A DNA stretch of 53,479 nucleotides, from contig JAOPXU010000168.1 in NCBI GenBank assembly GCA_025964985.1, forward strand, positions 1-53,479. The letters are read 5' to 3'. Source of the DNA: Nocardioides sp. Lineage in GTDB: Bacteria; Actinomycetota; Actinomycetes; Propionibacteriales; Nocardioidaceae. A model generated the notes under the pieces. That model made no database searches. It was not told where the DNA came from and was given only the letters and a program-made list of their open reading frames with translations. Made by a program: the position numbers and the translations under genes. Positions 1 through 53,479 of the stretch are shown here, one piece after another (position 1 is the stretch's first letter; each line of letters opens with the position of its first letter).

Positions 1-537
1 GCGCCGGCACAGGTGAGGGTTCTCGATGAACCGAAACGACTTCGGCCGGGCACGCCGATGTGTGGCGGCTAGGTGCGCCAACGGTGCGTGGTAGCTGCCA
101 TCGGGTCCGCTGTTGCGGGTGATCTCACGGCTGATCACCGACTTGTCGCGTCCGATCAGGTCCCCGATCTGCTGGCGGGTGATCGGCTCGGCACCGTCTT
201 GACGGGCGCGTTGCAGACACGCAGCGATCACCGCACGGTCCTCACTCGACAACAACCGCCGCTGCCGACGCCGAGGGCCGTCGGTGCAGTCCTCACCAGC
301 GGTCACCCCAGATACCCCGACAACCTCGGCAACCTCGGCAACCTCGACAGCCGCGCCACCGCGGCTGCTGCGCACCAGATCCAGTCCCATGGGCGCAGAC
401 TCCTGCCACCACCGCCACGCGGTCTGCTTCGACACGCCCACCGCCCGAGCACCCTCAGCCACCGACCGCCCCTGAGCAGCCACCACGAACACCGCATCAC
501 GCACCGCATACGACGCAGGCACCGGTCCAGGCTTCAT
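1..537 (-). CDS. IS30-family transposase, N-terminal part (truncated by window edge)
   Basis: This reads open from an ATG at 537 to the window edge (179 codons). It begins MKPGPVPASYAVRDAVF and carries a first helix-turn-helix (VGVSKQTAWRWW, about residues 33-44). A second one, of IS30 type, follows (ITRQQIGDLIGRDKSVISRE, about residues 117-136) and leads into the SYHAPLAHLAATHRRARPK stretch typical of IS30 transposases before the catalytic DDE domain. The catalytic domain lies outside the window, so intactness is unknown. The enzyme would cut and join the element's ends. The mixed codon use (CTA, TTG, CGT) is looser than in the neighbouring chromosome genes and fits a mobile gene. Confidence 0.85.
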   Translation of the reverse strand, partial: MKPGPVPASYAVRDAVFVVAAQGRSVAEGARAVGVSKQTAWRWWQESAPMGLDLVRSSRGGAAVEVAEVAEVVGVSGVTAGEDCTDGPRRRQRRLLSSEDRAVIAACLQRARQDGAEPITRQQIGDLIGRDKSVISREITRNSGPDGSYHAPLAHLAATHRRARPKSFRFIENPHLCRR

Positions 538-588
538 CAACAACACCACCATCCGAATCTGGTGTTGCTTCGACCATCTGATTCCGCC
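1..588 (-). mobile_element. IS30-family insertion sequence, partial (one end inside the window)
   Basis: The transposase gene runs off the left edge. Its start at 537 is followed outward by an 8-bp inverted repeat (CAACACCA at 541-548 and TGGTGTTG at 560-567), and the element end probably lies near 587. Immediately outside, CTCGACCGACGTGTG (589-603) matches the tail of the palindromic repeat family seen at 10.1-10.4 kb, so the element appears to abut or interrupt such a repeat. The exact terminal inverted repeat and target duplication cannot be defined because the other end is missing. Confidence 0.7.
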
Positions 589-603
589 CTCGACCGACGT
601 GTG
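589..603. repeat. Remnant of palindromic repeat arm beside IS30
   Basis: CTCGACCGACGTGTG is identical to the outer tail of the repeat arms ending near 10230 and 10373. The rest of the arm is absent, which is what an IS insertion or deletion in the repeat would leave. Confidence 0.45.
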
Positions 604-619
604 CGGCGGCGTACCTGGC

Positions 620-2320
620 CTAGCCGCCGACCTTGACGTCGGCGACCCGTACCAGCCGCGGCCGGTAGACGTCCTCGCCGCGCTTGAGCTTGCCGGTCGC
701 CCACCAGAGCCGGAGCGCGTCGCCGTGGACCTCGAGGGTGGCGAGGTTGTTGTCGAACCAGGGCCCCTCGACCAGGCGCCACTCGAACGGCGCGTCGGGC
801 ACCTTGGCGGAGCGGGCGACAACGTGGCCGAGCGGGCCGGCGACGCCGTAGGACAGCGCGGCGGTGGCGAAGCGCATCTTGCGGGGCAGCGGGTTGCGGA
901 TCGGGGAGCAGACGGCCTGCATGATGCGGCTGTGCACGCCGGGCAGCGGGCGGACGGCGGACAGGTAGCTGTGGTGGACGTCGCCGGACAAAAAGGTGAT
1001 CGTCGCCGGGGCACGACCGCGCTCACCCCGTCCGACCTCGAGCACCATCGCGGCGACGGCGCTGAAGCCGGCCTGGAAGGCGGCCCAGTGCTCGAGGTCG
1101 ACGGTCTGGCGGACCTTCTCGCCGAAGCCGCGCAGCCGCTGGCCCCACCCACCGCCGGCCAGCGCCTCGGAGAACGCCTCGACGTAGTGCAGGCCGGGCG
1201 CGAGCAGGAACGGCAGGGAGGTGGCGACGAGCAGGTGGTCGACGTCGCCGCGCAGCTGCTCGTCGACCCAGGCGAGCTCGTCGGGGTCGAGGAGGTTGCG
1301 GTGGTCGGGCTCGAGGACGCGCGCGGCGCGGGAGTCGATGACGACGAGCCGGGCCTGGGTGCCGAGGTCGCGGGCGTAGGACCAGCGGTACGACGTCGGC
1401 TCCTGGTCGGCGCGCTCGGCGAACGCGTCGAGCAGTGGTCCGGCGTCCCAGCCGGGCTCGTCGGCGTGGGCGAGGATCTCGCTCCACACCGGGTCCGCGG
1501 CGCGCTCGGCCGGCGAGAGGTTGCCCAGGTGCTGGTAGACCCAGTACGACGCGAGCCCGCCGACGACGCGGTCGTGCCACCACTCGGTGGCCTCCATCTC
1601 GTCCTTCCAGGCCCGCGAGGTGTTCCAGTCGTCGCGGATGTCGTGGTCGTCGAAGATCATCAGGCTCGGCAGCGTCGACAGCAGCCAGCGGTTGACGGGG
1701 TCCGACCACGCGAGCCGGTAGAGGTGGGCGTACTCCTCGTAGTCCTTGAGCTCCTTGCCGGGCGGCTCGTCAAGGCCGCGGCGCTCCTCGATGAACGCCT
1801 GCATCTCGGCGGTCGTCTCGTCGGCGTAGACCTGGTCGCCGAGGAAGACCACGAGGTCGGGCCAGCGCGGTCGGCCCTCGTCGGGGTCGTCGCCGGCGGG
1901 GTCGGTCAGCCCGGCCATCCGCAGCGCGTAGGCACGCAGCGCGTCGATGCCGTGGGTGGCGTTGCCGGCCTCGTCGTGGGCGACCGACGTGCGGCAGGAG
2001 CCGTAGGCCAGGCGCAGCGGCTTGGCGTGGTCGAGGGTCGGTACGACGGACGGCGGCAGGTCGGAGCCGGGGTCGGGCCACACGACCTGGCCGTCGACCT
2101 CGACGGTGTAGGCGTAGCGCTGCCCGGGCTCGAGCCCGTCGAGGCAGACGAGCGCGTAGTGGTGGCCGTGCACGCCGAAGGTGACCGTCTCGGCCGGCTG
2201 CAGCCCGTCGGCGGTGACCCGGACGCGGGCCGCGCCGGCGGTCTCGACCCACACCGACGCCGAGGTCTGGTCGACGTGGCGCAGCAGCGGTCCGAGCAGG
2301 AGCCGGGAGTCGTCAGGCAC
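620..2320 (-). CDS. PhoD-like metallophosphatase (alkaline phosphatase D family)
   Basis: The protein is 566 aa from a GTG start directly abutting the stop of the DUF1059 gene. An N-terminal fibronectin-like PhoD domain (LLRHVDQTSASVWVETA) precedes a calcineurin-type metal site: FLGDQVYADET, then FDDHDIRDDWN, and SGDVHHSYLSAV near the C-terminus. These Asp, Asn and His residues bind the active-site metals. The family hydrolyses phosphomonoesters or diesters. No signal peptide or Tat motif is visible, unlike secreted PhoD, so a cytoplasmic phosphodiesterase role is more likely. It is the last gene of a three-gene operon with DUF1059 and an alpha/beta hydrolase. The substrate is unknown. Confidence 0.85.
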   Translation of the reverse strand: MPDDSRLLLGPLLRHVDQTSASVWVETAGAARVRVTADGLQPAETVTFGVHGHHYALVCLDGLEPGQRYAYTVEVDGQVVWPDPGSDLPPSVVPTLDHAKPLRLAYGSCRTSVAHDEAGNATHGIDALRAYALRMAGLTDPAGDDPDEGRPRWPDLVVFLGDQVYADETTAEMQAFIEERRGLDEPPGKELKDYEEYAHLYRLAWSDPVNRWLLSTLPSLMIFDDHDIRDDWNTSRAWKDEMEATEWWHDRVVGGLASYWVYQHLGNLSPAERAADPVWSEILAHADEPGWDAGPLLDAFAERADQEPTSYRWSYARDLGTQARLVVIDSRAARVLEPDHRNLLDPDELAWVDEQLRGDVDHLLVATSLPFLLAPGLHYVEAFSEALAGGGWGQRLRGFGEKVRQTVDLEHWAAFQAGFSAVAAMVLEVGRGERGRAPATITFLSGDVHHSYLSAVRPLPGVHSRIMQAVCSPIRNPLPRKMRFATAALSYGVAGPLGHVVARSAKVPDAPFEWRLVEGPWFDNNLATLEVHGDALRLWWATGKLKRGEDVYRPRLVRVADVKVGG

Positions 2321-2467
2321 TCAGGTCGCCATGAACAGGATCATCTCGCGCTCGTACTCACGGCCGGGGTGGTCGGCGGCGAGGTGGGTCTGGGCCTTCT
2401 CGACCAGGTCGTCCTCGTCAAGACCCCGGATCTCCTCGCCGCAGGGGCAGCGCAGCAACGTCTTCAT
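2321..2467 (-). CDS. Small DUF1059 protein
   Basis: This 48-aa protein (MKTLLRCPCGEEIRG...) matches the compact DUF1059 pattern: an RCPCGEEIRG zinc-ribbon-like start, a central DEDDLVEKAQTHL helix with an H...H pair, and an EREMILFMA end. Its ATG overlaps the stop of the upstream hydrolase by 4 nt (ATGA), and its TGA touches the GTG of the PhoD-like gene. Translation is therefore coupled across three genes. The function of the family is unknown. Two Cys and two His could bind a metal, but that is inference. Confidence 0.85.
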   Translation of the reverse strand: MKTLLRCPCGEEIRGLDEDDLVEKAQTHLAADHPGREYEREMILFMAT

Positions 2468-3705
2468 GCTCCCCTGCCTACCAGGTCGGGCCGTGCCTCG
2501 GCCAGGAGCGCCTCGCGGTCCTCGGGGCAGGCGAACCCGGAGGCGACCATCGCGTCGGTCGCCGCGGCGTACGCCGCCAGGTAGGTCTCGCGGTCGGGGA
2601 AGGCCGGCTCGGCGAGCGGGGTGGTGGACCCGAACAGCCGGCAGGCGCTCGACGAGCCGGGCCACGGCCGCCCGGAGACGACCTCGGCCGGGGCGTCGAC
2701 GACGGGGGTCCGGACGCCGCCGCGCACCAGGCCGTGCTCGTCGCGGACGAAGTCGTCGCCGTCGACCTCGAGCCGGTCGGCGCTCGGCGGGACGACGCCG
2801 TCGCGGGCCCAGCGCTCGAGCGCGCGGACGGCTGCCCGGACCACGGCCCACTGCTGACCGCGGTTGACCGGCACCGCGCAGCCGAGGAACGACTCGAACT
2901 CGCCGATCACGTAGCCGTCGGCGTGCGCCGCCCCCGCCACCTCCCACAGCCGGAACCGGTCGGTGTCGGGCTGGCGGGCGGGCAGGAAGCCGATCCGGTC
3001 GAACAGGTCGCCCTCGGCCTGCACCACCAGCACCGGTACGTCGAGGTCGTCGCGCACGAGCACCGGCCCGCCGCGCAGCATGTCGTCCATCCGCACGGCC
3101 GGTCCGCCGTCGGTGGGGGCCAGCGGGGCCGCGACCGCCGGCCGGCTGTGCACGAGGAACCCGTCAAAGGTGCCCGTCCGCGGCTGCACCTCGTTGACGT
3201 ACGTCGTCAGCATCGCCGCCGACTGCGACTCCCCGACCGCGAGCACGAGATCGGCACCGACCAGCTCGCGCACGGCGAGCGCCGCGGAGGTGAACAGGTC
3301 GTAGGCGTGGGTGTCGCCCGGGTGGTCGACAGCGGCGTAGCGCTCGGGGTCGCGCCCGCGCAGGCCGCCGCTGGGCGCACCCTCGACGGCCACGGCCGAG
3401 AAGCCGCCCATGGCGCCGACGTGCTGGGCCGAGACGCCGGCCCAGGCGTGCCCGGCGCGGAGGATCTCGTCGGCGGCAAAGGTCCAGTCCGGGGCCGCGT
3501 CGCTGCCGCTGCTGACGTTGAGCCACTCGACGAGCAGGGTCCCGCTGGTCCGGGCCGTCACCGGCCGGCGTACGACGACGCGGGTGGTGCCACGGTCGGT
3601 CGCGAGCAGGTGCTCGGACTCCTCGTAGCCGGCCGCGGCCAGGTCGGGCTCGGGGCGGGCGGCGAGGAGTCCGTGGTCGCCGGGTGGGAGCGGGGTGAGC
3701 GTCAC
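2464..3705 (-). CDS. Alpha/beta hydrolase domain protein (Abhydrolase_10 type)
   Basis: 413 aa, GTG start. The nucleophile elbow is GESQSA (in LAVGESQSAAMLTTY), the characteristic GxSQSA of this esterase-like family. A VEWLNVSSGSDAAPDW segment is typical of its N-terminal half, and a late AGAAHADGY supplies a candidate catalytic His. No signal peptide is visible. Members are uncharacterised serine hydrolases. It is the first gene of an operon with DUF1059 and a PhoD-like phosphatase. A TATCGT -10 hexamer lies 7 nt before the GTG, suggesting a leaderless mRNA. Confidence 0.82.
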   Translation of the reverse strand: MTLTPLPPGDHGLLAARPEPDLAAAGYEESEHLLATDRGTTRVVVRRPVTARTSGTLLVEWLNVSSGSDAAPDWTFAADEILRAGHAWAGVSAQHVGAMGGFSAVAVEGAPSGGLRGRDPERYAAVDHPGDTHAYDLFTSAALAVRELVGADLVLAVGESQSAAMLTTYVNEVQPRTGTFDGFLVHSRPAVAAPLAPTDGGPAVRMDDMLRGGPVLVRDDLDVPVLVVQAEGDLFDRIGFLPARQPDTDRFRLWEVAGAAHADGYVIGEFESFLGCAVPVNRGQQWAVVRAAVRALERWARDGVVPPSADRLEVDGDDFVRDEHGLVRGGVRTPVVDAPAEVVSGRPWPGSSSACRLFGSTTPLAEPAFPDRETYLAAYAAATDAMVASGFACPEDREALLAEARPDLVGRGA

Positions 3706-3712
3706 GCCCGTG

Positions 3713-3718
3713 ACGATA
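3713..3718 (-). promoter_or_regulatory. -10 element (TATCGT) of the hydrolase/DUF1059/PhoD operon
   Basis: TATCGT on the minus strand, 7 nt before the GTG at 3705. The spacing fits a transcript starting at the start codon. No convincing -35 was found. Confidence 0.45.
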
Positions 3719-3735
3719 GGGCGGTCAGCCCTCCG

Positions 3736-3960
3736 TCAGGAGCGGATCCGCTTGACGATCTTGACCAGGACGATGACCGCGACCAGGGCGCCGACGGCCG
3801 CGCCGGCGTAGGTAGCACCGGTCTTGGCCTGCTGCTTGCGCTCCTCGAGGCGTTCGCCGAGCTGGCCGACGGTGTCGGCGAGGTCGGCGCGCGTGCGCTC
3901 GATGTCGGCCTGGATCTCCTCCGGCGTCTGGGCGGCGGTCTCGTCCTTCGGGTCACTCAT
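3736..3960 (-). CDS. DUF3618 small membrane protein
   Basis: This 74-aa protein has the family signature EEIQADIERTRADLADTVGQLGERLE, an amphipathic helix with heptad character. One C-terminal transmembrane segment follows (about residues 48-66) and a basic KIVKRIRS tail. The ATG overlaps the stop of the Holin-X gene upstream (ATGA). DUF3618 and Holin-X/PF07332 genes commonly pair in Actinobacteria and are thought to form envelope-stress membrane proteins. Their molecular role is not established. Confidence 0.85.
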   Translation of the reverse strand: MSDPKDETAAQTPEEIQADIERTRADLADTVGQLGERLEERKQQAKTGATYAGAAVGALVAVIVLVKIVKRIRS

Positions 3961-4361
3961 GACCGGTTCCCCTTCAGGGTGTCGACGTCCTGCTTGACCC
4001 CGGCGACGGCGCGCTCGGGGGCCGGCGGCGTGGCCTCGGCGACCTGCTTCTTGCCGAGCAGCGCGGCGACGCCGGCGACCGCGAGCACGACCACCGCGAC
4101 GACGAGCGCCGACAGCCAGGCCGGCAGCACCTCGTCGAGCGCGAGCACGGCCGTGGTGAGCAGCAGTCCGAGGCCGAGGAGGGCCAGCACCCCGGCGACG
4201 CCGAACTCGGCGACGCCCAGGATCCCGTGCTTGACCTTCTGCTGGGTCTCGGCCTGAGCCAGCCGGATCTCGTCGCGCACCAGCTGGCGCGACTGGTCGG
4301 TGAGGCGGTTGAATAGCTCGGCGGTGGTGGGCTGGGTCGTTCCCGGGTCGACGTGGGCCAT
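3957..4361 (-). CDS. Phage holin superfamily III (Holin-X) type membrane protein
   Basis: This 134-aa protein has an N-terminal helix (TAELFNRLTDQSRQLVRDEIRLAQAETQQKVK) followed by two strongly hydrophobic segments (about 50-74 and 81-103) and a charged tail, the layout of PF07332. The holin label is a family name only; these chromosomal copies are not known to be lytic. It is the first gene of a pair with DUF3618 and divergent from dps, so the three could be stress-coregulated. A minus-strand TAGCGT lies 7 nt before the ATG, implying a leaderless transcript. Confidence 0.82.
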   Translation of the reverse strand: MAHVDPGTTQPTTAELFNRLTDQSRQLVRDEIRLAQAETQQKVKHGILGVAEFGVAGVLALLGLGLLLTTAVLALDEVLPAWLSALVVAVVVLAVAGVAALLGKKQVAEATPPAPERAVAGVKQDVDTLKGNRS

Positions 4362-4368
4362 GGCTTCG

Positions 4369-4374
4369 ACGCTA
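4369..4374 (-). promoter_or_regulatory. -10 element (TAGCGT) of Holin-X/DUF3618 operon
   Basis: TAGCGT on the minus strand, 7 nt before the ATG at 4361. It faces the dps promoter across an 85-nt divergent region. Confidence 0.45.
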
Positions 4375-4434
4375 GGAGCCGTGTGTCACAGGGGCTCCAC
4401 CCCTTGTGGTGACGTCCCTGCGCGCACGCGTGGC

Positions 4435-4440
4435 TACGTT
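4435..4440 (+). promoter_or_regulatory. -10 element (TACGTT) of dps
   Basis: TACGTT sits 6 nt before the dps ATG at 4447, so the mRNA is probably leaderless. It decides the ATG at 4447 over an upstream in-frame start at 4300. Confidence 0.45.
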
Positions 4441-4446
4441 CGGAGC

Positions 4447-5031
4447 ATGGCTACCAACGGCAAGCTCCGCTACACGACCCCCGGCCTCGAGACCGGCGCC
4501 GCCGAGCGCGTCGTCGAGCTGCTCCAGGACCGGCTCAACGCCACGACCGACCTGCACCTCACGCTCAAGCACGTGCACTGGAACGTCGTCGGACCCCACT
4601 TCATCTCCGTGCACGAGATGATCGACCCGCAGGTCGACGCCGTGCGCGGCTTCTCCGACAGCATCGCCGAGCGCATCGCGACCCTCGGCGGCTCCCCGAT
4701 CGGCACCCCGGGTGCCCTGGTCGAGCAGCGCACGTGGGACGAGTACTCCATCGGCCGCGCGACCACCCAGGAGCACCTCGGCGCCCTCGACCTCGTCTAC
4801 CAGGGCGTGATCACCAGCTACCGCGAGGCGATCACCGAGCTGGACGAGCTCGACCCCGTCACCCAGGACATGCTCATCGGGCAGACCGACTCTCTCGAGC
4901 TGTTCCACTGGTTCATCCGCGCCCACCTCGAGGACAAGTCGGGCGCGCTCAGCACCACCGGCGCCGGCAGCGAGGCCGAGGCGGCCGCCGCGGCCAGCGC
5001 GAGCGACCACCACCAGGCGACCACCGCCTGA
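4447..5031 (+). CDS. dps: Dps family DNA-protecting ferritin-like protein
   Basis: The protein is 194 aa. The ferroxidase signature is clear: LTLKHVHWNVVGPHFISVHEMID, with the conserved His, Asp and Glu ligands shared between subunits, then a four-helix bundle through FHWFIRAHLED. The C-terminal tail of about 25 residues is Ala/Glu-rich and ends in SDHHQATTA, longer than minimal Dps and without a Lys-rich DNA-binding stretch, so DNA binding is uncertain. Dps oxidises and stores iron and protects DNA during starvation and peroxide stress. It is transcribed alone and ends in a strong hairpin shared with the convergent P450 gene. Confidence 0.95.
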   Translation: MATNGKLRYTTPGLETGAAERVVELLQDRLNATTDLHLTLKHVHWNVVGPHFISVHEMIDPQVDAVRGFSDSIAERIATLGGSPIGTPGALVEQRTWDEYSIGRATTQEHLGALDLVYQGVITSYREAITELDELDPVTQDMLIGQTDSLELFHWFIRAHLEDKSGALSTTGAGSEAEAAAAASASDHHQATTA

Positions 5032-5056
5032 CCCAACACCTAGGCACCACCGCGAG

Positions 5057-5086
5057 CAGCCCGCCGACCGGAAGGTCGGCGGGCTG
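5057..5086. terminator. Bidirectional hairpin between dps and P450
   Basis: A perfect 13-bp stem (CAGCCCGCCGACC paired with GGTCGGCGGGCTG) with a GGAA loop lies between convergent genes. There is no clear U-run, as is usual for high-GC actinobacterial terminators. Confidence 0.75.
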
Positions 5087-5100
5087 TCGTGCGTCCGGGG

Positions 5101-6459
5101 TCAGCGACCGGGTCGGGCCTTGAGGTCGACGGGCTGGCCGTCCTTGGGGAACGGGAGCGACCGGTTGTCGAGCGGGGCGACGTACGACGGGTCGACGCGC
5201 CACTCGTAGGACCGCAGCAGGTGGTGCATCACCGCGGTCACCTCCATGCCGGCGAAGAACATGCCGAGGCACTTGTGGACGCCGCCGCCGAACGGCTCCC
5301 AGGCGTAGCGGTGGCTCTTGTCCTCGCGGCGCTCGGGCGAGAACCGCTCGGGGTCGAAGGCCAGCGGGTCGGTCCACAGCTCGGGCATCAGGTGCGAGAA
5401 CTGGGCGGCCACGGTGACGTAGGTGTCGGCCGGGATGCGCACGCCCTCGACGACGACGTCCTTGACCGTGCGGCGCACGACGACCGGTACGGGGGCGCGC
5501 AGGCGCAGGCACTCCTTCATCACCAGGTCGAGCGAGGTCAGCGAGTCGAGCTCGGTGAGCGTGGGCCGGTCGGGCAGCAGGTCGGACTCGGCACGGCAGC
5601 GGTCCTGCCACTCGGGGTGCTGGCCGAGGTACTGCAGCATCGTCGACAGGGTGCTGGTCGAGGTGTCGTGGGCGGCCATCATCAGGAAGACCATGTGGTT
5701 GACGACGTCGTCGTCGGAGAACCGCTCGCCGTCCTCGCTCTCGATGTGGCACAGCTGCGAGAACAGGTCGTCGGTGACCCGCGCGCGCCGCGACGGCAGG
5801 TAGTGGCGCAGCCACTGCTCGAGCACCTCGCGGCCGCGGTGGCCACGGCCCCAGCGGGTCATCGGCCAGTCCTTGCGCACCAGCGCGGACGCCGCCTGCA
5901 CGCAGGCGATGAACGCCTTGTTGACCCGCTCCATCTCCTCGGGGCTGGAGTCCTCGGCGCCGCCCATGAAGATGTCGGCGGCGACGTCGAGGGTCAGCTG
6001 CTTGAGCGCCGGGTAGGTCGCGAACGACGCGTCGGCCGCGGGCCAGGTCGCGAGGCCGCGCTCGATGGCGGGGTGCATGCCGGCGGCGTAGCCCTTGAGC
6101 CGGGGCCTGGTGAACGCCTCCTGCATGATCCGCCGGTGCAGGTGGTGCTCCTCGAAGTCGAGGAGCATCAGGCCGCGGCGGAAGAACGGGCCGACCAGGT
6201 GGGTCCAGGCCGGGCCGTTGGCGAACGCCTTATCGCGGTTGGTCAGCGCCGCCTGGCACGCGTCGGGGCCGAGCAGCATCACCCAACGGTCACCGAGGAT
6301 CGGCAGCGGCGCGACCGGTCCGTAGTGCTCCCACTGCCGCCGGAACAGCGCTACCGGGTCGCGGGCGTAGTCGAGGGCACGGCCGAGCACCGGCAGACCG
6401 CGGTCGTCGCGGCGTACGGCGGGGAGCTCGCGGACAGGTCGATCGGTGGCCGAGGTCAC
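5101..6459 (-). CDS. Cytochrome P450
   Basis: 452 aa, GTG start. All P450 landmarks are present: an I-helix oxygen-activation motif AAHDTST (about residue 250), ExxR in KECLRLR, and the haem-binding loop PFGGGVHKCLG with the ligand Cys near residue 397. It is soluble, without a membrane anchor, and needs ferredoxin and reductase partners that are not encoded next to it. The substrate is unknown. Its I-helix carries AAHDT rather than AGHET. It lies downstream of the copA operon but has its own -10 (TACTGT). Confidence 0.93.
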   Translation of the reverse strand: MTSATDRPVRELPAVRRDDRGLPVLGRALDYARDPVALFRRQWEHYGPVAPLPILGDRWVMLLGPDACQAALTNRDKAFANGPAWTHLVGPFFRRGLMLLDFEEHHLHRRIMQEAFTRPRLKGYAAGMHPAIERGLATWPAADASFATYPALKQLTLDVAADIFMGGAEDSSPEEMERVNKAFIACVQAASALVRKDWPMTRWGRGHRGREVLEQWLRHYLPSRRARVTDDLFSQLCHIESEDGERFSDDDVVNHMVFLMMAAHDTSTSTLSTMLQYLGQHPEWQDRCRAESDLLPDRPTLTELDSLTSLDLVMKECLRLRAPVPVVVRRTVKDVVVEGVRIPADTYVTVAAQFSHLMPELWTDPLAFDPERFSPERREDKSHRYAWEPFGGGVHKCLGMFFAGMEVTAVMHHLLRSYEWRVDPSYVAPLDNRSLPFPKDGQPVDLKARPGR

Positions 6460-6465
6460 ATACCG

Positions 6466-6471
6466 ACAGTA
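6466..6471 (-). promoter_or_regulatory. -10 element (TACTGT) of the P450 gene
   Basis: TACTGT on the minus strand, 6 nt before the GTG at 6459. This supports the GTG start and a transcript separate from copA. Confidence 0.42.
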
Positions 6472-6489
6472 TCTGAGTTCGGGGCGGCT

Positions 6490-6502
6490 GTGACCCCCCT
6501 GG

Positions 6503-6506
<4 letters not shown>
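6490..6506 (-). terminator. Short hairpin at the copA stop
   Basis: GTGACC and GGTCAC enclose a 5-nt loop, overlapping the end of copA. The 6-bp stem without a U-tract is weak evidence for termination between copA and the P450 gene. Confidence 0.35.
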
Positions 6507-8669
<2,163 letters not shown>

Positions 8670-8683
<14 letters not shown>

Positions 8684-9542
8684 GCTCCGCCTCCACGGTG
8701 AAGGCCGCCGTGCGGACGACGCCGGCGTGCTGGAAGTCGAGGTAGAGGTGGTAGCGCCCGGCGCTGGGCACCTCGGCGCCGAAGGCGACCGTCGGACCGG
8801 CGGGACCGTCCTCGGGGTGCACGTGCAGGTAGGCGAGGTCGCCCTCGCGCAGCGCGACCAGGTGGCCGTAGGCGCCGAGGTAGGGCTCAAGATCGGTGAC
8901 CGGCTCGCCGTCCTTGCTGACGGTCAGCTCGAGATCGGAGGTCTCCCCCGCCGCGAGGTCGCCGTCGAGGGTCACGGTGTAGCCGTCGACCGTGGCGGTG
9001 CGGGTGGGCTCGGTGGGCTCAGTGGCTGACGTCGGGCCGGGTACGGCGAGGTCGGCGCCGAGCGTGAGGTCCTCGCCACCGGCCGGCACGAAGTCGGCGA
9101 AGACCCGCCACGAGCCGGCGGTCAGGTCGAGCGGGACCCGCCAGGTGCCGGCCGCGTCGAGCTCGGGGTGGACGTGCTGGAACCCGCTGAAGTCACGGCG
9201 TACGGCGACGAGGTGCATGCGCTCGTCGTGCTCGACGTCGTAGCCGGTGACGGGCGCGCCCTCGGCGTCCTCGACGCGGAAGGCGAGCTCGTGGGTGCCG
9301 GCGGTGAGGGTCGGCTCCTCGAGCACGAGGGTGAGCCCGTCCTCGCTGCTGGCGAGGCCGCCGGGGAGGTCGGTGCCGGCGTGCTCGTCACCGTGGCCAC
9401 CGTCGCCGGCGTGCAGCACCTGGCGCTCGTCGGCCGGCCCGATCGGACCGACCGGTCCGGTCGCGCGACCGATGCCGACGGCGCCGGCGAAGACCGCGAC
9501 CAGCACCGCGGCGAAGACCGCCAGGCGCGCGCGGGTGCTCAC
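8670..9542 (-). CDS. Membrane-anchored His-rich protein of the copper operon, with an internal duplication
   Basis: 290 aa, GTG start. An N-terminal hydrophobic segment (about residues 6-27) acts as signal or anchor, and a His-rich linker ([14 protein letters not shown]) follows. Two similar beta-rich domains come next, each carrying HLVA(V/L)R and then (F/Y)xHVHPE: about 108-126 in the first and about 227-245 in the second. The paired HVH motifs are plausible extracytoplasmic copper ligands, although this is inference. The gene overlaps the CopZ-like gene by 4 nt and copA by 14 nt, so it is a fixed member of the copper operon. No named family was recognised; it resembles unnamed proteins found with copA in Actinobacteria. 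Confidence 0.78.
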
Positions 9543-9751
9543 GTCAACGTGTAGCCGGCTTCCTCGACGGCGGCGCGCACGCTGTCGTCGGGGACCGGCT
9601 GGTCGCTGGTGACGGTCAAGGACCCGGACTCGAGGTCGACGGCCACGTCGGTGACCCCGTCGATCTCGGCGACCTCCTCGGTCACCGAGGCGACGCAGTG
9701 CTGGCAGGTCATCCCGGTGACCGTGCCCTGGAACGTGTGGGTGTCTGTCAT
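9539..9751 (-). CDS. CopZ-like heavy-metal-associated copper chaperone
   Basis: This 70-aa protein is a single HMA domain with GMTCQHC (Cys15 and Cys18) and the expected beta-alpha-beta-beta-alpha-beta length, ending VEEAGYTLT. Such chaperones carry Cu(I) to the N-terminal domain of CopA or to the CsoR repressor. The ATG overlaps the csoR stop (ATGA), so the two are translationally coupled. Confidence 0.92.
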   Translation of the reverse strand: MTDTHTFQGTVTGMTCQHCVASVTEEVAEIDGVTDVAVDLESGSLTVTSDQPVPDDSVRAAVEEAGYTLT

Positions 9752-10041
9752 GACTTCACCAATCTCGCGATAGCGGCGGATGCTTCCTTCAGCTTGGCCT
9801 CGGCCTCGGGGCCGCCGGCCTTGGCGGCGTCGAGCACGCAGTGGGACATGTGCTCGTCGACCAGGCCCAGCGCGACGGCCTGCAGGGCCTTCGTCACCGC
9901 CGAGACCTGGGTGAGGATGTCGATGCAGTAGGTGTCGTTGTCGATCATCCGCTCGATCCCCCGCACCTGCCCCTCGATGCGCTTCATCCGCTTGAGGTAG
10001 TCGTCCTTGCGGCCGGAGTAGCCCGGAGTGCCGTGGTCCAT
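9748..10041 (-). CDS. csoR: Copper-sensing repressor CsoR
   Basis: This 97-aa all-helical protein has the DUF156/CsoR signature: RMKRIEGQVRGIERMIDNDTYCIDILTQ, then DEHMSHC. The Cys-His-Cys copper ligands (TYC, EHMSH and HC) are all present. Apo-CsoR tetramers bind a G/C-centred palindrome and release it on Cu(I) binding. A matching operator overlaps its own -10, so the operon csoR, CopZ-like, His-rich protein, copA is autoregulated. Confidence 0.95.
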   Translation of the reverse strand: MDHGTPGYSGRKDDYLKRMKRIEGQVRGIERMIDNDTYCIDILTQVSAVTKALQAVALGLVDEHMSHCVLDAAKAGGPEAEAKLKEASAAIARLVKS

Positions 10042-10048
10042 GTCGTCT

Positions 10049-10068
10049 ACCGTACCCCCCTAGGGTAC
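10049..10068 (-). promoter_or_regulatory. csoR operon promoter with CsoR-type operator
   Basis: The imperfect palindrome GTACCCCCCTAGGGTAC (10052-10068) matches the known CsoR operator form (TACCC, C/G-rich centre, GGGTA). It overlaps a minus-strand -10, TACGGT (10049-10054), which stands 7 nt before the csoR ATG. Repressor binding would block RNA polymerase. The transcript is predicted to be leaderless. Confidence 0.75.
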
Positions 10069-10098
10069 CGAGGGCAAGACGACACGTGTGCTCACCCC

Positions 10099-10230
10099 AC
10101 GTCGGTCGAGGAGGTTCCGCTAGGAACCGAAACGAGACCAAGCGACTGCAGCTGCCGGTCAGGTGGGGTGCGGACCTTGCGGTGAGTGGTCTCGTGACGC
10201 TCGCTAGCGCGAGCTCCTCGACCGACGTGT
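10099..10230. repeat. REPIN-like inverted-pair repeat, unit 1
   Basis: The left arm (10099-10140) and right arm (10187-10229) are inverted copies of one pattern: GGTCGAGGA, a 6-bp stem-loop, GTCACGAGACC. The left stem is GGTTCC/GGAACC with loop GCTA. The right stem is GCTCGC/GCGAGC with loop TAGC. The outer blocks of the two arms can also pair with each other across the spacer. It lies between the csoR promoter and the end of the thioesterase gene. Confidence 0.88.
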
Positions 10231-10239
10231 GCTCAGCCC

Positions 10240-10371
10240 ACGTTGGTCGAGGAGGTTCCGCTAGGAACCGTCACGAGACCAATCGGCCGCAGGGTGCAGG
10301 AGAAGGTCCGCACGGACCTTGCGGTCGAGTGGTCTCGTGACGCTCGCCAGCGCGAGCTCCTCGACCGACGT
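10240..10371. repeat. REPIN-like inverted-pair repeat, unit 2
   Basis: A tandem copy of unit 1 in the same orientation. The left stem is GGTTCC/GGAACC (10254-10269) and the right stem is GCTCGC/GCGAGC (10342-10357), with loop CAGC instead of TAGC. The spacers of the two units share CGGACCTTGCGGT, so the pair probably arose by local duplication followed by divergence. Together, units 1 and 2 account for most of the 352-nt gene-free stretch 10042-10393. Confidence 0.88.
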
Positions 10372-10393
10372 GTGCGGACGTCGTGGTCGAACC

Positions 10394-11248
10394 TCAGCCC
10401 TCGCGCCGGGTCCCGTCGTCGTCGTACGCGATGCGGGTGAAGTCGATGGAGCGGCGGGAGTTGACCAGCGAGGTCATCACGACCTCGCCGATGCGGCCCT
10501 CGCGGTCGTAGACGGCTGCGGTGCCGACGGCGACGCCGTCGTGCTCGACGCGGTCGATGGCGGTCAGGCCGATCTCGACCCCGCGCGGGGCGCGGGCCAG
10601 GGCGAGGGTGATGTCGGTGTTGATGTGCTGGACGCCGGCCGTGCCCCAGTTGGTGACCAGGCTGGCGCCGTCGGCGGTGGCTGCCGCAGCCTGGAACGGC
10701 GTGAGCTTCTCGCCCCGGACGATGGGGACGGCGGAGTTCCAGGACGACTTGCGCGAGGCGTTCTGGTGGTCGCCGAAGCGCTGCGACCAGCCGGCCTCGC
10801 TGTGCACGAACGGCACCCGCGGCTGGTCGGTCGGCGGGGCGACGTCGAGGGGCGGCGGGTCGTAGGTGACGTCGGGCGACCAGAGCTCGCCGGACGGCGC
10901 CTCGCCGCCGGCGAGGAAGAGCACCGAGGCGCGGGCGACGCGCTCGCCGTCCTGGCGCAGGGTGACGTCGACCAGGCAGATCCGCGGGCCCTCGCGCACG
11001 ACCTCGGTGGAGAGGTGGAACGGCTGCATCCGGGCGGCGCGGAACAGGTCGACCGACTGCCGGGCCGGGCGCAGGTCGTCGCGGCCGAGCGCGGCGAGGG
11101 TCTGCTCAGCAGCACGGGCGAGGGCCCCGCTGGTCGCGACGCCGTGGATCTGCTCGGTGCTCCACGAGCTGCGAGCGAGGTCGGTCGGCAGCAGCACGTC
11201 CGGGTCCTGCGGGTCGGAGGTGAAGAACGAGACGTCGGAAAGGTCCAC
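10394..11248 (-). CDS. Acyl-CoA thioesterase family protein (double hotdog)
   Basis: 284 aa, GTG start. The length and two-halved layout fit TesB-like double-hotdog thioesterases: an N-terminal hotdog ending in VARASVLFLAGGEAP and a C-terminal one with HINTDITLALARAPRGVEIGL and the family-like GEVVMTSLVN. It would hydrolyse acyl-CoA thioesters. It is a single gene between the repeat pair and a divergent flavoenzyme. A TACGGT -10 lies 6 nt upstream, and a TTGACGCGTGTCA box sits just before it. Confidence 0.8.
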   Translation of the reverse strand: MDLSDVSFFTSDPQDPDVLLPTDLARSSWSTEQIHGVATSGALARAAEQTLAALGRDDLRPARQSVDLFRAARMQPFHLSTEVVREGPRICLVDVTLRQDGERVARASVLFLAGGEAPSGELWSPDVTYDPPPLDVAPPTDQPRVPFVHSEAGWSQRFGDHQNASRKSSWNSAVPIVRGEKLTPFQAAAATADGASLVTNWGTAGVQHINTDITLALARAPRGVEIGLTAIDRVEHDGVAVGTAAVYDREGRIGEVVMTSLVNSRRSIDFTRIAYDDDGTRREG

Positions 11249-11254
11249 CGGAGC

Positions 11255-11277
11255 ACCGTATGCCTGACACGCGTCAA
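11255..11277 (-). promoter_or_regulatory. Thioesterase promoter with TTGACGCGTGTCA box
   Basis: Minus-strand TACGGT (11255-11260) stands 6 nt before the GTG at 11248. Just upstream, TTGACGCGTGTCA (11265-11277, minus) is identical to 38743-38755 and one base from the box at 24321. It is likely an operator; see the findings. Confidence 0.45.
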
Positions 11278-11376
11278 GAACTGGTCTGGACCCCCGGCAT
11301 GACCTCGGCGGGAACGGGCACGGTGGCTGTGTCGGACCGGCCGATCCCCACAGGCGGCCAGCCTGGCGACTGCAGG

Positions 11377-11434
11377 AGTGGCCCGCCGCGGGGAGTGGCG
11401 GGCCACTTCGTCGTCATGCCCGGTCCCCCGGGAG
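11377..11434 (+). promoter_or_regulatory. Two successive hairpins upstream of the flavoenzyme gene
   Basis: Hairpin 1 is a perfect 11-bp stem (AGTGGCCCGCC at 11377-11387 with GGCGGGCCACT at 11397-11407). Hairpin 2 (CCCGG at 11419-11423 with CCGGG at 11428-11432) traps part of the GGGAG ribosome-binding site (11430-11434) for the GTG at 11444. The arrangement could act as an attenuator or translational switch, but no riboswitch class was recognised. Confidence 0.45.
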
Positions 11435-11443
11435 ACTGGACGG

Positions 11444-12526
11444 GTGACGACCCTCGCCGACCCCCTCCACCTCACCCACGGGCCCGCCTGGCGCAACCGC
11501 CTCGCGCTCGCCCCGTTGACCAACATCCAGAGCCACCTCGACGGCCGCCTCGGCGACGACGAGCTGCGCTGGCTGGTGGCCCGCGCCGAGGGCGGGTTCG
11601 GGCTGACGATGACCTGCGCGGCGTACGTCGCCCGCCCCGGCAACCCCTGGCCCGGCCAGCTGGGTGTGGCCGACGACAGCCACCTGCCCGGGCTGAGCCG
11701 CCTGGCCGACGCCATCCGCGCGGCCGGCAGCGTGTCGTCGGTGCAGCTGCACCACGGCGGCATCCGCGCGAGCAGCGAGGTCTCCGGCGAGCCGCTGGTC
11801 GCCCCCTGGGACGACGAGGCCAAGGGTGCCCGCGCGCTCACCACCGCCGAGGTGCGCCAGGCCGTCGACGACTTCGTCGCCGCCGCGGTGCGCAGCGAGG
11901 AGGCCGGCTTCGACGGCGTCCAGGTGCACGGCGCGCACGGCTACCTCGTCGCCCAGTTCCTCGACGCCCGCAAGAACCGCCGCACCGACGAGTACGGTGG
12001 CGACCTCGCCGGCCGCTCGCGCTTCCTGTTCGAGGTCCTGCGCGGCATCCGCGAGAGCGCCGGCAGCGACTTCCAGGTCGGCCTGCGACTCTCCCCCGAG
12101 CGCTTCGGCATCGCCGTCGACGAGGCGGTCGAGCTGACCGGCGAGGTGCTCGCCTCCGGCCTGGTCGACCACCTCGACCTGTCGCTGTGGGACGTGCGCA
12201 AGCCGGTCCACGGCGGCGAGGACGCCGCCGACGACCTGCTGATCGACCACTTCACCGCGCTGCCGCGCCACGGCGTACGCGTCGGCGTGGCCGGCAAGGT
12301 CTTGTCCGCCGCCGACGCGACGTGGTGCCTCGAGCACGGCGCCGACTTCGCCACCATCGGCACCGGCGCGATCCTGCACCACGACTTCGCCGCCCGCGCC
12401 GTCGCCGACCCGTCGTTCGAGAGCCTCCCCCAGCCCGTCACCCGCGCCCACCTCGAGGCCGAGCGCGTCGGGCCGGCGTTCGTCGAGTACCTCGCCTCCG
12501 GCTGGGACGACTTCGTCACGGCCTGA
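11444..12526 (+). CDS. Old Yellow Enzyme family NADH:flavin oxidoreductase
   Basis: 360 aa from the GTG at 11444. An in-frame ATG at 11378 would add 22 residues that lie over a hairpin and do not fit the family. The FMN-binding TIM barrel is clear: LALAPLTNIQS, VQLHHGGIRA, GFDGVQVHGAHGYLVAQFL, the RTDEYGG loop and VAGKVLSAADA with FATIGTGAI near the phosphate site. OYE enzymes reduce activated C=C bonds, including enones, with NAD(P)H. A long hairpin follows the stop. Confidence 0.9.
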   Translation: MTTLADPLHLTHGPAWRNRLALAPLTNIQSHLDGRLGDDELRWLVARAEGGFGLTMTCAAYVARPGNPWPGQLGVADDSHLPGLSRLADAIRAAGSVSSVQLHHGGIRASSEVSGEPLVAPWDDEAKGARALTTAEVRQAVDDFVAAAVRSEEAGFDGVQVHGAHGYLVAQFLDARKNRRTDEYGGDLAGRSRFLFEVLRGIRESAGSDFQVGLRLSPERFGIAVDEAVELTGEVLASGLVDHLDLSLWDVRKPVHGGEDAADDLLIDHFTALPRHGVRVGVAGKVLSAADATWCLEHGADFATIGTGAILHHDFAARAVADPSFESLPQPVTRAHLEAERVGPAFVEYLASGWDDFVTA

Positions 12527-12537
12527 GCGCGGCGCAT

Positions 12538-12605
12538 GTAACTCACCGTTCGCACCACTACCCCGGCGCTCTACCACCGGGGTAGTGGTGCGAACACTGC
12601 GTTAC
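12538..12605. terminator. Very strong 19-bp hairpin after the flavoenzyme gene
   Basis: A 17-bp perfect stem (12548-12564 with 12579-12595) extends by GG/CC to 19 bp around a 10-nt loop. A further GTAAC/GTTAC stem lies outside two 5-nt internal bulges. There is no U-run. A Rho-independent-like terminator is the simplest reading. Confidence 0.6.
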
Positions 12606-12635
12606 AAGCGAGCCCACCCGACCCGCACCCAAGGA

Positions 12636-12663
12636 TTGAACGTGTTCAAAACTGGTGTAGCGT
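12636..12663 (+). promoter_or_regulatory. Promoter with KstR-like box before the epimerase gene
   Basis: The perfect palindrome TTGAACGTGTTCAA (12636-12649) fits the KstR operator TnnAACnnGTTnnA. It covers a candidate -35 (TTGAAC), and -10 TAGCGT (12658-12663) lies 7 nt before the ATG at 12671. The geometry suits repression and a leaderless transcript. Confidence 0.6.
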
Positions 12664-12670
12664 CACCCCC

Positions 12671-13633
12671 ATGAAGGTCGTCGTCCCCGGAGGGACAGGT
12701 CATGTCGGAGCCGTGCTGCGTCGGGCGCTGGTCGCCCGGGGCGACGAGGTGGTGGTGCTGAGCCGCCACCCGGAAGCCCTCGAGGACGGCGTCCGGCACG
12801 TGCTCTGGGACGGCCGGACGCTCGGACCGTGGGCCGACGAGGTCGACGGCGCCGACGTGGTCGTCAACCTGGCCGGGCGCAGCGTCAGCTGCCGCTACAC
12901 CGACGCCAACCTGCGCCAGATGATGGACTCGCGGGTGGAGTCGACGCGGGTGGTCGGCGAGGCGATCATGAAGGCGGAACGACCACCCAAGGTCTGGCTG
13001 CAGATGAGCACCGCCACCATCTACGCCGACGCACGGGCGCACGGCCGGGCCCACGACGAGGCGAGCGGCGTGATCGGGGGCGAGGAGCCCGACGTACCGC
13101 TCTACTGGGAGTACAGCGTGCGCATCGCGCGGCACTGGGAGGCGGCGCAGGCCGAGGCCGAGCTGCCGCACACCCGCCGGGTCGCGCTGCGCACCGCCAT
13201 GGTGATGAGCCCCGACCGCGGCAGCGTCCTCGACTACCTGTCGTGGCTGACGCGGGTGGGGCTCGGCGGCCCGGTGGCCGGCGGCGAGCAGCACGTGTCG
13301 TGGATCCACGCCGACGACTTCGTGCGCGCCGTCCTGTTCCTCATCGAGCGCGACGACCTCGACGGCCCGGTCAACCTCGCCGCACCCGGCCCGCTCCCCC
13401 AGCGCGAGCTGATGCGCGGCCTGCGCCGCGCGTGGGGACGGCGTCCCGGCCTGCCGGCGACCCGGTGGATGGCCAGCGTCGGCGCCTTCGCCCTGCGCTC
13501 GGACCCCGAGCTGCTGCTCAAGAGCCGCCGCGTGGTGCCGGGGCGGCTCCTCGACGCGGGCTTCGTCTTCGAGCACCCGACCTGGGACGAGGCGGCCGCC
13601 GACCTCGTGGGGGCGATGCGCTCCACCCGCTGA
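12671..13633 (+). CDS. TIGR01777-family NAD(P)-binding epimerase-like protein
   Basis: This 320-aa protein starts with a Rossmann glycine motif (VVPGGTGHVGAVLRRAL) and has VVNLAGRSV, MDSRVESTR and QMSTATIYADARAH, followed by a C-terminal DUF1731-like region (VPGRLLDAGFVFEHPTW). These proteins are extended SDRs of unknown substrate. The start is set by a -10 at 7 nt. selO follows 13 nt downstream but appears to have its own -10. Confidence 0.87.
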   Translation: MKVVVPGGTGHVGAVLRRALVARGDEVVVLSRHPEALEDGVRHVLWDGRTLGPWADEVDGADVVVNLAGRSVSCRYTDANLRQMMDSRVESTRVVGEAIMKAERPPKVWLQMSTATIYADARAHGRAHDEASGVIGGEEPDVPLYWEYSVRIARHWEAAQAEAELPHTRRVALRTAMVMSPDRGSVLDYLSWLTRVGLGGPVAGGEQHVSWIHADDFVRAVLFLIERDDLDGPVNLAAPGPLPQRELMRGLRRAWGRRPGLPATRWMASVGAFALRSDPELLLKSRRVVPGRLLDAGFVFEHPTWDEAAADLVGAMRSTR

Positions 13634-13634
13634 G

Positions 13635-13640
13635 TAGCCT
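13635..13640 (+). promoter_or_regulatory. -10 element (TAGCCT) of selO
   Basis: TAGCCT lies 6 nt before the ATG at 13647, within the 13-nt gap after the upstream stop. No ribosome-binding site is visible, which fits a leaderless start. Confidence 0.4.
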
Positions 13641-13646
13641 CGAGAC

Positions 13647-15113
13647 ATGAGCGCGTCCACCTCCACCACGCTCCCGGTCACCCTCACCCACCGCTTCGCC
13701 GACGACCTGCCCGAGCTCGCGCTCGACTGGCAGGCCGCCGAGGCGCCCGAGCCGCGGCTGCTGGTGCTCAACCAGCCACTGGCGGTCGAGCTCGGCCTCG
13801 ACCCCGACTGGCTGCGCAGCCCCGACGGCGTCCGCTTCCTCGTCGGCGGCCTCGTGCCCGACGACGCCCGGCCGGTCGCCCAGGGCTACGCCGGCCACCA
13901 GTTCGGCGGCTACTCCCCCCGCCTCGGCGACGGCCGCGCCCTCCTGCTCGGCGAGCTCACCGACGCCGAGGGCAGGCTGCGCGACCTGCACCTCAAGGGC
14001 TCGGGCCGTACGCCGTTCGCGCGCGGCGGCGACGGCCTGGCGGTCGTCGGCCCGATGCTGCGCGAGTACGTCGTCAGCGAGGCCATGCACGCCCTCGGCA
14101 TCCCGACGACCCGGTCGCTGGCCGTCGTCTGGACGGGCCGCGGCGTGCAGCGCGAGACGGTCCTGCCCGGCGCCGTGCTGACGCGCGTCGCGTCGAGCCA
14201 CCTGCGCGTCGGGTCCTTCCAGTACGCCCGCGCGCTGTGCGCCCAGTCCGGCGACCTCGACCTCCTGCGCCGGCTCACCGACCACGCGATCGCCCGCCAC
14301 CACCCGCACGCCGCCGAGGCCGACAACCCGGCGCTCGCGCTCTTCGAGGCGGTCGTCGCCGCTCAGGCCGACCTGGTCGCGCGCTGGATGCTCGTCGGGT
14401 TCGTGCACGGCGTGATGAACACCGACAACGTCACGATCTCGGGCGAGACCATCGATTACGGCCCGTGCGCGTTCATGGAGGCCTTCGACCCGGCGACGTC
14501 GTTCAGCTCGATCGACGAGGGTGGCCGCTACGCCTACGGCAACCAGCCGACGATCACCGAGTGGGACCTCGCCCGCCTCGCCGAGGCCCTCCTGCCGCTG
14601 CTCCACGACGATGAGGGCAAGGCGATCACGCTCGCCACGACCGCGCTGCAGGGGTTCCGGCCGCGCTACTCCGCCGCCTGGGACGCCGGCTGGCGGGCCA
14701 AGCTCGGCCTGGCCGCCGAGACGCCTGAGGCGGACGGCACCGAGGAGGTCGTCACCGACTTCCTGGCCCTGCTGCAGACCGAGCACCCCGACCTCACGTC
14801 GTTCCTGGTGGCGCTGCGCGCCGGCACCGCCCGCGACCACGTCGTCGACCTCGCGGCCTACGACGCCTGGCACACCCGCTGGCAGGCCCTCGGACCCGAC
14901 CTCGACCTGATGGGGCGCACCAACCCGGTGCGCACCCCGCGCAACCGCCTGGTCGAGGCGGCGCTCACCGCCGCCAACGCCGGCGACCTCGCGCCGCTCG
15001 GGCCGTTGCTGCAGGCCGTCACCGCGCCGTACGGCGAGGCGGAGGGGCTCGACGAATTCGCTCAGCCGGCACCCGACACTGCCGATTCCTACGTCACCTT
15101 CTGCGGGACCTGA
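13647..15113 (+). CDS. selO: Protein adenylyltransferase SelO (YdiU/UPF0061)
   Basis: This 488-aa pseudokinase-fold enzyme transfers AMP to protein hydroxyls. Family blocks are intact: [36 protein letters not shown] with the ATP-binding Lys, [10 protein letters not shown] with the catalytic Asn and Asp, and IDYGPCAFM for the metal Asp. The protein ends TFCGT, so a Cys stands third from the C-terminus, where animal SelO has selenocysteine. This Cys is thought to take part in redox control. The length matches E. coli SelO (478 aa). Confidence 0.95.
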
Positions 15114-15165
15114 CTATCCTGGCCGAGCAGTCTCGGGGCGTGGGGGTCCTGACAGGAGCCGAACA

Positions 15166-16404
15166 ATGGTGAACACCAGCTCGCCCGAGACGACCGCACG
15201 CGTGCTCGTCGACACCGTCGAGCGGCTGTCCACGGCCGTCTCGCTCGAACGGGTCACGCAGGTCGTGACCGAGGCCGTCCGCGCGGCCGTCGGCGCCGAC
15301 GGGGCGACGTTCGTCCTGCGCGAGGACGACAAGTGCCACTACGCCGACGAGGACGCGATCAGCCCGCTCTGGAAGGGCAGCCGCTTCCCGATGAGCGCCT
15401 GCATCAGCGGTTGGGCCATGGAGCACCGCGAGACCGTCGTCCTGCCCGACATCTACGTCGACGACCGGATCCCCCACGACGCCTACCGCCCGACGTTCGT
15501 GCAGAGCCTGGTGATGACACCGATCCGCCGCAGCGACCCGGTCGGCGCGCTGGGCGCCTACTGGCGCACCGGCCACCATGCCGACAGCGAGCAGGTCCGC
15601 GTGCTCGAGGTCATCGCCAACAGCGCCGCCGTCGCGATCGAGAACCTCGAGCTGCGCGGCGCCGTCGAGCGCCGCAGTGCCGAGCGCGACGACCTCGCCA
15701 CCCGCGCCGACGAGCTCGAGTCGGCGATCCACACCATCGCCCACGACCTGCGCAGCCCGCTCGGCGCGATCCTCGGCTACGCCGAGCTGCTCGAGGACGC
15801 CGTCGACGACGAGCGCGAGGAGTCGCACAAGGCCCGGGTCTTCGCCCGCACCATCGCCGAGTCCGGCGCCCGGATGGCCGAGCAGATCGACACCATGCTC
15901 GGCCTCTACCGGATCACCAACCGCACGCTCGAGCCCGCGCCGGTCGACCTCAGCGCCATCGGTCACCGCATCGCCGACGGGCTGGCGTCCGTCACCGGTG
16001 CCCGCCACGTCGACATCGAGATCGAGGACGACCTGCGCGCCGTGGCCGACCCGGTGCTCGCCCACCTGATGCTCGAGAACCTGCTGAGCAACGCCGTGAA
16101 GTACACCGGCAAGAAGCCCGACGCCCACATCGAGCTCGGCCGCGTCGACCTCGGCCGCATCGGCATCGCCGACCCGTTCGTCACCTTCGTCGTGCGCGAC
16201 AACGGCGACGGCTTCCCCGCCGAGGACGCCGCGCGGCTGTTCCGCCCGATGACCCGGCTGCACACCGACGCCGAGTTCCCGGGCACCGGCCTCGGCCTCG
16301 CCTCGGTCGCCCGGATCGTCGAGATGCACGGCGGTCAGGTGCGCGCCGAGGGCGCCAAGTCCGTCGGCGCCTCGTTCTACTTCTCGCTGCCCGCCTCGGC
16401 CTGA
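15166..16404 (+). CDS. GAF-domain sensor histidine kinase
   Basis: 412 aa, with AGGAG 7 nt before the ATG. A GAF domain fills about residues 15-165 (GADGATFVLREDD, then the SPLWKGSRFPMSACISGWAM loop), followed by a short coiled coil. The HisKA H-box is HTIAHDLRSPLGAI (phospho-His at about 193), and the HATPase has ENLLSNAVKYT, DNGDGF and GTGLGLASV. There are no transmembrane segments, so it senses a cytoplasmic signal. No response regulator lies nearby, making it an orphan kinase. It overlaps the convergent rlmC by 28 nt. Confidence 0.92.
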   Translation: MVNTSSPETTARVLVDTVERLSTAVSLERVTQVVTEAVRAAVGADGATFVLREDDKCHYADEDAISPLWKGSRFPMSACISGWAMEHRETVVLPDIYVDDRIPHDAYRPTFVQSLVMTPIRRSDPVGALGAYWRTGHHADSEQVRVLEVIANSAAVAIENLELRGAVERRSAERDDLATRADELESAIHTIAHDLRSPLGAILGYAELLEDAVDDEREESHKARVFARTIAESGARMAEQIDTMLGLYRITNRTLEPAPVDLSAIGHRIADGLASVTGARHVDIEIEDDLRAVADPVLAHLMLENLLSNAVKYTGKKPDAHIELGRVDLGRIGIADPFVTFVVRDNGDGFPAEDAARLFRPMTRLHTDAEFPGTGLGLASVARIVEMHGGQVRAEGAKSVGASFYFSLPASA

Positions 16405-17522
16405 GCGGTCCGCCGCTCGAGGAGCACGACCACCTCGTAGTGCCCCGTGTGCGGGAACATGTCGAGCACGCGAGCCTGCCGGGCGGCGTACGACGGCAGC
16501 CCGGCGAGGTCGCGCGCCAGCGACGCGCTGTGGCAGCTGGAGTAGACGACCGTCGCGGCCGACGACGCCTCGAGCGCCGCGCACAGCTCGGGGCCGAGGC
16601 CGCGCCGCGGCGGGTTGACCACGACCAGGTCCGCGTCGGGCGGGGGCACGGCGGTCGCGTCGGCGGCCGCGAACGTGACGCCGTCGAGTCCGAGCTCGGC
16701 GGCGGTCGTGCGGGCGCTGGCCACGGCCTGCCCGCTGACCTCGACGCCGTGCACGCGCCGCCCCGGTGCGGCCAGGTGCAGCGCGAACCCGCCGACGCCG
16801 CAGTAGAGGTCGAGCACCGTGCGCGGTGAGGCCTCGTCGGCCCACGCCCGCGCCTGCGCGTAGAGCGCGGCCGCGACCGCGGTGTTGGTCTGGAAGAAGC
16901 TGCGCGGCCCGAGGTGCAGCCCGACGCCGCCGACGGCGACGGTCAGCGTGTCCCGCTCGGTCAGCACGACCTCCTCGTCGCCCTCGAGCACGGCCTTGTG
17001 GTCGGGCTGCAGGTTGGCGCTGAGCACGACCACCTCGGGGTGCGCGGCCAGGAACGCCGGCAGGTGCTTGCGCAGCCGCTGCAGCGGCTCGGTCGAGCGC
17101 AGCACCCATCGCACCAGGAACCCGCCGTCCGGAGCCTCCGTCACCAGCACGTGCTTGAGCTCCCCGCGACGCGCGGGGACGTCGTACGGCGTGAGTCCGG
17201 CGGTCGTGACCAGCCCGGCCAGCGCCGGCAGCAGCGCGTGCATCGCCGGTGAGTAGAGCCCGCACGAGCGCAGGTCGACGCCGCGACCGTCGGTGTCGAG
17301 GATGCCGAGCGTCGGCGCCTCGACCGTCCCGCCGACCACCATCTTGGCCTTGTTGCGGAACCCCGCCTCGGCGCTCGCCACCGGCTCGAGCCAGACCAGG
17401 CCGGGGTGGTCACCCAGCGCGGCGCGGGCGTGCGCCTCCTTGGCGGCCAGCTGGTCGTCGTAGGGCGTCAGCAGGTGGGTGCACGAGCCGCAGAGTCCCG
17501 CGTCGAGGTAGCCGCACTGCAC
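16377..17522 (-). CDS. rlmC: 23S rRNA uracil-C5 methyltransferase RlmC-like
   Basis: 381 aa, GTG start. The iron-sulfur Cys set is at the N-terminus (QCGYLDAGLCGSCTHL) with a later Cys in DLRSCGLYS. The SAM domain has GPRSFFQTN, LDLYCGVGGFALHLA and VVNPPRRGLG, and the catalytic Cys is in YSSCHSASLARDL. RlmC methylates U747 in E. coli; RlmD or TrmA-like specificity cannot be excluded from sequence alone. It is a single gene with a leaderless-type promoter. Confidence 0.9.
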   Translation of the reverse strand: MQCGYLDAGLCGSCTHLLTPYDDQLAAKEAHARAALGDHPGLVWLEPVASAEAGFRNKAKMVVGGTVEAPTLGILDTDGRGVDLRSCGLYSPAMHALLPALAGLVTTAGLTPYDVPARRGELKHVLVTEAPDGGFLVRWVLRSTEPLQRLRKHLPAFLAAHPEVVVLSANLQPDHKAVLEGDEEVVLTERDTLTVAVGGVGLHLGPRSFFQTNTAVAAALYAQARAWADEASPRTVLDLYCGVGGFALHLAAPGRRVHGVEVSGQAVASARTTAAELGLDGVTFAAADATAVPPPDADLVVVNPPRRGLGPELCAALEASSAATVVYSSCHSASLARDLAGLPSYAARQARVLDMFPHTGHYEVVVLLERRTAQAEAGSEK

Positions 17523-17528
17523 CGACCG

Positions 17529-17534
17529 AGTCTA
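17529..17534 (-). promoter_or_regulatory. -10 element (TAGACT) of rlmC
   Basis: TAGACT on the minus strand, 6 nt before the GTG at 17522, supports that start. Confidence 0.42.
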
Positions 17535-17559
17535 CGGAGCCGCTGCACAACCCCGCTCC

Positions 17560-17690
17560 ACGTCGGTCGAGGAGGTCGCTCCGCGACCGTCACGAGACCA
17601 CCACACCGCAGCGTCCGCGCGCGACTCGCCCTGCGCCTGCGGCCGGATGGTCTCGTGACGGTTGCCAGCGCAACCTCCTCGACCAACGTT
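17560..17690. repeat. REPIN-like inverted-pair repeat, unit 3
   Basis: The left arm is 17560-17600, with stem GGTCGC/GCGACC and loop TCC. The right arm is 17648-17690, with stem GGTTGC/GCAACC and loop CAGC. The outer blocks match those at 10.1 kb and 28.8 kb, while both inner stems differ from those copies yet still pair. It fills the gap between rlmC and the SDR gene. Confidence 0.88.
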
Positions 17691-17705
17691 CGGTGGAGTG
17701 GCTCC

Positions 17706-18455
17706 TCAGCCTCCGAGCATCCGCTCGATGTGGCCGGGCAGGTCGGGGTAGCGCTTGAGGTGGGCACCGCCGTTGAGGTCGAGGTTCTCGCCGGTCATCC
17801 ACGACGACTGGTCGCCGCAGAGGAACGCGACGGCGGCGGCGACCTCCTCGACGGTGCCGGTGCGGCCCAGGGGCGTGTTGTCGACGTAGTCGTCGCGCAC
17901 GCCGGGCACGTCCATGGCGGGCGAGGTGAGCGGGGTGATGACGAGGCCGGGCGAGACCGCGTTGACGCGGATGCCGCGGGGGCCGAGCTCGAGGGCGGTC
18001 ACCTCGGTGAGCATGACCAGGCCCGCCTTGGCCGCGCAGTACGCCGCGAGGCCGGGTCCGGGCTGGCGGGCGTTGAGCGAGGCGAGGCTGACCATCGAGC
18101 CGGGCGTCCCGTGTGCGGACATCTGGCGACCGGCGTGCTTGAGCACCAGGAACGCCCCGGTCAGGCAGACGTCGACGACGGAGCGGAACTCGGCGGCGTC
18201 GTGGTCGACGACGAGGCCGAAGGTGCTGATGCCGGCGGCGTTGACGACGGCGTCGAGCCGGCCGTGTCGCCCGACGACGCCGGCGAAGAGCGCCTCGACG
18301 CCGCTCTCGTCGGTGACGTCGACGGTCTCGACGCCCTCACCGGGCGTGCGGTCGGCGACGGTGACGTCGTAGCCGTCGGCGGTCAGCCGGGTGGCGATGC
18401 CGGCTCCGATGCCGGAGGCGCCGCCCACGACCACGGCGACCGGGCGGACGGTCAC
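17706..18455 (-). CDS. SDR-family NAD(P) oxidoreductase
   Basis: This 249-aa classical short-chain dehydrogenase has GGASGIGAGIA (cofactor), NAAG, the Ser-Tyr-Lys triad (SLASL...YCAAK) and NAVSPGLV. Its GTG overlaps the stop of the FadD19-related ligase by 4 nt, so it is co-translated with an acyl-CoA-forming enzyme under a KstR-like box. A hydroxyacyl-CoA or hydroxysteroid dehydrogenase role is plausible but inferred. Confidence 0.9.
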   Translation of the reverse strand: MTVRPVAVVVGGASGIGAGIATRLTADGYDVTVADRTPGEGVETVDVTDESGVEALFAGVVGRHGRLDAVVNAAGISTFGLVVDHDAAEFRSVVDVCLTGAFLVLKHAGRQMSAHGTPGSMVSLASLNARQPGPGLAAYCAAKAGLVMLTEVTALELGPRGIRVNAVSPGLVITPLTSPAMDVPGVRDDYVDNTPLGRTGTVEEVAAAVAFLCGDQSSWMTGENLDLNGGAHLKRYPDLPGHIERMLGG

Positions 18456-20101
18456 CTCGTCACCTGCTCACGGGCCCAGGCGTAGTCGGCCTTGCCCGAT
18501 GGCGACCGTTGTACGGCGGGCACGCGCACCACCGCCTTCGGCAGCTTGTAGCGCGCGACGTGCGTGGCGGCGGCGGCCACGAGGTCCTCGTCGGACACGT
18601 CGGCGGCGTCGGGGTCGAGCGCGACGACGGCCACGACCTCGGCGCCCCAGCGCTCGGACGGTCGGCCGGCGACGACGACGTCGCGCACCGCGTGGTGGGT
18701 CATCATGGCCCGCTCGACCTCCTCGGCGAAGACCTTCTCGCCGCCGGTGTTGATGGTCGCCGACTCGCGCCCGAGCAGCCGGACGCTGCCGTCCTCGAGC
18801 AGGTCGGCGCGGTCGCCGGGCACCGACCAGCGGACGCCGTCGATGACCGGGAAGGTGCGGGCGGTCTTGTCGAGGTCGCCGAGGTAGCCGAGCGGCACCC
18901 GGTCGCGCCGGGCCAGCCAGCCACCGCTCTCGCCGGGGCGGAGCGGCCGACTGAGGTCGTCGGCGAGCACGGTGGTGTCGCCCTGAGGCGTGAACCGCGC
19001 GGCCTCGACCTCGGAGCCCTTGAGCGACATCGAGCTCATCTGCAGCCCGGTCTCCGACGAGCCGGCGGCGTCCATGATCAGGATGTGGGGCAGGGCGGTG
19101 AGGATGCGCTCGCGCGTCGACGGCGAGAGGGGCGCGGCGCCGTTGTTGATGGCGCCGAGGCCGGACAGGTCCCAGCGGCCGGTCTCGATCGCCTCCACCA
19201 GCGGCAGCGCGACCGCGTCGCCCACCACGGGGATGCTCACGCACTTCTCGGCCACGGCGACGCGCAGGGCGTCGGCGGCGTCGAAGCGGTGGACGTCGTC
19301 GGGGATCGCGATCAGGCCGCCGCCGGTGATCATGTGGAACGTCGACCACTGGGCCGCGCCGTGCATGAACGGCGGGATCATCAGCAGGTTCATCCGGCCC
19401 GCTCCGGACGCCGCGTGCGCGGCGATCGCGTCGTAGGAGGCGAACGGCTCGGTGGTGCCGAACGGGGTGCCGCCCATCGAGGAGACGTAGATGTCGTGCT
19501 GGCGCCAGAGCACGCCCTTGGGCATGCCGGTCGTGCCGCCGGTGTAGACGATGTAGAGGTCGTCGCCCGACGGCGTGGGCATGCCGGCCGCGGGGGCCGG
19601 CGCACGGACGGCCTCGTCGTAGTCGACCGCGCCGGGCAGCAGCGCGTTGCCGGAGCCGTCGGCGACCTGGACGAGCACCTCGAGGCGCGGCAGGTGGGCG
19701 CGGACCGCCTCGACCTGCGGGGCGAACTCGGCGTGGAAGACCAGCGCGCGGGTGTCGGCGTCGCGCAGCAGGTAGAGCAGCTCGTCCTCGACGTAGCGGT
19801 AGTTGACGTTGAACGGCGCCACGCGCGAGCGGTAGCCGGCGAGCATGGTCTCGAGGTACTCGGTGCCGTTGCGCAGGTAGATGCCGAGGTGGTCCTGGCC
19901 CGACTCGTGGCCGGCCAGCGCGGACCGCTCGGTGTGGCAGCCGAGGCCCTGCGCCACGAGGTGGTGCGCGAGGCCGTCGACCCGGGCGTCCATGGCGGCG
20001 TAGGTCAGGCGGCGGTCGCGGAAGACCACCACCTCCTGGTCGGGCACCGCTCGGGCGACGGTCGCGAAGACCGTGGAGAGGTCGAAGCCGGCGTCGGTCA
20101 C
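18452..20101 (-). CDS. Acyl-CoA synthetase, FadD19-related
   Basis: 549 aa, GTG start set by a -10 at 6 nt. It is an ANL-superfamily enzyme: P-loop YTGGTTGMPKGV, a late GDRADLLEDGSV block, NTGGEKVFAEEVE, and a C-terminal QRSPSGKADYAW with the catalytic Lys. The NVNYRYVEDELLYLLRD block and the tail closely resemble FadD19, which activates branched C8 side chains of cholesterol. It differs by an insert of about 12 residues (HTERSALAGHES) in the N-terminal domain, which places it in a related subfamily. A KstR-type palindrome at its promoter supports a sterol or lipid role. Confidence 0.88.
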   Translation of the reverse strand: MTDAGFDLSTVFATVARAVPDQEVVVFRDRRLTYAAMDARVDGLAHHLVAQGLGCHTERSALAGHESGQDHLGIYLRNGTEYLETMLAGYRSRVAPFNVNYRYVEDELLYLLRDADTRALVFHAEFAPQVEAVRAHLPRLEVLVQVADGSGNALLPGAVDYDEAVRAPAPAAGMPTPSGDDLYIVYTGGTTGMPKGVLWRQHDIYVSSMGGTPFGTTEPFASYDAIAAHAASGAGRMNLLMIPPFMHGAAQWSTFHMITGGGLIAIPDDVHRFDAADALRVAVAEKCVSIPVVGDAVALPLVEAIETGRWDLSGLGAINNGAAPLSPSTRERILTALPHILIMDAAGSSETGLQMSSMSLKGSEVEAARFTPQGDTTVLADDLSRPLRPGESGGWLARRDRVPLGYLGDLDKTARTFPVIDGVRWSVPGDRADLLEDGSVRLLGRESATINTGGEKVFAEEVERAMMTHHAVRDVVVAGRPSERWGAEVVAVVALDPDAADVSDEDLVAAAATHVARYKLPKAVVRVPAVQRSPSGKADYAWAREQVTR

Positions 20102-20107
20102 GCCGCC

Positions 20108-20125
20108 AAACTAGAACTCGTTCTA
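20108..20125 (-). promoter_or_regulatory. Promoter with KstR-type box for the FadD19-related operon
   Basis: TAGAACTCGTTCTA (20112-20125) is an exact TnnAACnnGTTnnA palindrome with 6-bp arms. It overlaps the minus-strand -10 TAGTTT (20108-20113), which lies 6 nt before the GTG at 20101. KstR is the TetR repressor of cholesterol catabolism in mycobacteria and rhodococci. Binding here would be direct repression. Confidence 0.7.
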
Positions 20126-20133
20126 GACGCGCG

Positions 20134-21189
20134 TCAACGACGTTGACGCAGCGGCGCCGCCGGGACCGGCAGGTCGGCGTACGTCACGATCCCGGGCCGC
20201 GCGGCCACCACGTGCCGGATCGCGTGGACGACGGGCAAGCCGGTGATCCGCATGCCGATGCCGTGCAGGTCGGCCGCCGTCAGCGTCTCGAGCGGCTGGT
20301 CCGGCATGATCCCCAGCGTCAGCGTGACCTGCGGTGAGGCGTCGACCTCGATCCGGTAGCCGTGGTCGACCGTCCAGTCCGGCCCCAGGTCGCCGGCCAT
20401 CACCCAGCGCTGGTGCAGCTCGAGCACCTCGGCACCGTCGACGATCCCGACGAAGCGGACGTCGAGACCGGCCACCGTGCCGGCCGCGATCGGACGTCCG
20501 GGCAGGTCGAGGTCGCGGGTCGCGACGGCGAAGTCGACGTGGCAGCCGACGTCGTCGAGGTCCAGCCCCATGGTCGCGGCGAGCACGTGGACGCCGTCCT
20601 CGAAGACCGCCACCGCCCGGCGCACGTCGTCGGCGTGGCCCGGCTCCCCCATCGGCCGGCCCCAGCCCAGCTCGTCCATGTTGCTGTCGGCCGCGAACAG
20701 GCTGACGTCGACCGACTCGACGGCGCGGACGTGGCGCACGTCCTCGCAGATGCCGGTGGCGACGGCGGCGAGGAGCTGGGCGAAACCGGGGTTCATGCCG
20801 GTGCCGAACAGGCTGGCCCCGCCCTCGACGGCCGCGGCCTGCAGCGCGGCGCGCGCCTCCGGACCGAGGCTGTGGCCGGTCAGGAACCCGGCGCTCGTGG
20901 CCACGTCGACGCCCGCCCGCAGGATGCGGGACAGCTCCGCGACGTCGGGGTGCAGCGGCGTGTAGACGACGCAGTCGGGGCGCAGGGCGAGCAGCGCCTC
21001 GACGTCGTCGGTCGCCAGCACGCCCGTCGGCTCGTCGAGGCCGACCAGGTCGGCGACGTCGCGCCCGACCTTGTCCGCGCTCCAGGCGAAGCACCCGACC
21101 AGCTCGAGGTCGGGACGCGCCTGCACGGCGCGGACGGTGGCGCGGGCGACGTTGCCGGTCGTCCACTGCACGATGCGGAGGGGAGCCAT
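20134..21189 (-). CDS. DapB-like NAD(P)-dependent dehydrogenase
   Basis: This 351-aa protein begins LRIVQWTTGNVARATVRAV, a Rossmann start of the dihydrodipicolinate-reductase-like group that includes 2,4-diaminopentanoate dehydrogenase. GTGMNPGFAQLL and AVESVDVSLFA are also typical. True DapB is about 250 aa and this is 100 residues longer, so it is not the lysine enzyme. The substrate is unknown. It is the first gene of the minus-strand group and diverges from the molybdopterin enzyme across a palindromic operator. A second palindrome of the same kind overlaps its stop codon. Confidence 0.8.
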   Translation of the reverse strand: MAPLRIVQWTTGNVARATVRAVQARPDLELVGCFAWSADKVGRDVADLVGLDEPTGVLATDDVEALLALRPDCVVYTPLHPDVAELSRILRAGVDVATSAGFLTGHSLGPEARAALQAAAVEGGASLFGTGMNPGFAQLLAAVATGICEDVRHVRAVESVDVSLFAADSNMDELGWGRPMGEPGHADDVRRAVAVFEDGVHVLAATMGLDLDDVGCHVDFAVATRDLDLPGRPIAAGTVAGLDVRFVGIVDGAEVLELHQRWVMAGDLGPDWTVDHGYRIEVDASPQVTLTLGIMPDQPLETLTAADLHGIGMRITGLPVVHAIRHVVAARPGIVTYADLPVPAAPLRQRR

Positions 21190-21221
21190 GCCCGGCAGCC
21201 TGGGGCCGCGACCCGTCGCGG

Positions 21222-21261
21222 GTCAACGGTGTTGACACCGGCGGTGGCGGCGTGGCTCACT
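21222..21261. promoter_or_regulatory. Divergent promoter with GTCAACnnnGTTGAC operator
   Basis: The palindrome GTCAACGGTGTTGAC (21222-21236) overlaps candidate -35 elements on both strands. On plus, TTGACA (21232-21237) is 18 nt before CTCACT (21256-21261), which is 7 nt before the ATG at 21269. On minus, TTGACC is 18 nt before CAGGCT, which is 7 nt before the ATG at 21189. The same palindrome recurs at 53293 beside a TetR gene. Confidence 0.6.
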
Positions 21262-21268
21262 CCCTCCC

Positions 21269-23503
21269 ATGCCGACGACGCACCGGGTCATCTGTCCCCT
21301 CTGCGAGGCCATGTGCGGGCTGCGGGTCGAAGTCCGCGACGCACCGACGTACACGATCGGCCGGATCACCGGCGACCCCGACGACGTCTGGTCGCGCGGC
21401 CACCTGTGCCCCAAGGGCACGGCGCTCGGCCACCTGCACGAGGACCCGTCGCGGCTGCGCCGACCCGTCGTACGACGCGGCGACCGGCACCACGAGGTGT
21501 CGTGGGACGACGCCTGGGCGGAGGTGGAGCGGGTCCTGCGCCCGGTGCTCGACACCGACGGTGCCGCGGCGCTGACCGTCTACGTCGGCAACCCGGTCGC
21601 CCACAACCTCGCGCTCGCGCGCTACATCGGCGCGCTGATCGGGATGGGCCAGGCCGTCGGCATGGGTGCCTACTACTCGCCCGCGACCGTCGACCAGTGG
21701 CCACTCAACCTGGTCAGCGCCAAGCTCTACGGCGGCATGTGGAACAGCCCCGTGCCCGACCTCGACCACACCGACCTGCTCCTCGTCCTCGGCGCCAACC
21801 CGGCCGCGTCGCAGGGTTCGATGCTCTCCGCGCCCGACGTGATGGGCCGTCTAGCCGCCATCCGCGAGCGCGGCGGCAGCGTGGTGGTCGTCGACCCCCG
21901 CCGTACGCCGACCGCGGCGAAGGCCACCGAGTGGGTGCCGGTGCGGCCGGGCACCGACGCGCTGCTGCTGTTCGCGGTGCTGCGGACCCTCGCCCACGAC
22001 GGGCTCCTGCGCGAGCACGCCCACCTCGCCGGCCTGGTCGCCGGCCTGGCCGAAGTGATCGCCCTGGCCGAGCCGTTCACGCCCGAGGCGGTGGCCGGGC
22101 CGACCGGCGTACCGGCGGCGACCGTGCGGCGCCTCGCGCACGACCTGGCCGCCGCGTCGGCGCCCGCGCTCTACTCGCGCATCGGCACCTGCACGCAGGA
22201 GTTCGGCTCGCTGACCACCTGGCTCGTGCACGTCATCGGCGTCGCGCTCGGCGCCGTCGACCGCTCGGGCGGGATGCTCTTCCCCGAGCCGTCGTCGTGG
22301 TCGCCGATGTTCATGAAGCCGCCCGACCAGACCGGCCCGGGCTGGGAGACCGGCCGCTTCCGCAGCCGCGTGCGCGGGGCGCCGGAGGTCTTCGGCCAGT
22401 ACCCCGTCAGCTGCCTCGCCGAGGAGATCACCACCCCCGGCGAGGGCCGGCTGCGCGCGCTCATCACCGTCGCCGGCAACCCGGCCGTCTCCTCCCCCGG
22501 CGCCCGCGCGCTGGCCGAGGCGCTGCCCGGGCTCGACGCCATGGTCTCCGTCGACAACTGGCTCAACGAGACCTCGCGCCAGGCCCACGTCGTCCTGCCC
22601 GGCCTGTCGCCGCTCGAGCAGCCGCACACCGACGACCTCTACTGGATGTACGCCGTCCGCTCCTGCGTGAAGTGGACCGACCCCGCGGTCCCGCCACCGA
22701 CCGACCGGCCCGAGGAGTGGCAGGTGCTGCTGCGTCTGGCCGGAGCGCTGCTCGGCACCCCGGTCGCCGACGTCGACGTCGCCTCGATGGACGACCTCTA
22801 CACGCACGGGCTGGTGCAGGCGCTGTGCGCGGCGGCCGGCGGCAACCCGCTGGCCGGCCGCGACCCCGACCAGGCGGTGGCAGCCCTGCGCGGGCACGGC
22901 CCCGAGCGGCTGGCCGACCTCGGCATCAGGGTGGGCGCCTGGGGCGACCAGCTCGGTGCGCGTGAGGGCCTGACGCTCGACGACGTACGCCGCCACCCCG
23001 ACGGCATCGAGCTCGGCGGCCTGGAGGCCGGCCGGCTCGCGGCCGCGCTCGAGACGCCCTCGGGCACGATCGAGCTGCTGCACGACGAGCTGGTCTCCGA
23101 CGTCCCGCGACTGCTCGAGCGGCTCGGACGCCCCGACCCCGGCCTGGTCCTGACCAGCCGGCGCCACCTGCGCTCCAACAACTCCTGGCTCAACCACGTG
23201 CCTGCCCTGACCCGCGGACCTGACCGGTGCACGCTGCTCATGCACCCCGAGGACGCCGTCCGCGCCGGGGTCTCCGACGGCGACGTCGTCTGCGTCGGCA
23301 CGCGCGAGGGCGAGCTCAGCGTGCCCGTCGCGGTGAGCGACGAGATGATGCCCGGCGTCGTCTCGCTGCCCCACGGCTGGGCCGAGCAGCGCAACAGCAA
23401 CCTGCTCAACCCCGGCGACGTGGTCGACGTCCCCAGCGGCACCATCGCGGTCAACGGCGTTCCGTGCCGCGTGGAGCCGGCAGGCGTCACACTGGCGACG
23501 TGA
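21269..23503 (+). CDS. Molybdopterin (bis-MGD) oxidoreductase
   Basis: This 744-aa protein is of the DMSO-reductase superfamily. The N-terminal [4Fe-4S] motif is CPLCEAMC, completed by CPKG about 30 residues on. Cofactor-binding blocks follow: VLGANPAASQGSM, VVDPRRTPTA with VPVRPGTDALLL, VAGNPAVSSPG, and a C-terminal SNNSWLNH with HGWAEQRNSNLL. The Mo-ligand region (YYSPATVDQW) lacks Cys or Sec. There is no signal peptide, Tat motif, or iron-sulfur or membrane subunit nearby, so it is probably cytoplasmic with unknown electron partners. The acyltransferase gene overlaps its stop (GTGA). The substrate is unknown. Confidence 0.9.
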   Translation: MPTTHRVICPLCEAMCGLRVEVRDAPTYTIGRITGDPDDVWSRGHLCPKGTALGHLHEDPSRLRRPVVRRGDRHHEVSWDDAWAEVERVLRPVLDTDGAAALTVYVGNPVAHNLALARYIGALIGMGQAVGMGAYYSPATVDQWPLNLVSAKLYGGMWNSPVPDLDHTDLLLVLGANPAASQGSMLSAPDVMGRLAAIRERGGSVVVVDPRRTPTAAKATEWVPVRPGTDALLLFAVLRTLAHDGLLREHAHLAGLVAGLAEVIALAEPFTPEAVAGPTGVPAATVRRLAHDLAAASAPALYSRIGTCTQEFGSLTTWLVHVIGVALGAVDRSGGMLFPEPSSWSPMFMKPPDQTGPGWETGRFRSRVRGAPEVFGQYPVSCLAEEITTPGEGRLRALITVAGNPAVSSPGARALAEALPGLDAMVSVDNWLNETSRQAHVVLPGLSPLEQPHTDDLYWMYAVRSCVKWTDPAVPPPTDRPEEWQVLLRLAGALLGTPVADVDVASMDDLYTHGLVQALCAAAGGNPLAGRDPDQAVAALRGHGPERLADLGIRVGAWGDQLGAREGLTLDDVRRHPDGIELGGLEAGRLAAALETPSGTIELLHDELVSDVPRLLERLGRPDPGLVLTSRRHLRSNNSWLNHVPALTRGPDRCTLLMHPEDAVRAGVSDGDVVCVGTREGELSVPVAVSDEMMPGVVSLPHGWAEQRNSNLLNPGDVVDVPSGTIAVNGVPCRVEPAGVTLAT

Positions 23504-24315
23504 GCGAGGCGAGCGGCGGCGGCGGGGAGGGCCTCGACCTGTCCCAGCGCGACCCGGCCTACCTCGACCGGGTGCTGCCGCTGCTGCGGCTGCCGGTCAA
23601 GGCGTGGTTCCGCTCCGAGGTGCGCGACATGGAGCGGGTCCCCTCCGAGGGCGGCGCGCTGATCGTGTCCAACCACTCCGGCGGCGCGCTGGCCTTTGAC
23701 GTCCCGATCCTGGCGGTGGCGTTCTTCGAGCACTTCGGCACCGACGCGCCCCTCTTCTGCCTGGCCCACGACAACATGTTCATGGGGCCGATGGGCGCGG
23801 TCATGCGCCGCGCGGGCATGGTGCCGGCGACCCGGGCCAACGCCGCCGCCGTGCTCGGGTCGGGCGCGGTGACGATCGTCTTCCCCGGCGGCGACCACGA
23901 CACCCTGCGCCCGAGCAGCAAGCGCAACACGATCGACTTCGCCGGGCGCACCGGCTACGTCCGCACAGCCCTCGAGGCCGGCGTACCGATCGTGCCGGTG
24001 GTGAGCATCGGCGGGCAGGAGACCCAGCTCTTCCTCAGCCGCGGTGAGCGCCTCAACAAGCTGCTCGGCGTCAAGCGGGTCATGCGCACCGACTACTTCC
24101 CGGTCTCCTTCGGGTTCCCGTGGGGACTGACGGGGGCGTTCCCGATGAACCTGCCGCTGCCGAGCAAGATCGTCACGCAGGTGCTGGAGCCGGTCGACCT
24201 CACGGCGTTCGGGCCCGATCCCGACGTCGCCGCGATCGACGAGCACGTGCGCGGGGTCATGCAGGACGCGCTCGACGAGCTGGCCCGGCAGCGCCGCTTC
24301 CCCGTTCTCGGCTGA
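23500..24315 (+). CDS. PlsC-like acyltransferase
   Basis: 271 aa from a GTG overlapping the upstream stop. The acyltransferase motif is a variant, SNHSGGALAFDVPIL, with a longer gap between His and Asp than the usual NHxxxxD; this form is common in actinobacterial lysophospholipid-acyltransferase-like proteins. Other blocks are FPGG and VPIVPVVSIGG. It would transfer an acyl group from acyl-CoA to a glycerophosphate-like or other lipid hydroxyl at the membrane. Pairing with a molybdoenzyme is unusual. Confidence 0.83.
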   Translation: MSEASGGGGEGLDLSQRDPAYLDRVLPLLRLPVKAWFRSEVRDMERVPSEGGALIVSNHSGGALAFDVPILAVAFFEHFGTDAPLFCLAHDNMFMGPMGAVMRRAGMVPATRANAAAVLGSGAVTIVFPGGDHDTLRPSSKRNTIDFAGRTGYVRTALEAGVPIVPVVSIGGQETQLFLSRGERLNKLLGVKRVMRTDYFPVSFGFPWGLTGAFPMNLPLPSKIVTQVLEPVDLTAFGPDPDVAAIDEHVRGVMQDALDELARQRRFPVLG

Positions 24316-24320
24316 ACTTC

Positions 24321-24348
24321 TTGACGGGTGTCAATTCTGCCGTAGGCT
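24321..24348 (+). promoter_or_regulatory. Promoter/operator of the FMO-TetR-ChoD operon
   Basis: TTGACGGGTGTCAA (24321-24334) has TTGAC/GTCAA arms and doubles as a -35 (TTGACG). The -10 TAGGCT (24343-24348) stands 16 nt on and 7 nt before the GTG at 24356, so the message is probably leaderless. A TetR gene is second in this operon and is the natural candidate repressor. Confidence 0.58.
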
Positions 24349-24355
24349 CGGTCGG

Positions 24356-25699
24356 GTGACCCAGACCACACGCGTGCCCACCGTCGCCGTCATCGGCGCC
24401 GGCATCAGCGGGCTGACCTCCGCCAAGATGCTCGCCGACTACGGCGTGCCGTTCACGGTCTTCGAGACCTCCGACCGCGTCGGCGGCAACTGGGCCTTCC
24501 GCAACCCCAACGGCCACAGCAGCGCCTACCGCTCGCTGCACATCGACACCTCCAAGCACCGACTGTCCTTCAAGGACTTCCCGATGCCGGACAGCTACCC
24601 CGACTTCCCGCACCACACCCAGATCAAGGCCTACCTCGACTCCTACTGCGACGCCTTCGACCTGCGCCAGCACATCGAGTTCGAGAACGGCGTCGTCAAC
24701 GCCTCCCGGCGCCCCGCCGAGGACGGCGGCGGCTGGACGATCAAGGACCAGGCCGGAGCGACGCGCCACTTCGACATGCTCGTCGTCGCCAACGGCCACC
24801 ACTGGGACCCGCGCACCGCGCAGTTCCCCGGCGAGTTCACCGGCGACTCGATCCACTCCCACCACTACATCGACCCGACCGAGCCGCTCGACCTCAAGGG
24901 CAAGCGGATCGTCGTCGTCGGCCTCGGCAACAGCGCCGCCGACATCTCCGTCGAGCTGTCGAGCAAGTCGCTGCAGAACGAGGTGACGCTCTCGACGCGC
25001 AGCAGCGCCTGGATCGTGCCGAAGTACATGGGCGGCCTGCCCGCCGACAAGTACTTCGTCACCATCCCGCAGATCCCACTGCACTGGCAGCGGTGGGTGC
25101 TGCAGAAGATGCAGGTCATGGCCGGCTCCAACCCCGAGCTCTACGGCCTCCCCAAGCCCAACCACAAGTTCTTCGAGGCCCACCCGACGCAGTCGGTCGA
25201 GCTGCCGCTGCGCCTGGGCTCCGGCGACATCACGCCGAAGGGCAACATCGCCCGCCTCGACGGCCGCACGGTCCACTTCGAGGACGGCACCAGCGGCGAG
25301 TTCGACGTCATCGTCTACGCCACCGGCTACAACATCACCTTCCCGTTCTTCGAGCCCGACTTCCTCAGCGCGCCCGGCAACCACATCCGGCTGTTCAAGC
25401 GGATGTTCAAGTCCGACGTCGACGACCTGGTGTTCATGGGCTTCGCGCAGGCGACCCCGACCCTGTTCCCCTTCGTCGAGGCGCAGGCCCGACTGCTGGC
25501 GGCCTACGCCGTCGGCGCCTACGAGCTGCCCACGCCGGAGGAGATGGAGCGGGTCATCGACGCCGACCAGCAGAAGTTCACCGGTCACGTGCTCGACCGG
25601 CCGCGCCACACCCAGCAGCTCGACTACTTCGTCTACGAGCACGACCTGCGGGTCAAGGAGATCCCGGCCGGCCTGGCCCGCGGGCGCGTGACGGCGTGA
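24356..25699 (+). CDS. Flavin-containing monooxygenase
   Basis: 447 aa, GTG start. The FAD motif is GAGISGL near residue 15, followed by DRVGGNWAF and an FMO-like FPHHTQIKAYLDSYCDAFDL. The NADPH motif is VVVGLGNSAADIS, and ATGYNITFPF is the family's ATGY block. The FMO fingerprint region reads FPGEFTGDSIHSHHY. It would insert oxygen into a nucleophilic substrate or a ketone. It leads an operon with TetR, hydrolase and ChoD-like genes joined by GTGA overlaps. Confidence 0.9.
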   Translation: MTQTTRVPTVAVIGAGISGLTSAKMLADYGVPFTVFETSDRVGGNWAFRNPNGHSSAYRSLHIDTSKHRLSFKDFPMPDSYPDFPHHTQIKAYLDSYCDAFDLRQHIEFENGVVNASRRPAEDGGGWTIKDQAGATRHFDMLVVANGHHWDPRTAQFPGEFTGDSIHSHHYIDPTEPLDLKGKRIVVVGLGNSAADISVELSSKSLQNEVTLSTRSSAWIVPKYMGGLPADKYFVTIPQIPLHWQRWVLQKMQVMAGSNPELYGLPKPNHKFFEAHPTQSVELPLRLGSGDITPKGNIARLDGRTVHFEDGTSGEFDVIVYATGYNITFPFFEPDFLSAPGNHIRLFKRMFKSDVDDLVFMGFAQATPTLFPFVEAQARLLAAYAVGAYELPTPEEMERVIDADQQKFTGHVLDRPRHTQQLDYFVYEHDLRVKEIPAGLARGRVTA

Positions 25700-26277
25700 C
25701 CGCTGCCACGACCCCCACCAAGGGCGACGCCCGGCGCACCGCGCTGCTCGAGGCGCTCGACCTGCAGCTGCAGGAGTCGAGCCTCGAGTCGATCACCATC
25801 GCCGACATCTCGCGACGCGCCGGCGTCACGCGCTCGGCGTTCTACTTCTACTTCGAGAACAAGGCGCAGGCCACCGCCGCGCTCATGGAGGAGATGTACG
25901 ACGAGTCGATGGTCGCCGCGGGCTACCTCGACGGCGACGGGACGCCGGCCGCGCGCGTCGAGGCGATGGTGCGCGGGCTCTTCGGGGCCTGGGAGCGCCA
26001 CCAGCACCTGTTCCGCGCGATGCTCGACGCGCGCCACACCAGCGCCCACGTGCGTGAGCTGTGGGACTCCGACCGGCAGTCGTTCGTGCCCCACCTCGCC
26101 ACCGTCGTCGAGGCGGCCGGGGGTCACGACGACCCCACGGCACTCGCCTCGGTGCTCCTCGAGCTCAACGACCGCATGCTCGAGCGCCTCGCGCTCGGCG
26201 GCCCCCTGACCCGCGACCAGCTGGTCGACACCGTCGTGTCGATCTGGCTCCGATCCATCTACGGAGACCCCACGTGA
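25696..26277 (+). CDS. TetR-family regulator A
   Basis: 193 aa from a GTG overlapping the FMO stop. The N-terminal HTH is SITIADISRRAGVTRSAFYFYFENKAQ in type, followed by an all-helical ligand domain with no close family match seen. It sits inside the operon it probably represses through the TTGACGGGTGTCAA box 1.4 kb upstream. Its ligand may be a substrate or product of the FMO, hydrolase or ChoD steps. Confidence 0.88.
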   Translation: MTAATTPTKGDARRTALLEALDLQLQESSLESITIADISRRAGVTRSAFYFYFENKAQATAALMEEMYDESMVAAGYLDGDGTPAARVEAMVRGLFGAWERHQHLFRAMLDARHTSAHVRELWDSDRQSFVPHLATVVEAAGGHDDPTALASVLLELNDRMLERLALGGPLTRDQLVDTVVSIWLRSIYGDPT

Positions 26278-27167
26278 GCACCGCTCCCCGCACCGCGACC
26301 ACCACCACCTTCCTCTCCGAGGGCGACACCATCGACGCCTGGCACTTCGCCGCCGCCGACGACCGCCTCGGCAACCCCGTCGTCGTGATGGCCCACGGCC
26401 TCGCCGGCACCAAGGACTCCGGCCTCGCGTCGTTCGGCGAGAGCCTGGCCGCGGCCGGCGCCCACGTGCTGGCCTTCGACTACCGCGGGTTCGGCGCCTC
26501 GGGCGGCAGCCCGCGCCAGACGGTGTCGATGGCCGGCCAGCTCGCCGACTACCGCGCCGCCGTCGACGCCGCCCGCAAGCTGCCCGGCGTCGACCCGGCC
26601 CGCGTCGTCCTGTGGGGCGTCTCGCTCGCCGGTGGCCACGTGATGGCGGCCGCCTCAGGACGCGACGACATCGCGGGCGTCATCTCCCTCACGCCGCTGG
26701 TCGACGGCCCGGCCGCCGGCCGCCTCGCGCTGCGGCACCACTCCAAGGCGTCGATCGCCCGGAGCACTGCTCTCGGTGTGCGCAGCAAGGTGGGCAGGAC
26801 GCGGATGATGCCGGTCGCGGCGCGCCCGGGCGAACTCGGCGCGCTCACCATCTCCGGCGCCTACGAGGACTACCTCTCGATCGCCGGACCCACCTGGGTC
26901 AACGAGGTCGACGCGGCCGTCGGCCTCGAGCTCGGCGGCCACCGCCCCGGCAAGCTGGCCAAGGGCATCACCGCCCCGATGCTCGTGCAGATCGCCGACT
27001 TCGACCGCAGCGCCCCGCCGCAGGCCGCGGCCAAGGCGGCGTTCGCGGCGAAGGCCCTGGTGCGCCACTACCCGTGCGACCACTTCGACGTCTACGCCGG
27101 CAAGCGGTGGCACGACGCCGTCGTCGCCCATCAGGTCTCCTTCCTCGAGCGCCTGTTCCTGGCGTGA
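26274..27167 (+). CDS. Alpha/beta hydrolase
   Basis: 297 aa from a GTG overlapping the tetR stop. VVMAHGLAGTKDSGL gives the oxyanion loop, LAFDYRGFGASGG a conserved strand, GVSLAGG the nucleophile Ser (about 116), and HFDVY a late catalytic His. The core matches dienelactone-hydrolase or YqiA/Frsa-like serine hydrolases. In this context it may open an ester or lactone made by the monooxygenase, which is inference. Confidence 0.85.
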   Translation: MSTAPRTATTTTFLSEGDTIDAWHFAAADDRLGNPVVVMAHGLAGTKDSGLASFGESLAAAGAHVLAFDYRGFGASGGSPRQTVSMAGQLADYRAAVDAARKLPGVDPARVVLWGVSLAGGHVMAAASGRDDIAGVISLTPLVDGPAAGRLALRHHSKASIARSTALGVRSKVGRTRMMPVAARPGELGALTISGAYEDYLSIAGPTWVNEVDAAVGLELGGHRPGKLAKGITAPMLVQIADFDRSAPPQAAAKAAFAAKALVRHYPCDHFDVYAGKRWHDAVVAHQVSFLERLFLA

Positions 27168-28867
27168 CCCACTACGACGTCCTCGTCGTCGGCTCGGGCT
27201 TCGGCGGCAGCGTCTCGGCGCTGCGGCTGAGCGAGAAGGGCTACCGCGTGGGCGTCCTCGAGACCGGACGTCGCTGGACCGACGCCGACTTCGCCGCCCA
27301 GGGCTCGCGCGACATGCTCTGGGCGCCACGGCTCGGCATGCTCGGGCCGATGCGGCTGAGCATGCTCGGCGAGATCTCGCTGTTCAGCGCGGTCGGCGTC
27401 GGCGGCGGGTCGCTGATCTACGCCAACACGCTCTACGAGCCGCACGACGCGTTCTTCTCCGACCCGTCGTGGGCCGGCATCACCGACTGGCGCGCCGAGC
27501 TCGCGCCCTACTACGAGCAGGCCCGCCGGATGCTCGGCGTCACCACCAACCCGCGGCTGTGGCCGGCCGACGAGCTGGTGCGCGAGGTGGCCGCCGACCT
27601 CGGCGTCGCCGACACGTTCCAGCCCACCGACGTCGGCGTCCTGTTCGACGAGTCCGCGCCGGGCCGCGAGGTGCCCGACCCGTTCTTCGGCGGCGCCGGC
27701 CCGACCCGCCACGCCTGCACCCACTGCGCCCGCTGCACCTCCGGCTGCCCCGTCGGCGCCAAGAACACGCTGCCCAAGAACTACCTCCACCTGGCCGAGG
27801 CAGCCGGCGCCGTCGTGCACGAGCTGAGCGAGGTCACCGACGTGCGCCCGCGCCCCGGTGGCGGCTACACCGTGTCGACCCGGCACCCGCGCCGGCGTCG
27901 TCGTACGCGCACGTTCACGGCCGACCAGGTCGTCGTCTCCGCCGCCGCCCGCGGCACCCAGGCCCTGCTCCACTCGCTCAAGGCGAGCGGCTCGCTACCG
28001 GCGCTGTCGCAGCGGCTCGGCGAGCTGTCGCGCTCCAACTCCGAGGCGATCGTCAACGTGCTGGCCCGCGAGCCGCAGGGCTTCGCGCAGGGCGTGGCGA
28101 TCACGTCGTCGTTCCACCCCGAGCCGCACACCCACGTCGAGCTCTGCCGCAGCAACGCCATGCAGGACAAGGGCGCCGTCCTCAACGTGCCGCTCGTCGA
28201 CGGTGGCGCCGGACGGCTGCGCCGCTTCGTCACCGAGCAGGTGCGCCGCCCGGGCCCGCTCCTGCGCACCCGCCGCCTCCGCGACTCGTCGTCGCGCACC
28301 CTGTCGCTGCTGGTGATGCAGTCGCTCGACAACTCGCTGACGTCCTACCTGCACCGCGGCAAGCTGCGCACCCGCGTCGGCACCGGCGCCCCCAACCCGT
28401 CGTGGATCCCGGTCGCCCACGACGTCGTGCGCCGGCTGGCCGCCAAGGTCGGCGGCGACGCCACCTCCCTGGCCAGCGACCTCGCCGGCCGCCCCGCCAC
28501 CGCCCACTACATCGGCGGCGCCGTCATCGGCGCCACCGCCGCCGAGGGCGTCGTCGACCCCTACCACCGCGTGCACGGCCACCCCGGCCTCCACGTCGTC
28601 GACGGCTCGGTCATCGGCGCCAACCTCGGCGTCAACCCGTCGCTCACCATCACCGCCATGGCCGAGCGCGCCCTCGCCCTGTGGCCCAACCACGGCGAGG
28701 CCGACCCCCGCCCGACCCTCGGTGCGGCGTACGAGCCGGTCGCGCCGGTGCCGCCGCGCTCCCCCGCCGTACCTGAGCACGCGCCGGCGGCCCTGGTGTG
28801 GCTCAGTGCGCCCAAGGCGCACGGTCAGCACGACCCGACCCCACGTCGGTCGAGGAGCTCGCGCTAG
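27164..28867 (+). CDS. ChoD-like GMC oxidoreductase (cholesterol-oxidase type), with a repeat-derived C-terminus
   Basis: 567 aa, GTG overlapping the hydrolase stop. The FAD site is VVGSGFGGSVSALRLSEKG, with GVGGGSLIYANTL and a C-terminal DGSVIGANLGVNPSLTI carrying the active-site Asn. Sequence order and motifs closely follow mycobacterial ChoD (Rv3409c), including WAPRLG, ITDWR and PNPSWIPV. A ferredoxin-like Cys motif CxxCxxCxxxCP (Cys185, 188, 191, 195) stands in the middle. Mycobacterial ChoD ends shortly after ALxWL; here reading continues into a palindromic repeat, which supplies about the last seven residues and the TAG stop. Confidence 0.88.
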   Translation: MTHYDVLVVGSGFGGSVSALRLSEKGYRVGVLETGRRWTDADFAAQGSRDMLWAPRLGMLGPMRLSMLGEISLFSAVGVGGGSLIYANTLYEPHDAFFSDPSWAGITDWRAELAPYYEQARRMLGVTTNPRLWPADELVREVAADLGVADTFQPTDVGVLFDESAPGREVPDPFFGGAGPTRHACTHCARCTSGCPVGAKNTLPKNYLHLAEAAGAVVHELSEVTDVRPRPGGGYTVSTRHPRRRRRTRTFTADQVVVSAAARGTQALLHSLKASGSLPALSQRLGELSRSNSEAIVNVLAREPQGFAQGVAITSSFHPEPHTHVELCRSNAMQDKGAVLNVPLVDGGAGRLRRFVTEQVRRPGPLLRTRRLRDSSSRTLSLLVMQSLDNSLTSYLHRGKLRTRVGTGAPNPSWIPVAHDVVRRLAAKVGGDATSLASDLAGRPATAHYIGGAVIGATAAEGVVDPYHRVHGHPGLHVVDGSVIGANLGVNPSLTITAMAERALALWPNHGEADPRPTLGAAYEPVAPVPPRSPAVPEHAPAALVWLSAPKAHGQHDPTPRRSRSSR

Positions 28868-28992
28868 CGAGCGTCACGAGACCATCCGACCGCCGGCACA
28901 CCTCGACGTCCGCGAGGTCCGGCCGCCCCTGTGCTGCTCCTGCTGTCGTGTGGTCTCGTGACGGTCGCTAGCGCGACCTCCTCGACCAGCGT
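28843..28992. repeat. REPIN-like inverted-pair repeat, unit 4 (overlaps gene end)
   Basis: The left arm is 28843-28883 (stem GCTCGC/GCGAGC, loop GCTA). The right arm is 28951-28992 (stem GGTCGC/GCGACC, loop TAGC). The TAG stop of the ChoD-like gene (28865-28867) lies in the loop-stem junction of the left arm. Confidence 0.88.
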
Positions 28993-29022
28993 GGGGTGCG
29001 GCTCTTCGCACTCGAGGTCTGG

Positions 29023-29064
29023 TGGTCTCGTGACGGTCGGTAGCGCGACCTCCTCGACCAGCGT
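29023..29064. repeat. Single right-type repeat arm (unit 5)
   Basis: A tandem near-copy of the right arm of unit 4, separated by about 30 nt. Stem GGTCGG/GCGACC (29035-29050) has one innermost G-G mismatch, the only imperfect stem seen. It has no partner arm, so it may be a decaying or locally duplicated solo copy. Confidence 0.8.
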
Positions 29065-29081
29065 GGGGTTGCGGCTGGCGG

Positions 29082-29981
29082 TCAGCTCAGGCGACGCCGC
29101 AGCACCTCGACCAGCTCGCGGTCCATCCGCTCGACGACGGCGGTGCCCTGGGCGATCTGGACGCCGTGGAAGGTGCCGGGGTAGGAGTGCACCTCGACCG
29201 AGACGCCGGCGGCGAGCATGCGCATGGCGTAGGTGAGGCCCTCGTCGCGGAGCGGGTCGAGCTCGCAGGTGACGACGTAGGCGGGCGGCAGGCCGGCGAG
29301 GTCCTCGGCGCGGGCGGGGGCGGCGTACTGGTCGGCCTCCTGGCCGCCGAGGTAGTACTCCCACGACTTCCGGGCCTGGGGGCGCGACCAGAGGGGGGTG
29401 TCGTCGCCGGCGCGCATGGAGGGGGTGTCGAGCCGGTCGTCGATCTCGGGTACGCCGAGCGACTGGAAGCACAGGGCCGGGCCGCCGCGGTCGCGGGCCA
29501 GGAGGGCGACGGCGGCGGCGAGCCCGCCGCCGGCGGACAGGCCGTGGACGGCCAGCCGGTCGGCGCGTATGCCGTCCAGGGAGGCGAGCAGGCGCAGGCC
29601 GGCGTAGCAGTCCTCGAGGCCGGCGGGGTAGGAGTGCTCGGGGGCCAGGCGGTAGTCGACGGAGACGACGACGACGCCGAGGTCGCGGCACAGGGCGACG
29701 GCGGCGCCGTGCTCGAGGGCCACCGACCCGAGGCAGAAGCCGCCGCCGTGCAGGTAGAGCAGGCCGCCGACGGGACCCTCGACGCCGGTGGGACGGAAGA
29801 CGCGGCAGCCGTCGACGTCCTCCCACTCGACCCCGGTCTCGTCGACCTCGATGCCGTCGGCGAACGACTCCATCATCAGTCGCGCGGCCGGGACGTCGTC
29901 GAGGCCGTCGGCCATCTCCGGAAGCAGCTCGAGGAGCGGCACCAGCTCGGGGTCGAGGTTGGGGAAGGCGCTGGCGTCCAT
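29082..29981 (-). CDS. Alpha/beta hydrolase, HSL-type esterase
   Basis: This 299-aa protein has the hormone-sensitive-lipase oxyanion motif YLHGGGFCLGS, VDYRLAPEH, a nucleophile elbow HGLSAGGGLA in place of the usual GDSAGG, the Asp block CELDPLRDEG, and the catalytic His in GTFHGVQ. It hydrolyses short carboxyl esters. The ATG overlaps the tetR stop by one base. It shares an operon with a Baeyer-Villiger monooxygenase, so cleaving the ester product of that enzyme is a natural role, although inferred. Confidence 0.92.
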   Translation of the reverse strand: MDASAFPNLDPELVPLLELLPEMADGLDDVPAARLMMESFADGIEVDETGVEWEDVDGCRVFRPTGVEGPVGGLLYLHGGGFCLGSVALEHGAAVALCRDLGVVVVSVDYRLAPEHSYPAGLEDCYAGLRLLASLDGIRADRLAVHGLSAGGGLAAAVALLARDRGGPALCFQSLGVPEIDDRLDTPSMRAGDDTPLWSRPQARKSWEYYLGGQEADQYAAPARAEDLAGLPPAYVVTCELDPLRDEGLTYAMRMLAAGVSVEVHSYPGTFHGVQIAQGTAVVERMDRELVEVLRRRLS

Positions 29982-30571
29982 CAGTTCTCCTGGGTCACGG
30001 GCGAGAGGGCGGGCACGAGAAAGGTCTGCAGGTAGGCGCGCAGCGAGCGCGGGGAGTCGGCGTCGACGGCGCGACCGGGCACCGACACCAGCGACACGAC
30101 GAGCCGGATCACCCACTCCGCGGCGGCCTCGAGGTCGAGGTCGTCGCGCACCAGGCCGCGCTCGCGCGCCCACGCCAGCCGCTCGACCCAGAAGCCGGAG
30201 AGCCCGGGCACGATCTCGTGCACGTAGGTGCCCATCACCTCGGCGTAGGCGTCGGGCTCGGCCTCGGCGAGCTCGAGGGCGAGCGAGCCGAGCGGGGAGC
30301 GGCGGCTGAGCAGCACGGCCTCGGCGACCATCCCGGCGACGCCGTGCGCACGGCCGGCGCGGCCGACGCGGCTGCGCGCCTCGGACCAGAACGCCTCGTC
30401 GCGCCGGATCAGCGCCGCCGACAGCAGGGTCGGCTTGTCGGGGAAGAACCGGTAGACGTAGGCCCGCGAGAAGCCGGACTCCTCGACGACCGAGGTGACC
30501 GTCGTGCGCCGGATCCCGTCGCGGCGCAGGCAGGCCTCGGCCGCGTCGAGGATCTGGTCGCGCGCGGTCAC
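29981..30571 (-). CDS. TetR-family regulator B
   Basis: 196 aa, GTG overlapping the BVMO stop. The HTH is TTVTSVVEESGFSRAYVYRFF in type, followed by a helical effector domain. It lies between the BVMO and esterase genes of one operon. The operon promoter carries a double TGTAGACA palindrome, its likely target, which would also control the divergent zinc ADH operon. Confidence 0.88.
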   Translation of the reverse strand: MTARDQILDAAEACLRRDGIRRTTVTSVVEESGFSRAYVYRFFPDKPTLLSAALIRRDEAFWSEARSRVGRAGRAHGVAGMVAEAVLLSRRSPLGSLALELAEAEPDAYAEVMGTYVHEIVPGLSGFWVERLAWARERGLVRDDLDLEAAAEWVIRLVVSLVSVPGRAVDADSPRSLRAYLQTFLVPALSPVTQEN

Positions 30572-32463
30572 CGCAGGACGAGGTCGGCCGGGTCGGGACG
30601 CCGCGTCCAGGCCCAGTAGTCGACGATCCGGAACGGGTTGAGCACGTGCACCTCCCCGTCGTCGTTGGTGTAGTAGTTGTGCTCGATGTGCGGCGACGCC
30701 CACACGGTCATCCGCAGCTCGGCCTGGCACTTCTCGTACCACGCGTCGTACGCCGCCCGCGTCGGCTCGACGGAGGCGCGGCCCTCGGCGAGCAGGGCCA
30801 GGCAGCCCATCACGTAGGACGTCTCGCACTCGGTGGCCAGGATGATGCTGCCGCCGCTCGCGAGGTTGGTGCCCGGCCCGTAGAGCATGAAGAAGTTGGG
30901 GAAGTCGGGCACGGTGACGCCGAGGTGGGCGCGCGGGCGGGTGCCCCACGTGTCGCGCAGGTCGGCGCCGCTGCGGCCGACCACGCGCATCGGCGCGAGG
31001 TAGTCGTTGGCCCTGAAGCCGGTGGCCCAGATGACGACGTCGGCCGGGTGCTCGACCCCGTCGCTGTCGACGACGCCCGACGGCGTCAGCCGGGAGACCC
31101 CCGAACGCACCAGCTCCACGTTGTCGCGGGTCAGCGTGCGCAGCCACGACCCGTTGTCCTGCAGGGTGCGCTTGCCGGTGGGCGGGTAGGTCGGCACGAC
31201 CTTGTCGACCAGGTCGGGCCGGCCGTCGACCTGGGACACGATCCACTCGGTGAACATGGTGCGGACCAGGTCGTTGATCTCGCTGACCGAGTGCTCCTGG
31301 TCCTCCCACGCCGGGTCGACCTGCGCGGCCACGAGCCCGGTGTCGGTGCCGGGGAACATGATGAGGAAACGGAACCACCGCGCGTAGAACGGCAGGTGCT
31401 CCAGCGCCCAGCGCGCGCCCGGCCCGACCGGGTCGTGGTAGCCGGGGTTGGGGAACATCCACTGCGCCGTGCGCTGAATGACGGTCAGCGACCCCACCGT
31501 CTCCGCGATCGCGGGCGCGACCTGGAAGCCGGTCGCACCGGCACCGATCATCACGACGTCCTTGCCGGCCAGGTCGACGTCGTGGTCCCACCGGGCGGTG
31601 TGGAACGCCGGTCCGGCGAACTCCTCCGCCCCCGGTAAGTCGGGCACGTGCGGCCGGCTCAGCAGCCCGACCGCGCTGATCACCGCCCGGGCGGTGAGGG
31701 TCGAGCCGTCGTCGAGGTGCACGGCCCAGGTCGACGTGGCGTCGTCCCAGGTGGCGCCGAGGACCTCGGTGCCGAAGCGGACGTGGTCGAGGACGCCGTG
31801 GTCTGTGGCGACGCGCTCGAAGTAGGCGAGCAGCTCGGGCTGCTGGGCGAAGTACTCGGTCCAGTGGTCGCTGGGCTCGAAGCTGTAGCAGTAGAAGTGG
31901 CTGCCGACGTCGACGCGCGCACCGGGGTAGGTGTTCTCGAACCAGGTGCCGCCGACGCCGGCGTTCTTCTCGACGACGACGTAGGGGTAGCCCGCCTCCC
32001 CCAGCCGTACGGCGGCCAGGAGCCCCGACATGCCGGCCCCGATCACCACGACCGGCAGGTCGGCGGCCCCGGGCACGGGCTCCGGGGCGCGGGTGTCGGC
32101 GCCGTCGAGGGCGAGCTCCTCGAGGACCATCGGCACGTACTCGGCGCCGACCTCCTGGGCGACGACGAGCGCCATCACCTCCTCGAGCTCCGGCCCGGTC
32201 AACGGCGACGGCGTCGGACAGCCACGGGCGCGCCAGCCGGTGACGACCTCGAGCGCGAGGGCGCGGGCGGCGGCGAGGTCCTCGGGTGCCATGTAGCCCT
32301 GGTACTCGTTGAGCATCGCGCCGGCCGGCCGCAGCGGCCCGTCGAGGATCGTGCGCCGCTGCTCGGGCGTGCCCAGGTGGACGCAGCTGGCCAGCAGCGC
32401 CGGCACCGAGACGTCCTCGAGGTGGGCGGCGAGCTGCTCGTCGGTCAGGTCCGTCTGGTCCAC
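30568..32463 (-). CDS. Baeyer-Villiger monooxygenase, HAPMO-like (N-terminally extended)
   Basis: 631 aa from a GTG set by a -10 at 7 nt. FAD and NADPH Rossmann motifs are at GAGMSG (142-147) and GAGATG (308-313). The BVMO fingerprint FxGxxxHxxxW is intact as FAGPAFHTARW (282-292). The first ~130 residues precede the FAD domain; such an extension is known from 4-hydroxyacetophenone monooxygenase (640 aa). It converts ketones to esters or lactones using NADPH, O2 and FAD. Longer in-frame upstream sequence is antisense to the ADH gene and was rejected. Confidence 0.92.
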   Translation of the reverse strand: MDQTDLTDEQLAAHLEDVSVPALLASCVHLGTPEQRRTILDGPLRPAGAMLNEYQGYMAPEDLAAARALALEVVTGWRARGCPTPSPLTGPELEEVMALVVAQEVGAEYVPMVLEELALDGADTRAPEPVPGAADLPVVVIGAGMSGLLAAVRLGEAGYPYVVVEKNAGVGGTWFENTYPGARVDVGSHFYCYSFEPSDHWTEYFAQQPELLAYFERVATDHGVLDHVRFGTEVLGATWDDATSTWAVHLDDGSTLTARAVISAVGLLSRPHVPDLPGAEEFAGPAFHTARWDHDVDLAGKDVVMIGAGATGFQVAPAIAETVGSLTVIQRTAQWMFPNPGYHDPVGPGARWALEHLPFYARWFRFLIMFPGTDTGLVAAQVDPAWEDQEHSVSEINDLVRTMFTEWIVSQVDGRPDLVDKVVPTYPPTGKRTLQDNGSWLRTLTRDNVELVRSGVSRLTPSGVVDSDGVEHPADVVIWATGFRANDYLAPMRVVGRSGADLRDTWGTRPRAHLGVTVPDFPNFFMLYGPGTNLASGGSIILATECETSYVMGCLALLAEGRASVEPTRAAYDAWYEKCQAELRMTVWASPHIEHNYYTNDDGEVHVLNPFRIVDYWAWTRRPDPADLVLR

Positions 32464-32470
32464 ACCGCGG

Positions 32471-32510
32471 AGTGTAGACACTTGTGCCGGAGTGTCTACA
32501 GGTCTAGCGT
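32471..32510. promoter_or_regulatory. Divergent promoter with double TGTAGACA palindrome
   Basis: AGTGTAGACACT (32471-32482) is a perfect-armed palindrome, and TGTAGACAC (32473-32481) pairs with GTGTCTACA (32492-32500). On minus, -10 TACACT (32471-32476) lies 7 nt before the BVMO GTG. On plus, -10 TAGCGT (32505-32510) lies 7 nt before the ADH GTG, with -35 TTGTGC (32482-32487) 17 nt upstream. One repressor here could silence both directions. Confidence 0.65.
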
Positions 32511-32517
32511 CCGCGAC

Positions 32518-33558
32518 GTGCGCTCCGTGATCGTCCACGGGACGGGTCAGGTGTCCGTCGACACCGTCCCGGACCCCACGCTGCCAGGCCCCGACGGAGC
32601 CGTCGTCGCGGTCACCGCGACGGCGATCTGCGGGTCCGACCTGCACTTCTACGACGGCGACCTGCCGTTCTACCCGGTGGCCCTCGGCCACGAGGTCGTC
32701 GGCCGCGTGGTCGAGGTCGGTCCCGACGTGCGGCGCGTGCGGGTCGGTGACCGGGTGATGGTGGCATCCGTCGCGGGGTGCGGCGAGTGCCGCGGCTGCC
32801 TGGCCGGCGACCCGGTGACGTGCGTGAAGGGCGGGCAGGTCTTCGGCTCCGGCACCGGCCTCGGCGGCGGGCAGAGCGAGCTGCTCGGCGTACCCGCGGC
32901 CGACTTCCAGCTGCACGTGCTCCCCGAGGACCCGGCCGAGCTCAGCGACGAGGCGGCCCTGCTGCTGACCGACAACCTCGGCACCGGCTGGGCCGGCGCC
33001 CAGCGCGCCGACATCCCGCCCGGCGGCACGGTGGTCGTGCTCGGACTGGGCGCCGTCGGCCTCTGCGCGGTGCGCTCGGCCCTCGCGCTCGGAGCCGGCC
33101 GCGTGCTCGCCGTCGACCCGGTCGGAGGACGCGTCGAGCGGGCCGTGGCCTCCGGCGCCACCGCCGTCGAGGGACCGACCGTCGAGGCCGTGCTCGAGGC
33201 CACCGGCGGGCTCGGGGCCGACGCCGTCATCGACGCCGTCGCCACCGACGGCTCGATGACCGACGCCTTCGGCGCGGTGCGCGCCGGCGGCACCATCTCG
33301 GTCGTCGGCATCCACGACCTCGAGCCGTTCCCGTTGCCCCTGCTCATGGGCGTCTACCGCAGCGTCACCCTGCGGATGACCACCGCACCCGTCCACCGCA
33401 CCTGGCGCGACCTCGTGCCGCTGGTGCGCCACGGCCGGCTCGACGCGACCGGGATCTTCACCCACACCTTCGACCTCGACGACGCCGCCGACGCCTACGC
33501 CGCCGTCGCGGCCCGCAGCGCCGAGGTGCTCAAGGTCCGCCTCACCCCCGGGGCCTGA
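32518..33558 (+). CDS. Zinc-dependent alcohol dehydrogenase (MDR family)
   Basis: 346 aa from a GTG chosen by the -10 at 7 nt. Catalytic zinc ligands are Cys38 (ICGSD) and His58-Glu59 (GHE). The structural zinc set is Cys88, Cys91, Cys94 and Cys102. The nucleotide fold reads VVLGLGAVGLCAVRSAL. It oxidises an alcohol, possibly producing the ketone used by the divergent BVMO. The DUF3556 gene follows after 2 nt. Confidence 0.92.
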   Translation: MRSVIVHGTGQVSVDTVPDPTLPGPDGAVVAVTATAICGSDLHFYDGDLPFYPVALGHEVVGRVVEVGPDVRRVRVGDRVMVASVAGCGECRGCLAGDPVTCVKGGQVFGSGTGLGGGQSELLGVPAADFQLHVLPEDPAELSDEAALLLTDNLGTGWAGAQRADIPPGGTVVVLGLGAVGLCAVRSALALGAGRVLAVDPVGGRVERAVASGATAVEGPTVEAVLEATGGLGADAVIDAVATDGSMTDAFGAVRAGGTISVVGIHDLEPFPLPLLMGVYRSVTLRMTTAPVHRTWRDLVPLVRHGRLDATGIFTHTFDLDDAADAYAAVAARSAEVLKVRLTPGA

Positions 33559-33560
33559 CC

Positions 33561-35234
33561 ATGGGTTTCCTCCAGCCGAACCTGCCGGTCGTCGACCACG
33601 ACACCTGGCACGACCTGCCCCGCCAGGACCGGATGCGCCCGCTCGCGCGGCACTTCGCGGAGTTCGGGTTCGGCTCCCCCGACGTCCTCATCGTCATGTA
33701 CCTGCTCAAGATCGTGCTCTACGTCGGCGTCGGCTGGCTGCTCGTCCTCACGGTCCCCGGCGACGTCGGCGTCACCGACCCGGCGTTCTTCTTCACCTTC
33801 GTGCTCTGGACGATGCTGTTCGAGGTGCTCGGGCTGGGCTGCGGCTTCGGTCCGCTCAACCTGCGATTCGTGCCGCCGATGGGCGCGTTCCTCTACTGGC
33901 TGCGTCCCGGCACCGTCCGCCTCGCGCCCTGGCCCGACCGCGTGCCGCTCACCGGCGGTGACCGGCGCACCGTCGTCGACGCCGTCCTGTACGCCGCGCT
34001 GGTCGTCTCCCTGGTCGTGGCGGCCTGGGGCGGCGCACGACGCGGCGAGGTGGTCGCGGTCGTCGTCGCGCTCGCGCTCATCGGCCTGCGCGACAAGGTG
34101 GTCTTCCTGGCCGCGCGCTCGGAGGTCTACGCGCCGCTGACGCTGGTGCTGCTGCTCGAGGGCACCGACCCGGTGGTCGCGGCCAAGCTGCTGCTCGTCG
34201 TCATCTGGTGGGGCGCCGCGGTGTCCAAGCTCAACCCGCACTTCCCGTTCGTGGTCGCGGCGATGATGAGCAACTCGCCGGTCTGGCGCTGGGGCTCGTT
34301 CAAGCACCGCTTCCACCGCGACTTCCCCGACGACCTGCGCCCGTCGCGGCTCTCGGCGACGCTCGCGCACGTCGGGACCGTCGTCGAGCTCGGCGTACCG
34401 CTGGTCCTGCTGCTCAGCGACGGCGGGCCGGTCACGGTCGTGGCCTCGGCGGTGATGATCGCCTTCCACCTCAACATCATCAGCAGCTTCCCGATGGGCG
34501 TGCCGCTGGAGTGGAACGTCTTCATGATCATCGGCATCGTCACGCTCTTCCTCGGCCAGGGCGAGCTCACCGCCGGCGACCTGGCCGACCCGCTCCCGGT
34601 CGTCGCCCTGCTCGCCGTCGTCGTCGCCGTCGTCGTGGCCGGCAACCTGTGGCCCGACAAGGTGTCGTTCCTGCCGGGCATGCGCTACTACGCCGGCAAC
34701 TGGGCGGCCAGCGTCTGGTGCTTCCGCGGCGACGCGCTCGCACGCTTCGACGAGCACGTCGTGAAGGCGTCGCTGATGCCGCACCAGCAGCTCGAGAAGG
34801 TCTACGGCTCGCTGCAGGAGGCGATGGTGCCGATGCACCTCGGCTACGCCTTCCGCGGCTTCCACACCCACGGCCGCGCCCTGTGGACGCTGGTCCCGCG
34901 CGCGTGCGGCGAGGACCACGAGGACTACCTCGTCCTCGATGGCGAGCTCGTCGCCGGCACCACCCTGGGCTGGAACTTCGGCGACGGCCACCTCCACCAC
35001 GAGCAGCTCGGCCGCGCGCTGCAGGACCGCTGCGACTTCGCGCCCGGCGACGTCCGCGTGGTCTTCCTCGAGTCGCAGCCGTTCTGGCCGATGAGGCGAC
35101 CCACCCAGGCCTACCGCCTCTTCGACCCCGCCGTCGGCGAGATCGAGCGCGGGTACGTCGAGGTGGCCGACCTGGTCTGCCGCCAGCCGGTCTGCGACGA
35201 CGTACCCGTCCACGTGACACGCTCGGGAGCATGA
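33561..35234 (+). CDS. DUF3556 multi-pass membrane protein
   Basis: 557 aa. About nine or ten hydrophobic segments span residues 40-380, including LKIVLYVGVGWLLVL, VIWWGAAVSKLNPHFPFV and AFHLNIISSFPMG. A hydrophilic C-terminal part of about 180 residues follows (YAGNWAASVWCFRG, LEKVYGSLQEAM, MHLGYAFRGFHTHGR). The layout matches DUF3556 proteins of Mycobacterium and relatives, whose function is unknown. Conserved His in the loops (HFPF, FHLN, HTH) suggests an enzyme or metal site. The downstream FAD oxidoreductase overlaps by ATGA, so the two probably act together. Confidence 0.85.
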   Translation: MGFLQPNLPVVDHDTWHDLPRQDRMRPLARHFAEFGFGSPDVLIVMYLLKIVLYVGVGWLLVLTVPGDVGVTDPAFFFTFVLWTMLFEVLGLGCGFGPLNLRFVPPMGAFLYWLRPGTVRLAPWPDRVPLTGGDRRTVVDAVLYAALVVSLVVAAWGGARRGEVVAVVVALALIGLRDKVVFLAARSEVYAPLTLVLLLEGTDPVVAAKLLLVVIWWGAAVSKLNPHFPFVVAAMMSNSPVWRWGSFKHRFHRDFPDDLRPSRLSATLAHVGTVVELGVPLVLLLSDGGPVTVVASAVMIAFHLNIISSFPMGVPLEWNVFMIIGIVTLFLGQGELTAGDLADPLPVVALLAVVVAVVVAGNLWPDKVSFLPGMRYYAGNWAASVWCFRGDALARFDEHVVKASLMPHQQLEKVYGSLQEAMVPMHLGYAFRGFHTHGRALWTLVPRACGEDHEDYLVLDGELVAGTTLGWNFGDGHLHHEQLGRALQDRCDFAPGDVRVVFLESQPFWPMRRPTQAYRLFDPAVGEIERGYVEVADLVCRQPVCDDVPVHVTRSGA

Positions 35235-36673
35235 GCCCCCGTCGACCGGCACTGCGCGAGACCGATGCCGTCGTCGTCGGGTCCGGGCCCAACGGCCTGG
35301 CCGCCGCCGTCCGCCTCGCGCAGGCCGGTCACCGCGTCACCGTGCTCGAGGCCGCGCCCACCATCGGCGGCGGCACCCGCACCCAGGAGCTCACCCTGCC
35401 CGGGCTGCTCCACGACGTGTGCTCGGCCGTGCACCCGTTCGCCCTCGCGTCGCCGTACCTCGCCTCGCTGCCGCTGGCCGACCACGGCCTCGTGTGGCGC
35501 TGGCCCGAGATCGACCTGGCCCACCCGCTCGACGACGGTACGGCGGGCGTGCTAGTGCGCGACCTCGACGAGACGTGCCGCGGGCTCGGGGTCGACGGGC
35601 GGGCCTGGCGGGGCGTCTTCGGTCCGCTCGTGCGCCACTTCGACGGCCTGGCCGACGACATCCTCGGACCGATCCTGCGCTGGCCCGGCCACCCCGTGCA
35701 GATGGCGCGGTTCGGGCTGCGCGCCGGGCTGCCGGCCACGGTCCTGGCCCGCCGCTTCCGCACCCCGCAGGCCCAGGCGCTGTTCGCCGGGTCGGCCGCC
35801 CACGCCTTCCGGCCGCTGTCGCGTCCCGTCACCGCCGCGGTCGGCGTCATGCTCACCGCGGCCGGCCACCGGCACGGCTGGCCGGTGCCCGAGGGCGGGT
35901 CGGCCGCCATCACCGACGCCCTGGCCTCGCTGCTGACCGAGCTCGGCGGCGAGATCGTCACCGGGCACGCGGTCCGGAGCACCGCCGACCTGCCGAAGGC
36001 CCGGATCACCATGCTCGACACCGGGCCGCAGGCCGCCGCCGAGATCCTGGGCGACCGGCTGCCGCGGCGCCGGCAGCGCGCCTACCGCCGCTGGCGCTAC
36101 GGACCGGGCTCGTTCAAGCTCGACCTCGCCGTGCGCGGCGGCGTCCCGTGGACCGCCGAGGCCGCCCGCCGGGCGGGCACCGTCCACGTCGGCGGCACCC
36201 TCGAGCAGGTGGCCGAGGCCGAGGCGGCGATCTGCCGCGGCGAGATGCCGGAGCGGCCGTTCCTGCTCGTGGGTCAGCAGTCGCTGGCCGACCCGACCCG
36301 TGCGGTCGGCGACGTGCACCCGGTCTGGGCCTACGCCCACGTCCCGGCCCACTGGGAGGGTGACGGCGAGAAGGTCGTCCTCGACCAGATCGAGCGGTTC
36401 GCCCCCGGGCTGCGTGAGCGGGTCGTCGCGACCGCCGTGCGCACCCCGGCCGACCACGAGGCCGAGAACGCCAACTACGTCGGCGGCGACATCGCCGGCG
36501 GCGCCAACGACCTGCTGCAGCTCGTCGGCCGCCCGCGGATCGCGGCCGACCCCTACGCCACCGGCGCGCCCGGCGTCTGGCTCTGCTCGTCGTCGACCCC
36601 GCCCGGCGCCGGCGTCCACGGCATGTGCGGCTTCCGCGCCGCCGAGCGCGCCCTGGCGTCCCTGCCCGGGTAG
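35231..36673 (+). CDS. Phytoene-desaturase-like FAD oxidoreductase
   Basis: 480 aa. The N-terminal VVVGSGPNGLAAAVRLAQAG and EAAPTIGGGTRTQEL are FAD-binding motifs of the CrtI/NAD(P)-binding amine-oxidase-like group, and GVHGMCGFRAAERAL is the C-terminal FAD contact. No crtB or other carotenoid gene is nearby, and the coupling with a DUF3556 membrane protein suggests a membrane-lipid or steroid dehydrogenation instead. Its last 121 nt overlap the convergent membrane-protein gene. Confidence 0.88.
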   Translation: MSPRRPALRETDAVVVGSGPNGLAAAVRLAQAGHRVTVLEAAPTIGGGTRTQELTLPGLLHDVCSAVHPFALASPYLASLPLADHGLVWRWPEIDLAHPLDDGTAGVLVRDLDETCRGLGVDGRAWRGVFGPLVRHFDGLADDILGPILRWPGHPVQMARFGLRAGLPATVLARRFRTPQAQALFAGSAAHAFRPLSRPVTAAVGVMLTAAGHRHGWPVPEGGSAAITDALASLLTELGGEIVTGHAVRSTADLPKARITMLDTGPQAAAEILGDRLPRRRQRAYRRWRYGPGSFKLDLAVRGGVPWTAEAARRAGTVHVGGTLEQVAEAEAAICRGEMPERPFLLVGQQSLADPTRAVGDVHPVWAYAHVPAHWEGDGEKVVLDQIERFAPGLRERVVATAVRTPADHEAENANYVGGDIAGGANDLLQLVGRPRIAADPYATGAPGVWLCSSSTPPGAGVHGMCGFRAAERALASLPG

Positions 36674-37716
36674 GCCGCGGTCACCGACAGCAGCCACCCC
36701 GACACGGCGATGCACCCGACGACGTAGGGGAGCGAGCCGACCAGGACGCCGTCGGGCGGGTCGAGCGTCTGGGGCAGCGCGACCAGCCACAGCGCCGTCA
36801 TCACCACGAGGTAGCCACCCCCGTGCCACAGCGCGTACGACGGCAGCGGGTCGCCCTCGGTGCGCGCCCGCCACGCCTCGCGGACCGTCACCACGCCGGC
36901 CACCGCTATCAGCGCGAGCATCAGGACCGACGGGATCCACGTCGGCAGCCCGGGCGCGACGTCGAGCAGCGTGGCCGGCACCTGCCCGGGTGCGGAGACC
37001 AGGGTGGTGAGCACGCCGACGCCGAGGGCCGGCAGCAGGACCGAGCGGACCGTCGTGCGCGGGCGGCGGGTGAGCAGCAGCACCGCCAGCAGCGCGAACG
37101 CCGCCGGCATGACCAGCGCGAAGTTGCTCATGCTCGACAGCGGCACCGAGCCCAGGCGAGGTCCGGCGACCGGCGTCTCGTAGTCCCAGGCCCACCACGA
37201 GCGCTGGGGGCCGAGCATGTCGAAGACCTCGTAGAACGCGTGGTGGACGAACCCGACGCACACGGCGGTGCGCAGCGCCCCGGTCACGCGCCAGGACCGG
37301 ACGACCGTCCAGGCGAGGTAGACCATCGCGGGGTAGAGCAGGGCGATGTAGAGCGGCATCCGCTCGAAGAAGAACCCGACGGTGAACGTGTTGTGCACGA
37401 ACACGGCCGGCACGTAGTCCTCGATGCCGAACGCCGCCGGGAAGTAGAGCGGCGGCTCGAGCACGACGACGTAGACCAGGGCGGCGAGCCAGACGCCGAG
37501 GCCGGTCGCGTCGCCGCCGCGGCGCAGCAGCGAGACCGCGTGGGCCAGCGCGAGCAGCGCCCCGCCGATCATCACCACCTCGACGACCGGCATCGTCCAG
37601 TCGGTCAGGTCCCAGGGCGCGTTGAGGTAGGCGACGGGCGCGGCGCCCTCGCAGCGGACGTCGCCGAGCTGCTCGGCGAGCACCTCGAACTCGGGCGTGC
37701 AGAGCTCGCTCACCAC
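36553..37716 (-). CDS. Polytopic membrane protein of unknown function
   Basis: 387 aa with about nine hydrophobic segments, e.g. VVMIGGALLALAHAVSLL, WLAALVYVVVLEPPLYFPAAF and VCVGFVHHAFYEVFDMLGP. Polar residues inside membrane segments (HH, E, D) hint at an enzyme or transporter. The start is either of two tandem GTGs (37716 or 37713); the second overlaps the upstream stop as GTGA, the usual arrangement here. The C-terminal ~40 residues are antisense to the end of the FAD oxidoreductase and lack membrane character, so the true end may be less conserved. No family was recognised. Confidence 0.75.
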   Translation of the reverse strand: MVSELCTPEFEVLAEQLGDVRCEGAAPVAYLNAPWDLTDWTMPVVEVVMIGGALLALAHAVSLLRRGGDATGLGVWLAALVYVVVLEPPLYFPAAFGIEDYVPAVFVHNTFTVGFFFERMPLYIALLYPAMVYLAWTVVRSWRVTGALRTAVCVGFVHHAFYEVFDMLGPQRSWWAWDYETPVAGPRLGSVPLSSMSNFALVMPAAFALLAVLLLTRRPRTTVRSVLLPALGVGVLTTLVSAPGQVPATLLDVAPGLPTWIPSVLMLALIAVAGVVTVREAWRARTEGDPLPSYALWHGGGYLVVMTALWLVALPQTLDPPDGVLVGSLPYVVGCIAVSGWLLSVTAAYPGRDARARSAARKPHMPWTPAPGGVDDEQSQTPGAPVA

Positions 37717-38696
37717 GGCCTCGCGTCACCCAGGCGCGACAGCTGCCGCCGCAGGACCAGCCGTACGACGGGCGCGGCGGCCCGGCTCGGATAGCGGCGC
37801 CACCCGGTCGCGGCCCGGATCTCGTCGAGCATCGCCGGCCAGGAGTGGTGCTGGAAGCCCAGCGCCTCCTGGGCCCGTGCGGTGTCCATCCAGTCGGTGG
37901 CGAACCAGCTCGCGTCGTCGCCGGGGTCGCCGGGCCGCAGCGGCGGCAGGACGTCGGGCATCCCGACCGCGGCGGTCATGTCGGCGCTGATGTCGCGCTG
38001 GCGCAGCCGGTGGGTGTCGTCGCCGCCGATCATCAGCGTCTCCCCCACCACGTCGGCGGTGGTCGCGGCGACGAACGCGTGGGCGACGTCGCGCACGTCG
38101 ACGGTCTGGATGCGCGCGTCGGCCGGCAGCAGCCCGCCGAAGTGGGCGCCGTCGAGGTCGAGACCACGCTGCTCGACGGTCATCACCCCGCCCAGCCGCA
38201 GCACGACCCACGGCAGGGCCGATCGTCGTACGACGGCCTCGGCGGCCGCCTTGTGCCGCCCGTAGAGGTCGGTGGGCGCCATCGGCAGGTCGCCGGTCAG
38301 CAGGCCGGTGTGGCGGTGCGGGTTGCGGCCGCCGTGCACCGCGACGCTGGAGGCCTGCACCCATCGAGGCGGCTCAGGCAGGTCGCTGACGGCGTCGACG
38401 AGCGTGGCGACGGCGTCCACGTTGACCGCCTGGGCGACGTCCGGGCGGCGGTAGCAGAGCGGCGGGATGACGGCCGCCAGGTGCACGACCACCGAGGGGC
38501 GCACCCTCCCGACCAGGTCGACGACCTCGTCGCGGCGGGTCAGGTCGACAGCGACCATCGAGGAGCCGGCCGGGGCCACGAGGTCGGTGGCGACGTGGGG
38601 CGTCGCGGTCGCCTCGAGGCGCGCCACCACGGCGCGGCCGACGAGGCCGCTGGCGCCGGTGACGAGGACGGGCCCGGGCTCAACCATGCAGGTCAT
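37710..38696 (-). CDS. NAD-dependent epimerase/dehydratase (extended SDR)
   Basis: 328 aa. The Rossmann motif is VTGASGLVGRAVVARL, then VVVHLAAVIPPL and a catalytic LYGRHKAAAE with Tyr and Lys. C-terminal blocks resemble 3-beta-hydroxysteroid dehydrogenase and UDP-sugar epimerase families alike, so the substrate is open. Either ATG at 38696 or 38687 could be used. It diverges from the amidohydrolase across a region with two types of operator. Confidence 0.83.
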   Translation of the reverse strand: MTCMVEPGPVLVTGASGLVGRAVVARLEATATPHVATDLVAPAGSSMVAVDLTRRDEVVDLVGRVRPSVVVHLAAVIPPLCYRRPDVAQAVNVDAVATLVDAVSDLPEPPRWVQASSVAVHGGRNPHRHTGLLTGDLPMAPTDLYGRHKAAAEAVVRRSALPWVVLRLGGVMTVEQRGLDLDGAHFGGLLPADARIQTVDVRDVAHAFVAATTADVVGETLMIGGDDTHRLRQRDISADMTAAVGMPDVLPPLRPGDPGDDASWFATDWMDTARAQEALGFQHHSWPAMLDEIRAATGWRRYPSRAAAPVVRLVLRRQLSRLGDARPW

Positions 38697-38710
38697 CCTG
38701 GGGCTGGATC

Positions 38711-38755
38711 GGACACCTGTCCAGTCGGGTGTCGGACACCTGTTGACGCGTGTCA
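38711..38755. promoter_or_regulatory. Divergent regulatory region with two operator types
   Basis: GGACACCTGTCC (38711-38722) matches the GGACAnnTGTCC palindrome at the tetR C start (47965-47976). A half-decayed second copy starts at 38734. TTGACGCGTGTCA (38743-38755) is identical to the box at 11265-11277. The region controls the epimerase (minus) and amidohydrolase (plus). Confidence 0.55.
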
Positions 38756-38769
38756 GGTGAGCGGGTCCA

Positions 38770-40605
38770 ATGGTCCACGTGACCTACGACACGATCATCG
38801 AGGGCGGCCGCTGGTTCGACGGGACGGGCGGCCCGTCGGCCGAGCGCCACCTGGGCATCCGCGACGGCGTGGTCGTCGCGGTCTCGGCCCAGCCCCTGCA
38901 GGCCGGCCCCGACACCCGCGTCGTCGACGCCCGTGGCCGCTGGGTGATGCCGGGCATGGTCGACATCCACACCCACTACGACGTCGAGGTGCTCGAGGGC
39001 CCCGGGCTCGACGAGTCCGTGCGCCACGGCGTCACGACGATCCTGCTCGGGTCGTGCTCGCTGTCAACGGTCCACGTCGGCGGAGTCGACGCCGGCGACC
39101 TCTTCGGACGCGTCGAGGCCATCCCGCGCCAGCACGTGATCGCCGCGGTCGACAAGCACCAGGACTGGAAGACCCCGGCGCAGTACGCCGCGGCGCTCGA
39201 GCGCCTGCCCCTCGGCCCCCACCTCGCGGCGTTCATCGGCCACTCCGACATGCGCACCGCGACCATGGGTCTCGACCGGGCGACGCGTCCCGAGGTCCGT
39301 CCCACCGCCGCCGAGCAGGCGCGGATGGAGGGCATGCTCAAGGACGCGCTCGACGCCGGCTTCGTCGGCATGTCGGCCCAGCAGCTGCTCTTCGACAAGC
39401 TCGACGGCGACACCTGCCGCTCGCGCACCCTGCCCTCGACCTACGCCAAGGCCAAGGAGATGCGCCGCCTCAACAGCATCCTGCGCCGCCGCGGCCGCGC
39501 GCTGCAGGCCGGCCCCGACGCCAGCCACCCCCACACGATCATCACCCAGGCCTTCGGCTCGCTCGGCCTGGGCCGCAAGCCGCTCAAGACCAGCCTGCTG
39601 TCGGCCGCCGACGTCAAGGCGATCCCGTTCGTCATCCACCTGATGAACGGCCTCGGCGGCTTCGTCAACAAGCTCGGCGCCGACTTCCGCTGGCAGCACC
39701 TGCCGGTGCCGTTCGAGGTCTACGCCGACGGCATCGACCTGGTCATCTTCGAGGAGTTCGGCTCCGGCGCCGCCGCGCTGCACCTCAGCGAGAAGATCGC
39801 CCGCGACGACCTGCTGCGCGACCCTGAGTACCGCGCCTGGTTCCGCAAGGACTACGAGACCAAGTACGGCCCGCGCGTCTGGCACCGCGACCTGTTCGAC
39901 GCCGAGATCGTCGAGTGCCCCGACGCCTCCGTCGTCGGCATGTCGTTCGGCCAGGTCGGCGTCGAGCGCGGCACGCGCGGCAACCCCGTCCACCCCGTCG
40001 ACGCCTTCCTCGACCTCGTGCTCGAGCACGGCACCGACCTGCGCTGGCGCACCACGATCAGCAACCACCGCCCCAAGGTCCTGCAGAAGATGGCGCAGAG
40101 CCCCCACGTGCAGATGGGCTTCTCCGACGCCGGCGCCCACCTGCGCAACATGGCGTTCTACAACTTCGGCCTCCGCCTGCTGCGCCACGTCCGCGACGCC
40201 GACGCCGCCGGCAAGCCGTTCATCTCCGCCGAGCAGGCCGTGCACCGCCTCACCGGCGAGCTCGCCGACTGGTACGGCATCGACGCCGGCCACCTGCGCG
40301 TCGGCGACCGCGCCGACCTGGTCGTCGTCGACCCCACCAAGCTCGACGAGCGTCTCGACGCCTACGCCGAGTCGCCGGTCGAGCAGTACGACGGCTTGCC
40401 CCGCATGGTCAACCGCAACGAGGCGACCGTGCCGCTGGTGATGATCAGCGGCCGCGTCGTCGTCGAGGACGGCGTCCCGACGCCGGCGCTCGGCACCGAG
40501 CGCACCGGCTCGTTCCTGCGGGTCGGCCAGAAGGTCGACCCGGTCGCCGCACCGGCTCGCGCCGCCGTCAGCGTCCCGCAGCCCACACCGGTCGCGGCCG
40601 GCTGA
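38770..40605 (+). CDS. Amidohydrolase family protein (N-acyl-D-amino-acid deacylase-like)
   Basis: 611 aa. The metal HxH is DIHTHYDVEV (about 61-67), with MPGMVDIHTHYD after a short beta domain, EEFGSGAAALHLSE in the mid-region, ISNHRP and FSDAGAHLRNM with the catalytic Asp. The C-terminal GHLRVGDRADLVVVDP is the returning beta domain. The length exceeds classical D-aminoacylase (about 480 aa) and fits the larger actinobacterial subgroup. The start could also be the GTG at 38779 (leaderless spacing from TCCAAT). The substrate is unknown. Confidence 0.88.
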   Translation: MVHVTYDTIIEGGRWFDGTGGPSAERHLGIRDGVVVAVSAQPLQAGPDTRVVDARGRWVMPGMVDIHTHYDVEVLEGPGLDESVRHGVTTILLGSCSLSTVHVGGVDAGDLFGRVEAIPRQHVIAAVDKHQDWKTPAQYAAALERLPLGPHLAAFIGHSDMRTATMGLDRATRPEVRPTAAEQARMEGMLKDALDAGFVGMSAQQLLFDKLDGDTCRSRTLPSTYAKAKEMRRLNSILRRRGRALQAGPDASHPHTIITQAFGSLGLGRKPLKTSLLSAADVKAIPFVIHLMNGLGGFVNKLGADFRWQHLPVPFEVYADGIDLVIFEEFGSGAAALHLSEKIARDDLLRDPEYRAWFRKDYETKYGPRVWHRDLFDAEIVECPDASVVGMSFGQVGVERGTRGNPVHPVDAFLDLVLEHGTDLRWRTTISNHRPKVLQKMAQSPHVQMGFSDAGAHLRNMAFYNFGLRLLRHVRDADAAGKPFISAEQAVHRLTGELADWYGIDAGHLRVGDRADLVVVDPTKLDERLDAYAESPVEQYDGLPRMVNRNEATVPLVMISGRVVVEDGVPTPALGTERTGSFLRVGQKVDPVAAPARAAVSVPQPTPVAAG

Positions 40606-40607
40606 GC

Positions 40608-40626
40608 CCCGGGCCCACGGCCCGGG
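40608..40626. terminator. Hairpin between convergent genes
   Basis: CCCGGGCC and GGCCCGGG form a perfect 8-bp stem around a CAC loop, directly between two converging stops. No U-run. Confidence 0.6.
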
Positions 40627-41369
40627 TCAGGGAGCGACGCGCGGCACGGCCGGGCCGACGTCGGCCACGGGCTGAGCGGTGAGCGAGTCGGAGCCCAGGT
40701 CCAGGACCAGCCGTGTGCCGCGTCGCCCGGCGACCTGCACCAGCGCGCCGACGAGCATGACCGCCCCGACCATCTCGAGGGTCTCCTCGAGCGTGACGAC
40801 GCTGAGGTAGGGAAGCGTGTAGCCGTCGACATCGACGTCGACCACGAGGCCACCGGCCATCTCGAGGACGACGGCGCCGGTGACGTAGACCCCGGCGGCC
40901 CACAGCAGCCGGGTCCGCTCGCGGACCTCGAGCGTGCGGACGAGGGGCGCCAGGTAGAGCGCGGCGAGGAGCAGCACGAGCAGGGCCGGCAGCACCCACG
41001 CGAAGTGGAACAGTCCGAGCTCGGTATCGAGCGCACGGCGCAGCGGACCGGTCGCGAGGTCGTGGAGCTGGGCGGTTCCGTCGACGGACATGACCAGCAT
41101 CAGCGCGGCCAGCACCGCCCAGCGCCGGGCGAGGCCGGGCCCCTCGGCGCGCGCGTGACCGCGACCGCCCCGGCGACGGCCGCGGCGGCCAGGAGCAGGA
41201 ACGAGCCGAACCACGCCGTTGTGTTGCCCTCGGCGTTGAGGTCGAACTGGCGCAGGACCCCGGTGGCACGCGGGACGTCGAGCAGTCGCTCCGCGGCGAT
41301 GCCGGCCACGTGCAGCACCACCACGAGCGCGGCGGCGCGCCACAGCCAGGGTGTGGGTCGGACCGACAT
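40627..41369 (-). pseudogene. Membrane protein gene broken by a frameshift in a GC repeat
   Basis: The ATG at 41369 (MSVRPTPWLW...) begins a membrane protein with two hydrophobic segments, then goes out of frame after VAVTRAP. The rest (RRWAVLAALMLVMSVDG... to VPRVAP) continues in another frame with four more hydrophobic segments. Removing one GC pair from the (GC)4G tract at 41147-41155 restores a single 246-aa, six-helix reading frame (VTRAEGPGLARRW). This may be a real lesion, a phase-variable switch or a sequence error. No family was recognised. A TAGATT -10 stands 7 nt upstream of the ATG. Confidence 0.75.
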
Positions 41370-41376
41370 GGGCGGG

Positions 41377-41382
41377 AATCTA
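41377..41382 (-). promoter_or_regulatory. -10 element (TAGATT) of the frameshifted membrane gene
   Basis: TAGATT on the minus strand, 7 nt before the ATG at 41369. It confirms the true N-terminus in the first frame. Confidence 0.42.
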
Positions 41383-41433
41383 GTGGGCGGGGACGGGGCC
41401 CGGCACAGGATTCTCGGAACCGGGGCCCGGCGC

Positions 41434-42189
41434 CTACGACGCCCCCGCCTCGATCGCGTCGAGGTCGCGCACGGCGAAGCGCAGGTGCTCCCACTCCTCG
41501 TGCAGGACGGTGTGGAGGCACGACAGGGCCGTCTCGGGCCGCTGCGGGTTCCACGGGTTGGTGGCCGGTCGCGCGAGGTCGTCGGCGGTGACGGTGGCGA
41601 CGAGGTCGCGGACCGTCGCGACGCGGTCGGCACGGGCCTCGAGCACCTCCTCGTAGGTCGGCGCCGCCGTGGTGAAGACCGACGTGTCGAGCCCGGCGTC
41701 GCCCGCGCTGGCGTCGGCGAGCCCGAGCGGGTGGAGGGGCCGCTCGACGCCGAGCACGGCGCCGCGAGCCCACAGGTCGGTGGCCAGCACGAGGTGGCGC
41801 TGGGTCTGCGCGAAGGACCACTCGCCGTCGACCGACACGTCGACGGTGCCGGCCGGCATGGCGGCGGCACGCTCCTGGGCGCCGGCCCAGGCCGCCTCGA
41901 CGGCCGCCCAGGCCGCCCGCAGGCCGTCGGGGTCGTCGGCGGTCATCAGGTCACGCCCGGGGAAGCGACGCTCGAGCTCGGCGCGCACCAGCGGGACGAC
42001 GTCGACCCCGTTGACGAGCACCCGGGTCTCGGTCTCGAAGAGCCACGGGGCGTCGACGTCGACGTCGGCCAGCTCGACGGAGCGCATCACCACGCCGGTC
42101 AGGTCGCAATCGGTGAAGCGCGTGCCGCGCAGGCTGACCTCGACCAGGTGCGCGCCCTCGAGCTGGTCGGTGCCGGTCGGGTTCGTCAT
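41434..42189 (-). CDS. DinB-like protein with N-terminal pentapeptide-like segment
   Basis: 251 aa, AGGAAGGA before the ATG. The first ~50 residues (LEGAHLVEVSLRGTRFTDCDLTGVVM) have pentapeptide-repeat spacing. The remainder is a DinB-type four-helix bundle with candidate metal His in QTQRHLVLA and LHEEWEHLRF. DinB/YfiT-like proteins include bacillithiol or mycothiol transferases, so a thiol-transferase role is possible; it is not the SOS polymerase. Confidence 0.82.
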   Translation of the reverse strand: MTNPTGTDQLEGAHLVEVSLRGTRFTDCDLTGVVMRSVELADVDVDAPWLFETETRVLVNGVDVVPLVRAELERRFPGRDLMTADDPDGLRAAWAAVEAAWAGAQERAAAMPAGTVDVSVDGEWSFAQTQRHLVLATDLWARGAVLGVERPLHPLGLADASAGDAGLDTSVFTTAAPTYEEVLEARADRVATVRDLVATVTADDLARPATNPWNPQRPETALSCLHTVLHEEWEHLRFAVRDLDAIEAGAS

Positions 42190-42221
42190 GGGTCCTTCCT
42201 ATCGGTCGGCACCGACAGGTG

Positions 42222-42995
42222 TCAGCGGTCTGCGTCGTCGCGCACCAGCCGCAGGCACCCGAGCACCAGCGCGCCCACCGCCCACGCCGTCAGCACGACG
42301 ACCGACGAGGTGGTCGACATGTCGCCCGAGCCGGTGAGCAGGAAGATCGCCCCGGCACCGGGAAGGGCGTCGGCGAGCTCCTGCACCCGCTCGCCGAACA
42401 GCGGCAGCACCAGCGGCAGGACGACGACGAGCAGGAAGACCGCGATCAGCGCCCCGGCGGTGCTGCGCAGCACCGAGCCGAGGCCCACTGCCAGCGAGGA
42501 CCCGGCGAGCAGGACGAGGCCGACCTCGCCGACGGCGGGCACCCCCTCGTCGGCGGGCAGGGTCAGCGCGGAGCCGGCCGTCGCGTCGGCCAGCACCGCC
42601 GCGCCGACCATCAGCAGCACGCCGAGCCCGGTCGCGGTGGTGACCGTGACGAGCGCGCGCGCCACGAACAGCACCGTCCGGCGCGGCGTCCACTGCAGGC
42701 TCAGGACGATGCCGCCGGTGGCGTGGTCGGCGGTCACCGCCAGCACCACCAGGCCGAGCAGCACCAGCTGCGCCGGCATCATCAGGACCTGCGCGTTGTC
42801 CCAGGCCGGCTGCCCCTGCAGCGCGGCCGGGTCTGACGCCGACTCGAACCCCAGCAGGGTGCCGAGCCCGAGGACGCCGACGGTGGCCGCGACGACGAAC
42901 CACCACGTGGTCCGCACCGTCCACAGCCGGCTCCACTCCGCTGCGCACGTGCGGAGCAGGAGCGTGCTCGTGCCGGTCGTCGTGGCGGCGCTCAC
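42222..42995 (-). CDS. ABC-2 type transporter permease
   Basis: 257 aa with six hydrophobic segments, beginning LLLRTCAAEWSRLWTVRTTWWFVVAA, typical of ABC-2 exporters. Its GTG overlaps the ATPase stop (GTGA), so the two form one exporter in the plasma membrane. The substrate is unknown. Confidence 0.88.
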   Translation of the reverse strand: MSAATTTGTSTLLLRTCAAEWSRLWTVRTTWWFVVAATVGVLGLGTLLGFESASDPAALQGQPAWDNAQVLMMPAQLVLLGLVVLAVTADHATGGIVLSLQWTPRRTVLFVARALVTVTTATGLGVLLMVGAAVLADATAGSALTLPADEGVPAVGEVGLVLLAGSSLAVGLGSVLRSTAGALIAVFLLVVVLPLVLPLFGERVQELADALPGAGAIFLLTGSGDMSTTSSVVVLTAWAVGALVLGCLRLVRDDADR

Positions 42996-43906
42996 CGGGC
43001 ACCTCCGGGCGCAGCGTGCTCGACGCTGTCGCCGGTCAGCTGCAGGTAGGCGTCCTCGAGCGACTGCCGGACCTCGGTGAGGTGGTGGACGGCGACCCCG
43101 AGCTCACGGGCGACGTCGCCGACCCCGGCCGCCGTGGCGTCGGTGACGACCAGCTCGTCCGGCGCCGTACGCCGGACCGCCCGGCCCTGCGCCCGCAGCC
43201 GGTCGGCGAGCGCGTCGGCACCGGGGGTGCGGACGAGCACCTCGTGGTCGCCGAGGCCGCGCAGGACCTCCTCGACGGTGCTGTCGGCGATCAGCCGGCC
43301 GCGGCCCACGATGACCAGCCGGTCGGCCGTCTGCTGGACCTCGCTCATCAGGTGGCTCGACACCAGCACGGTGCGCCCCTCGTTGGCGAGGCGCCGCAGC
43401 AGGTCGCGGATCCATCGCACGCCGTCGAGGTCGAGGCCGTTGACCGGCTCGTCGAACAGCAGCACCCGCGGGTCGCCGAGCAGGGCCGCGCCGATGCCGA
43501 GCCGCTGGCGCATGCCGAGCGAGTAGCCCTTGATGCGTCGGCCGGCCGCACCGCCGAGGCCGACCTCCTCGAGCACCTCGTCGGCGCGTCGCAGCGGCAG
43601 GTCCGAGGCACGGGCGGCCACCCTCAGGTGCTGGCGACCGGTGCGGCCGGGGTGCACGGCGCCGGGGTCGAGCAGCGCCCCGACGTCGCGCAGCGGGTGG
43701 GAGGCGCCGCGGTAGGGCACGCCCAGCACGGTCGCCGTGCCGGAGGTGGGCCGGTCGAGGCCGAGCACCATCCGCATCGTCGTCGACTTGCCGGCCCCGT
43801 TGGGGCCCAGGAAGCCGGTCACCGTGCCGGGCTCGACGTCGAAGGTCAGGTCGTCGACGGCCAGGACGTCGCCGTAGCGCTTGGTCAGCCCCTGCACCCG
43901 GATCAC
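42992..43906 (-). CDS. ABC transporter ATP-binding protein
   Basis: 304 aa from the GTG at 43906 (VIRVQGLTKRYG), with AGAGGA about 8 nt upstream; the in-frame GTG at 43933 would add nine residues. Walker A is GPNGAGKST, the signature YSLGMRQRLGI, Walker B VLLFDEPVNGLD, and the H-loop SSHLMSEV. It is the DrrA/NatA-like exporter subclass with a C-terminal regulatory tail ending EDAYLQLTG. It drives the permease encoded downstream. Confidence 0.93.
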   Translation of the reverse strand: MIRVQGLTKRYGDVLAVDDLTFDVEPGTVTGFLGPNGAGKSTTMRMVLGLDRPTSGTATVLGVPYRGASHPLRDVGALLDPGAVHPGRTGRQHLRVAARASDLPLRRADEVLEEVGLGGAAGRRIKGYSLGMRQRLGIGAALLGDPRVLLFDEPVNGLDLDGVRWIRDLLRRLANEGRTVLVSSHLMSEVQQTADRLVIVGRGRLIADSTVEEVLRGLGDHEVLVRTPGADALADRLRAQGRAVRRTAPDELVVTDATAAGVGDVARELGVAVHHLTEVRQSLEDAYLQLTGDSVEHAAPGGAR

Positions 43907-44048
43907 CGGGCGGTCCTCTGTGTCATCGCGCACTCCTATCGTGGTTCGGCAGGAACCTATCGACAAACAGCAGATCGGACCACGTCCAGGCTCGGCAGCC
44001 CGTCTCCGGGGTGGTGGCAGCGGCGGGCGCGTCGGCGAGGCTCGGACC

Positions 44049-45116
44049 ATGACGTCCTCCCCCGACCTGACCTCCTCGCCCTCCGCCCGCGTCGTCGTCG
44101 TGACCGGCGGCACCGCCGGCATCGGGCGGGCCGCGGTGCGCGAGTTCGCCGAGGCCGGCTACGACGTCGCCGTCCTGGCCCGCGGCGCCGCCGGGCTCGC
44201 CGCGACCCGCGCCGAGGTCGAGGCCGCCGGCCGCCGCTGCCTGACGATCGCCTGCGACGTCGCCGACCGCGACGCCGTCAACGACGCGGCCGAGCGGATC
44301 GAGGCCGAGCTGGGCGAGATCGACGTGTGGGTCAACAACGCGTTCGTCGGTGCGCTGTCGTGGTTCTGGGACACGACGCCCGAGGAGTTCGACCGGATCA
44401 CGGCCGTCACCTACGGCGGCCAGGTCAACGGCATGCGCACGGCGCTCGAGCACATGCGCGCGCGCGACCGCGGTGCGATCGTCAACGTGTCCTCGGCCCT
44501 GGCCCACCGCTCGATCCCGCTGCAGGCGGCGTACTGCGGGGCCAAGCACGCGATCAAGGGCGTCACCGAGTCGGTGGTCACCGAGCTGCGCGCCAGCGGC
44601 AGCTCGATCACCGTCGACCTGGTGACGCTGCCGGGCGTCAACACGCCCCAGTTCGGCTGGAACATGAACAAGATGCCGCAGGACCCCGCCCCCGTCCCGC
44701 CGCTCGTGCAGCCCGAGGTGGCCGCCCGGATGATCCGCTTCGCAGCCGAGCACCCGCGCCGCAACTCGTGGGTCGGGTTCGGCACCGTGCAGACGGTGCT
44801 GGGCAACCGCATCGCGCCGTGGTTCATGGACCGCTACCTCGCCCGCAACGGCGTCGACGGCCAGCAGACCGACCGGACCACCCACCCCGACGAGGGCCAC
44901 AACCTCTTCGAGCCCCTCGACGAGCTCGAGGACCGCGGCGCCCACGGCTCCTTCGACGACACCGCCAGCTACCGCGACCCGGTCTCGGCGCTCGCCCGCG
45001 CCTGGGAGACCGGCCGCGAGAGCGCCGTCCAGGTCGCGGTCGTCGGCTCGGCGCCGGCCCGCAAGGTGGTCATGGCGCTGGCCGGTCGCGCCGGCGTCAC
45101 CCGCCCCGGTTACTGA
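44049..45116 (+). CDS. SDR-family oxidoreductase with C-terminal extension
   Basis: 355 aa. Cofactor site TGGTAGIGRAAVREF, VNNAFVG, the catalytic Ser (NVSSAL) and YCGAK with Tyr and Lys, then LPGVNTPQF. About 90 residues follow the usual end (NLFEPLDELEDRGAHGSF...), a form common in Actinobacteria and Burkholderia. It is divergent from the ABC exporter; the gap (43907-44048) holds a CCTATCG direct repeat at 21-nt spacing (43935 and 43956) and nothing else clear. The AlkB gene follows after 19 nt. Confidence 0.88.
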   Translation: MTSSPDLTSSPSARVVVVTGGTAGIGRAAVREFAEAGYDVAVLARGAAGLAATRAEVEAAGRRCLTIACDVADRDAVNDAAERIEAELGEIDVWVNNAFVGALSWFWDTTPEEFDRITAVTYGGQVNGMRTALEHMRARDRGAIVNVSSALAHRSIPLQAAYCGAKHAIKGVTESVVTELRASGSSITVDLVTLPGVNTPQFGWNMNKMPQDPAPVPPLVQPEVAARMIRFAAEHPRRNSWVGFGTVQTVLGNRIAPWFMDRYLARNGVDGQQTDRTTHPDEGHNLFEPLDELEDRGAHGSFDDTASYRDPVSALARAWETGRESAVQVAVVGSAPARKVVMALAGRAGVTRPGY

Positions 45117-45135
45117 GCCGACCCAGGAGGACGTC

Positions 45136-45744
45136 GTGCAGCCGAGCATCTTCGACGACGAGGGCCTCGCCGTCGACGCGTCGTTCGCCACGGCGCAGCG
45201 CACGCCGCTCGACCGGCACTCCTGGGTCGAGCACGTCCCGGGGTGGCTCACCGGGTCGGCCGAGCTGTTCGACCACCTGCTCGCCCTGCCCGGCTGGGAG
45301 CAGCGCGAGCGTTGGATGCCCCAGGGCAAGGTGGCGGAGCCGCGGCTGACCATCGACGTCGCCGACCTCGACGCGGCCCCGCACCCGGTGCTGCGCACGG
45401 TCGCCGACGCCCTGACGACGCACTACGGCGTCACCTACGACGGCCTGTGGATGAACCTCTACCGCGACCACCGCGACAGCACCGGCTGGCACGGCGACGC
45501 CGCCTCGTGCCGCCGGCCCGAGTGCACGGTGCCGGTCCTGTCGCTCGGCGGCGCCCGGCGGTTCCTGGTCCGGCCTGTCGACGGAGGTGCCAGCACGACG
45601 TTCTCCCCCGTCTCGGGCGACCTCGTCGTGATGGGCGGCCGCTGCCAGAGCGACTGGCGCCACGCGGTGCCGAAGCAGGCGCAGCCGAGCGGCCCGCGGA
45701 TCAGCGTGAACTTCCGGGCCAGCAGCCAGGCGCGGCCGGACTGA
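45136..45744 (+). CDS. AlkB-family 2-oxoglutarate/Fe(II) dioxygenase
   Basis: 202 aa, GTG start with AGGAGG 5 nt upstream. Iron ligands are the HxD of WHGDAA and the His of WRHAVPK; the 2-oxoglutarate Arg lies in RISVNFR. NLYRDHRDSTGWHGD is the family core. It repairs alkylated bases (1-methyladenine, 3-methylcytosine) by oxidative demethylation. It converges with the hydrolase gene with only 3 nt between stops. Confidence 0.92.
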   Translation: MQPSIFDDEGLAVDASFATAQRTPLDRHSWVEHVPGWLTGSAELFDHLLALPGWEQRERWMPQGKVAEPRLTIDVADLDAAPHPVLRTVADALTTHYGVTYDGLWMNLYRDHRDSTGWHGDAASCRRPECTVPVLSLGGARRFLVRPVDGGASTTFSPVSGDLVVMGGRCQSDWRHAVPKQAQPSGPRISVNFRASSQARPD

Positions 45745-45747
45745 GGC

Positions 45748-46626
45748 TCAGGCGGAGACCGGCCGGCCGACGAAGTCGAGGACGTGGCCGGCGACGACCT
45801 GGGGCTGCTCGACGGTGAGGAAGTGCCCGGCACCGTCGACGAGCGCGGCGGCGTGCTCGCCGGTCAGCCGGGCGGCGGCGAGGTCGTAGAAGCGCCGGTC
45901 GAGGCAGCCGTCCTGCGCGCCGTGGAGGTAGAGCGTCGGCACGAGCGGCATGCCGTGGCGCAGGTGCTTCAGGCCCGCGGGCCGCGCCGCGGCCCGGTAG
46001 TAGGACACGACCGCGCGGGCCCGCTCGACGTCGGGCACCGACTCGAGGAGGTAGGCGAGGTCGGAGCGGGCGTCGTAGCCGGGCGACCAGTCGCGCCACA
46101 GCGTGCTGGCCAGCCGGGCGAAGACGCGCTCGGACAGGCCGGGGACCTGGTTGGCGAGGATGTACCAGCTGTTGCGGGGCTGCCGGACGACGGCGCCGAG
46201 CCAGGTGCGGAGCAGGTCGCGCGAGGGGTTCATCACCGGCAGCGGCGGCACGGCCATCGCGACGACCTTGGCGAACGGCGAGACGTCGCTGGCGCCCAGG
46301 CCGTTGGCGGTGATCGCGCCCCAGTCGTGACCGAGCACCACGGCCCGCTCGTCGCCGCCGAGCCGCTCGTGCAGCGCCACCGCGTCGGCCACCAGCGCGC
46401 CGACGGTGTAGTCGCCGTCGCTCGGGATGCCGGAGGGTCCGTAGCCGCGCAGGAACGGCGCCACCACGTGCCAGCCCTGCTCGGCCAGCAGCGGACCGAG
46501 GGTGCGGTAGGTGTGGGCGGTGTCGGGGAAGCCGTGCAGGGCGAGCAGCAGCGGCCCGTCGGCCGGCCCCCAGGTCAGGCAGTGGGCGTCGTGGGTGGGC
46601 AGCGCGACCTTCACGTGACCCGTCAC
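45748..46626 (-). CDS. Alpha/beta hydrolase, epoxide-hydrolase/dehalogenase type
   Basis: 292 aa, GTG overlapping the SDR stop. LALHGFPDTAHTYR is the oxyanion loop, and the nucleophile elbow GHDWGA has Asp rather than Ser, which marks epoxide hydrolases and haloalkane dehalogenases. DGAGHFLTVEQP supplies the catalytic His. The lone Tyr pairs of epoxide hydrolases were not verified, so the exact reaction is open. It is co-translated with an SDR and TetR C. Confidence 0.88.
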   Translation of the reverse strand: MTGHVKVALPTHDAHCLTWGPADGPLLLALHGFPDTAHTYRTLGPLLAEQGWHVVAPFLRGYGPSGIPSDGDYTVGALVADAVALHERLGGDERAVVLGHDWGAITANGLGASDVSPFAKVVAMAVPPLPVMNPSRDLLRTWLGAVVRQPRNSWYILANQVPGLSERVFARLASTLWRDWSPGYDARSDLAYLLESVPDVERARAVVSYYRAAARPAGLKHLRHGMPLVPTLYLHGAQDGCLDRRFYDLAAARLTGEHAAALVDGAGHFLTVEQPQVVAGHVLDFVGRPVSA

Positions 46627-47393
46627 GTGATCGGCGCCTCGGGGTTGACCTCGATCAGGTTGACGTGGACGCCGCGCGGGGCGTCGACCATGAACGTGAT
46701 GGCGTCGGCGAGCGCCTGCGGTTTCATGAAGTGCGGGTGGCGGGCCAGCCCGAACCGCTCCCACTGCGTCAGCACGTGGGCGGCCTGCTCGACGTCCCAG
46801 TCGGTGCCCATCTCGCTCCAGGTGGGTCCGGGACGCACGATCGAGGCGCGCACGCCCGTGCCCTCGAGCTCCATCTGCATCGCGTGGGCCATGCCTTCCA
46901 GTCCCCACTTGCCCGCGGCGTACGCCGACATGAAGGGCCGCGCGCGCACCGCGACGTCGGAGGACACGAAGACCACGTCGCCGCGGCGCCGCTCGACCAT
47001 GCCGGGCACGAACGCGCGGACCAGCCGGTGCGCCCCGGTGACCGTGAGGTCGACCTCGCGCGCGAAGCGGTCGGAGTCGACCTCGTGGATCGTGCCGGGG
47101 GCGACCGCGCCGGCGTTGCTGATGACGACCTCGATGTCACCGAGCCCGGCGGTGACCTCCTTGGCGAACGCCGCGACCGAGTCCTCGTCGGTGACGTCGA
47201 GCGGTGAGACGACGACCTCGCCGCCGCTCTCGCGGATGGAGGCGGCGAGGTCGTCGAGCTTGTCGACCCGGCGCGCGCCCAGCGCGACCGGGTAGCCGGC
47301 CGCGGCCAGCGTGAGCGCGGTGGCCGCACCGATGCCGGAGGAGGCGCCGGCCACGACGGCGGGTCGGCGCGCGGGCCGGTCGTACTTCGACAC
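46623..47393 (-). CDS. SDR-family oxidoreductase
   Basis: 256 aa, GTG start. Cofactor motif VAGASSGIGAATALTL, ISNAGAVAPG, the catalytic Ser in VFVSSDVAV and YAAGK, and VRPGPTWSEMG. The start is 2 nt after the tetR stop, so the three genes tetR-SDR-hydrolase are one unit. The substrate is unknown. Confidence 0.9.
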   Translation of the reverse strand: MSKYDRPARRPAVVAGASSGIGAATALTLAAAGYPVALGARRVDKLDDLAASIRESGGEVVVSPLDVTDEDSVAAFAKEVTAGLGDIEVVISNAGAVAPGTIHEVDSDRFAREVDLTVTGAHRLVRAFVPGMVERRRGDVVFVSSDVAVRARPFMSAYAAGKWGLEGMAHAMQMELEGTGVRASIVRPGPTWSEMGTDWDVEQAAHVLTQWERFGLARHPHFMKPQALADAITFMVDAPRGVHVNLIEVNPEAPIT

Positions 47394-47394
47394 G

Positions 47395-47970
47395 TCAGTG
47401 CCCCTTCAGGATCGTGGAGACCACGCCGTCGAGGCGGTCGCCGAGGTCGGCGTAGCGGATGACGCCCATGCCGGCCTGCAGCAGCGCCCCGGAGAAGGCG
47501 AGGGTGAGCGCGTCGAGCAGCTCGGGGGTGCTCTGCTCGCCGAGGGCCTCGTCGAAGCGCTTGACGAAGAAGGAGCCGATGCGCACCCGCAGCTGGGCGA
47601 CGTCGGGGTCGGAGCTGAGCAGCGCGGGGGTGACGGCCGCGGCGAGCTCGGGAGCGGCGGCGAGCCGGTCGGACATCCGCCGGGTCACGTCCTGCACCCG
47701 GGCGGTCGGCGTCGCGCCGGACGGCTCGTGGCCCTCGTCGTCGGTGAGGTGGCCGAGGAAGAGCTCGGCGAACAGGTGGTTCTTGGAGGCGAGGTAGGTG
47801 TAGGCCGTCGCGGGCGAGACCCCCGCACGGGCGGCGACGGTGCGGACCGTGAGAGCCTCGTGCCCGACGGCGCGCAGCTCCTCGTCGCCGGCGCGCAGCA
47901 GCTTGGTCAGGGTCTCCGCCTGCCGGCTGCGCAGCCCGGAGCGCGAGGACTTGAACACCTGACTGGACAT
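47395..47970 (-). CDS. TetR-family regulator C
   Basis: 191 aa. The HTH is LTVRTVAARAGVSPATAYTYLASK in type, with a helical effector domain behind it. The ATG lies inside the palindrome ACTGGACATGTGTCCAGT, and a -10 (TAGACT) ends 6 nt before it, so autorepression of its own leaderless transcript is expected. The palindrome core GGACAnnTGTCC recurs at 38711, suggesting a second target. Confidence 0.9.
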   Translation of the reverse strand: MSSQVFKSSRSGLRSRQAETLTKLLRAGDEELRAVGHEALTVRTVAARAGVSPATAYTYLASKNHLFAELFLGHLTDDEGHEPSGATPTARVQDVTRRMSDRLAAAPELAAAVTPALLSSDPDVAQLRVRIGSFFVKRFDEALGEQSTPELLDALTLAFSGALLQAGMGVIRYADLGDRLDGVVSTILKGH

Positions 47971-47982
47971 GTGTCCAGTCTA
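47962..47982 (-). promoter_or_regulatory. Self-operator and -10 of tetR C
   Basis: ACTGGACATGTGTCCAGT (47962-47979) is a perfect-armed palindrome overlapping both the start codon and -10 TAGACT (47977-47982, minus). Confidence 0.7.
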
Positions 47983-48033
47983 GGTGCGCCGCGCGCCCGG
48001 CCGCAAGGCAGCCGTCGGGCGGGTGGGTGGGAC

Positions 48034-48540
48034 TCAGGCGCGTCGCGACCGGTCCACGAGCCAGGCGACGACCAGGGCGACCAGCGGGACGAGGACGGCG
48101 ACGCCCGCGGCGACCTCCCACACGACCTGGTCGCCGGCCGTGGTCGAGACGGCCAGTGCGGGGTCGGTGTGGTTGCCCGAGGCGGTCAGCATCACGAGGG
48201 ACAGCCCGAGCGTGGCGGTGGACAGGACACTGCCGAGGGAGCCGGCGGCCCGGGTCGCGGCCGAGGTGGTGTGGAGCACCGCCGCGAGGGACAGCGAGAT
48301 GAGGCCCATGACCGCGGCGCCGCCGTAGATCACGCCGAGCATCAGGCCGTAGAGCGGGTCGAGGTCGGGCGCGCCGTCGGAGACGACCCAGAAGGACTCG
48401 CCCAGCAGCAGGGCCATCGCGACGGTGGCCGGCACGGGGAGCCAGAACAACCACGGCGAGGTGGTGAGCGGACGACGGACGGGCGGGGCCGGCGCGGGCT
48501 GGGCGGGCTGGGCGGGCACGGCGTACGGGGTGGTGGTCAT
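48034..48540 (-). CDS. Small polytopic membrane protein
   Basis: 168 aa from an ATG with GAGG upstream; an in-frame start at 48591 would add 17 residues. A Pro/Ala-rich N-terminus (AVPAQPAQPAPAPPV) precedes four hydrophobic segments (FWLPVPATVAMALLL, MLGVIYGGAAVMGLISLSLAAVL, LGSVLSTATLGLSLVML and VAAGVAVLVPLVALVVAWL). No family was recognised. It is transcribed away from the GNAT gene. Confidence 0.75.
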   Translation of the reverse strand: MTTTPYAVPAQPAQPAPAPPVRRPLTTSPWLFWLPVPATVAMALLLGESFWVVSDGAPDLDPLYGLMLGVIYGGAAVMGLISLSLAAVLHTTSAATRAAGSLGSVLSTATLGLSLVMLTASGNHTDPALAVSTTAGDQVVWEVAAGVAVLVPLVALVVAWLVDRSRRA

Positions 48541-48601
48541 GCCTCGACCCTCGCCGTCGACGGCTGCGGCGAAGAGGGCCCGGGTACTCACGTGTCTCTC
48601 C

Positions 48602-48607
48602 TAGGCT
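48602..48607 (+). promoter_or_regulatory. -10 element (TAGGCT) of the GNAT gene
   Basis: TAGGCT lies 6 nt before the ATG at 48614, favouring this start over the GTG at 48608. Confidence 0.45.
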
Positions 48608-48613
48608 GTGGCC

Positions 48614-48946
48614 ATGCCCAGCCCCGACGAGCCCGCGGTCACGGTGACCGACAACCCCGCCGAGCACCGCTTCGAGATCACCTACGGCGACCGGCTGGCC
48701 GGCTTCGCGGTCTACGACGAGCGGCCCGAGGGATGGGCCTTCACGCACACCGAGATCGACGAGGACCTCGAGGGACACGGGCTGGCCTCCCGACTGGTCC
48801 GCGAGGCGATGGACGCGATGGCCGACCGTGGCGCCCACGTCCTGCCCCACTGCTCCTACGTGCGGTCCTGGCTCGAGAAGCACCCCGACCACCTCGGGGT
48901 CGTGGCGCCCGACCAGCGCGCTGCCTTCGGGCTCCCAGCAGCCTGA
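48614..48946 (+). CDS. GNAT-like N-acetyltransferase (YjdJ/Gcn5-related, short)
   Basis: 110 aa. The core reads HTEIDEDLEGHGLASRLVREAMD, the short-GNAT acetyl-CoA motif (GhG.A..L), then VLPHCSYVRSWLEKHP. This is the compact YjdJ-type family, whose substrates are unknown. The SpoIIE-type phosphatase gene starts 2 nt after its stop. Confidence 0.9.
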   Translation: MPSPDEPAVTVTDNPAEHRFEITYGDRLAGFAVYDERPEGWAFTHTEIDEDLEGHGLASRLVREAMDAMADRGAHVLPHCSYVRSWLEKHPDHLGVVAPDQRAAFGLPAA

Positions 48947-48947
48947 C

Positions 48948-50135
48948 GTGCCGACCAGCCCCCACCCCGCCGCCCACCTGGTCCAGCAGGCCGCCCTCCG
49001 CCCGCCGAGCGAGCTGGTCGACGTGGTCGCCGATGTGGCCCGCGAGGCGTGGGGCGCCGACGGCGTGGAGCTGCTGCTGGCGACGTACGAGCAGACCGAC
49101 CTGGTGCCCCTCGGGCGACGCGGCCGGCGTCACGCGACCGCGCCCGTCGACGACGGACCAGCCGGAGCTTGCTTCCGCAGCGGCGAGGCGATCGTTGCGG
49201 CGGCGACCGGGACGACCTGGGTGCCGGTGACCCACCGCGGCGACCGGCTCGGCGTGCTCGGCGTCGCCGCCGAGCACCTGCCTCCCGACGACCTGCGGGC
49301 CTTCGCCGACGCGGTGGCCCTGCACCTGGTCGCGGGCCGGGGCTACGACGACGCCGTCGAGGTCGCGCGTCGTACGCAGGAGATGGCGGTCGGCGCCGAG
49401 CTGCTGACCTCGCTGACCCCCGCACTGAGCTACGCCGACGCGCGGTTCGCGCTCGCTGCGGTGGTGGAACCCAGCTACGCGTCGGGCGGTGACGCGCTCG
49501 ACCACGCCGTGGACGGCGAGGTGCTGCGGGCGATGATCCTCGACGCCACCGGCCACGGGTTCAACGCCTCGCTCGTCAGCGCCGTCGGCGTGGCGGCCTA
49601 CCGCAGCGCCCGGCGTGCGGGTGAGGACCTGCTCGGCACCTGGTCGGTGATGGACGGCTTCGTCGGCGACACCGGTCGCGGCGACAGCAGCGGTGACGGG
49701 GCGCGCTACGCCACCGCGCTGCTCGTCGAGCTGCACCTCGGCACCGGACGGATCGGCTGGGTCAGCGCCGGCCACCCGGCCCCCGTCGTCCTCCGCGTCG
49801 GCGGCGACGTGACCGTGCTCGAGTCCGACGCCGCACCACCGCTCGGCACCGGCCTGGGCGGCGAGCCGGTCCCGGCCGAGGAGTTCCTCGAGCCCGGCGA
49901 CGTCCTCGTCCTGCACACCGACGGGCTCACCGAGGCGCGCGGGCTCGACGGCCAGATGCTCGGCCTCGACGGCTTCCTGCTCGCCCTGCGCGACGCGCTG
50001 CGCGGCGAGGGGCTCCTCGCCGAGCGGCTGCGCCGGCTGCGGCTCGACCTGCTGGCCCGCGACGACGCCTGGCTCAGCGACGACGCGACCCTGATGGTCG
50101 TCCAGTGGGGTCAGGCCCCCGGTCAGATCGAGTAG
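48948..50135 (+). CDS. SpoIIE-type PP2C phosphatase with an N-terminal sensor domain
   Basis: 395 aa, GTG start. The first ~140 residues form a GAF-like domain (ADGVELLLATYEQTDLVPLG), and the PPM/SpoIIE domain has MILDATGHGFNASL, IGWVSAGHPAPVVLR, DVLVLHTDGLTEAR and WLSDDATLMVV. The Asp residues bind the metals. Such enzymes usually dephosphorylate anti-anti-sigma proteins, but no sigma partner is nearby. It overlaps the convergent ligase gene by 13 nt. Confidence 0.9.
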   Translation: MPTSPHPAAHLVQQAALRPPSELVDVVADVAREAWGADGVELLLATYEQTDLVPLGRRGRRHATAPVDDGPAGACFRSGEAIVAAATGTTWVPVTHRGDRLGVLGVAAEHLPPDDLRAFADAVALHLVAGRGYDDAVEVARRTQEMAVGAELLTSLTPALSYADARFALAAVVEPSYASGGDALDHAVDGEVLRAMILDATGHGFNASLVSAVGVAAYRSARRAGEDLLGTWSVMDGFVGDTGRGDSSGDGARYATALLVELHLGTGRIGWVSAGHPAPVVLRVGGDVTVLESDAAPPLGTGLGGEPVPAEEFLEPGDVLVLHTDGLTEARGLDGQMLGLDGFLLALRDALRGEGLLAERLRRLRLDLLARDDAWLSDDATLMVVQWGQAPGQIE

Positions 50136-51715
50136 CTGCGTCCCCGCTCCTCGCGCATCCACAGCACCCCGTTGCCCGGGGTCGGGCCCTGGGCGGCGAG
50201 CTCGCGCTTGATGACCTTGTTGGTGGCCGTCGAGGGCAGGGACGGCGCGATGCGGACGTAGCGCGGCCACGCCTTGGGTGAGAGGTCGGCCTGGTCGGCG
50301 AGGAACTTCTCGAGGTCGGTCGGGGTCAGCTCGCCGTCGTCGACGAGCACGAGTGCCGCCATCACCTGGTCGCCGACGTTGCCGTCGGGGACGGCGTAGA
50401 CCGCGACCTGGGAGACGACGGGCAGCCGCACGAGGACCCGCTCGATCGGGGCGGCGGCGAAGTTCTCGCCGTCGACACGCATCCAGTCGGCGGTGCGACC
50501 GGCGAGGTAGATGTAGCCGTCGGCGTCCTTGTAGGCGAGGTCGCCGGACCAGTACATGCCGTGGCGCATGCGCTCGTCGTTGGCGGACTTGTCGTTGTAG
50601 TAGCCCTGGAAGTAGCCCGCACCCTGGGTGTTGACCAGTTCGCCGACCGCCTGGTCGGCGTTGATGAGAGCACCGCTCTCGTCGAACTCGGCGATCGCGC
50701 ACTCGGTGACGGTCTCGCTGTTGTAGATCGCCACCCCGTCGAGGCCGGTGCCGATCGAGCCCTTGGGGGTCCCCTCCGACCGCGTGACGATGACGGCGAG
50801 CTCGGTCGAGCCGAAGCCGTCCATGACGTGGCAGTCGAAGCGGCGCGAGAACTCCTCGATGTCGCGGTCGCTCGCCTCGTTGCCGAAGGCCACGCGCAGG
50901 GTGTTGTCGGCGTCGTCGGGCTGCTCGGGCGTCGCCAGCACGTAGGCGAGCGGCTTGCCGACGTAGTTCATGTACGTCGCGCCGTAGCGGCGCACGTCGG
51001 CCAGGAAGCCCGACGCCGAGAACCGGGCCGGCACGATCGCGGCGCCGGCGCCGAGGGCGACCGCCCAGCCGGCGACGACGGCGTTGGAGTGGAAGAGCGG
51101 CATCGAGACGTAGCAGACGTCGTCGGCGGTCACCTTGAACCGCTCGACCAGGTTGAGCCCGGAGAACAGGACCATCAGGTGGGCGACCTGGACGGCCTTC
51201 GGCTCGCCGCTGGTGCCGGAGGTGAAGATCATCATGAAGGTGTCCATGGCCTCGACCTCGCGGTGCGGGGCGAGGGCCTCGACGGTGGTCGCGGACGCCG
51301 CCAGCATCGCGGCCCACTCCTCCGAGCCGGTGTCGAGCACGCGGACGCCGTCGAGGTCGAGCCCCTCGAGCAGTGGCCGGTGCTCGTCGTTGACGACCAG
51401 GAGCTGGCAGTCGGAGCGGCGCACGTCGGCCAGCAGGGCCTCGCCGCGGCGCGTCGTGTTGATGCCGCAGAGCACGTAGCCACCGAGGGCGGCCGCCGCC
51501 ATCGAGCGGAGCATGTCGGGGCTGTTGCCCAGCAGGACGCCGACGTGGAGCGGGCGCTCGGGGTCGGCCTGGGAGATCAGGGCGGCCGCCTCGGTGGCCG
51601 CCTCGGCGAGGTGCTCGCGCCAGGTCCAGGTGGTGCCCTCGTGCAGGACGGCGGGACGGTCGACGTGCTCGCCGGCGGCGAGCTCGCGCAGCAGCTGCTG
51701 GACGTTGTCGGCCAC
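50123..51715 (-). CDS. Acyl-CoA synthetase, FadD17-like
   Basis: 530 aa, GTG start. The motif FTSGTSGEPKAV is the AMP-binding P-loop, with YVSMPLFHSNAVV, DGFGSTELAV, YWSGDLAYKDADGY and a late NKVIKREL Lys. Overall it tracks mycobacterial FadD17 (Rv3506) closely, e.g. FLADVRRYGATYMNYVGKPLAYVLATPE. FadD17 activates the shorter (C5) steroid side chain. It is the second gene after an LLM oxidoreductase with a KstR-like box. Steroid function is inferred from homology. Confidence 0.9.
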   Translation of the reverse strand: MADNVQQLLRELAAGEHVDRPAVLHEGTTWTWREHLAEAATEAAALISQADPERPLHVGVLLGNSPDMLRSMAAAALGGYVLCGINTTRRGEALLADVRRSDCQLLVVNDEHRPLLEGLDLDGVRVLDTGSEEWAAMLAASATTVEALAPHREVEAMDTFMMIFTSGTSGEPKAVQVAHLMVLFSGLNLVERFKVTADDVCYVSMPLFHSNAVVAGWAVALGAGAAIVPARFSASGFLADVRRYGATYMNYVGKPLAYVLATPEQPDDADNTLRVAFGNEASDRDIEEFSRRFDCHVMDGFGSTELAVIVTRSEGTPKGSIGTGLDGVAIYNSETVTECAIAEFDESGALINADQAVGELVNTQGAGYFQGYYNDKSANDERMRHGMYWSGDLAYKDADGYIYLAGRTADWMRVDGENFAAAPIERVLVRLPVVSQVAVYAVPDGNVGDQVMAALVLVDDGELTPTDLEKFLADQADLSPKAWPRYVRIAPSLPSTATNKVIKRELAAQGPTPGNGVLWMREERGRSYSI

Positions 51716-51716
51716 G

Positions 51717-52565
51717 TCAGCCCACCAGCCCGGTGCGAGCGGCGAGCCGGTCGAGGTAGGAGACGACCTCGTCGGCCGACTTGTCGGGCACGCCCCAGAT
51801 GAGGTCGGTGGCCCCGGCGGCGGCCCACGACTCGAGGTCCTCGGGCGAGGGCCGGGTCGCGATCAGCACGTGGATCTCGGGGTCACCGGTGCGCCCGGCG
51901 TCCTTCCAGGCCGCCCGCAGGGCGTCGGCCTTGTCGCCGATCCCCTGCTCGACCGGGGTGGTCATCCAGCCGTCGGCGGTGCGGGCGATCCACTCGAAGG
52001 TCTTGGGGCCGCCACCGGCCCCGATGACGAGCGGGATGTGGGGCTGGACCGGCTTGGGGTAGGCCCACGACGGCCCGAACTTCACGAACTCGCCGTCGTA
52101 GGACGCCTCCTCGTCGGTCCACAGCGAGCGCATCGCCTCGACGTACTCGCGCAGGACGGTGCGGCGCTTGGCCGGCGGCACGTGGTGGTCCTCGAGCTCG
52201 TCGGTGTTCCAGCCGAAGCCGGCGCCGATGGTGACCCGGCCGCCGGAGAGGTGGTCGAGCGTGGCGATCTGCTTGGCCAGGGTGATCGGGTCGGACTCGA
52301 CCGGCAGCGCGACGGCCGTCGACAGCCGGATCCGGGTGGTGACCGCGGCGGCGGTGGCCAGCGAGATCCAGGGGTCGAGGGTGCGCGTGTAGCGGTCGTC
52401 GGGCAGCGTCTCGCCGCCGGTCGGGTGCAGGGCGTCGCGGCGCACGGGGATGTGGGTGTGCTCGGGCACGTAGATCGTGTCGAACCCCCGCTCCTCGGCG
52501 GCGACGGCGAGCAGGGCGGGGGTGATGCCGCGGTCGGACGAGAAGAGGACGAGGCCGTTGCGCAT
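51717..52565 (-). CDS. LLM-class F420-dependent oxidoreductase (TIGR03619-like)
   Basis: 282 aa. LLM signature blocks are EERGFDTIYVPEHTH, RIRLSTAVALPVESDP, AKQIATLDHLSGGRVTIGAGFGW and VIGAGGGPKTFEWIARTADGW. It would use F420 or FMN to reduce or oxidise a hydride-acceptor substrate. The homologue Rv3520c lies in the KstR regulon of M. tuberculosis, and a KstR-like box lies 9 nt upstream of this ATG. It is co-transcribed with the FadD17-like gene (1-nt gap). Confidence 0.9.
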   Translation of the reverse strand: MRNGLVLFSSDRGITPALLAVAAEERGFDTIYVPEHTHIPVRRDALHPTGGETLPDDRYTRTLDPWISLATAAAVTTRIRLSTAVALPVESDPITLAKQIATLDHLSGGRVTIGAGFGWNTDELEDHHVPPAKRRTVLREYVEAMRSLWTDEEASYDGEFVKFGPSWAYPKPVQPHIPLVIGAGGGPKTFEWIARTADGWMTTPVEQGIGDKADALRAAWKDAGRTGDPEIHVLIATRPSPEDLESWAAAGATDLIWGVPDKSADEVVSYLDRLAARTGLVG

Positions 52566-52574
52566 GACCCGAAT

Positions 52575-52588
52575 GAGAACAGGTTCTA
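52575..52588 (-). promoter_or_regulatory. KstR-like box before the LLM/FadD17-like operon
   Basis: GAGAACAGGTTCTA matches TnnAACnnGTTnnA at all fixed positions but the first. It overlaps the stop codon of tetR D and lies 9 nt upstream of the LLM start. Confidence 0.6.
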
Positions 52589-53206
52589 GTTCTGTTCGTC
52601 CAGCGGATCGCCCAAGTCGTGACCCACAGGATCGGCCGGCACGTCGACGAGGGTCTGGATCGAGTCGCCGTAGAAGGCGATGAGCTGCTCGTCGGAGGCC
52701 TCGGTGATGCGCTCGTCGGCCAGGATCGCGACGGCGTCGAGCAGGCCGGAGATCTGCGCGGCGACGAGCCGGGCGCGCAGCTCGGCGTGGGGGCCGACCA
52801 GGCGTGGCGCCAGCGGGACGATGAACATCTCCTCCATCGCCGAGACCAGGCGCTCGCGCACCAGCTCGCTGTCGGAGGCGCGCAGCATCGAGCGCCAGAT
52901 GCTGAAGGTGAGCTCGGGCGACTCGGTCAGGAGCGAGGCGACCAACCGACGGCCGAGACCCTCGAGCGGGCCGTTGGTGACGTGGTCGAAGCGGCCCTCG
53001 ACCGGCATGGTCTCGAGGAACAGCCGCTCCTTGGACCCGAAGTAGCGGATGACCAGGGCCGGGTCGGCGCCGGCGGCCGCGGCGATCTGGCGGACCGAGG
53101 TGCCGGCGTAGCCCTGGCGGTTGAACAGCCGCCGGCCGGCCTTGCCGATCGCCTCGCGGGTGGCGGAGGCGGAGGCGGCGCGCGAGGTGGTGGCGCCCTC
53201 GCTCAT
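52586..53206 (-). CDS. TetR-family regulator D
   Basis: 206 aa from an ATG with GGAGAG 7 nt upstream; an upstream in-frame start (53260) lacks such a site. The HTH is TSVRQIAAAAGADPALVIRYFGSKERL in type, with a helical effector domain. It lies divergent from the lipoprotein gene, where a GTCAACnnnGTTGAC palindrome overlies the promoter. The same palindrome at 21222 suggests a second target. Confidence 0.9.
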   Translation of the reverse strand: MSEGATTSRAASASATREAIGKAGRRLFNRQGYAGTSVRQIAAAAGADPALVIRYFGSKERLFLETMPVEGRFDHVTNGPLEGLGRRLVASLLTESPELTFSIWRSMLRASDSELVRERLVSAMEEMFIVPLAPRLVGPHAELRARLVAAQISGLLDAVAILADERITEASDEQLIAFYGDSIQTLVDVPADPVGHDLGDPLDEQN

Positions 53207-53253
53207 CTCGAACTCTCCACGGCCCGGACGGTAGCCCACGGGCCACGTGATCG

Positions 53254-53307
53254 TTGACACACCATGCAGCGCGAACGTAACCTCGCCGGCGTGTCAACAG
53301 CGTTGAC
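53254..53307 (+). promoter_or_regulatory. Strong promoter and operator of the lipoprotein gene
   Basis: -35 TTGACA (53254-53259), 18-nt spacer, -10 TAACCT (53278-53283), 7 nt, then GTG at 53291. The palindrome GTCAACAGCGTTGAC (53293-53307) covers the first codons, where a leaderless mRNA would begin. Confidence 0.65.
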
Positions 53308-53479
53308 CGAGTCTCGTCCGGTCGTCCTCCTCGTCGCCCTCGTGTGCCTGCTCGCCTCGGCGTGCGGGTCCAACCTCGACCCCGCCGACGTCGGCCGCAC
53401 CGAGGGCCAGGCCGCTGCGCCGGGCGTCACGGTCGACGGCACGGTCGCCGCGCCCGGCGCCGCCCCGGAGGCCGGCGGC
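53291..53479 (+). CDS. Lipoprotein, probably ABC substrate-binding protein (truncated by window edge)
   Basis: 63 codons are visible. A signal peptide (PVVLLVALVCLLASAC) ends in a lipobox LASACGS, so the mature protein is anchored by Cys25. The following Ala/Gly/Val-rich linker (NLDPADVGRTEGQAAAPG) resembles actinobacterial branched-chain-type ABC substrate-binding proteins, but the domain itself lies outside the window. The leaderless GTG is supported by its promoter. Confidence 0.75.
   Translation, partial: MSTALTESRPVVLLVALVCLLASACGSNLDPADVGRTEGQAAAPGVTVDGTVAAPGAAPEAGG

Follow-up and report, generated by a model that had tools for sequence, protein, structure and literature searches.

Between two divergent operons in the genome of a soil actinobacterium, Nocardioides sp., one opening with a gene for a Baeyer-Villiger monooxygenase (BVMO) and the other with a gene for a zinc-type alcohol dehydrogenase (ADH), lies a mirrored sequence that raises the question of which protein reads it and which genes are switched in consequence. 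We addressed this question within the window, by which we mean the whole stretch of DNA analysed (53,479 nucleotides, contig JAOPXU010000168.1), and by comparison with relatives in the same family (Nocardioidaceae) and class. Judging from its sequence and setting, the mirrored element is very probably the landing site for a repressor encoded in one of the two flanking operons. The relevant features are the following.

29082..29981, minus strand: alpha/beta-hydrolase esterase with HGGG and GLSAG motifs; its start overlaps the TetR B stop
29981..30571, minus strand: TetR B, 196 aa, predicted repressor of both operons; its start overlaps the BVMO stop
30568..32463, minus strand: BVMO, 631 aa, GTG start, fingerprint FAGPAFHTARWD at residue 282
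32471..32498, minus strand: predicted BVMO promoter, -35 TAGACA (32498-32493), 16 nt, -10 TACACT (32476-32471)
32473..32500, no strand assigned: putative operator inverted repeat, conserved core GTAGACA (32474-32480) N12 TGTCTAC (32493-32499)
32482..32510, plus strand: predicted ADH promoter, weak -35 TTGTGC (32482-32487), 17 nt, -10 TAGCGT (32505-32510)
32518..33558, plus strand: zinc-type ADH, 346 aa, GTG start
33561..35234, plus strand: DUF3556 membrane protein, second gene of the ADH operon
35231..36673, plus strand: FAD-dependent oxidoreductase, third gene of the ADH operon, CrtO/CrtI-like but under the curated cut-offs

On the plus strand, positions 32473-32500 read TGTAGACACTTGTGCCGGAGTGTCTACA, an inverted repeat of the form TGTAGACACT-N8-AGTGTCTACA whose 10-nt arms are 100% complementary across a gap of 8 nt. 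Allowing up to 3 mismatches, this 28-mer matched once in the window and 0 times in 100 dinucleotide shuffles, and no other copy of TGTAGACA-N12-TGTCTACA was found at up to 2 mismatches in the genome assembly (4.48 Mb in 426 contigs, 89.7% complete), the next-best match having 3 mismatches and lying on a different contig. The first-pass annotation had described a double TGTAGACA palindrome across the BVMO -10 and against the ADH -35. The repeat is real, but the unit kept among relatives is one dyad, GTASACA-N12-TGTSTAC; two separate TGTAGACA palindromes were ruled out as the conserved unit, since the outer T is variable. Likewise, the BVMO -10 and the ADH -35 region are both overlapped by the repeat, but the site is not confined to the -10 on the BVMO side because it spans the predicted BVMO -35 as well. 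Among the 31 TetR B clade sites that we profiled (without L166-L169), T2, A5, C6, A7 and their mirror partners are invariant.

Within positions 32300-32700 (401 bases), TAGACA-16-TACACT on the minus strand was the sole sigma-70-like match (shuffles 0.0); the ADH -35 TTGTGC, which lies inside the repeat, was read by eye and is absent from the consensus promoter scan output. Leaderless genes are characterized by a -10 element about 7 nt ahead of the start codon and by the lack of a Shine-Dalgarno site. Both sides of the window show this arrangement, with the BVMO GTG (32463) 7 nt behind TACACT, the ADH GTG (32518) 7 nt behind TAGCGT and no Shine-Dalgarno-like site, in a block whose two start codons are about 55 bp apart. 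When the window and 10 relatives were compared with shuffles of the 40 bases upstream, a TAnnnT ending 6-8 nt before the start was found on the ADH side in 10 of 11 loci (shuffle mean 0.39) and on the BVMO side in 8 of 11 (shuffle mean 0.45), with 0 of 2000 shuffles as high in either case; the BVMO sides of L068, L070 and L075 have no TAnnnT at leaderless distance. No Shine-Dalgarno-like site precedes the ADH or BVMO-side starts in the 11 loci except that of the L075 ADH, where a leader of 58 nt contains the Shine-Dalgarno-like GAGGA. The BVMO-side start lies 7-10 nt from the operator in all 11 loci (in L073, the start of a gene remnant) and the ADH start 16-18 nt from it in 9 of 11 (9 nt in L068, 58 nt in L075), spacings that are to be read as predictions because we picked the start codons from candidates, guided by alignments and operator proximity. 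This pattern makes it probable that the 5' end of each message lies at the start codon or directly beside it. That both would start at GTG, as initially annotated, did not hold across relatives: leaderless-type spacing is conserved in most loci, but the ADH start is best read as ATG in 7 of 11.

The BVMO, TetR B and esterase genes follow one another with overlaps of 1-4 bases. Type I BVMOs carry the fingerprint FxGxxxHxxxW(P/D) between two GxGxxG motifs, and the enzyme of the window has it at residue 282, between GxGxxG at 142 and 307. The strict form was present in 6 of 10 BVMOs, including that of the window, and variants in L067, L071, L072 and L075. The best solved-structure matches of the window's enzyme are cyclohexanone and steroid monooxygenases, and a plasmid search returned relatives below 60% identity, with no named function among the best 25 of 839 records. 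The product of the gene within the BVMO operon scores 37.7 bits for the TetR_N helix-turn-helix (Pfam cut-off 24), and its AlphaFold model is all-helical (pLDDT 86.7). Foldseek gave generic TetR matches (TM about 0.4-0.7) with no hint at a ligand among the best 50 of 839, all of which we take to be TetR-type from their titles. In Pfam searches, the EthR_C domain found in TetR A, a second TetR regulator in the window, had no match in TetR B. Against the named NCBIfam TetR groups (BetI, ScbR-like, SACE_7040, PsrA and others listed), TetR B reached 19.6-29.6 bits where the cut-offs are 118-300.

How closely the dyad keeps company with TetR B can be seen within the family. Orthologs of TetR B occur in 11 of 294 family genomes, including its own, at 54-69% identity, and the G113 protein shows 70% over a contig-edge fragment. 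The underlying search gave 15 hits, four of which (29-32% identity) were deemed non-orthologs and used as outgroups (L077-L080). A scan of genome contigs yielded one true ortholog, L018 of Nocardioides szechwanensis, which is the same stretch as G129:C13 and was counted once; its 48 other matches were weak, mostly to the DNA-binding domain, and were left out. ADH matches (1e-90) are present in the same 11 genomes and BVMO matches (1e-170) in 10 of them, and all 11 (the window plus 10 relatives) have the operator between ADH and BVMO or its remnant. The exact pattern GTASACA-N12-TGTSTAC was found in 9 of 294 family genomes, all of them among the 11, once each and at this locus, and in none of the 283 family genomes without a TetR B ortholog. 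The two remaining TetR B genomes carry the site at 1 and 2 mismatches. With up to 1 mismatch, 10 of the 11 genomes have a single site and G256, whose site has 2 mismatches, has none, which ruled out a genome-wide TetR B regulon. A reversed control pattern occurred exactly in 2 of 294 family genomes and, at 1 mismatch, in 2 of the 11.

Conservation is concentrated in the half-sites, whose 14 positions are 93.8% identical in pairwise comparison; the spacer reaches 52% and the flanks 31% and 43%, and fourfold-degenerate codon sites, for comparison, are 55% (BVMO) and 52% (ADH) identical. The window's putative switch is of an ordinary kind but unusually well conserved. The two arms are strongly complementary in only part of the species: of 10 possible pairs, L069, L072, L074 and L076 form 6, no better than shuffled sequence (p 0.33-0.48), and L070, L071 and L075 form 7 (p about 0.08-0.09). 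The surrounding genes are less constant. TetR B and the esterase have moved to the ADH side in L075, and L073 has kept operator, ADH and TetR B next to a BVMO remnant of 77 aa, which matches the beginning of the L074 enzyme at 54% identity. Eight of the 11 loci encode an esterase from the Pfam family of the window's enzyme (7 by clustering, L074 by Pfam), a count in which L076 cannot be judged because it ends at a contig edge, leaving its TetR B partial; DUF3556 is present in 5 of 11 loci and the FAD oxidoreductase in 3 of 11. The fixed core in the family is ADH, TetR B and the operator. The set of enzymes that the first-pass annotation proposed to be switched together varies from locus to locus. 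Part of the association between site and TetR B within the family is accounted for by co-inheritance of the whole cluster.

Since the pattern had been derived from the window's family, relatives outside it offer an independent test. A profile of 10 TetR B sequences (A1) gave 27 hits in 394 class genomes, 3 of them in the window's genus, and the other 24 were examined. The operator was detected at up to 2 mismatches in 21 of these 24, and in 4 of 4 of the loci last added to the class comparison; L157 carries it at 3 mismatches, and L153 and L154 have no site at up to 2. In 15 of the 21 site-bearing loci, the fetched stretch contains no homolog of BVMO or of ADH (1e-12), which indicates that the operator follows the regulator and not the enzymes. 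BVMO and TetR B relatives occur together in L139-L141, with ADH and esterase in addition in L139. In family f5 (19 loci), where 70-154 nt separate the site from the aligned start of TetR and no BVMO homolog is found in the stretch, the divergent gene is FadD1-like at its start in 16 loci and encodes an FMO in 3 (L149-L151); FadD1 was called by profile in L144 alone (972 bits, cut-off 800), the other f5 calls being made from the first residues. The L149-L151 FMOs are 68-70%, and the hydrolases encoded next to them 56-61%, identical to the window's FMO and HYD, and in L150 genes for an FMO, a hydrolase, FadD1-like and SDR-like proteins and an ADH follow one another without a break (FadD1 and SDR by eye). 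Genes that we presume to be rho- and prfA-like lie near the TetR loci of L144 and L155. Two operator copies 43 bp apart were observed between the TetR and FMO genes in L149 (9929-9997) and L151 (9245-9313).

Taking all clade loci together, including the window, the dyad is found upstream at up to 2 mismatches in 32 of 33, and in L075 it fronts the operon on the ADH side that holds TetR B; the sole stray match lies elsewhere in the window. The 32 loci without the window (633 kb) contain 33 such matches, all near the TetR gene (two each in L149 and L151, none in L157), as opposed to 3 for the reversed control, and at 3 mismatches the numbers are 52 and 9. Six more distant TetRs (L077-L080, L153 and L154) have the site at up to 2 mismatches in 0 of 6 cases; L080, L153 and L154 show one 3-mismatch match each, 3-7 kb downstream of the TetR gene. 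In a tree built without L166-L169, these six site-less proteins are cut off by a branch with 100/99 support, to be read with a long-branch warning that concerns chiefly L080. The fourth residue of their recognition-helix motif SRxx(V/I/L)Y is T in 6 of 6, and Y, W or G in the clade. At class level, the exact pattern occurs in 9 of 394 genomes, 8 of which have a TetR B relative, and the reversed control in 5 of 394. The ninth match, in G327 (L165:1501-1526), has no TetR B, precedes a gene that we take to encode an AbiEi-type antitoxin, and reflects chance or convergence. Given G327 and the exact occurrences of the reversed control at both levels, a lone exact match can be chance, and the weight of the link rests on the position of the site and the company of TetR B. 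By this comparison, in which the site follows TetR B, the earlier proposal of one operator over two promoters with TetR B as its regulator is strongly supported.

These data also bear on other explanations of the conserved block. The dyad could serve another regulator riding with the cluster, such as a global factor or the EthR-like TetR A, with TetR B acting elsewhere. TetR A is an EthR-type regulator encoded in the same window (25696-26277) in the neighbouring FMO operon, and EthR controls the BVMO gene ethA according to one report (PMC9480834). Against this, no separate TetR A homolog was detected, be it in the family (10 loci; tblastn, 1e-15) or in the class (24 loci; 1e-12), with up to 20 kb covered per locus, although a hit coinciding with the TetR B gene would have been merged with the latter; TetR A as the binder found no support at either level. 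Together with the persistence of the site beside TetR B at loci that lack BVMO and ADH, and with the single site per genome at up to 1 mismatch in 10 of 11 genomes, which speaks against a global motif, this makes a foreign regulator very improbable. We give still less credence to the view that the block is a promoter or RNA feature, for instance a hairpin or a dyad for some other process, with no repressor involved: promoter elements do lie in the block, but f5 keeps the dyad 70-154 nt from the TetR start in a different gene setting, and exact dyads are confined to TetR B genomes in the family and, at class level, in 8 of 9 cases.

A milder alternative is that TetR B binds the dyad but strongly switches one operon only, or even activates the ADH side, the shared site being a compromise of a tight divergent promoter in which mainly autoregulation was selected. 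On the BVMO side the site takes in both core promoter elements, on the ADH side just the weak -35 region, and in 6 of 19 f5 loci (L148, L150-L152, L156 and L167) the divergent start is 42-74 nt away, both in keeping with such an asymmetry. Conversely, 9 of 11 family loci keep the ADH start at 16-18 nt from the site, the spacing of the -10 being conserved as well, and the best start of the fadD1-like gene lies 15-20 nt from the site in 11 of 16 f5 loci, a proximity that suggests control of the divergent side. On balance we regard one-sided control as unlikely, although it deserves far more weight than a foreign regulator or a mere promoter feature.

We therefore favour, with considerable confidence, the reading of the repeat as the TetR B operator, through which an autoregulated repressor would silence both divergent promoters, each probably leaderless, at the same time. 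TetR B would bind GTAGACA-N12-TGTCTAC and, because its gene lies inside the BVMO operon, would regulate itself. The bound protein would lie over the -35 and the -10 in front of BVMO-TetR B-esterase and over the -35 region in front of ADH-DUF3556-FAD oxidoreductase and so keep RNA polymerase off both promoters, repression and not activation being suggested by the overlap of the site with promoter elements. A distance of 19 bp between half-site centres, as found here, is long for one TetR dimer, which suggests that a pair of TetR B dimers binds. TetR B would be released by a lipophilic inducer, which may be an acyl compound or something that the enzymes consume or produce, upon which both operons and the repressor would be switched on together; the fadD1-like and monooxygenase targets found elsewhere point to a lipid-like molecule. 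For the enzymes we infer a route from secondary alcohol to ketone, to ester, to alcohol plus acid. The order ADH, BVMO, esterase would fit subterminal oxidation, a pathway assigned to Thalassolituus growing on long alkanes, where a BVMO and an esterase are upregulated (PMC6304351).

A broader scenario, which we offer tentatively and consider possible rather than probable, is that TetR B belongs to a clade not described so far, which occurs in several actinobacterial families and has retained a single 26-bp operator through changes of target: BVMO-ADH-esterase in the window's family and f15, BVMO alone in f19, and in f5 either fadD1-like genes or a monooxygenase operon resembling mymA. All members might then respond to one inducer, a product resembling a fatty acid or an acyl-CoA, which would connect Baeyer-Villiger cleavage with acyl activation. 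In the window's family, the operator would have fused with two leaderless core promoters into one block of about 55 bp.

Other parts of the window hold related elements. Upstream of the FMO operon, positions 24321-24356 contain a dyad TTGAC-GGGT-GTCAA followed by TAGGCT, 7 nt and a GTG start, probably a further leaderless promoter with its own operator, which perhaps serves the EthR-like TetR A. The same operon encodes a GMC oxidoreductase (27164-28867) that comes nearest to the cholesterol oxidase model (456 bits, cut-off 850); seen alongside the FMO and hydrolase, it may point to the oxidation of steroids or lipids. In the gap between the epimerase and amidohydrolase genes (38697-38769), GGACACCTGT occurs twice, once as the near-palindrome GGACACCTGTCC, possibly the operator of another regulator. 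The window also has a FadD1 of its own (50126-51715; 947 bits, cut-off 800), the type of enzyme that faces the TetR B relative in f5.

Autoregulated TetR repressor sites are an ordinary, already known kind of system. In the open-access literature searched, we recognised no description of a switch such as this one or of its parts, and a literal motif search of open-access papers gave nothing usable among the matches listed; as far as these searches show, the TetR clade is new, as are its deeply conserved motif and the way in which its targets were exchanged. Sequence comparison on its own thereby provides an unnamed TetR clade with a concrete operator that can be tested and with a list of targets. 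A ketone-related switch joined to a BVMO-ADH-esterase module might be of use in biocatalysis, and the block presents a clean natural case of mutual constraint between a repressor site and two probably leaderless promoters.

Several known systems resemble this locus in part. The alkyl methyl ketone cluster MekR-MekA-MekB of Pseudomonas veronii combines genes for a BVMO, an esterase and a TetR-type regulator, the same trio as in the window, a likeness in gene content. The genes for EthR and EthA are divergent neighbours. In this M. tuberculosis pair too, a TetR repressor controls a Baeyer-Villiger monooxygenase gene, as described in PMC9480834; TetR B differs in lacking EthR_C, in being encoded inside the BVMO operon and in its putative operator, one compact 26-bp dyad over two enzyme operons. 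The mymA operon (Rv3083-Rv3089) is, in the same paper, under the control of VirS, and in L149-L151 a TetR B relative faces FMO and hydrolase genes in an order that recalls mymA, the regulator being a TetR there and an AraC protein in mymA. MftR of Mycobacterium smegmatis is an actinobacterial TetR with a 27-bp palindromic operator, similar in length to that proposed for TetR B, and with long-chain acyl-CoA effectors that tie it to lipid oxidation, whereas its operator reads T-N2-GGCA-N5-TGCC-N2-A (PMC8728441). The MftR model reached 22.4 bits for the L144 TetR (cut-off 224.9) and gave no listed match to TetR B itself. Finally, crtR of Corynebacterium glutamicum and lysE of M. tuberculosis are leaderless genes beside a regulator site, according to PMC5401885 and PMC5648196, and share with the window the combination of divergent genes, a regulator and a leaderless transcript; as described there, they are leaderless on one side only and involve regulators of other families, whereas in the window both sides are probably leaderless and the predicted regulator is a TetR.
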